The notes under the pieces are model-generated. The model was not told the origin of the DNA, did no database searches, and was given only the letters and a program-made list of their open reading frames with translations. The translations under genes and the position numbers were made by a program. From Deltaproteobacteria bacterium (lineage in GTDB: Bacteria; Desulfobacterota; Desulfobacteria; Desulfobacterales; Desulfosarcinaceae), in assembly GCA_020444075.1 (NCBI GenBank), contig JAHLLR010000055.1, positions 1-33,749 of the forward strand: a stretch of DNA of 33,749 nt, read 5' to 3'. Below, one piece after another: positions 1 to 33,749 of this stretch. Position 1 is the stretch's first letter, and each line of letters begins with the position of its first letter.

Positions 1-71
1 ATCCATCCATCCTGGGTGAAATGGAGGAAGCGCTCAAGGGCATCGGTTACGCCGGGGCCAGAAAGTCCTGA
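1..71 (+). CDS. C-terminal end of an unidentified protein (partial)
   Basis: The window opens inside a plus-strand gene. Only the frame starting at base 3 reads into a stop that is followed at once by a terminator. It gives about 22 residues ending in EALKGIGYAGARKS and a TGA at 69-71. Frame 1 stays open here and frame 2 stops almost immediately, so the frame choice rests on the stop/terminator arrangement and good codon usage. The fragment is too short to name a family, and I do not recognise it. Confidence 0.5.
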   Translation, partial: PSILGEMEEALKGIGYAGARKS

Positions 72-108
72 CAACAAACCGGTTTCGACCCATTGAACAA
101 CGATTGAC

Positions 109-153
109 AAAAACGCCGGGTACTTCTCCCAGAGAAGCCCCGGCGTTTTCCTT
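109..153. terminator. Bidirectional intrinsic terminator
   Basis: A long hairpin pairs AAAACGCCGGG (110-120) with CCCGGCGTTTT (139-149). An inner CTTCTC/GAGAAG stem closes on a CCA loop. The A-tract and T-tract flanking the GC-rich stem make it usable from both sides. It lies between the plus-strand gene ending at 71 and the minus-strand cyclase ending at 223, where a shared terminator for convergent genes is expected. Confidence 0.85.
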
Positions 154-222
154 TGTTTCAGGGGAGCCGCCATGAGCATCGGGCTCCGCCTTCATTTTTT
201 AAAACGGATTTCGACCTGATCG

Positions 223-1875
223 CTAAATGGCGACGACCAGATTTCTTCCCTGGTTTTTGGCCTGGTACAGGGCCTTGTCAGCCAAGTCCACCAGATGTCT
301 GCCGGTGATTAAACCATCGGTGGGCAGAGCCGCAACACCGACGCTGGTGGTGATGTGAAGGCTCAGATCTTCAAAGGTGAATCGATGCTCGTTCACCCGC
401 TCCCGAAACCGATCGCACAGGGCCCGGGCCTCGTCCAGCGACGTGTCGGGAAGAATCACCGCGAACTCTTCGCCGCCGTAGCGACAGCCCACATCATATT
501 TGCGGATACTGTCATCCAGCAGTCGCCCGAACTCCTGAAGTACCCGATCTCCGCACAGATGGCCGTGGGTGTCATTGACCCGTTTGAAATGGTCCAGATC
601 GATCATGCAAAGGGCCAGAACGTGACCGTAGCGCTGCGCACCTGAGACTTCCCGTTCCAGTGCCTCGCGAAAATAGCGCCGGTTGTACATGCCGGTGAGT
701 TCATCGCGCACGGACATCTCTGCCAGCTTTTCCTGTGCCAGGCGCATCTCCCGCTTCAAACCGGCTTTTTCCAGGGCATTGGAGATGATGCGCAGCAGAG
801 CCCTGCCGCTAACCTTGGCTTTGGGCAGGTAGTCGTAGGCGCCGGCCTGGATGATCCGGGAGGCGATGAGTTCGTCTCCCTGGCCGGTAATGACCACCAC
901 CGGCGTTTCCATCCCTTTGCGGTTGATGGCTTCAAGAAAGTCCAGGCCCGTGCCGTCGGGAAGCATATAATCCAGAAAAACGAGATCGAAGTGCCCCTTA
1001 TCCAGGCGGTTGAACGCTTCTTCGATGGATTTCACCCGGGTCAGCGCAAGCTCGCGGTGATCCCTCAGGGTCTGCTCGACGTTGGTGAAATCCTCATCCT
1101 TGTCTTCAATGGCGAGGATAGAGACATGCTGGTCCAGATTGAGGATGGTTTTACCGCCGGCGTAGGTCTTGGGTTCGTCGTGGCGAAGGGTCTGGATCTT
1201 CTTGACCGTGTCGGAAATCCGATTGGCGGCCTCGGTGATTTTTCTCACTCGGTCGGCCAGGTGGGCCGGGATGTTGCCATCCATTTCCATCAATTGAATG
1301 TTTCCCATCAGAATCATCAACGGTTGGTTCAGTTCGTGGGCCGTGGCGCCGGCCATCTGAAGCAGAACTTTCAGGCGCTCCTCCTCGATCACCGATTTCT
1401 GCTGCTCCTGGATTTGCCGGTTGACGGCTTCCAGTTCCGCGACCGCAGCGCTCAATTCCCCATTGCGCTGTTGAAGGTTTTTGCGCTGCCGAAACAGTTC
1501 GACGAAGACATTGACCTTGCTTCTGAGGATCAGCGGGTCCAGCGGTTTGAACAGGTAATCCACCGCTCCTTTTTCATAGCCGGCAAAGACGTGGGTTTCT
1601 TCTTTGCTGATGGCCGTGAGGAAAATGATGGGAATATGGCGTGTCTTCTCGCTGCCGCGCATGAGTTCGGCTACCTCGAAGCCGTCCATGCCCGGCATCT
1701 GGACATCCAGGAGTACCAGGGCGAAGGTGTGCTCCAGAACGAGTCCCAGGGCCTGGTTGCCGGATGTGGCGGTGATGATGGACAGCTCCGGCCGCTCGAG
1801 GACGCCTTCGATGGCCAAGAGATTTTCAGGCCTGTCGTCCACAACCAGAATTTTTATTTTTTCCTCTGTCGGCAT
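223..1875 (-). CDS. Response-regulator diguanylate cyclase (REC-HisKA-REC-GGDEF)
   Basis: This 550-aa cytoplasmic protein is predicted to make cyclic di-GMP from two GTP. REC1 occupies about 6-120 (phospho-acceptor D57 in LLDVQMPGMDG). A HisKA-like helical region follows with the H-box HELNQPL (H180) but no HATPase domain. REC2 spans about 252-370 (D302 in FLDYMLPDGTG), and the GGDEF domain about 385-550. The active site is GGEEF (467-471), and RKYD (458-461), five residues upstream, fits the RxxD inhibitory I-site. The ATG at 1875 is preferred because AGGA precedes it by 8 nt. A TTG at 1905 and an ATG at 1884 are in frame but less well placed. It starts 33 nt after the hybrid kinase stop, so the two genes are probably cotranscribed and the kinase is the likely phosphodonor (inference). 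Confidence 0.92.
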   Translation of the reverse strand: MPTEEKIKILVVDDRPENLLAIEGVLERPELSIITATSGNQALGLVLEHTFALVLLDVQMPGMDGFEVAELMRGSEKTRHIPIIFLTAISKEETHVFAGYEKGAVDYLFKPLDPLILRSKVNVFVELFRQRKNLQQRNGELSAAVAELEAVNRQIQEQQKSVIEEERLKVLLQMAGATAHELNQPLMILMGNIQLMEMDGNIPAHLADRVRKITEAANRISDTVKKIQTLRHDEPKTYAGGKTILNLDQHVSILAIEDKDEDFTNVEQTLRDHRELALTRVKSIEEAFNRLDKGHFDLVFLDYMLPDGTGLDFLEAINRKGMETPVVVITGQGDELIASRIIQAGAYDYLPKAKVSGRALLRIISNALEKAGLKREMRLAQEKLAEMSVRDELTGMYNRRYFREALEREVSGAQRYGHVLALCMIDLDHFKRVNDTHGHLCGDRVLQEFGRLLDDSIRKYDVGCRYGGEEFAVILPDTSLDEARALCDRFRERVNEHRFTFEDLSLHITTSVGVAALPTDGLITGRHLVDLADKALYQAKNQGRNLVVAI

Positions 1876-1908
1876 GGGTAACATCCTGTGGGTTCGCTGA
1901 ATCAAAGG

Positions 1909-4900
1909 CTACGCGCCGAACCGTCCCGGGGCGGCCAGCTGCGGGTCCATCCATATTTTTAACACGGAGGTCAGTTTGTCCAGGTTGACCGGTTTGGCGA
2001 GGTAGTCGTCGGCCCCTGCTTCGATGCACCTGGCGCGATCTCCCTGCATGGCTTTGGCCGTCAGGGCAATAATGGGAACCGTCCTATAACGGTTCCGGTT
2101 TCGAATCTCCCGTATGGCCTGGTAACCGTCCACTTCCGATATCATGACATCCATTAGAACGAGATCAATGTCCGGAAAGCCGTCCAGTTTGTCAAGACTT
2201 TCCTTGCCGGACTTTCCGGCGAGCACTTCTGCCCCCTGGTCCTCCAGAACATTGGAAATGGCAAATACCGTTCGCATGTCGTCATCCACCAGGAGTACTT
2301 TGCGCCCCTTCAAACCCGACCGGGGGGCATCCATGGCCATCAACCGATCGCGATGGGCCTTGTCCAGTGTGTTGGCAGGCAGGTGGAGGCTCAACACCAT
2401 CCCCAGCAGCAGTTGATCCGGTGTGTCGGCCACGTTGATATTCACCGCCTGTGCATATGGGCTGATCTCCGACCGGGAAAGGGCTTTCAGGGTGCCTCCG
2501 GGGTATAGGTAAACCGGCATCGGATCATGTTGCAGGCCGGTTAGAAGGCGGCGCTGTTCGGTAAAAGGGGTGGCCGGATGCATGATCACGGCATTTACGG
2601 TGTTTGCTTCCAGGACCGTCTTCGCCTCGGCGGCGGTGGCTGCCGTCATGATGCGGATCGTCTTTCCGCCGACAGCGTCGGTGACCTGCACAATGGCGTC
2701 CGGATCCGGGGCGACCACGAGAACCGTTCGATCGTCGATCGACTGCAGATGGTCGATCAGGCGAAACGCCGATTCCAGATGGCGGGCGGTGATCGGTTCG
2801 ATCACATGGCCTGCTGCGCCATGAATCGCCGCCGCGAAATCATCGGGGCGGGGTGACAGGGTGAAAACCGGAATGTGCCGGCTTCTGGGATTGGCTTTTA
2901 TCGGCTGAATTATCTCCCAACCCTCCACCCCAGGAAGGTTCAGGTTGGCGAAAATGGCCGTGGGCAGATAGTAATCGGCAAAGTGAAGTCCGGTCCGGAA
3001 CTGCTCGGCCACCAGCACCTTGTACCCCATCCGGTAGGCATACTCCTTGATGGGTTCGGTCGAGACGGCGTTGGCGTCAATGATGAGAATGCATGGGTCC
3101 CCGGGTGTCAGCCGATGTCGATCATCCGGAACGGGTTCCATACCCAGGAGGGCCCCCCCGTCCTTTTCCGGCGGAGGCGGTTCGGCCGTTTCGATAGATG
3201 CGGCTTTGAAAAGGCTGGCCTGAATCGCTGCCGGCTCCTTATCCGGCAGGGGGATAATGGGAAGGTGGAGGGTAAACCGACTGCCTTTTCCCTCTTCGCT
3301 TTCTATCGTTATCTCACCGCCCAGCAGGTGGGCCAGCTCCCGTGAAATGGAAAGGCCTAACCCCGTGCCGCCATATTTGCGCCGGGTCGACCCGTCAACC
3401 TGCTGGAAGGCATCGAACACCATCTGATGTTTGGCCGCCGGGATGCCGATTCCCGTATCCATGACACTGATGGCCAGACAGCCGTTGTCATGGCTGTCGC
3501 CGGCGCCGCGGCAGATGATCAGCTCCCGGGATACCGTGATCTCGAGGCGGATGCTTCCTCTGGCAGTGAACTTGAAGGCGTTGGAGAGAAAATTTTTGAC
3601 GATCTGTTCAATGCGCTTGCGATCGGTGATCAATCGTTCCGGTACATCCGGCGCCACATGGCTGGTGAACGTGACACCGCTCTGCTCGGCCAGGGGAGCA
3701 AAACTCACCTGCATGGCGTCGGCAATGGCTTGAACCCGCACCGCCTGAAGGTCCACCTCCATTTTCCCCGATTCCACCTTGGCCAGGTCTAGAATCTCGT
3801 TGATCAGGTTGAGCAGATCTTCTCCGGCCGAATGGATCGTCCGGGCAAACTCGGACTGCCTGTCGGTCAAGGTTTTTTCCCTGTTTTCCAGAAGCAGCCG
3901 GGAGAGCAGCAGGATACTGTTGAGCGGCGTTCTGAGTTCATGGGACATGTTGGCCATGAACTCTGTTTTGTATTGGCTGGATATCTCAAGCTGACGTGCT
4001 TTTTTTGCCAGCTCCCGGTGCGTTTTTTCCAGCTCGTTGTTTTGTTTCTCCATATCCAATTTCTGCTTTTCCAGAATGGCCATGTGGGCTTCAAGATCGG
4101 CTGCGTTTTTTACCATCTGGGCGTTGGCGGCCTCCAGTTCGAGCTGTTTGAGCTGAAGCTTTTCTTCGGACGCCAGAAAGGCCAGATGCTTGGACTTGAG
4201 TTCCCGGGTGCTTGCCTCCAGCGACGCTTCGCGGACCTTCAATTGCTGAGCCTGCTGCCGGGTCCTTTCCAGCAGGGCCTCTTCCTGCTGGCGGGTCGAT
4301 GCAGAATTGACTGCCACGGCAATGACTGCCGCCGCCGATTCCAGGAATCGACAGTCAAATCGATTGAACCCGTCCGTTTTTTCCAGCTCCAGAACCCCTT
4401 TGACGGTTTGCCGCAACATCAGCGGAACAACGATCAGACTGGCCCGATCGGGGGTGGGAGAGGGCGTCATCGACCCGCTGGACGCCTCTTTTTGAAAAAA
4501 GGCGGTGGTCTTTTCTATAGCGGCCTGACCCACCTGCCCGTCTCCCGGGGAAAAGACCTGCTGACATTCACTATCGGGATGGCCGGGGAATCGGCCGGCG
4601 CATTTCAGCCTCCCGTCTGCATCCATGATAAAAAAACCAGCCTGACGCAGATCGAGAAATCCGGAAAGGAATTCGAGCGTACTGAGGCACAGCTCCCCGG
4701 GTTCCTGCTGGCCTCCGATTAGCCGGTGCAGGCGGGTCAGGCCGGACATGAACCGTGACTGGGCATCTTTTTCAGCGTTGGTCGCTTTAAGGTGTTCAAT
4801 CATGCTGCCAAATGCTGCCGCCAGTTCGCCGATCTCATGGTTGGCGGTCACATGAACACCCTGGTCAAGTCGATCTTCCGATACCATCAACAGGTTTCGG

Positions 4901-5622
4901 GAAAGATCGCGGACCGGCTCAACGATGGATCGCGCCAGGGTCGTGGAGACAGCCAGGACCCCCAGGCCGGTCAGGATGACGAGGGCGACGATTATCGCCC
5001 GGAGCGCATTGAGGGCGTCGAACGCTTTTGCCGTATCAATTTCCACAATCAGGGCACATGGGGTACCGCCGATATGAACCTCTGCGTAGGTGCCGATCAC
5101 CTGCCGGCCGTACGGTCCTATATAAGTAAAAGGCTCCGGCGGAGCCGGCTGGGAATTATCACCCGTCTGGTTTTTCCGCCACAATCGGGTTTGTGCGGTG
5201 TCTACCCTGGTGCCGCTGTCGAGGGGCGGATTCCCGCTCGTGCCGGCCAGCAGCGTCAGGTCGGCGCCCACCAGATAAACCCGGTAGCCGGTCCCCTTTT
5301 TCACGAGGGCCTCCAGCACCTGGCCGGCGGTGTTGAAAACAGTAACGGCAGGGGGTTCATGGCCATGCCTGTCGGCGCCTGCCAGTCCGTCGTCGACAAA
5401 GCGCTGCAGCTGGTTGCTTTTCAGCTCGGCGGCGATGCGGATGTGTCGGCGGGTTTCCTGCTCCAGGCGGTGGTAAGCGGTTTGGTAGCCGATTAATCCC
5501 ATGGCGACCAGGGGTATCATGGAAAGGCCGAAAAAACAGAGAAGCAGCGTCCGGCCCAGGCCCCGGCGAAACACTATATCCAGGTTGAAGGGAACCTGCC
5601 CTTCGGGGGACATCTTTTCCAT
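1909..5622 (-). CDS. Membrane hybrid sensor histidine kinase (HAMP-GAF-HisKA-HATPase-REC x3)
   Basis: A 1237-aa sensor kinase. A transmembrane helix at about 25-47 and another at about 208-230 enclose a ~160-residue periplasmic sensing region. HAMP, a GAF-like domain (about 290-440) and a long coiled coil follow. The HisKA motif FMANMSHELRTPLNS puts the phospho-histidine near residue 560, and the HATPase carries DTGIGIP and GGTGLGLSI. Three receiver-like domains end the protein. The first has FANLNLPG (Asp to Asn) and IEP in place of the KP motif. The second has VIMHPATP (Asp to His). Only the last (VLLVDDD, LMDVMISEVDG, Asp near 1157, KP) looks phosphorylatable. The start at 5622 has AAAGG about 8 nt upstream. 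Its ligand cannot be read from sequence. It probably works with the downstream diguanylate cyclase. Confidence 0.93.
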   Translation of the reverse strand: MEKMSPEGQVPFNLDIVFRRGLGRTLLLCFFGLSMIPLVAMGLIGYQTAYHRLEQETRRHIRIAAELKSNQLQRFVDDGLAGADRHGHEPPAVTVFNTAGQVLEALVKKGTGYRVYLVGADLTLLAGTSGNPPLDSGTRVDTAQTRLWRKNQTGDNSQPAPPEPFTYIGPYGRQVIGTYAEVHIGGTPCALIVEIDTAKAFDALNALRAIIVALVILTGLGVLAVSTTLARSIVEPVRDLSRNLLMVSEDRLDQGVHVTANHEIGELAAAFGSMIEHLKATNAEKDAQSRFMSGLTRLHRLIGGQQEPGELCLSTLEFLSGFLDLRQAGFFIMDADGRLKCAGRFPGHPDSECQQVFSPGDGQVGQAAIEKTTAFFQKEASSGSMTPSPTPDRASLIVVPLMLRQTVKGVLELEKTDGFNRFDCRFLESAAAVIAVAVNSASTRQQEEALLERTRQQAQQLKVREASLEASTRELKSKHLAFLASEEKLQLKQLELEAANAQMVKNAADLEAHMAILEKQKLDMEKQNNELEKTHRELAKKARQLEISSQYKTEFMANMSHELRTPLNSILLLSRLLLENREKTLTDRQSEFARTIHSAGEDLLNLINEILDLAKVESGKMEVDLQAVRVQAIADAMQVSFAPLAEQSGVTFTSHVAPDVPERLITDRKRIEQIVKNFLSNAFKFTARGSIRLEITVSRELIICRGAGDSHDNGCLAISVMDTGIGIPAAKHQMVFDAFQQVDGSTRRKYGGTGLGLSISRELAHLLGGEITIESEEGKGSRFTLHLPIIPLPDKEPAAIQASLFKAASIETAEPPPPEKDGGALLGMEPVPDDRHRLTPGDPCILIIDANAVSTEPIKEYAYRMGYKVLVAEQFRTGLHFADYYLPTAIFANLNLPGVEGWEIIQPIKANPRSRHIPVFTLSPRPDDFAAAIHGAAGHVIEPITARHLESAFRLIDHLQSIDDRTVLVVAPDPDAIVQVTDAVGGKTIRIMTAATAAEAKTVLEANTVNAVIMHPATPFTEQRRLLTGLQHDPMPVYLYPGGTLKALSRSEISPYAQAVNINVADTPDQLLLGMVLSLHLPANTLDKAHRDRLMAMDAPRSGLKGRKVLLVDDDMRTVFAISNVLEDQGAEVLAGKSGKESLDKLDGFPDIDLVLMDVMISEVDGYQAIREIRNRNRYRTVPIIALTAKAMQGDRARCIEAGADDYLAKPVNLDKLTSVLKIWMDPQLAAPGRFGA

Positions 5623-5758
5623 AAAAAGGGCCTTTCATTAAGCCACTGAATCACGTCGTCGCGCCGCTGGTGGTGGAAATTTCTGCATTGCCATCGCCAG
5701 GTACTTTCGACCGGTTACGGTGAAGGTGCGTGTCTTTGCCGGCAGGCCTGCGGCGTCG

Positions 5759-8665
5759 TCAGCTTAACGTTTGCTGCCAGAAACGTCTCACCAGTTCCCT
5801 CAGGTGGTCGAACCGATGGCAATCGACCAGGGCGGAGCGCTCCTGCAGATTGAGCCGGTGAACCACGGCCCTGAAAATGAGGTAGGCCTGCCGGAGCCGA
5901 TAGGCGGTGACGCCGTCAACGATACCGGTTTCGGCCAGTGCCTGCAGCAGGCGGACATTGTCCGTCCAGCGGGTGATTTCCGGATGGTCGGCGGCGTATT
6001 GCAATACCAGGTATTGGACCAGGAACTCGATATCCACCATCGCCCCGATGTCCTCCTTGACATCGAACTGGTCCGCGGGAGCCGAAAGCCGGCTTTCGCG
6101 CATCCGTTCCCGCATTTCCCTTACGGATGCCTTCAGTGTTTCCGGTTCCCGGCGCAGGCAGAGCACCTCACGCCGGATGGTGGAAAAGGCATCTTTCAGC
6201 ACGGCATCGCCGGTGATGGGACGGGCCCGGATCAAGGCCTGGTGCTCCCAGGTCCAGGCTTCGTCCATCTGGTAGGCTTTGAATCCGTTTACATGGCTGA
6301 CCAGCAGGCCCGAAGTGCCGTTGGGTCGCAGTCGCATATCGGTTTCATAAAGGGTGCCGGCAGCCGTGTGGGTCGAAAGCATATGCACCACCCGTTGACC
6401 CAGCCGGGCAAAAAAGTGGGCGTTCTCGATGGGCCGTTTGCCGCCGACGGTTTCACCGGTGTCGGCCGCATGGAGAAAGACAAGATCCAGGTCCGATCCA
6501 TATCCCAGCTCGATCCCCCCCAGTTTGCCGTAGCCGATGACGGCAAAACCCCGTTCGCAGGGTTGACCCTCAAGGGTGCATGACGGACGGCCGTGTTTTT
6601 CCACCAGATGGTTCCAGGAGATCTCCACCACCTTGTCAATAATCGCCTCGGCAATCCAGGTCAGATGATCGCTGACCTTCATCAACGGCAGCACGTTGGT
6701 GATGTCCGACGCCGCCACTCTCAGCGTATTGATCTGGCGGAAGATACACAAGGCTTCGATCTGGTACTCCGGGTCGTCATCGGTCACCCTGGCCAGTTGA
6801 CGGGTTATACCGGCGTCCAGGGCCTCGGGGCCGGGTGGGGTATATAGGGTGCGCGAATCCAACAGTTCGTCCAGCACTACCGGGTGGCGGCTCAGGAAGG
6901 CGGCGATCCAGGGGCTGGCGCCGACCAGTCGGATCAGATGGGTCAGGGCAGAGGGGTATTCGATGAGCAGAGACAGGTAGCTGATCCGCTGCTGAATGCT
7001 CTTGAGAAGCTGCAGAACCCGATCCAGCACCGTTTCGGGATCGTCACATCCGCCGGCTGCCTTCAATACCCGCGGGATCAGCCGGCCCAGACGGCGCTTT
7101 CCCGCGCTGCTCAGGGATCGGGTGGCCGGCTCGGATTTAAAGGCTTCCAGAAGGGTGGCGGCGGCATCTCCATCTTGAAACCCGGTCCTTTCAAGCAGCC
7201 GCTGGCGTTCAGCGGTTGTCATGGAAAAGGACCATGCATCGGCCAGATCCTCTGCCTCCGGGCTGGCACTGCCGTCGGCGGCTTTGACCTCGGGTTCCAG
7301 CAGGCCGTCGAAATGCGACCGCACCCGCTCGCGATGGCCATCGAGGACTGTCCGGTAGTCATTCCATGTGTCGAATCCCATGGACCGGGCCAGCTGCAGA
7401 CAGGCGAGGGGATCCGATGGCAGCGCGTGGGTCTGCTGGTCGTTGGCTTCCTGGAGCCGGTGTTCGGTTTTTCTCAAAAAGCGATAGGCATCGGTGAGCT
7501 CCCGACAAACCGGTTGTGGAACAAACCCTTCCTTGCCCAGGGTGTCCAGAATGGTCTGGATGGCCGGCTGCTGAAGCGCGGGAAGGACACCGCCCCGGAT
7601 CAGCTGGAACATCTGTCCGAAAAACTCGATTTCGCGGATGCCGCCACTGCCCAGCTTGATGTTGTCGTGGAGTTTCTTTCTGCGGACCTCGGCGGTGATC
7701 TTCTGCTTCATCTCCCGCAACGATTCAAACACACCGAAATCCAGATATCGTCGATAGACGAATGGCTGCAGGCGCTGCAACAGACGCCGGCCCGCCTCCC
7801 GGTCTCCGGCTACCACGTCGGCCTTGATCAGTGCGTAGCGCTCCCACTCGCGGCCCTGGGACTGGTAATAGTCTTCCATGTGGTCGAAATTCATGACCAG
7901 GGGGCCGCCGTCGCCGTAGGGGCGCAGCCGCGTATCCACGCGAAAAACAAATCCGTCGGCAGTGTTTTCACCGATGGCCTGGATTAGGTGCCGGCACAGC
8001 CGGGTAAAAAAGGCCTCGTTGGAAAGGGGCCGTTGGCTGCCGCGGGTTTCACCGCTGGCGGGGAAAGTGAAAATCAGGTCCACGTCCGAAGAGAAATTGA
8101 GTTCACCGGCACCCAGCTTTCCCATGCCGATTACCACCAGGCCCTGGCAGTTGCCGGCGTTGTCCTCGGGAACGCCGTCGGTCGCACACATGCGGTCAAA
8201 CAACAGGCCCAGGGCCCCATCAATGGCAGTCGCAGCCAGGGCGGAAAGATCGGCCATGGTGTCGTCCAGATCGCAGATGCCGGCCAGGTCCCGCACGGCA
8301 ATGCGCACCATTTCCTGTCGGCGGAACTTACGCAGGGCGGTTTTCAGCGGTGCCAGAAGGCTGTCCGGAGAGATATCCGGATCTGCCGTTATCACCGACT
8401 GGAGCAGGGGCGCCAGGCGGCGGGCCATACGGCCGTTATCGTAAGCGTTGAACAGAACGTTGCTGTCGATCAGATCCACGGCCATGCGCGGGTGACGTAT
8501 GCAGCTGGAGGAAACGAATTCACTGAAGCCAAAGGCGGTTTCCAGTGCCTTGGCGCCGGCCGAGGCGGGGGAAAAGGTCATGCCGGTGGTCCGGGCTTCG
8601 TGGCAGAACGCGGTCCATCGCTCCTGTTGGTGTCGGTCCAGGAATTCGGTGGGGGCGCCAGTCAT
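5759..8665 (-). CDS. glnE: Bifunctional glutamine synthetase adenylyltransferase / adenylyl-removing enzyme GlnE
   Basis: GlnE adds AMP to, and removes it from, glutamine synthetase, switching it off under nitrogen excess and on under limitation, under PII control. The 968-aa length matches the family (E. coli about 946). Both nucleotidyltransferase domains are visible. The N-terminal (deadenylylating) one has GMGKLGAGELNFSSDVDLIF near 180-200, and the C-terminal (adenylylating) one has GYGKLGGIELGYGSDLDLVF near 707-727. Both keep the SDxDL metal-binding carboxylates. The ATG at 8665 has no strong Shine-Dalgarno sequence but gives the expected N-terminus. It is divergent from the glutamate synthase operon, so the two arms of ammonium assimilation flank one regulatory region. 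The kinase gene begins 136 nt past its stop, and I see no T-tract terminator in that gap. Confidence 0.96.
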   Translation of the reverse strand: MTGAPTEFLDRHQQERWTAFCHEARTTGMTFSPASAGAKALETAFGFSEFVSSSCIRHPRMAVDLIDSNVLFNAYDNGRMARRLAPLLQSVITADPDISPDSLLAPLKTALRKFRRQEMVRIAVRDLAGICDLDDTMADLSALAATAIDGALGLLFDRMCATDGVPEDNAGNCQGLVVIGMGKLGAGELNFSSDVDLIFTFPASGETRGSQRPLSNEAFFTRLCRHLIQAIGENTADGFVFRVDTRLRPYGDGGPLVMNFDHMEDYYQSQGREWERYALIKADVVAGDREAGRRLLQRLQPFVYRRYLDFGVFESLREMKQKITAEVRRKKLHDNIKLGSGGIREIEFFGQMFQLIRGGVLPALQQPAIQTILDTLGKEGFVPQPVCRELTDAYRFLRKTEHRLQEANDQQTHALPSDPLACLQLARSMGFDTWNDYRTVLDGHRERVRSHFDGLLEPEVKAADGSASPEAEDLADAWSFSMTTAERQRLLERTGFQDGDAAATLLEAFKSEPATRSLSSAGKRRLGRLIPRVLKAAGGCDDPETVLDRVLQLLKSIQQRISYLSLLIEYPSALTHLIRLVGASPWIAAFLSRHPVVLDELLDSRTLYTPPGPEALDAGITRQLARVTDDDPEYQIEALCIFRQINTLRVAASDITNVLPLMKVSDHLTWIAEAIIDKVVEISWNHLVEKHGRPSCTLEGQPCERGFAVIGYGKLGGIELGYGSDLDLVFLHAADTGETVGGKRPIENAHFFARLGQRVVHMLSTHTAAGTLYETDMRLRPNGTSGLLVSHVNGFKAYQMDEAWTWEHQALIRARPITGDAVLKDAFSTIRREVLCLRREPETLKASVREMRERMRESRLSAPADQFDVKEDIGAMVDIEFLVQYLVLQYAADHPEITRWTDNVRLLQALAETGIVDGVTAYRLRQAYLIFRAVVHRLNLQERSALVDCHRFDHLRELVRRFWQQTLS

Positions 8666-8877
8666 GGTAATGGAGCTTTCGTTCTCAGGGTGTCAATGCC
8701 GTGTGATCCGTTGCCGATGCCGGCCGAAAAATGCCGCTAAACGGGCTGCGGCAGGCATAACCAGACGGTATCAGATTTCCCAAAATTTGCCAAGAACAGT
8801 ATTTTTTCGATAGGTTACGACCGCATTCGGACGATGGTCCCGGATTTTACAATATTGTCATTTAAGTCAAAATTATA

Positions 8878-8907
8878 TTGCAGTTATGTAAAAATCTGCT
8901 CTATAAA
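8878..8907 (+). promoter_or_regulatory. Candidate sigma70 promoter for glutamate synthase operon
   Basis: TTGCAG (8878-8883) and TATAAA (8902-8907) are separated by 18 nt in an AT-rich stretch upstream of the glutamate synthase operon. The match is moderate. It would give a leader of about 150 nt. Confidence 0.4.
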
Positions 8908-8966
8908 ATTGATGCGGCCAAATCGTCGGGCAACAATGCAATTGGATTTCAGCGAGTTCTATATTA

Positions 8967-8982
8967 TGGTATACAACTTGCT
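8967..8982 (+). promoter_or_regulatory. Candidate sigma54 (-24/-12) promoter for glutamate synthase operon
   Basis: TGGTATACAACTTGCT has GG at 8968-8969 and GC at 8980-8981 with exactly 10 nt between them, as required for RpoN promoters (TGGCAC-N5-TTGCW). The -12 half TTGCT is perfect and the -24 half keeps TGG-A. Transcription would begin near 8993, just before the leader hairpin. An RpoN promoter suits a nitrogen-assimilation operon, but no activator site was identified. Confidence 0.5.
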
Positions 8983-8997
8983 GATTTGTTCCATTCC

Positions 8998-9030
8998 GGT
9001 CCGTCATTGAGAGGTCAATGGCGGACCTTT
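8998..9030 (+). promoter_or_regulatory. Leader hairpin upstream of glutamate synthase operon
   Basis: GGTCCGTCATTGA (8998-9010) pairs with TCAATGGCGGACC (9015-9027) around a GAGG loop: 13 pairs including one G-U. Only three T residues follow, so it is a poor intrinsic terminator. It sits 30 nt before the start codon and just ahead of the AGGAG ribosome-binding site. It may stabilise the 5' end of the mRNA or bind a regulator. Confidence 0.6.
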
Positions 9031-9060
9031 CACCCCGGCAGCCAAAGGAGTGTATCAACC

Positions 9061-10191
9061 ATGTGCCGACTGTTTGCCATGACCAGTGAGACCCCCGTCT
9101 CTCCCATGATTGCCTTGGAAGCCATGGACGTCATGCGGGAAGGCCACGATGGATCCGGCGTGGGTCTGTTTCTGCGGGACCTCGGAGGACCCTTCGAAGA
9201 GATCAAGGACGCGCCGATCCTGTCCGGCATTTTCAGTGAAGCGGGATTGCGGCGGCTGGACGCCTTCATGATGGATATCGGGTTCATGACCAAATACAAG
9301 ATCACCATCAAGGTACCCAAAACCCCGCCCCCCGGTGTTCCCAAGCGGGACATCTACCTGATCCGGGCCTACGAGTATCCGGAGGAGTGGGATGACTACC
9401 CCAAAGAAGCCCTTTACGATAAGCTGCTGGAGATTCGCCTCCGGCTTCGGGCCATGGGTGAGGAGAAGCATGACATGATCGTCTTCTCCTTCTGGCCGGA
9501 CGTGATCATGCTCAAGGAGATCGGCGACCCCCTGCAGGTGGCCCACTACCTGAAGCTGGACCGCAAGGAGCTGCATGCCCGGGTCATTATGGCCCAGGGC
9601 CGGCAGAACACCAACTATGCCATTAACCTGTATGCCTGCCACCCTTTTTTCATCCAGGGCTATGCCTCTATGACCAACGGGGAGTGTACGGCGTTCACTC
9701 CCGTCCGGGAGTTTCTGCTGTCGCGCAACTTTCCCGGGTACTCGGGCTACCAGAGCGACTCGGAGGTCTTCACTCATATTCTGCACTACTCACAGACCCG
9801 GCTGGGTCTGGATATTTCGGCCTACAAGCATATCATTACCCCGCTGCAGGATGCCGCCATTGCGGACCATCCCAACGAAGACCTGCTGAAACAGCTCAAG
9901 CATTCGTGCCGCCGCCTGATTATCGACGGGCCCAACTGTGTCATCGGATGCTTGCCGGACCACAGTCTCTTCATGGTCCAGGACCGCAAGAAACTGCGCC
10001 CCGGGGTAGTGGGCGGACGACCCGGACGCTATGCCTTCTCTTCTGAAATCTGCGGCCTGGACTTCGCGGTTCCCGATCGAGACAAGAGCAAAGACTTTCA
10101 ACCCATGCATCTGGACACGGTCATTGTCGGGCCGGAGCGCCAGGAGGTTTCCATATGCAGCCAAACGCAACCATTACCCCTTCTACACTGA
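9061..10191 (+). CDS. Glutamate synthase, glutamine amidotransferase subunit (archaeal type)
   Basis: A stand-alone class II (Ntn-type) glutamine amidotransferase of 376 aa, the ammonia-releasing part of a split glutamate synthase. The protein begins Met-Cys-Arg-Leu-Phe. Cys2 is the expected nucleophile once Met is removed, which fixes the start at 9061. AAAGGAG lies 10 nt upstream. A segment near residues 180-205 (GRQNTNYAINLYACHPFF followed by TNGE) corresponds to the glutamine-binding TN and NGE motifs of the family. The 3' end overlaps the next gene by 37 nt, and AGGAGG for that gene lies inside this one, so translational coupling is likely. In bacterial GltB this domain is the N-terminus of a ~1500-aa chain. 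Here it is a separate polypeptide. Confidence 0.9.
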   Translation: MCRLFAMTSETPVSPMIALEAMDVMREGHDGSGVGLFLRDLGGPFEEIKDAPILSGIFSEAGLRRLDAFMMDIGFMTKYKITIKVPKTPPPGVPKRDIYLIRAYEYPEEWDDYPKEALYDKLLEIRLRLRAMGEEKHDMIVFSFWPDVIMLKEIGDPLQVAHYLKLDRKELHARVIMAQGRQNTNYAINLYACHPFFIQGYASMTNGECTAFTPVREFLLSRNFPGYSGYQSDSEVFTHILHYSQTRLGLDISAYKHIITPLQDAAIADHPNEDLLKQLKHSCRRLIIDGPNCVIGCLPDHSLFMVQDRKKLRPGVVGGRPGRYAFSSEICGLDFAVPDRDKSKDFQPMHLDTVIVGPERQEVSICSQTQPLPLLH

Positions 10192-11789
10192 GCGTGAAAG
10201 ATCTGCCCTGGCAGATCCTCTGGCACAAGGACAAGTGCACCCTCTGCGGCCGCTGTACGGCCGTATGCCCGGTGAATGCGATCGAGCTGGGTGTGTTCCG
10301 CAAGCGGCGCATCAAGGTCTCCCTGGAACCCCGGGGCAACCCCGCCAGCAGTTTCGACGTCTACCACGGCATCCGCCAGAAGACCGACCCGGCCTATGCC
10401 TGCGTGGGTTGCGCGACCTGCAGTCTGGTGTGCCCCAACGACGCCATTTTTCCCATGCGGTCCGATGAAGCGGACAAGCTCCGGTTCCACATCAACCGCG
10501 GCGGTCAGCCCCGCAGCCGCGGCGGCCGTCGCAACGTACCCGGTGGTATTCTGGACCAGATCAAGTTCATCCGCATCTCCATGCTCACGGACCCCGCCCT
10601 GGATGCCGGACGCCATGAATTCGAACTGCGGACATTGTTGGGTCGGGTTTTACCGCCGGAGCAGAGCCTGAAGTTCCTGAATGAAAACGGGTGGATCCCG
10701 CCGGTCCGGGAGATCTATCCCCTGCTCATCGGCGGAATGAGTTTCGGCGCCCTTTCTCCCAACATGTGGGAGGGACTGCAGATGGGGGTGGCTTACCTCA
10801 ACGAGGAATTAGGCATGCCGGTGCGCATGTGCACCGGCGAAGGCGGCTGCCCGCCGCGCCTGTTGCGAAGTCCATTCCTGAAATACGTGATCCTGCAGAT
10901 CGCCAGCGGTTATTTCGGGTGGGATGAAATCATTCACGCCATTCCCGAGATGGTGGAAGATCCATGCGCCATCGAGATTAAGTACGGCCAGGGGGCCAAA
11001 CCCGGCGACGGCGGCCTGCTCATGTGGCATAAAGTCAATAAATTGATTGCCGCTATCCGCGGGGTGCCGCCGGGGGTCAGCCTGCCCAGCCCGCCCACCC
11101 ACCAGACCCAATACTCCATCGAGGAGTCGGTGGCCAAGATGATCCAGTCCATGTACATGGCCTGGGGCTTCAGAGTGCCGGTATATCCAAAAATTTCAGC
11201 TACTTCAACGGCTATGGCAGTGCTCAACAACCTCACCCGCAACCCTTATGCCGGTGGCCTGGCCATCGACGGAGAGGACGGGGGCACCGGAGCCGCCTAC
11301 AACGTCTCCATGGACCACATGGGCCACCCCATCGCCACCAACATTCGGGATGGCTACCTGAACCTGGTGAAGGTGGGCATGCAGAACGAGATCCCCCTGT
11401 TCGCCGGCGGCGGCGTGGGCAAAGGCGGGAACCTGGCTGCCAACGCCGCCGCCCTGATCATGCTGGGGGCCAGCGGCGTCCAGACCGGAAAATACATCAT
11501 GCAGGCGGCGGCTGGCTGCCTGGGCTCGGAGACGGACCGATGCAACATCTGCAACATCGGCCGCTGCCCCCGCGGCATCACTTCCCAGGACCCGCGCCTC
11601 TACCGTCGCCTGGACGTGGAAAAGGTGGCCGAACGGGTGGTGGATCTTTTCCTGGCCTTTGACACGGAACTGAAAAAAATCGTAGCCCCCCTGGGCCGGT
11701 CCACCGCGCTGCCCATCGGCATGTCGGACGCCCTGGGTATCAGCGATTACTATGCCGCCCAGCGGCTCGGCATCCAGTATGTCGTATAA
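10155..11789 (+). CDS. gltB: Glutamate synthase FMN-binding catalytic subunit with N-terminal ferredoxin domain
   Basis: This 544-aa subunit carries the FMN/2-oxoglutarate site that forms glutamate from 2-oxoglutarate and channelled ammonia. Residues 20-100 hold two [4Fe-4S] motifs: C28, C31, C34, C38 and C83, C86, C89, C93. The remainder is the glutamate synthase central domain: LLIGGMSFGALSP, the signature IKYGQGAKPGDGG, DGEDGGTGAAY, and GGGVGKGGNLAANAAALIMLGA for flavin phosphate binding. CNICNIGRCPRGI near 460 fits the cysteines of the [3Fe-4S] cluster. AGGAGG lies 7 nt before the ATG. The fused ferredoxin is typical of archaeal-type enzymes and suggests electrons arrive through iron-sulfur carriers. 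It is the second gene of a three-gene operon. Confidence 0.95.
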   Translation: MQPNATITPSTLSVKDLPWQILWHKDKCTLCGRCTAVCPVNAIELGVFRKRRIKVSLEPRGNPASSFDVYHGIRQKTDPAYACVGCATCSLVCPNDAIFPMRSDEADKLRFHINRGGQPRSRGGRRNVPGGILDQIKFIRISMLTDPALDAGRHEFELRTLLGRVLPPEQSLKFLNENGWIPPVREIYPLLIGGMSFGALSPNMWEGLQMGVAYLNEELGMPVRMCTGEGGCPPRLLRSPFLKYVILQIASGYFGWDEIIHAIPEMVEDPCAIEIKYGQGAKPGDGGLLMWHKVNKLIAAIRGVPPGVSLPSPPTHQTQYSIEESVAKMIQSMYMAWGFRVPVYPKISATSTAMAVLNNLTRNPYAGGLAIDGEDGGTGAAYNVSMDHMGHPIATNIRDGYLNLVKVGMQNEIPLFAGGGVGKGGNLAANAAALIMLGASGVQTGKYIMQAAAGCLGSETDRCNICNIGRCPRGITSQDPRLYRRLDVEKVAERVVDLFLAFDTELKKIVAPLGRSTALPIGMSDALGISDYYAAQRLGIQYVV

Positions 11790-11867
11790 ATCAGCCGCTG
11801 CACGTCGCCCGATACACGTGGCAGTGGGTTGCATGAACATGGTCTTGCATCGACCGGAGAGCTTTTG

Positions 11868-14201
11868 ATGACGGAAAACCAACAAACTTTGACGATAATG
11901 GGAAAGTATGACGGAGAACGCCTGGCCTCACGGGTTCTCGAAGAGCGGATTCAACAGGCCGTGGAGACGGGCTATCGTCAGCTGATCGTTCATGCCTTCG
12001 GTCAGCACGGCATCGGTGGACGAATCTGGAAAACCAATGGCGAGCCGGTGCATATAACGATCGAGGGTCATGCCGGCCAGCGCCTGGGATCCATGGGCTA
12101 CCCGGGCACCTTCATCGATGTGCTGGGGCCGGCATCGGACGACGTGGGCTGGCTCAATGCCGGTGCGACGATAACGGTTCATGGCCACGCCTCCAACGGG
12201 GTGGCCAACGGCATGGCCCAGGGAAAGGTATACATTGCCGGCAATATCGGCGCCCGGGGCATGACGATGACCAAGTACAACCCCCGCTTCGAACCGCCCC
12301 AGCTGTGGGTGCTGGGTTCCGCCGGGGACTATTTTGCCGAATTCATGGCCGGCGGCGTCGCCGTGATCTGCGGCCATGCCCCCCAGAATCCGGAAAATGT
12401 GCTGGGTTACCGCCCCATGGTGGGCATGGTGGGCGGGCGGGTGCTGTTTCGCGGCGCCCATCAGGGTTTCAGCCAGGCCGATGCCAGGATGGTCCCCATC
12501 GATGCGGATACCTGGACATGGCTGACCGACGGGCTTGAAACGTTTCTGAGGGCCATCGACCGGTTGGAACTGCTGGAGACCCTGACGGTCCGCGACGAAT
12601 GGCAGCTCATCGCCGCCCGGTCCCCCCAGGAAAAAAAGGGCGTCGAACGGCGTTCCATGGCCGATTTCAGGAAAACCGTCTGGGATGAAAAACTGGGCAA
12701 AGGCGGTATCGTCGGCGATCTCACCGACCTTGACCGCAGCGCCATCCCCTTGATCACCCACGGCGATCTGCGGCGCTTCGTCCCGGTATGGGAAAACCGT
12801 AAATTCAAGGCCCCTTGTGAAGCCACCTGCCCGTCGGGGATTCCGGTGCAGGAGCGCTGGCGGCTGGTGCGTGAGGGGCGGGTGGATGAGGCGGTGGACC
12901 TGGCTTTGGCCTTCACCCCCTTTCCTGCCACCGTGTGCGGCTACCTGTGCCCCCATCCCTGCATGACCGCCTGTACCAAAGGGTCGGCCTTCATGACGCC
13001 GGTAGACGTGTCTCAACTGGGCCGGGCCAGCATCAATGCCAGCCTGCCGGAGCTGCCGCCTCTCTCCGGCAGGCGTATCGCCGTGGTCGGTGGCGGGCCC
13101 GCCGGCATTTCCACGGCCTGGCAGCTGCGGCGCATGGGCCATGAGGCGGTGGTGTTCGACAACGCTCCCACGCTGGGAGGCAAGATCGCGTCGGTGATTC
13201 CCCACAGCCGGATTCCCGCCGACGTGGTGGCAAAGGAACTGGCACGGGCCGCTGAGGCGATTCCCCACGTTCACCTCCAGCAGCGGCTGAATCGGTCCGA
13301 TACCGCCCAACTGATCGCCGATTATGATTTTGTGATCATTGCCGCCGGCGCCCAGAGGCCGAGGACGCTGCCTGTCCCGGGCAAGGAACGATTAATCACG
13401 GCCATGGATTTTCTGTCCGATGCCAAGCAAAACCGGGTCAAACCGGGCAATCGGGTGGTGATCATCGGTGCGGGCAACGTGGGCTGCGACGTGGCCACCG
13501 AGGCGGCCCGACTGGGCGCCGCGCAGATCACTCTGCTGGATGTCCAGGAGCCGGCCAGCTTCGGCAAAGAGCGTGAAGACGCCGAGGCGGCGGGAGCCGT
13601 GTTCCGCTGGCCGGTTTTCACCCGCCGGATCACCGACCGGGGCGTGGAACTGCAAACCGGGGAACTGATCCCCGCCGACACGGTGGTCGTTTCCATCGGT
13701 GACGCCCCGGATCTGGAGTTTCTGCCCGACGATGTGGCTACGGCGCGCGGCTTCGTGGCGGTCAATGAGGATTACCAGACTTCCAATCCCAAAGTTTACG
13801 CCATCGGCGACGCGGTGCGGCCCGGCCTGCTCACCGACGCCATCGGCGCCGGCAGGCGGGCGGCTGAAACCATCGCGGAAATCCTGGCCGGCAAGCGTCC
13901 CGGCGCGGACCGGAAGATGGTTATCGACCTCAACCGCATTTCCCTGGAATACCTGGACCCCCGGATTATTCAGTATGAGGATCTCGACCAGTGCGGTTCC
14001 CAGTGCTCCTCCTGCGGCACCTGCCGGGATTGCGGTATCTGCGTGGCCATGTGCCCGGAGGCGGCTATCAGCCGGAAGGCTTTGGAGGGTGCCGACTTCG
14101 AATATGTGGTCAACCCGGACCGCTGCATCGGATGCGGGTTCTGCGCCGGTGCATGTCCCTGCGGCATCTGGGACCTGGTGGAAAATACCCCGATGGGCTG
14201 A
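11868..14201 (+). CDS. Glutamate synthase GXGXG domain fused to GltD-like FAD oxidoreductase and ferredoxin
   Basis: A 777-aa fusion. Residues 1-250 are the GXGXG beta-helix domain that normally ends GltB (GHAGQRLGSMGYPG, GHASNGVANGMAQGKVYIAGN, GMVGGRVLFRGAH). Residues about 310-390 form the Cys-rich entry domain of GltD (APCEATCPSGIPVQERW, CGYLCPHPCMTAC). Two Rossmann folds follow, GGGPAGIS for FAD and GAGNVGCDVA for NAD(P)H, and then a FAD-closing GDAVRPGLLTDAIGAGR. The C-terminus adds cysteines for two [4Fe-4S] clusters (CGICVAMCPEAAI, CIGCGFCAGACPCGIW). The ATG at 11868 has GGAG 8 nt upstream. The longer TTG start at 11829 was rejected. This subunit likely supplies electrons to the FMN subunit. 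The gene ends 27 nt before a terminator stem. Confidence 0.93.
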   Translation: MTENQQTLTIMGKYDGERLASRVLEERIQQAVETGYRQLIVHAFGQHGIGGRIWKTNGEPVHITIEGHAGQRLGSMGYPGTFIDVLGPASDDVGWLNAGATITVHGHASNGVANGMAQGKVYIAGNIGARGMTMTKYNPRFEPPQLWVLGSAGDYFAEFMAGGVAVICGHAPQNPENVLGYRPMVGMVGGRVLFRGAHQGFSQADARMVPIDADTWTWLTDGLETFLRAIDRLELLETLTVRDEWQLIAARSPQEKKGVERRSMADFRKTVWDEKLGKGGIVGDLTDLDRSAIPLITHGDLRRFVPVWENRKFKAPCEATCPSGIPVQERWRLVREGRVDEAVDLALAFTPFPATVCGYLCPHPCMTACTKGSAFMTPVDVSQLGRASINASLPELPPLSGRRIAVVGGGPAGISTAWQLRRMGHEAVVFDNAPTLGGKIASVIPHSRIPADVVAKELARAAEAIPHVHLQQRLNRSDTAQLIADYDFVIIAAGAQRPRTLPVPGKERLITAMDFLSDAKQNRVKPGNRVVIIGAGNVGCDVATEAARLGAAQITLLDVQEPASFGKEREDAEAAGAVFRWPVFTRRITDRGVELQTGELIPADTVVVSIGDAPDLEFLPDDVATARGFVAVNEDYQTSNPKVYAIGDAVRPGLLTDAIGAGRRAAETIAEILAGKRPGADRKMVIDLNRISLEYLDPRIIQYEDLDQCGSQCSSCGTCRDCGICVAMCPEAAISRKALEGADFEYVVNPDRCIGCGFCAGACPCGIWDLVENTPMG

Positions 14202-14228
14202 TGCCGTTCCCCCACCCGCTGACAAAAG

Positions 14229-14255
14229 AGGCAGGCCCGTGTGCCTGCCTTTTTT
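14229..14255 (+). terminator. Intrinsic terminator of glutamate synthase operon
   Basis: AGGCAGGC (14229-14236) pairs with GCCTGCCT (14243-14250) around CCGTGT, followed directly by a run of six T. It lies just after the third glutamate synthase gene and separates it from carA. Confidence 0.9.
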
Positions 14256-14278
14256 AGGGGGTTGATTTGCCGGTCAGA

Positions 14279-14295
14279 TGTGGTAATTGACCACA
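14279..14295 (+). promoter_or_regulatory. Inverted repeat upstream of carA (candidate operator)
   Basis: TGTGGT-AATTG-ACCACA is a perfect 6-bp inverted repeat with a 5-nt spacer. It lies 52 nt before carA and just upstream of a weak -10-like TATAGG (14302-14307). A small GC stem (GCGCGG/CCGCGC, 14309-14330) follows in the presumed leader. It could bind a transcriptional regulator of pyrimidine/arginine synthesis. No regulator is identified. Confidence 0.4.
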
Positions 14296-14346
14296 GAACT
14301 TTATAGGTGCGCGGCAAACCAGACCCGCGCTACAAGACGGATATCA

Positions 14347-15483
14347 ATGGAAGCACGATTGACACTCGAAGACGGCCGCACCTTTGCCTGCCGGTCCTTT
14401 ACCGGTCCGGGGGAAGCCTGCGGCGAGGTGGTGTTCAACACCAGCATGACCGGCTACCAGGAGGTGCTCACCGACCCGTCCTACAGCGGCCAGATGGTCA
14501 CCATGACCTATCCGCTGATGGGCAACTACGGCGTCAACGACGACGATGTGGAATCCGCAAAGATCCAGGTGGCCGCTTTTCTGGTCAAAGAGTATCAGCC
14601 GTTTCCCAGCAACTTCAGATCCACCCGGTCGCTTGCCGACTACCTGGCCGGTCAGGGCGTGCTGGGTGTCGAAGGACTGGATACCCGGGCACTGACCCGC
14701 CACATCCGCAACGGCGGTGCCATGCGTGCCGTGATCTCCACCACGGATCTGGATCCCGAATCCCTGAAACGGCGGGCCAATGCCATTCCCCGCATGGTGG
14801 GCATGGACCTTGCCCGGGAGGTCTCCACCGCCAGGCCTTACCGCTGGAACGGCGGCAAGCCCGAATGGCTGGCGGATGATTTGCAATTGGATGCCGGTAT
14901 ATGGCGGCACCGGGGGGATCGCCCCTCGGTGGTGGCCATTGATTTCGGCCTCAAATACAACATTGCCCGCTGTCTGGAACGCGTGGGGTGCGAAGTCGTA
15001 ATCGTACCGGCGGCAACCGATGCATCGGCCATTATGGCCATGGTGCCCGACGGCCTCTTTCTCTCCAATGGCCCCGGCGACCCGGAGCCGGTCGTTTACG
15101 GCGTCCGGACGGTCAAAGAGCTGCTGGGCCGGCTGCCTATCTTCGGCATCTGTCTGGGCAACCAGATTCTGGGCCTGGCTCTGGGCGGGCGTACCTACAA
15201 ATTGAAATTCGGACACCGCGGCGCCAACCAGCCGGTCAAGAATCTGGTCACCGGCAAGGTGGAGATCACCTCCCAGAATCACGGATTCGCCGTGGATATG
15301 GACAGCCTGGGCGCAGATGCCGTCGAAGTTACCCATATCAACCTCAACGACAACACCGTGGAGGGTATCCGGCACCGCCGGCTGCCGGCCTTTTCAGTCC
15401 AATACCACCCGGAGGCATCTCCAGGGCCGCACGATGCGGCTTACCTGTTCGACCAGTTCAGGGACATGATGAAAACGAAATGA
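14347..15483 (+). CDS. carA: Carbamoyl-phosphate synthase small (glutaminase) subunit
   Basis: CarA hydrolyses glutamine and channels ammonia to CarB for carbamoyl phosphate, the precursor of pyrimidines and arginine. The 378-aa length is standard. The N-terminal domain has the usual [21 protein letters not shown]. The C-terminal class I amidotransferase has the nucleophile Cys269 in GICLGNQ and the His/Glu pair in [12 protein letters not shown]. Start at 14347 ([11 protein letters not shown]) matches the family N-terminus. The open frame to 14287 would read through the upstream inverted repeat and was rejected. The Shine-Dalgarno sequence is weak. The TGA stop is also the edge of a palindromic repeat, and carB starts 245 nt further on, an unusually wide gap for carAB. 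Confidence 0.97.
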
Positions 15484-15605
15484 CGAAGTCGCAAGAAGTC
15501 CGATATCTGCGTTACGCTTCGCCCCTTGTCACTGCGGAGTATCGTCAGTACGCCTCGTTCCTCGGGACTCGTAAGCCTTGATCGCGGGCTTCTTACGACT
15601 TCGTC
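15482..15605. repeat. Imperfect palindromic intergenic element (MITE/REP-like) between carA and carB
   Basis: Terminal arms GACGAAGTCGCAAGAAG (15482-15498) and CTTCTTACGACTTCGTC (15589-15605) are inverted repeats with 16 of 17 matches. Homology of the two halves continues patchily inward, and a smaller stem (GGAGTA/TACGCC) sits near the centre. There is no open frame for a transposase. From memory, sequences of this design recur in intergenic regions of Desulfosarcina/Desulfobacteraceae genomes, but that cannot be verified here. The element begins inside the carA stop codon. As RNA it would fold into a long hairpin between the carA and carB messages. Confidence 0.75.
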
Positions 15606-15684
15606 GTGAGCGCCATGGTTTGAAGGCAAATTGACGATATATGCTGTTTCAATAAAATTGAACGAGTTGAAGACAAATCCACGC

Positions 15685-15715
15685 TTCTGGATTCTGGCTT
15701 CTGAATTCTGAATTC
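15685..15715. repeat. Heptanucleotide tandem repeat before carB
   Basis: Four 7-bp units TTCTGGA, TTCTGGC, TTCTGAA, TTCTGAA and a final TTC run without interruption from 15685 to 15715. The array ends 13 nt before the carB ATG. That places the 3' edge of the array at or beside the normal ribosome-binding-site position. Confidence 0.85.
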
Positions 15716-15728
15716 GGTCCCCACACAA

Positions 15729-18995
<3,267 letters not shown>

Positions 18996-19046
18996 CGGGC
19001 CACATCGGCCCCCCGTTCAACCTCCAGCCCTGCAAGGCGAAAGACC

Positions 19047-20486
19047 ATGAAACCATCACCGACCATGAGCCGGGAATTTATTGGCGATGACAAACCCCGC
19101 GAAGCCTGCGGCCTTTTCGGGGCGTTCAACCACCCGGATGCCGCGAAAATGTGTTATTTCGGGCTCTACGCCCTTCAGCACCGTGGACAGGAGAGCGCCG
19201 GTATCGCCGTCGCCGAGTCCGGCGCCATCGACGAGTACAAGGGGATGGGGCTGGTGCCCGACGTCTTCGATATGGACATTCTGGATGGCCTGAACGGCTC
19301 CAGCGCCATCGGACATGTGCGTTATTCCACCACCGGCAGCTCGGTGGTGGCCAATGCCCAACCTCTCGTGGCGCGCCATCGCCAGCGGGCCTATGCCGTG
19401 GCCCACAACGGCAACCTGGTCAATGCCCACCATTTGAAAGCGGAACTGGAAGATAGCGGTTCCATCTTTCAGACCACCATGGACAGCGAGGTGTTTCTGC
19501 ACCTTTTCGTCCGCAATCTCAACCTGGGCTTCGAAGAGGCGCTGAAAGCATCGGTGGCCCGACTGAAAGGGGCTTTTTCCATGGTGGTGCTCACCAGCCG
19601 GGGAGAACTTATCGGCATCAAAGACCCCCATGGCTTCCGCCCCCTGTGCCTGGGCAAACTCAACGGCACATGGGTGCTGGCATCGGAAACCTGCGCTTTG
19701 GATCTGGTTCAGGCGGAATTTGTCCGCGAGCTGGATCCGGGGGAGATTGTCATCATCAACAGCGAGGGGGTCAAAAGCATCCACACCAAAACCCCCAAAA
19801 TCCGGTCGTTCTGCATTTTCGAGTTCATCTACTTCGCCCGACCGGACAGCACCTTTTTCGGCCACAACGTCTACCTCACCCGCAAGGCCCACGGCCGGCG
19901 GCTGGCCGAAGAGTCTCCGGTGGAGGCGGACCTGGTCATGCCTTTTCCCGATTCGGGGACGTATTCGGCCCTCGGGTATTCGGAAGCGTCCGGCATCCCC
20001 TTCGAGACCGGTATGATCCGCAACCACTACGTGGGACGAACCTTTATCCAACCCACCCAGAGCATGCGGGATTTCGGGGTCCGGGTAAAACTCAATCCCA
20101 TCAAGGAACTGCTCAAAGGCAAGGACATTATCATCATCGAAGATTCGATTATCCGCGGCACGACGGTAAAAACACGCGTCAAGGCCCTTCGAGAGCTGGG
20201 GGTCAAACGGGTTCACCTGCGGGTGAGCGGACCGGCCCACCGATTTCCCTGCCATTACGGCATCGATTTTTCCACCAAAGGGGAACTGATTGCCGCCCGA
20301 ATGACCGTCGAGGAGCTCCGCAGCCACCTGGGCCTGGACTCCCTGTACTATCTCAGCCTGGAAGGGCTGCTCGCCTCAACCGGTATCGAAAACCCGGAGA
20401 ACCATTTCTGCAAAGCCTGCTTCGACGGGTGCTACCCGGTCCAGTTCGATGAAAATCTGTCCAAGCACTGCATGGAAATGAAATAA
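19047..20486 (+). CDS. purF: Amidophosphoribosyltransferase
   Basis: PurF transfers glutamine nitrogen to PRPP, giving 5-phosphoribosylamine, the first committed step of purine synthesis. The 479-aa chain starts with a 20-residue propeptide ending before Cys21 (EACGLFGAF), the Ntn nucleophile exposed after processing. The glutaminase domain shows ALQHRGQESAG, GHVRYSTTG and HNGNLVNA. The PRPP loop DIIIIEDSIIRGTT lies near 360-373. Cysteines at FCIFEF (~255), FPCHYG (~400) and HFCKACFDGC (~452-460) fit the [4Fe-4S] site of the B. subtilis-type enzyme, which would make it oxygen sensitive. The start at 19047 is chosen over the internal ATG at 19065 because AAGG lies 9 nt upstream. It follows carB by 51 nt without a terminator, so cotranscription is possible. 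Confidence 0.97.
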   Translation: MKPSPTMSREFIGDDKPREACGLFGAFNHPDAAKMCYFGLYALQHRGQESAGIAVAESGAIDEYKGMGLVPDVFDMDILDGLNGSSAIGHVRYSTTGSSVVANAQPLVARHRQRAYAVAHNGNLVNAHHLKAELEDSGSIFQTTMDSEVFLHLFVRNLNLGFEEALKASVARLKGAFSMVVLTSRGELIGIKDPHGFRPLCLGKLNGTWVLASETCALDLVQAEFVRELDPGEIVIINSEGVKSIHTKTPKIRSFCIFEFIYFARPDSTFFGHNVYLTRKAHGRRLAEESPVEADLVMPFPDSGTYSALGYSEASGIPFETGMIRNHYVGRTFIQPTQSMRDFGVRVKLNPIKELLKGKDIIIIEDSIIRGTTVKTRVKALRELGVKRVHLRVSGPAHRFPCHYGIDFSTKGELIAARMTVEELRSHLGLDSLYYLSLEGLLASTGIENPENHFCKACFDGCYPVQFDENLSKHCMEMK

Positions 20487-20534
20487 AGGTTTTTATCCGG
20501 CAAAAAAACATGTCCGTCATTTGAAATCTGGATG

Positions 20535-20604
20535 TTGACAGGCAGTCCCGGTTCCGTAGATGATGACCATGAAGCTTGCCTTTCTCGTGCCGTCACATTA
20601 GAAT
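20535..20604 (+). promoter_or_regulatory. Candidate promoters for the CNBD/radical-SAM pair
   Basis: Two sigma70-like sites lie in the gap after purF. TTGCCT (20576-20581) and TAGAAT (20599-20604) are exactly 17 nt apart and form the better pair. TTGACA (20535-20540), a perfect -35, is followed after 16 nt by a weak TAGATG. Either would free the two downstream genes from purF control. Confidence 0.5.
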
Positions 20605-20651
20605 ACGTTGCATCGGATCATCAACGATTCACTATCGCCCAGGGGGATTTC

Positions 20652-21218
20652 ATGATCGAGTCCAAATACCTGAAGGAAAATATCGAGAATATCCAGCGGC
20701 TCATGTCCATCTCCGCGCTGAAGCATTTCGAGACCCGCAACCTGGGCAAGCTGCTTCGCCTCAGCAAAATCCGCCAGTACGAAGATGGCGAGACCATTAT
20801 CCAGGAAGGCGATATGGATCCCTGGCTCTACTTTCTGCTGTCCGGCAAAATCCGGATTACCAAAGAAGGCGAAGAGATCAGCACCATCAGTAAAAAAGGG
20901 GAAATTTTCGGAGAAATGCGCATCATCGACGACCAGACGCGCAGCGCCACGGTGCTGTCCGATGGGAAGACCATCTGCCTGGCCGTGGACACCTCGGCCG
21001 GCAACCGGCTCTCCACGTCCGAGCAAAAGGACGAGCGTCTGGACTTTTTGCTTCTGCTCTACCGGATTTTCGCCGAATATATGACCTACCGCCTGCGTCT
21101 CACCAACGAAGAACTGATCCGTGCCAAAAAAGAGGTGCGCCGCCTGGGTGGTGCAGCCAGTCCAAACGCGGATGCGGACGACGATGCCGACCTGGAAAAT
21201 TTCATGAAATCGATGTAG
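20652..21218 (+). CDS. Stand-alone cyclic-nucleotide-binding (CRP-like) domain protein
   Basis: A 188-aa soluble protein with one cNMP-binding beta-roll (about 20-115). Visible features are the turn YEDGETIIQEGDMDPWLYFLLSGKIRI and a phosphate-binding-cassette-like FGEMRIIDDQTRSATVLS, where E88 and R97 occupy the ligand-contacting positions of CRP-family cassettes. A helical segment follows, with an acidic tail (DADDDADLENF). There is no helix-turn-helix, kinase or transporter domain, so it is not a classical Crp/Fnr regulator. It may be a small sensor or adaptor. The start at 20652 has AGGGGG 5 nt upstream. The longer frame from 20532 lacks a ribosome-binding site and covers the promoter. Fifteen nt separate it from the radical SAM gene, implying joint expression. 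Confidence 0.85.
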   Translation: MIESKYLKENIENIQRLMSISALKHFETRNLGKLLRLSKIRQYEDGETIIQEGDMDPWLYFLLSGKIRITKEGEEISTISKKGEIFGEMRIIDDQTRSATVLSDGKTICLAVDTSAGNRLSTSEQKDERLDFLLLLYRIFAEYMTYRLRLTNEELIRAKKEVRRLGGAASPNADADDDADLENFMKSM

Positions 21219-21233
21219 GGTGGGAATGACCCT

Positions 21234-22238
21234 ATGCGCAAAACCGTTTCATTCACCCGTCGTTCGGCCAACATCTTTTTCCATCTCCTCACCCGGTGCA
21301 ATCTTCGCTGCCGCCATTGCTACATCAACCCCGATCAGCATGGCCGGAATACGCTCGACATCGATACCATCGGCCGGTGGCTGGCCCTTTTTGCCCATCG
21401 GCATCCATCGTCCAACGTGATCTTTCTGGGCGGCGAACCCACCCTGCACCCTGATCTTTCCGTTGCCGTCAAGCAGTCCAGACAGCTGGGCTACGCCTCG
21501 GTGACCATCGACACCAACGGCTACCTTTTTCACGACATCCTGAACCGGGTGACGCCCGACGAGGTGGATTACTTCAGCTTCAGCCTGGACGGTCCCGACC
21601 CGTCGGTCAACGATCCCCTGCGCGGCGACGGCAGTTTCAAGCAGTGCACCCAGGGCATTGCGGCAGCCAAAAAGTGTGGTTTTGCCGTCAGCCTCATCTA
21701 TACGGTGAGCCGGGCCAATATCGACCATCTGCAGCGGATGCCGCCCCTGCTGGCGGAACTGGGTGTGGACCGCTTCTTCATCCAGGTCATCGGGGTGCGG
21801 GGGCAGTGGGCTGGCGATGCCCAGCAGGTGGAAGCCCTTTCCCAGGTGGACCGGGACACCTGGCTGGCGGTGATCCCGCCGATGGCCGAAGCCGCCGCCC
21901 GCCGGGGAATCACCGTTACCTTCCCCAAGGTGTTCCTGGATCCTGACGAGCCCTTCGAATGCGCGGGGCTGGTGGCGGACAACTACTTCATCTTTCCCAA
22001 CGGCCGGGTCTACCGGTGCCCCCTGTGCGAGGATTACCCGCTGCACAGCCTGGAAGTCCGCGACGACCGCCTGGTGGAGACCGCCAAAATCAACGAGTCG
22101 GACCTGTTCCCCCTGCTCATCGCCGAGGGATGCGTCATGAACCGCATCATCCAGCCGCGCAACCTTCCCCCTGCCGGTGGAGGCAAACTGCCTTTTAAAA
22201 TTGCCTGCTGTATGCTCAAGGAAGAGATCGCCCCGTAG
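21234..22238 (+). CDS. Radical SAM protein with SPASM-like C-terminal cysteines
   Basis: A 334-aa radical SAM enzyme. The cluster motif is C22-x3-C26-x2-C29 (RCNLRCRHCY), followed by the SAM-binding GGEPT. Near the C-terminus, FECAGLVADNYFIFPNGRVYRCPLC fits the start of a SPASM motif: C-x13-G-x4-C, then x2-C. More cysteines lie further on (EGCVMN, ACCML). SPASM proteins use auxiliary Fe-S clusters for peptide or protein modification, or for cofactor synthesis. I saw no obvious short precursor-peptide gene beside it, and no maturase family is recognised. The Shine-Dalgarno sequence is poor, so translation may depend on the gene 15 nt upstream. The substrate is unknown. Confidence 0.88.
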   Translation: MRKTVSFTRRSANIFFHLLTRCNLRCRHCYINPDQHGRNTLDIDTIGRWLALFAHRHPSSNVIFLGGEPTLHPDLSVAVKQSRQLGYASVTIDTNGYLFHDILNRVTPDEVDYFSFSLDGPDPSVNDPLRGDGSFKQCTQGIAAAKKCGFAVSLIYTVSRANIDHLQRMPPLLAELGVDRFFIQVIGVRGQWAGDAQQVEALSQVDRDTWLAVIPPMAEAAARRGITVTFPKVFLDPDEPFECAGLVADNYFIFPNGRVYRCPLCEDYPLHSLEVRDDRLVETAKINESDLFPLLIAEGCVMNRIIQPRNLPPAGGGKLPFKIACCMLKEEIAP

Positions 22239-22299
22239 TTTCTGAAGCCCTCCGACGATTGCCAGGCTGTGGATGAGAGACTGGCCGAAACCCTGGCGT

Positions 22300-22812
22300 T
22301 CAGGTTACCGCCCAAATAAATGATCTTTCCATTCCCTGCCGAAGTGCCTTGATTTGCCGAAGGGACGTCTGGATGACCTGCATCTCCGCCGGCTCTTTTC
22401 GCAGGCGTTGGGTCTGTGCCGGGCACAGGTACCAGGTGCAGACAAAGGGGCGCCGGATCCTTTCCAGCCGGCAGCCGGCGGGGCCTTCGTAACGGCAGTG
22501 GCCTCCCTGTGGGTCCAGCAGCTGCCGACCGGGCGCCGGGATGCCGGCCAGGTGCAGGAAGAGCAGGTCCTTGAAATCGGCCCACACCCATGCCCGCTGG
22601 CAGCAGGCGTCCGTGCAGTCGGGACAGGTCCTCCGGCACAAGCGGTCCATGTGGGGAAAGGTCGATTCAAGAAGGCGCTTGATCTGGCGGGCCTGCCGGC
22701 GGGACTCAGCGATCCCCGGCCGGTTCTGCCGCACGGTGGTCGCCAGGGAGGTGTTGGCCTCCCGCCAGAGGGCACGCGTATTCCAGGGAACCGATGAACG
22801 ATGGTCATCCAT
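22300..22812 (-). CDS. Cysteine-rich protein of unknown function
   Basis: A 170-aa soluble protein with nine cysteines in two groups: C59, C63, C66, C70, C71 (CRRTCPDCTDACCQ) and C106, C114, C125, C130 (HCRYEGPAGC, FVCTWYLC). The C-terminal CxxxxC with surrounding aromatic residues loosely resembles the YkgJ-type Fe/Zn-binding CxxCC proteins, but I cannot assign it firmly. No signal peptide or membrane helix is seen. The N-terminal half is helical and Arg-rich. It is convergent with the radical SAM gene and divergent from the YchF-like gene. The ATG at 22812 has no clear Shine-Dalgarno sequence. Cysteine conservation and reading-frame length argue that it is real. Confidence 0.7.
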   Translation of the reverse strand: MDDHRSSVPWNTRALWREANTSLATTVRQNRPGIAESRRQARQIKRLLESTFPHMDRLCRRTCPDCTDACCQRAWVWADFKDLLFLHLAGIPAPGRQLLDPQGGHCRYEGPAGCRLERIRRPFVCTWYLCPAQTQRLRKEPAEMQVIQTSLRQIKALRQGMERSFIWAVT

Positions 22813-22865
22813 TGCCGATTCATAACCCTTTTACCATGGTTTTTCAAATCCCCGGCCTTTTTTGT

Positions 22866-22894
22866 TTGCCTTGACGCATGTACCCGGATATGAG
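22866..22894 (+). promoter_or_regulatory. Weak candidate promoter for the YchF-like gene
   Basis: TTGCCT (22866-22871) and TATGAG (22889-22894) are 17 nt apart in the divergent gap, 47 nt before the YchF-like ATG. Each hexamer matches consensus at four of six positions. Confidence 0.3.
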
Positions 22895-22941
22895 AAGGCC
22901 AAACCGATTTGCAAATTGAATGAAATCGCAGGAGCAAGCAT

Positions 22942-23976
22942 ATGAGACTCGGCATCATCGGCCTCCCCCAGTCGGGCAAAACGACTGTTTTCGAAGCCTT
23001 GACCCGCAGCGTCGCCGCCGACGGCAACCGCCAGGAAAGCCGTATCGGCACGATCACGGTCCCGGACAAGCGGGTGGAGATCCTCAGCGAGATGTACCAT
23101 CCCCGTAAAACCATCTTTACCCAGGTGGAGTATTTTCTGCCCGGCAAGGGGGATCACGGCGGAGCCGCCAAGAAGGATCAGAGCATCTGGACCCAGGTGA
23201 GGGATTGCGACGCCCTGATACACGCGGTGCGCCATTTCAGCGGCTACGGATTCGGTGCGCCCACGCCCAGGGAAGATGTGGCCGCCATCGATCAGGAATT
23301 GATCATATCCGATTTGGTCGTGGTCGAAAAACGGCTGGAACGACTGGCCCTGGACGAACGCAGGGGCAAAAAACCCAGTCCCGAGGAGATCGCCCTGCTG
23401 GAGCGCTGCAAGGAACATCTGGACAACGAAACACCCCTTCGCCGGTTCCCCGATATCACCACGGCCAAACTGCTGCGCGGATTCGCCTTTCTCTCCGCCA
23501 AACCCATGCTTATCCTCTTCAACAACGAGGACGAGGACGATGCCCTGCCCGATGCCGCATCACTGCCCGACGGGGAGGAATGCATGGTGATCCGGGCCAA
23601 GCTGGAGCAGGAACTGGCCCAGATGTCCGACGAGGATGCCCGGGAGTTTCTGGCCGAGTTCAACATCACCGCGTCGGCCACGGACCGGGTCATTCAGCGT
23701 TCCTACGACCTGATGGGCCTGATCTCTTTTTTCACCGTGGGCGAAGACGAAGTGCGGGCCTGGACCATCGGCCGGGATACCGAGGCCGTGGATGCGGCCG
23801 AGGTGATTCATTCGGACATTAAAAAAGGGTTCATCCGGGCCGAGGTGCTGGCCTACGATGACCTCATGGAGGCAGGAACCTATGCCGAGGCCCGCAAAAA
23901 AGGCACGGTACGGCTGGAGGGCAAGACCTACAGGGTCTGCGACGGGGACATCATCAACTTCCGCTTCAACGTATGA
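22942..23976 (+). CDS. YchF/OLA1-like P-loop NTPase with TGS domain
   Basis: A 344-aa member of the Obg/YchF group. The P-loop is GLPQSGKTT (7-15). The C-terminus closely follows YchF: VIQRSYDLMGLISFFTVGEDEVRAWTI, IHSDIKKGFIRAEV and the TGS end DGDIINFRFNV. The base-recognition loop is LFNNED, resembling the NxxE/NxxD of YchF, so ATP may be preferred over GTP. The usual switch II sequence (VDIAGLV-GAS) is replaced by VEYFLPGKGDHGG, losing the standard DxxG. It is therefore a diverged paralogue rather than clear housekeeping YchF (about 363 aa). AGGAG lies 7 nt upstream of the ATG. It is followed after 50 nt by the KamA-like gene on the same strand. Confidence 0.88.
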   Translation: MRLGIIGLPQSGKTTVFEALTRSVAADGNRQESRIGTITVPDKRVEILSEMYHPRKTIFTQVEYFLPGKGDHGGAAKKDQSIWTQVRDCDALIHAVRHFSGYGFGAPTPREDVAAIDQELIISDLVVVEKRLERLALDERRGKKPSPEEIALLERCKEHLDNETPLRRFPDITTAKLLRGFAFLSAKPMLILFNNEDEDDALPDAASLPDGEECMVIRAKLEQELAQMSDEDAREFLAEFNITASATDRVIQRSYDLMGLISFFTVGEDEVRAWTIGRDTEAVDAAEVIHSDIKKGFIRAEVLAYDDLMEAGTYAEARKKGTVRLEGKTYRVCDGDIINFRFNV

Positions 23977-24026
23977 CGGCGCAGTAAATCGTCTACAAAT
24001 CGGCCTTTTTGCGAGTCCATCGAACC

Positions 24027-25082
24027 ATGACCGACCAGATATTCCCGTCGGAACCCCGCTGGAAAGCGTTGCTGGCAGCCTGTGTCACCGACCCGAAGCA
24101 GGTGGCCGAAAGGTTCGACGTCGATCCGGACCGGCTGGCGGCGGCCATCCGCCGCTTTCCAATGCGGATCAATCCCTATTACCTGTCGTTAATCCGTTGG
24201 CCGGGCGATCCCATCTGGCGGCAGGCCGTGCCTGATCCGGCCGAACTGACCGATGCGGCCGGTACCGCCGAGCCCCTGTGCGAGGAGGAACAATCACCGG
24301 TTCCCGGTCTGATTCACCGCTATCCGGACCGGGTGGTCCTGCTGGCCGCGGATCAGTGCGCCATGTTCTGCCGCTTCTGCATGCGCAAACGCCGGGTGGG
24401 CAAGGTGGCGGCCGAGGAGGAGCGGATTGCCGCCGGGGTCGACTACGTCCGCAGCACCCAAGCGGTGCACGAGGTGATCCTTTCCGGCGGGGACCCGCTG
24501 ATGCTGGATGATTCCCGACTGGCCCGTTTGCTGGAAGCGATCCGCGCAATCGATCATGTGCGCCTCGTCCGCATTCACTCGCGCATGCCCTGTACACTGC
24601 CCCAGCGCATCACCGACGATCTGGTGCGGATGCTGCGGGTGTTTCAGCCGCTATACCTCATAACCCATTTCAACCACCCCGACGAAATCACCGACCGATC
24701 GCGGGAGGCCTGCGCCCGCCTGGCCGATGCCGGCATTCCGCTGGGCTGCCAGACGGTGCTGCTCAAGGGCGTCAACGACGATCCCGCCGTCATGCACCAC
24801 CTGATGGAGATGTTGCTGGTCATGCGCGTGCGGCCCTATTACCTGCACCAGCTGGATCGCGTGCACGGCACGGTCCACTTCCGGGTGCCGCTGGAAAAGG
24901 GGCTTTCCATCATGCGGCACCTGCGTGGCCGCCTCAGCGGCATGGGCGTGCCCCACTACATGGTCGACCTGCCCGGAGGCGGCGGCAAGGTGCCCCTGAC
25001 GCCCGACTATGTGGTAAGCAGGGACCGGTCGGTGTGGAGGTTGAGAAACGGCGAAGGCCGGGTGTTCAGCTATCCGGTGTAG
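24027..25082 (+). CDS. KamA-family radical SAM aminomutase (lysine 2,3-aminomutase / EpmB-like)
   Basis: A 351-aa PLP-dependent radical SAM protein. The cluster cysteines are C111, C115 and C118 (CAMFCRFCMR), and PLP-binding K321 lies in DLPGGGGKVP. Compared from memory with clostridial lysine 2,3-aminomutase (Arg134, Asp293, Asp330, Lys337), the corresponding R120, D277, D314 and K321 are all present with the same spacing. That favours a lysine-type substrate over glutamate. The chain ends about where the zinc-binding C-terminal extension of classical KamA (about 416 aa) would begin. Its length is thus like EpmB (342 aa), which modifies elongation factor P. No EpmA or acetyltransferase partner is adjacent. 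The ATG at 24027 is chosen over TTG at 24009; the Shine-Dalgarno sequence is weak for both. After the stop only a 6-bp stem without a T-tract is seen (25097-25117). Confidence 0.88.
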   Translation: MTDQIFPSEPRWKALLAACVTDPKQVAERFDVDPDRLAAAIRRFPMRINPYYLSLIRWPGDPIWRQAVPDPAELTDAAGTAEPLCEEEQSPVPGLIHRYPDRVVLLAADQCAMFCRFCMRKRRVGKVAAEEERIAAGVDYVRSTQAVHEVILSGGDPLMLDDSRLARLLEAIRAIDHVRLVRIHSRMPCTLPQRITDDLVRMLRVFQPLYLITHFNHPDEITDRSREACARLADAGIPLGCQTVLLKGVNDDPAVMHHLMEMLLVMRVRPYYLHQLDRVHGTVHFRVPLEKGLSIMRHLRGRLSGMGVPHYMVDLPGGGGKVPLTPDYVVSRDRSVWRLRNGEGRVFSYPV

Positions 25083-25175
25083 GGCCCCCCATGTCCGACC
25101 CGATGCATGGGCGGGTCTGCCTCGATCGGTTGCCAGGCGAGGCATCACGGTCGGCCGGCCGTATCGTCGCCGTCA

Positions 25176-26222
25176 TCAGAACCAGGAGCGGTGGCTCCAG
25201 ATATCCTCCTCCAGGCTTTTCTTGTCCTCCTGAAGCTTCAGGAACATGGAGGCGTTCTGGATGGCCAGGCCGCCCTGGTGGGCCAGGGCCTCCACCATCA
25301 CCATGAGGTCGGACGGAAATTCCCGCTGGACGCCGCTGTACAGACGCATGACCCCGATCACCTTGTCCCGGGCCAGGATGGGAGTGACGATCATGGAAAC
25401 GATGCCTTCGGCTTTCATGGCGTCCTTGAAGCGAATGCGTTCGTCGGTAGTGGCGTCGCTGATGACGATCGTTTCTCCCTTCAGGGCACGGGCCGCGGTT
25501 TCCGTGGTGATGATGGCCCCTTTTTCGAGGAATTCATCGCTGAGCCCATGACTGGCCACCAGCTTCAGTGAACCGGTGTCCTCATCCAGCAGGCGGATGA
25601 GCGCCCCCTTCATTCCCAGGGTGTCGCAGATATTTTCGGTCAGGTTGCCGAGTACCTGGCGGATGTCCAGCGAGGAGTTGATGGTGGAGGCCAGTTCCAG
25701 AAACAGCATGGCGTTTTTTTGCATGCGCCGCAGCAGCCGGTTGTGCTCGATGGCGATGCCTCCCTGATCGGCAAGGGCACATAAAAATTCGATTTCCTTC
25801 GGCTGAAAATCGCGTGCTGTGGCCGTGTAGAGTGACAACACGCCGATAATCCGGTTTTTGACCTTCACCGGTACGGTGAGCAGCGAGGCGATCCCCTCGG
25901 CTTTTTTGGCCGCATGGTTTTCCAGGCGCGGGTCGCTGGTGGCATCCGGAAATGCCACGTAGCCCGCTTTCTCCAAAACGGTAAAAATTTTTCGGGCCTT
26001 CAGCGGATTGGCGTGCAGGTAGCTGTCCGACAACCCGGTCTGGGCCGTGGGGACGAATAGATCCTGCCGTTCATCTGCCAGAAACAGGCAGGCGGCTTTG
26101 CCCTCCATGGAGTCCACCGCGCTTTCCACGATCAGGCGCAACAACTCATTTTTCGTTGCCGTGGTGCCGAAAGCCTCGCTGATCCTGCAAAAGGTTTTGA
26201 AATAGTCCATCTTTCCAGTCAT
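25176..26222 (-). CDS. Tandem GAF-domain protein
   Basis: A 348-aa cytoplasmic protein made of two GAF domains (about 20-165 and 185-335). Repeated GAF hallmarks are seen: SLLTVPVKVKNRIIGVLSLYT and SMIVTPILARDKVIGVMRLYS, each followed by a helix with LADQGGIAIEHN or LAHQGGLAIQNA. No kinase, GGDEF, HD or DNA-binding domain is attached, so it may be a sensor subunit or adaptor. The ATG at 26222 has AGGAGG 6 nt upstream. The longer frame to 26261 would overlap phaC and lacks that site. It is the last gene of the minus-strand PHA operon, 31 nt after phaC, which suggests a role in sensing carbon or redox state for storage (inference). Confidence 0.88.
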   Translation of the reverse strand: MTGKMDYFKTFCRISEAFGTTATKNELLRLIVESAVDSMEGKAACLFLADERQDLFVPTAQTGLSDSYLHANPLKARKIFTVLEKAGYVAFPDATSDPRLENHAAKKAEGIASLLTVPVKVKNRIIGVLSLYTATARDFQPKEIEFLCALADQGGIAIEHNRLLRRMQKNAMLFLELASTINSSLDIRQVLGNLTENICDTLGMKGALIRLLDEDTGSLKLVASHGLSDEFLEKGAIITTETAARALKGETIVISDATTDERIRFKDAMKAEGIVSMIVTPILARDKVIGVMRLYSGVQREFPSDLMVMVEALAHQGGLAIQNASMFLKLQEDKKSLEEDIWSHRSWF

Positions 26223-26253
26223 AGGCTGCCTCCTCGTGGACGATCTGTCCGCA

Positions 26254-27495
26254 CTACCCATTCGTCTTTCTCGTTACGGTTCCGGACACGGATGATTCTG
26301 GTTTGGCACCCGCAGGGGTGTTTTTTTTCACGGGTTTGGTTTTTTGCACGGTTTTTTTCAATCCGGCGGACGGCGGGGCCGCCTTGGTTTTCTTGCGGGG
26401 AGATTGTTTTTTTGGAATCTGATCTCTCTCTTTCAGCCAGCCGGCGATCTTGGGTGCGAACTCCCGCTGGTACTTCGAACTGACATAGATCCCGATGTGC
26501 CCGGTGTCCAGGCAGATGTCTTCGGTGTCCGCGCTGCCCACGTGACGGGTCAATTGCTCGCAGGCTTCAGGCGGCACCAGGTGGTCGAACCTGCCGTAGA
26601 TGTTGAGCAGGGGCATGGTGAGCTTCTTCAAATCCACCCGCTGCCCGCCTACCTCCAGCTGATTCCGGATGAGCTTGTTCCCCTGATAGCAATCCTTGAT
26701 GAACTGGCGAAAGACTTCTCCGGGAAGGTCAGGGCTGTCAAATATCCATGTTTCCATTCGCAGAAAATTTTCAACGAAGGTCTTGTTGTCCATATTTTCC
26801 ATGAAACCCACGTATTTGTCGATCATCAGGCGGGCCGGGTTGAGCAGCAGAAACCCGAAGTTCATGATATCGGCCGAAAGGTTTCCATACGTGTCCACCA
26901 CCCGGTCCACGTCCAAGTGCTTCATCCAGACATGCAGCAGGCCCTTTCGGGTGTCGAAGGCGGTGGGGGTCACCGTGGTGACCAGGTTCTTGATCTTTTC
27001 CGGATGCAGGGCGGAATAGATTACGCTGAAAGTCCCCCCCATGCAGATGCCCATGAGGTTGACCTGCGCCACGCCGGTGCTTTTGCGAATGACGTCCACC
27101 ACGTTGTCCATGTATCCGTTGATGTGGTCGTCAAGCCCCTGGAAGCGGTCTTTGCGGGTGGGGTAGCCCCAGTCGATCATGTACAGGTCGATGCCTGCTT
27201 CCAGAAACCGCTCCACCACGCTTCTTCCGGGCTGCAGGTCCAGCATGGTCTCCCGGTTGATCAGCGCATAAACGACCAGCAGCGGGGTTTTATAGCGGAT
27301 GCCGTTTTCGGGCCGGTAGTGTTTGAGGGTGACCCGATCCTCCCGGTACACAATGTCGTAGGGTGTCTGGGCCAGTTTTGCATCGAGGTCGGACAGGAGC
27401 ACTTCCGAGGCTTTCTTCGCCCGGTTTTGCACCCGTTCGGCATCTTCGGCCAGTTTGGATACGATCAGATCCACAGGGATTTTGAATTGAGTCAT
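26254..27495 (-). CDS. phaC: Class III polyhydroxyalkanoate synthase, PhaC subunit
   Basis: PhaC polymerises 3-hydroxyacyl-CoA into polyhydroxyalkanoate at the granule surface, in complex with PhaE. The catalytic triad is clear: Cys151 in the lipase-like box GICMGG, Asp304 in GRFDHLVPP and His333 in DTGHIGIYVSS. From memory the Allochromatium class III triad is C149/D302/H331, an offset of two residues throughout. At 413 aa it is longer than the usual ~355. The extra ~50 C-terminal residues are rich in Lys, Pro, Ala and Thr (KKQSPRKKTKAAPP, KPVKKNTPAGAK) and resemble the basic tails of DNA- or granule-binding proteins. GGAGG lies just before the ATG and overlaps a small hairpin. phaE ends 49 nt upstream. 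Confidence 0.95.
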   Translation of the reverse strand: MTQFKIPVDLIVSKLAEDAERVQNRAKKASEVLLSDLDAKLAQTPYDIVYREDRVTLKHYRPENGIRYKTPLLVVYALINRETMLDLQPGRSVVERFLEAGIDLYMIDWGYPTRKDRFQGLDDHINGYMDNVVDVIRKSTGVAQVNLMGICMGGTFSVIYSALHPEKIKNLVTTVTPTAFDTRKGLLHVWMKHLDVDRVVDTYGNLSADIMNFGFLLLNPARLMIDKYVGFMENMDNKTFVENFLRMETWIFDSPDLPGEVFRQFIKDCYQGNKLIRNQLEVGGQRVDLKKLTMPLLNIYGRFDHLVPPEACEQLTRHVGSADTEDICLDTGHIGIYVSSKYQREFAPKIAGWLKERDQIPKKQSPRKKTKAAPPSAGLKKTVQKTKPVKKNTPAGAKPESSVSGTVTRKTNG

Positions 27496-27503
27496 CCGTC
27501 ACC

Positions 27504-27518
27504 TCCCGGCAGCCGGGA
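27504..27518 (-). promoter_or_regulatory. Small hairpin overlapping the phaC ribosome-binding site
   Basis: TCCCGG (27504-27509) and CCGGGA (27513-27518) pair around a three-base loop. On the minus strand the 3' arm CCGGGA runs into GGGAGGTG, the Shine-Dalgarno sequence of phaC. Folding would partly hide it and could damp PhaC translation relative to PhaE. No T-tract follows, so it is not a terminator. Confidence 0.45.
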
Positions 27519-27544
27519 AGGGTCGCGTTGCATGCCACCCACGG

Positions 27545-28432
27545 CTATTTGCGTTTTTCAAGTTTGCGGATGCATTTTTTCAGCTCATAAACCTCCCGGG
27601 CCAGTTCGTCCAATTCCGTGCGTGTGGCCACGGGCAGGCTGTGAAGCATGTCCTCGACAACCGCATCCTTCGCATGGGAATAATCGGCCAGGGCGGTGAT
27701 CGTCTTGCCCAGGATCTCCACATATTCGGGTGTCTGGAAAAGGGTCATGAAATGCCCCTCCAGCACCTTGATCCACATGCGATAGACCACCTGGGAATCT
27801 TCCGGCAGCTCTCCCTTTTCGGCCAGTTCACCCATCTGATCCTGCATTACCGCCAACGACCGGTTAAAGGGCAGGACCAGCATACGGAGAAATTCGGTAT
27901 AGGTGGACTGGAAGCGGTTGAAAGTGTCTGCCGCCGCATTGAGTTTTTCCTGGTAGGTGCGGGTCAGTCCCAGTTGGGGGATGCGAAAAAACTGACGGAA
28001 TTCCTTTTCATAAATATCCGTCCAGACATGAAACAGGTTCTCGTCGATATTCTCGAACCGGTAAGCCTCCACCGATGCGCCGATGCGGCCGGCGCTTTCC
28101 GCGGCTTTGCGTTGCAGTTCCAGAAAGCTGCTCATGGCGCTTTGGGCAAATTGGGCCAAAAGTTCCGGCATGGCGCCGGCGCTCTTGAGCAGAGAGCCCA
28201 CCGACGCCGGTGCCGACATGGCGGCGGCCAGGGTCTGCCAGTTTTTCAGGGCTTTGCCCATGGCGTCCAGATGGCTGGATGAAGCCTGCTTTTCCGTCTC
28301 AGGCGGTGTCCCCGGTTTTTCGGCAGATGAAGCCGCCGAACCGGCAAGGCTACCCCAGAACGCATTCATGGCGTCGGTCCAGGTGGCGACCATGGATTCA
28401 AATCCGAAGGCATTTTCCTTTTTCTCACCCAT
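27545..28432 (-). CDS. phaE: Class III polyhydroxyalkanoate synthase, PhaE subunit
   Basis: PhaE is the non-catalytic partner that activates class III PhaC. This 295-aa protein has a variable Ala/Ser-rich N-terminal third and the helical PhaE core: VEAYRFENIDENLFHVWTDIYEKEF, FFRIPQLGLTRTYQEKLN and QTPEYVEILGKTI. A short C-terminal coiled coil follows (DELAREVYELKKCIRKLEKRK). The ATG at 28432 has GGAGG 5 nt upstream. An ATG four codons earlier (28444) lacks a ribosome-binding site. The open frame extending to 28663 lies inside the preceding gene and was rejected. It starts 34 nt after the PhaC-like gene stop and is followed by phaC, the usual phaE-phaC pairing. Confidence 0.92.
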   Translation of the reverse strand: MGEKKENAFGFESMVATWTDAMNAFWGSLAGSAASSAEKPGTPPETEKQASSSHLDAMGKALKNWQTLAAAMSAPASVGSLLKSAGAMPELLAQFAQSAMSSFLELQRKAAESAGRIGASVEAYRFENIDENLFHVWTDIYEKEFRQFFRIPQLGLTRTYQEKLNAAADTFNRFQSTYTEFLRMLVLPFNRSLAVMQDQMGELAEKGELPEDSQVVYRMWIKVLEGHFMTLFQTPEYVEILGKTITALADYSHAKDAVVEDMLHSLPVATRTELDELAREVYELKKCIRKLEKRK

Positions 28433-28466
28433 GGGATCCTCCATCGATGGTTCAGCTAAAGTCGGT

Positions 28467-30017
28467 TTATTTTTGGGTCCCGTGTTCCAGGTCCAGGTGA
28501 AAACGCACCGGCCCCCGGTAGTGGCCATTTTGGAAGCGCTTGTGCAGGGCATACTCGGAATCCGGATGCGACCAGGAGGTGGCGATGGCCACATGGCCCT
28601 TGGGAAAAGGGGTGATCTCCGCATCCACATAGTCCAGGGGCGCCAGGGCGCAATCCTTTTCAACCAGGTCGTCGTGGGTGCCGTAGCAGATCAGCCAGGG
28701 AATCTTCTTTTCGCGGATGCGGTTGAGGTTCAGCGGCGCGTCGAAAAGCTTCACGGGCAGGGTGCCATCCGCTGTAATGGGTGTGTTGAAGGATGCGAAG
28801 CTGATCTTCGTGATGGCCATGGGCAGGTCGTTGCGCTCGTTGCCCAGCCAGTAGTTCAAGGCGGCGGCAGTCTTGCTGACCGTTATTTTGCCGCCCTTCT
28901 GACCGGCAAACATCATCAGGTCCCGGTAAAAGGCCGCCAACGGGGATTCGGTTTCTATGCTCTTGAGCTTATACACCCAGCCCATGAGGGTCCCGTCCGC
29001 CACCTGATTTCCGTTGGCCAGGGTTTTGGTGCCATAGGCCAGATCGTTGAAACGTCTCGGCAGCTTCCCCAGGAAGCCGGCCAGACCCTGGCTGCGCGTG
29101 CCGTCCATGGGGGCCACGCAGGTGATGAATGCATCCACCAGGTCATCCAGCACCCCGCTCAGGAGTGTGCACAGGGCATTGTACCCGCCCTGGCAGTAGC
29201 CGTTCAAGGTCACCGGCTTGCCGTGGCGGGCCTTGATTTTTCTGCAGAACACGGCCGTGTCCCGGGCATCGTTTTCGCCGCACATGGTTTGCAGCGCTTC
29301 GGTGGTATCGATGTCCTTGAGGATGCGGATGTAGGTGGGAATGCCCTGGTTGGCGTAGCTGTGGGCGTAGCTGCGCTGCTCTCCGGGCAGAAACCCAAGG
29401 ATGTTCGCCCCCAATACATAAGGCGGAATGATGCAGACGGGCTTGGCCGCCGGGTTGACTTCGACCCCGCCGGCAGTGGGCATAATCTGGTAGAGATAAA
29501 ATCGTTCCGTCTGCGCCACCAGAGGGTTGGTGCCCCGCTCGAAGTGAAACCCGTATTCCTCTTCGATGGCGGCAATGGCTTTGGGATAGGCCACGGTCAC
29601 CTGCGCCATCAATTGCGCCTGGCGCCGGGCCATGCGTTTCAGGTCGCTGGTATCGAGCTGCCACACATTTTTGAAGAATGCCGACATGAATTCGTTCATC
29701 TCTGCTGCGTTGTAGCGGCGCACCATCTCCAGCGCACCGTCGATCCCGCGGTTGATCAATTCGGCATTCTGATTCAGCAGCCCCAGATAGGCGGCCAGTG
29801 TTTCTGACGGTGAGGCCGTGGCCATGCGGGTGGTCTCGGCCTGCTGAAAATAACGGGTCGAGATCAGGTAGGGCACCATAAAGTCGGCGGTGTAGCGTGA
29901 GAGGCCGGCCAGGTAGTTGGCGGTGGCCGAATAAAAATCTCCAAGTATGCCCAGCCCGTTTTCCGCAGGGGCGGCAGCGATCGGTGAGGGGTCGATATGC
30001 TTCGATGGATCGGCCAT
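28467..30017 (-). CDS. PhaC-like alpha/beta-hydrolase (second PHA synthase-like protein)
   Basis: A 516-aa protein related to the PHA synthase/depolymerase fold and distinct from the class III PhaC downstream. A helical N-terminal part (about 20-185) precedes the hydrolase domain: PVCIIPPYVLGANILGFLPGEQRSYAH, then a Cys-containing box NGYCQGGYNAL (Cys275), an acidic site in CYGTHDDLVEKD (D449/D450) and a probable His475 in FPKGHVAIATSW. Cys rather than Ser at the nucleophile position favours a synthase-like acyltransferase over a lipase. It could be a divergent synthase, a thioesterase or a granule-associated acyltransferase. AGGAGG lies 4-5 nt before the ATG at 30017. It is the first gene of the minus-strand PHA operon. 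Confidence 0.85.
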   Translation of the reverse strand: MADPSKHIDPSPIAAAPAENGLGILGDFYSATANYLAGLSRYTADFMVPYLISTRYFQQAETTRMATASPSETLAAYLGLLNQNAELINRGIDGALEMVRRYNAAEMNEFMSAFFKNVWQLDTSDLKRMARRQAQLMAQVTVAYPKAIAAIEEEYGFHFERGTNPLVAQTERFYLYQIMPTAGGVEVNPAAKPVCIIPPYVLGANILGFLPGEQRSYAHSYANQGIPTYIRILKDIDTTEALQTMCGENDARDTAVFCRKIKARHGKPVTLNGYCQGGYNALCTLLSGVLDDLVDAFITCVAPMDGTRSQGLAGFLGKLPRRFNDLAYGTKTLANGNQVADGTLMGWVYKLKSIETESPLAAFYRDLMMFAGQKGGKITVSKTAAALNYWLGNERNDLPMAITKISFASFNTPITADGTLPVKLFDAPLNLNRIREKKIPWLICYGTHDDLVEKDCALAPLDYVDAEITPFPKGHVAIATSWSHPDSEYALHKRFQNGHYRGPVRFHLDLEHGTQK

Positions 30018-30039
30018 GGCGCCTCCTGATGTTCTTCCA

Positions 30040-30068
30040 ACAATAATCCTGTTGGGCCGTCGAGGCAA
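30040..30068 (-). promoter_or_regulatory. Candidate promoter of the PHA operon
   Basis: On the minus strand TTGCCT (30068-30063) and TATTGT (30045-30040) are 17 nt apart, and the -10 lies about 22 nt from the ATG at 30017. Each hexamer matches consensus at four of six positions. Confidence 0.35.
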
Positions 30069-30089
30069 CCTGTAAAAAAATGGATCGGC

Positions 30090-30127
30090 TTTCCGGGTAT
30101 GTTACTTTCCGGGTTACTTTTCGGGTA
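30090..30127. repeat. Three short direct repeats between the PHA operon and the outer-membrane gene
   Basis: TTTCCGGGTA (30090), TTTCCGGGTTA (30106) and TTTTCGGGTA (30118) are near-identical direct repeats spaced 16 and 12 nt apart. The array ends exactly where the -35 of the rightward promoter begins, which suits activator- or repressor-binding half-sites. Confidence 0.5.
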
Positions 30128-30156
30128 TTGCCACGCATGCCCGAATCAATTATGAT
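30128..30156 (+). promoter_or_regulatory. Strong sigma70-like promoter for the outer-membrane protein gene
   Basis: TTGCCA (30128-30133) and TATGAT (30151-30156) are separated by exactly 17 nt, each matching consensus at five of six bases. Transcription would start near 30163, giving a leader of about 65 nt. Confidence 0.7.
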
Positions 30157-30229
30157 TTTGTCCATGCCGACGATAAAGAAACCATGCATGGTGCCTAACC
30201 CGTGATTTGACCAGGAAGGAGAGATCATA

Positions 30230-30999
30230 ATGAAAAGAAATCATTTGCTGGCGATGACGATTGGCTTGGTTTTCCTTGCCGGGGCCAGTACTGCCGGTGC
30301 CTTTGGCCTGGAGTTTGCCATCGGCGGGTGGGCCCAGAGTCCCAGTGGCACACTGGGGTATAAGGCCCTGTCCGCCGATGATATCCTCGACGTGGAACAG
30401 GACCTCAAATACGACGATGAGGACCGGGTATCGGCACGCCTTTCCATCGATATGCCGCTTTTTCTGCCCAACATCTATCTCATGGCCACGCCCATGGATT
30501 TAACTGCAACCGGGGAAAAAACAGACGGTTTCAAGTTCGGAGATGTCACCTTCAATCCGGGGCCGTTTTATTCCGAAACGGTTCTGGACAACCTGGACAT
30601 CGGCCTGTGTTACGGCCTCCCCCTGCTGCAGACCGCCACCTTCGATACGTTGAATATCGACGTCGGCGTGAATGTCCGGATATAGATTACGAACTGATGA
30701 TCCGCCAGGATTCAAGCGGGCTCAATGAGTCGGAGACCGGTACCTTTCCGATCCCCATGGTTTTCCTGGCGGCCCGGTTCCGTCCCCTCGAGCGACTCTC
30801 CTTCGAAGCGGAAGGACGGGGAATCTCATACAGCGGCAACGATGTGTACAGCTTTATCGGGCGGGTCAAGGTCAGGATCGTCGGCCCGCTGTTCGCCGCC
30901 GGGGGATACCGATACGAAAAGGCCAAGCTGGATGAAAAGGACGTTTTGGCGGATGTTGAGTTCAGCGGTCCGTTTTTGGAGGCGGGATTCTCATTTTAA
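30230..30999 (+). pseudogene. Outer-membrane beta-barrel protein (TIGR04219-like), frameshifted
   Basis: The start is sound: ATG at 30230 with AAGGAG 8 nt upstream, and a signal peptide (MKRNHLLAMTIGLVFLAGASTAGA) predicted to be cleaved before FG. Frame 1 ends at a TAG at 30683-30685 after DVGVNVRI. The same family pattern resumes at once in another frame with IDYELMIRQ and runs to the stop at 30999, including LSFEAEGRGISYSGN and GPLFAAGGYRYE. Adding one base in CGGATATAG (30677-30685) would restore one chain of about 256 aa, the usual size. Both halves contain alternating barrel strands, and the C-terminus ends in Phe (EAGFSF), as outer-membrane barrels do. I read it as a one-base deletion or a sequencing error. 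The protein's role is unknown. Confidence 0.85.
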
Positions 31000-31065
31000 A
31001 GTATCCGCGTCGGTCGGCGAGGCCATTTTTTAGCGAGCGGCGTTTGCCGTGATCCCCTTTTTCCG

Positions 31066-31112
31066 GGCTGTTGCGTTTTTTTCCGATAAGAAAAAACGCA
31101 GCAGCCTTTTTC
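31066..31112 (+). terminator. Intrinsic terminator after the outer-membrane gene
   Basis: GGCTGTTGCGTTTTTT (from 31066) pairs with AAAAAACGCAGCAGCC (31091-31106), with one G-U pair. Five T follow at 31107-31111. It closes the transcript of the barrel-protein gene before the 2-oxoacid oxidoreductase promoter. Confidence 0.9.
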
Positions 31113-31177
31113 TATTCTCATTCCGCGCGCATGTCAGCCCCGGCTATTTATTGAACCGGCAATGATTTTAAAAATCG

Positions 31178-31206
31178 TTGACACCCCCACGTGGGTTCGC
31201 TATGGG
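31178..31206 (+). promoter_or_regulatory. Promoter of the 2-oxoacid oxidoreductase operon with palindrome in the spacer
   Basis: A perfect -35 TTGACA (31178-31183) and TATGGG (31201-31206) are 17 nt apart. The spacer contains the 10-bp perfect palindrome CCCACGTGGG (31186-31195). A protein bound there would compete with RNA polymerase, so it is a candidate operator. Confidence 0.65.
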
Positions 31207-31225
31207 TGAATTTGTTTGATCCTAG

Positions 31226-31237
31226 ATTTGATCAAAT
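31226..31237 (+). promoter_or_regulatory. 12-bp palindrome in the leader of the 2-oxoacid oxidoreductase operon
   Basis: ATTTGATCAAAT is a perfect palindrome about 20 nt downstream of the -10. An extra half-site TTTGATC lies just before it (31215-31221). It is a second possible operator for the same promoter. Confidence 0.4.
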
Positions 31238-31266
31238 TTGTGATTATATATTTTCGGAGGATTGAA

Positions 31267-32379
31267 ATGGCACTGAATTTCATCGAGGGCAACGAGGCGG
31301 TGGCACTGGGCGCCATGGCTGCCGGTTGCCGGTTTTTTGCCGGTTATCCCATTACCCCGGCCACCACGGTCTATAACGCCATGCTCAAATACCTGCCCCC
31401 GGAAGGCGGCGTCTGCCTTCAGGGTGAGGATGAGATCGCCTCTATCGGCTACTGCCTGGGCGCGTCCATGGCGGGCCACAAGGTGCTCACCGCTACATCG
31501 GGACCGGGAATCAGCCTATACAGTGAACAGATTTCCTTTGCCATCGGCAGCGAGATTCCCCTGGTCATCGTCAACGTCCAGCGGCTGGGACCCTCCACCG
31601 GATCCGCCACCAAGGGGGCTGACGGGGATATCCAGTTCATGCGCTGGGGCTCCAGCTCCGGCCTGCCGGTAATTGTGCTGGCGCCTGTGGACGTGGCCGA
31701 CTGTTACCGGCTTACCGTCCATGCCTTCAACCTGGCCGAGCAATTTCGCTGCCCGGTTTTTCTGGCTTCCAATAAAGAGATCGCCATGACCCGCGAGAGT
31801 GTCGATCTCGATGCCGTCGAACTGCCGGTTACGGTCACCCGCAAAACGGCGGACCGGGGTAAACCGTTTCTTCCCTTTGCCACCCCCGGCGACGACACCG
31901 CTCCCGATTTTCTGCCCATCGGCGATCAAACCCTGGTGCGCCAGACCTCCTCGACTCACGGTGTCAACGGTTACATCACCGTGGACCCTGAGGAGATCAA
32001 TGCCTTTCAGCATCGGTTGGAGAAGAAGCTGACCGCCCACGTGGATGAGTTCACCTTTTTCGACCAGGATCTGGATCCGCAGGCCAGGACACTGGTGGTG
32101 GCATACGGCGTCACCGCGCGTGCCGCCCGGGTGGCCGTCGCCGCGTCCAGGGCGGCCGGCAAACCGGTTTCCCTGTTGATCCCCAAGACCCTGTGGCCGG
32201 TGCCGGAACGGCTGATCGTCGATACGGCCGCCCCCTATGACCGGGTCGTGGTGGTGGAGATGAACATGGGGCAGTACGTGCGGGAGGTTCAGCGGCTGCT
32301 GCCCGGCAAAACGGTGGACTTTTTCGGCCAGATGAACGGTAATCTGATCAAGCCGGAACAGATCCGGGAGGTGATATAA
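31267..32379 (+). CDS. 2-oxoacid:ferredoxin oxidoreductase, alpha subunit
   Basis: The alpha subunit (370 aa) of a CoA-dependent enzyme that oxidatively decarboxylates 2-oxoacids and reduces ferredoxin. The POR_N domain begins at once with GNEAVALGAMAAGCRFFAGYPITPAT, followed by GEDEIASIGYCLGASMAGHKVLTATSGPG, both strongly conserved in KorA/VorA/PorA. The C-terminal half contains the POR core II region (VVVVEMNMGQYVREVQRLL). The ATG at 31267 has GGAGG 6 nt upstream; the open frame to 31216 lies in the leader. The beta-gamma gene starts on the base after its stop. Whether the substrate is 2-oxoglutarate, a branched-chain or an aromatic 2-oxoacid cannot be read from sequence alone. Confidence 0.93.
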   Translation: MALNFIEGNEAVALGAMAAGCRFFAGYPITPATTVYNAMLKYLPPEGGVCLQGEDEIASIGYCLGASMAGHKVLTATSGPGISLYSEQISFAIGSEIPLVIVNVQRLGPSTGSATKGADGDIQFMRWGSSSGLPVIVLAPVDVADCYRLTVHAFNLAEQFRCPVFLASNKEIAMTRESVDLDAVELPVTVTRKTADRGKPFLPFATPGDDTAPDFLPIGDQTLVRQTSSTHGVNGYITVDPEEINAFQHRLEKKLTAHVDEFTFFDQDLDPQARTLVVAYGVTARAARVAVAASRAAGKPVSLLIPKTLWPVPERLIVDTAAPYDRVVVVEMNMGQYVREVQRLLPGKTVDFFGQMNGNLIKPEQIREVI

Positions 32380-33672
32380 ATGAGCAGTCTGATCAATACC
32401 AGCCGCCCCCCGGTCTTCTGCCCGGGATGCAGTCATGAACGGATCGTCCACACCTTGGACAAGGCCTTTGAGCAGATGGACCTGGACGGCAGCCAGGTGG
32501 TCATCGTCAGCGATATCGGATGTTCGGGACTTTTCGACACCTTTTTCAATACTCACGCCTTCCACGGCCTGCACGGCCGGGCCCTGACCTATGCCACCGG
32601 CCTGAAAATGGCCCGCCCGGACCTGAAAGTGATCGTTACCATGGGCGACGGAGGGTTGGGCATCGGCGGCGCTCACGTGCTTTCCACCTGTCGCCGCAAC
32701 ATCGACCTGACCCTGCTGATCCTCAACAATTTCAACTACGGCATGACCGGCGGGCAGTGCTCTTCCACCACCCCCCGGGAGGCCGTGGTGGGGTCCGGCT
32801 TTCTCAACCAGCTGGAAAAGCCGGTGGACATCTGCCAGGTCACCGCCGCGGCCGGTGCCGCCTTCGTGACCCGAACCTCGTCCTATGCGGCGGACCTGGT
32901 GGACCAAATGGTCGCCGCCATCCGCTTTGATGGATTTTCGGTTATCGACATGTGGGGCATGTGCCCCGGCCGATACACCAAACGCAATAAAATCACTCCC
33001 AAGAGTATCGAGGCCGACCTGGCCGAGCTTCCCCGCTTCCGGGGACCGGTGATGGATAACCAGCGCAAGGAATACGGCAGCGCCTACCGGGAAGTAGCCG
33101 CCCGGCTGCCCGCACCGGCCAGGCCGGCCAACGTCGAGGCGCAGTTCCAGCCGCCGGCCAGCAGCCGCCAGGAAGTCCTCATACTGGGCAGCGCCGGACA
33201 GCGCATCGTCACCGCCGGAGAGATCTTCTGCCTGGCGGGCATGACCGGCGGCTGGTATGCCACCTTGAAAAATGATTACCCCATTACGGTTCTGCGCGGC
33301 CATTCCGTCAGCGAGATGGTGCTGTCCCCTCAGCCGGTGGACTATACCGGTATCGAGCGGCCCCAGGTGGTGGTGGCACTGGCTGACGAGGGGGTGGGGC
33401 GGCGCAAAAAAATGTTGGCCCGGCTGGACAGCGACACCCTGATCATCAAGGCCGCCGGGGTCACTCTCCCGGAAACCGGGGCCACGGTGCAGGAAGTGGA
33501 TTTCAAGGCCCAGAAGATCAAATCCCAGGACTGGGCGTTGGCCAGCCTGGCCCTGCTGGCCAGAAAAGACCGGGTAATCTCAATGGAGATGTTCAAAGCC
33601 GCGTTGGCCATACGGTTTAAAAAAGCCATTCTGGAGACGGCCATGGTATTGGTCGACCATGTCAGCGAATAA
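32380..33672 (+). CDS. 2-oxoacid:ferredoxin oxidoreductase, fused beta and gamma subunits
   Basis: A 430-aa fusion. Residues 1-250 are the thiamine diphosphate-binding beta subunit: FCPGCSHERI (cluster cysteines), DIGCSGLFDTFF, GDGGLGIGGAH with the TPP/metal-binding NNFNYGMTGGQ, and a further conserved Cys in WGMCPGRY. Residues about 275-425 are a POR gamma-type domain: EVLILGSAGQRIVTAGEIFCLAG, SVSEMVLSPQPVDYTGIERP. The gene follows the alpha subunit with no spacer and takes its GGGAGG ribosome-binding site from the alpha 3' end, which suggests 1:1 coupled translation. No delta (2x[4Fe-4S]) subunit gene is present nearby. An acyl-CoA dehydrogenase gene starts 35 nt later. Confidence 0.93.
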   Translation: MSSLINTSRPPVFCPGCSHERIVHTLDKAFEQMDLDGSQVVIVSDIGCSGLFDTFFNTHAFHGLHGRALTYATGLKMARPDLKVIVTMGDGGLGIGGAHVLSTCRRNIDLTLLILNNFNYGMTGGQCSSTTPREAVVGSGFLNQLEKPVDICQVTAAAGAAFVTRTSSYAADLVDQMVAAIRFDGFSVIDMWGMCPGRYTKRNKITPKSIEADLAELPRFRGPVMDNQRKEYGSAYREVAARLPAPARPANVEAQFQPPASSRQEVLILGSAGQRIVTAGEIFCLAGMTGGWYATLKNDYPITVLRGHSVSEMVLSPQPVDYTGIERPQVVVALADEGVGRRKKMLARLDSDTLIIKAAGVTLPETGATVQEVDFKAQKIKSQDWALASLALLARKDRVISMEMFKAALAIRFKKAILETAMVLVDHVSE

Positions 33673-33707
33673 ATAGGATCAACAACCGGAATAGAAAAGG
33701 AGACCCC

Positions 33708-33749
33708 ATGGATTTTCAGTTGAGCAAGGAACTGGAGATGCTGCGCAAA
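33708..33749 (+). CDS. Acyl-CoA dehydrogenase, N-terminal start (partial)
   Basis: The window ends 14 codons into a gene beginning MDFQLSKELEMLRK, a very typical acyl-CoA dehydrogenase N-terminus (MDFxLxxEQxMLR). AAAAGGAG lies 5 nt before the ATG. Spacing from the oxidoreductase beta-gamma gene (35 nt) implies the same operon. Substrate specificity cannot be judged from this fragment. Confidence 0.75.
   Translation, partial: MDFQLSKELEMLRK

Follow-up and report, generated by a model that had tools for sequence, protein, structure and literature searches.

Across genomes, the radical-SAM protein encoded in this window (the whole 33,749-nucleotide stretch of DNA that was analyzed) tracks a TadA-like deaminase more closely than it tracks the cyclic-nucleotide-binding protein whose gene precedes its own. 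The reading toward which we lean is that the radical-SAM protein and the deaminase probably form a two-enzyme pathway that modifies a nucleoside or nucleotide, and that the cyclic-nucleotide-binding protein would be a separate sensor of cAMP or cGMP sharing the operon. Hereafter, CNBD denotes the stand-alone cyclic-nucleotide-binding protein or its gene, RSAM the radical-SAM protein or its gene, and cNMP either cAMP or cGMP.

The gene run carA-carB-purF-CNBD-RSAM lies on the + strand throughout and is closed by CNBD and RSAM. Its features, and the convergent gene that follows, are:

14287-15483, + strand: carA, carbamoyl-phosphate synthase small subunit (TIGR01368, 505 bits, cut-off 307)
15729-18995, + strand: carB, carbamoyl-phosphate synthase large subunit (TIGR01369, 1517 bits, cut-off 1027)
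19047-20486, + strand: purF, amidophosphoribosyltransferase (TIGR01134, 495 bits, cut-off 350)
20576-20604, + strand: candidate sigma-70-like promoter before CNBD, TTGCCT-17-TAGAAT (pattern scan)
20652-21218, + strand: CNBD, 188 aa (PF00027; predicted structure; fold match 3gyd)
21234-22238, + strand: RSAM, Twitch-like, 334 aa (PF04055; cysteine conservation; Foldseek; motif counts)
22300-22812, − strand: cysteine-rich protein, 170 aa (cluster c9), convergent to RSAM

The first-pass annotation had described CNBD and RSAM as two genes 15 nt apart behind a promoter of their own. The spacing was confirmed and the description of the pair stood, but carA-carB-purF upstream of it had gone unmentioned. 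carA is the first gene of a conserved run and lies upstream of carB in many relatives; the complete order of five genes also recurs in many relatives, with purF a frequent upstream neighbor of CNBD, RSAM, or both. The closest named relatives were Desulfosarcina. A separate promoter is plausible: a pattern scan of both strands over 18900-22960 gave 4 sigma-70-like matches vs 1.3 expected, two of them between purF and CNBD (at 20535 and 20576), and the 20576-20604 candidate was judged by eye to be retained in five of six aligned relatives and absent from the sixth. RNA families had 0 matches within the window.

Beyond this run, the window encodes a YchF-like GTPase (22942-23976, + strand; 226 bits vs a YchF equivalog cut-off of 279), the gene for which is often close to RSAM or CNBD in relatives. 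It is followed by a lysine-2,3-aminomutase-like radical-SAM gene (24009-25082, + strand), the product of which scored 289 bits, above the KamA subfamily cut-off of 199 and below the cut-offs of the AblA, glutamate, arginine, and EpmB families. PhaC, the class III PHA synthase subunit, is encoded at 26254-27495 on the − strand (428 bits vs a cut-off of 365), and a two-GAF-domain protein (25176-26261) comes after the PhaC gene.

The cysteine-rich protein at 22300-22812 is convergent to RSAM in Desulfosarcina-like genomes, and its cluster was present in 6 named loci; RSAM could not be placed in 8 of the 103 loci used for neighbor clustering. It matched no Pfam family at E 0.1 or better and no NCBIfam family at E 1 or better. 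Its resemblance to c25, a cysteine-rich protein encoded upstream of the deaminase-RSAM pair elsewhere, is weak (hhalign E 0.012, probability only 3.5%), and although the cysteine patterns are similar, we did not accept the two clusters as one family on so unconvincing an alignment; its membership in the system is uncertain.

RSAM is a member of the radical SAM superfamily (PF04055, 83.1 bits, cut-off 29.5) and barely exceeds the cut-off for PF13353 (23.5 bits vs 22). The cysteine motifs reported in the first pass, C22/C26/C29 and C243-x13-G257-x4-C262-x2-C265, are present as claimed. When the window protein was aligned with 79 named relatives, C22, C26, C243, C262, C265, C300, C325, and C326 were invariant and C29 was a cysteine in 79 of the 80 sequences; six of these nine near-invariant cysteines are C-terminal, beyond CX3CX2C. 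In a set of 102 RSAM sequences, the CX3CX2C cluster motif occurred in 101, CX13GX4CX2C in 100, and a C-terminal CC in all 102. The label SPASM-like was not borne out. In PMC6231123, a SPASM domain is defined by the seven-cysteine motif CX9-15GX4C-gap-CX2CX5CX3C-gap-C; the first block is present in RSAM, but the second, CX2CX5CX3C, was found in 0 of the 102 sequences, and placement in the SPASM subfamily was rejected. PMC10452713 and PMC6231123 define Twitch as a truncated SPASM domain in which 3-4 cysteines bind one auxiliary cluster, and relative to that wording RSAM has six conserved C-terminal cysteines, not 3-4. Judged by its motifs, RSAM may be termed Twitch-like; it is not SPASM.

It had been allowed that RSAM might fall in a characterized family. 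This did not occur: among the best 25 of 75 NCBIfam matches, no cut-off was reached for any named equivalog (NirJ, AhbC, AhbD, MoaA, PqqE, mycofactocin maturase, and others), and the highest score among those 25, to NirJ, was 81.9 bits vs a cut-off of 515. Confidence in the predicted structure is modest (mean pLDDT 75.5), and pLDDT falls under 50 at residues 21-30 and in some stretches of the C-terminal domain. Among the Foldseek matches listed, the nearest solved folds were SkfB, at the top, and BlsE, PqqE, MoaA, SuiB, and viperin; E-values for SkfB, BlsE, PqqE, and MoaA were 3e-11 to 4e-10. RSAM shares with the Twitch/SPASM enzymes (SkfB, MoaA, BtrN, PqqE, BlsE) the CX3CX2C motif, the C-terminal CX13GX4C block, and further C-terminal cysteines; BtrN was taken as a comparator from PMC6231123 and is not among the Foldseek matches listed. 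RSAM differs from these enzymes in lacking an RRE as well as the CX2CX5CX3C block, and in having the extra invariant cysteines C265 and C300. Of its 334 residues, only about the first 12-20 precede the core, and no further N-terminal domain, RRE included, emerged from Pfam. In one genome (G284; L281:2519-4861, − strand), RSAM continues in frame, as a single 780-aa ORF, into a protein that we take to be glycerate-2-kinase-like; at L180, from the same family, a similar kinase-like gene is separate and comes after RSAM.

CNBD belongs to PF00027 (59.4 bits, cut-off 27.5), and no further Pfam family scored above its cut-off. It had been described as a sensor without a DNA-binding or enzymatic domain, and neither was found by Pfam or in the predicted structure. 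The phosphate-binding cassette FGEMRIIDDQTRSA does keep its Glu and Arg: E88 and R97 were invariant in 23 aligned CNBDs, including that of the window. The model (mean pLDDT 77.4) consists of a CNB beta-roll and a long C-terminal helix (residues 123-165), with no output domain. Among the 50 fold matches listed, the top TM-score (0.62) was to 3gyd, which ranked 20th by E-value; this stand-alone bacterial CNBD protein (Mfla_1926) shares the CNB beta-roll and the long helix at the C-terminus. Unlike 3gyd, whose title states no function, the window-type CNBD subfamily is often placed behind carAB-purF. The best NCBIfam match, TIGR03896 (bacteriocin-type transport-associated CNB protein; E 9e-11), reached only 41.6 bits vs a cut-off of 161. 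The genome of the window (G000) gave 17 class-III-cyclase-like matches and 18 of CNBD type, several of the latter in short stand-alone frames, so an extra stand-alone CNBD is not odd in it; these matches amount to a sizeable cyclic-nucleotide network.

The CNBD-RSAM pair was followed in named loci, which were the best 80 of 212 relatives, and in a sample of 291 genomes of the order. In 70 of the 80 named loci, the sequence extends 1,500 nt or more upstream of RSAM. Among these, 36 had purF and CNBD, 17 purF without CNBD, 7 CNBD without purF, and 10 neither (purF in 53 of 70). The gap between CNBD and RSAM in 43 named loci was zero or overlapping in 9, 1-60 nt in 25, and longer in 9, with a maximum of 186 nt. 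In the order sample, RSAM (counted at E<=1e-60) was found in 247 of 291 genomes and CNBD (E<=1e-20) in 173, or 167 once six weak ones were dropped. Both genes were placed in 98 listed genomes, these being the overlap of place lists giving at least 149 and at least 150 genomes, and in at least 88 they lay within 1 kb of each other. One of the 10 non-adjacent cases, G406, involves a contig break, and its two loci carry CNBD and RSAM pieces side by side.

Each gene was also found without the other: 94 of the 247 RSAM genomes had no CNBD, and 14 of the 167 CNBD genomes had no RSAM. A quick RSAM tree of 101 rows, with good support for 26 of its 97 inner branches, implied at least 17 changes in CNBD adjacency, a count that may be slightly too high because two loci whose contigs end just upstream of RSAM (L049, L110) were scored as without CNBD; on a tree built without the variable loop there were 16 changes. 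Association of CNBD with RSAM gave p=0.00024 over all 291 genomes, p=0.0068 in genomes at least 90% complete (n=210), p=0.16 in those at least 95% complete (77 both, 55 RSAM only, 5 CNBD only, 9 neither; n=146), and p=0.22 at 97% completeness. A stricter CNBD cut-off of 1e-60 moved 12 genomes and gave p=5.9e-5 overall and 0.26 at 95%. In the phylum sample, the close CNBD subfamily was present in just 4 of 37 RSAM genomes. With each gene found without the other and p=0.16 at 95% completeness, CNBD was rejected as an obligate partner of RSAM.

The surroundings of CNBD away from RSAM were then read. In seven RSAM-less genomes, CNBD came after purF in four (G024, G028, G327, G370) and faced ychF in three (G335, G338, G387). 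In three others RSAM was elsewhere in the genome and CNBD still followed purF (G415, G334, G350), and in five CNBD had different surroundings without purF (G495, G526, G545, G391, G546). For CNBD paralogues and relocated CNBDs, no neighbor was common to more than three loci (19 analyzed of 23). In family f3 (L222, L226, L227), the relocated CNBD comes after genes that we assume to be mtnA-like, to encode a regulator resembling siroheme decarboxylase, and to encode a radical-SAM protein of the B12 type. The first-pass annotation had been right that the pair is real, and it is widespread as a gene pair, but the sensor-enzyme system proposed from it was not supported, CNBD being absent from 94 of 247 RSAM genomes. 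Its fallback, neighbors with separate roles, fits better.

In other orders, the gene immediately upstream of RSAM often encodes a deaminase with HAE and PCxxC motifs. A profile (A3) built from eight of these deaminases was searched against the 297 phylum genomes that were also scanned for RSAM. At cut-offs of E<1e-100 for RSAM, which excludes a distant match in G157 (1.3e-43), and E<1e-50 for the deaminase, where the next match was G042 (1.3e-37), RSAM and the deaminase subfamily were each found in 37 of 297 genomes, and these were the same 37, with 0 discordant; seven of the 37 had supplied profile rows and the other 30 had not. Of the 24 such genomes that belong to other orders, 19 carry the deaminase gene within 1 kb upstream of RSAM and in the same orientation, and in 16 of these the matches are separated by no more than 72 nt; without the seven profile genomes the count is 12 of 17. 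These other lineages are perhaps Desulfobulbales. Inside the order, adjacency in the phylum sample was 0 of 13, and the two genes are usually apart there: among the places listed, linkage was seen in G334 (convergent) and G408, and at L046 a member of the deaminase cluster lies two genes downstream of RSAM on the opposite strand. The window's genome encodes its deaminase elsewhere, at G000:C26:57055-57549.

For the 291 genomes of the order, a deaminase cut-off of about 1e-35 was used, looser than the 1e-50 of the phylum; on the phylum sample it would make G042 (1.3e-37) a deaminase-only genome. Both genes were present in 227 genomes, RSAM only in 20, the deaminase only in 20, and neither in 24. 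In genomes at least 95% complete, the numbers in the same order were 129, 3, 4, and 10 (Fisher p=3e-10, n=146). At a deaminase cut-off of 1e-50, they were 225, 22, 19, and 25 overall and 128, 4, 4, and 10 in the more complete genomes (p=1e-9); these co-occurrence statistics ignore relatedness and are inflated by shared ancestry. At least four families (f1, f3, f9, f11) have members that lack RSAM and the deaminase alike, next to members that keep both.

The TadA model of NCBIfam was matched by all eight members of the deaminase profile, and the first member, at 73.9 bits vs a cut-off of 150, was not classed as TadA. HAE and PCxxC are kept in TadA (tRNA adenosine-34 deaminase) and the partner deaminase alike; the partner differs in its EDxMGG motif (invariant in the 8), its longer C-terminus, and, for the first member, a score of roughly 50% of what TadA requires. 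Motif and C-terminus together suggest a subfamily separate from TadA; a number of the genomes with the partner deaminase also have a second, weaker match, which is probably TadA proper. Solved relatives of the deaminase are tRNA-adenosine, guanosine, deoxycytidine, and cytosine deaminases. Nineteen of 20 deaminase loci, unlinked to RSAM or nearly so, were read. Seven of the 19 had infC-rplT-pheS-like genes downstream, presumably the translation genes infC, rplT, and pheS; upstream there was an HD-phosphohydrolase in 6 of 19 and a PF13588 protein in 6 of 19.

Two other readings give CNBD a larger part. It is rather improbable, in our judgment, that the two proteins are a dedicated signaling pair in which CNBD bound to cAMP or cGMP switches RSAM on or off by direct contact. 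Adjacency in at least 88 genomes (of 98 listed with both placed), gapless or overlapping genes in 9 of 43 named loci, the association over the 291 order genomes (p=0.00024, or 5.9e-5 at the stricter CNBD cut-off), and the candidate promoter before both genes, conserved in Desulfosarcina, all agree with such a pair. So does a weak co-variation of CNBD and RSAM distances in 30 loci with purF and carB removed (partial r=0.19, permutation p=0.037), and the idea is kept alive by the variable RSAM loop at 188-206, which in loci with an adjacent CNBD tends toward greater length (a raw trend, with about 4 usable pairs on a tree with few well-supported branches). It is opposed, however, by the genomes with one gene and not the other (94 of 247 and 14 of 167), by p=0.16 at 95% completeness (0.26 at the stricter cut-off), and by the CNBDs of two RSAM-less genera of the window's family (G024, G028), which are 80-81% identical to that of the window, RSAM-bearing loci of the family being 73-98% identical. 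In addition, the co-variation of CNBD is stronger with purF (partial r=0.34, p=0.001; carB, 0.07, p=0.32). This largest partial co-variation, the 17 class-III-cyclase-like matches in the genome, and the position of CNBD after purF in 7 of 15 RSAM-unlinked loci would instead suit a cNMP-responsive regulator of the carAB-purF operon or its enzymes, with RSAM incidental. We regard that reading as unlikely: 3 of the 15 loci are beside ychF and 5 elsewhere without purF, 17 of 53 named purF loci lack CNBD, and CNBD has no output domain.

The remaining alternatives concern RSAM. SkfB, PqqE, and SuiB are among its top Foldseek matches, and several peptide maturases are among the NCBIfam matches listed, all far below cut-off, yet a peptide (RiPP) maturase of the SkfB/PqqE/SuiB type is very improbable. 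The early start of the core leaves little room for an N-terminal RRE, the small conserved neighbor found among ORFs of at least 60 aa is a PF0610-like zinc protein (93 aa, 8 loci) that does not look like a precursor, and RSAM is closely paired with a nucleobase-type deaminase. That RSAM and the deaminase serve unrelated processes and were only co-retained in the same lineages seems to us distinctly unlikely. Both are near-universal in the order, where related genomes are not independent, and 7 genomes at 95% completeness are discordant; but this reading is opposed by the adjacency seen in 19 of the 24 genomes from other orders, by joint absence in several separate families, and by 0 discordant among 297 phylum genomes at the cut-offs used.

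In the two-enzyme pathway that we favor, RSAM would be the catalytic member and the TadA-like zinc deaminase, encoded elsewhere in G000, the other. The CX3CX2C cluster would cleave SAM to yield a 5'-deoxyadenosyl radical, and a Twitch-like auxiliary cluster, with ligands among C243, C262, C265, C300, C325, and C326, may bind or oxidize the substrate. This would be a nucleoside or nucleotide of purine or pyrimidine type, either free or within RNA, on which the deaminase would also work, before or after RSAM. CNBD would be a separate cAMP/cGMP-sensing adaptor, mostly encoded in the carAB-purF run, and its adjacency to RSAM would give co-expression in many genomes with no obligate complex. We counted for this pathway, beside the co-occurrence and adjacency of the two genes and their joint absence in parts of families, the RSAM fold neighbors with nucleotide substrates (BlsE, MoaA, viperin), the fold kin of the deaminase (tRNA-adenosine, guanosine, cytosine), purF or carB before RSAM in many loci, and the co-variation of RSAM distances with those of purF (partial r=0.41, p=0.0005, 30 loci). 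Counted against it were the discordant genomes (20 + 20 of 291; 7 of 146 at 95% completeness), the share of shared ancestry in the co-occurrence statistics, G042 at the looser deaminase cut-off, the usual separation of the genes in the order, the infC-rplT-pheS-like genes beside the deaminase in 7 of 19 loci, the peptide-modifying enzymes among the RSAM folds (SkfB at the top, PqqE, SuiB), the modest confidence of the RSAM model, and the association between CNBD and RSAM that emerges once incomplete genomes are counted (p=0.00024).

A companion from the kin of RNA-base-editing deaminases suggests a novel nucleoside modification. In open-license PMC full text, searched with all words required together, we found no description of an RSAM-deaminase or RSAM-CNBD pair. 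We tentatively propose, as a possibility at somewhat under even odds, an undescribed module in which the Twitch-like RSAM and the TadA-like deaminase together produce a novel modified nucleoside, either free or within tRNA, in the majority of members of the order and in certain other phylum lineages. Within one part of the order, expression of the module may be coupled to nucleotide synthesis, with the cNMP sensor of the same operon perhaps adjusting it. Gene neighborhood, here that of CNBD and RSAM, and co-occurrence across genomes can point in different directions. RSAM, uncharacterized yet present in 247 of the 291 genomes sampled from the order, gains a testable partner in a deaminase with a nucleobase-editing fold, and what had been a radical SAM protein without annotation becomes part of a candidate pathway, most likely for a new nucleoside modification or a nucleotide-derived cofactor, in Desulfosarcina-related anaerobes.
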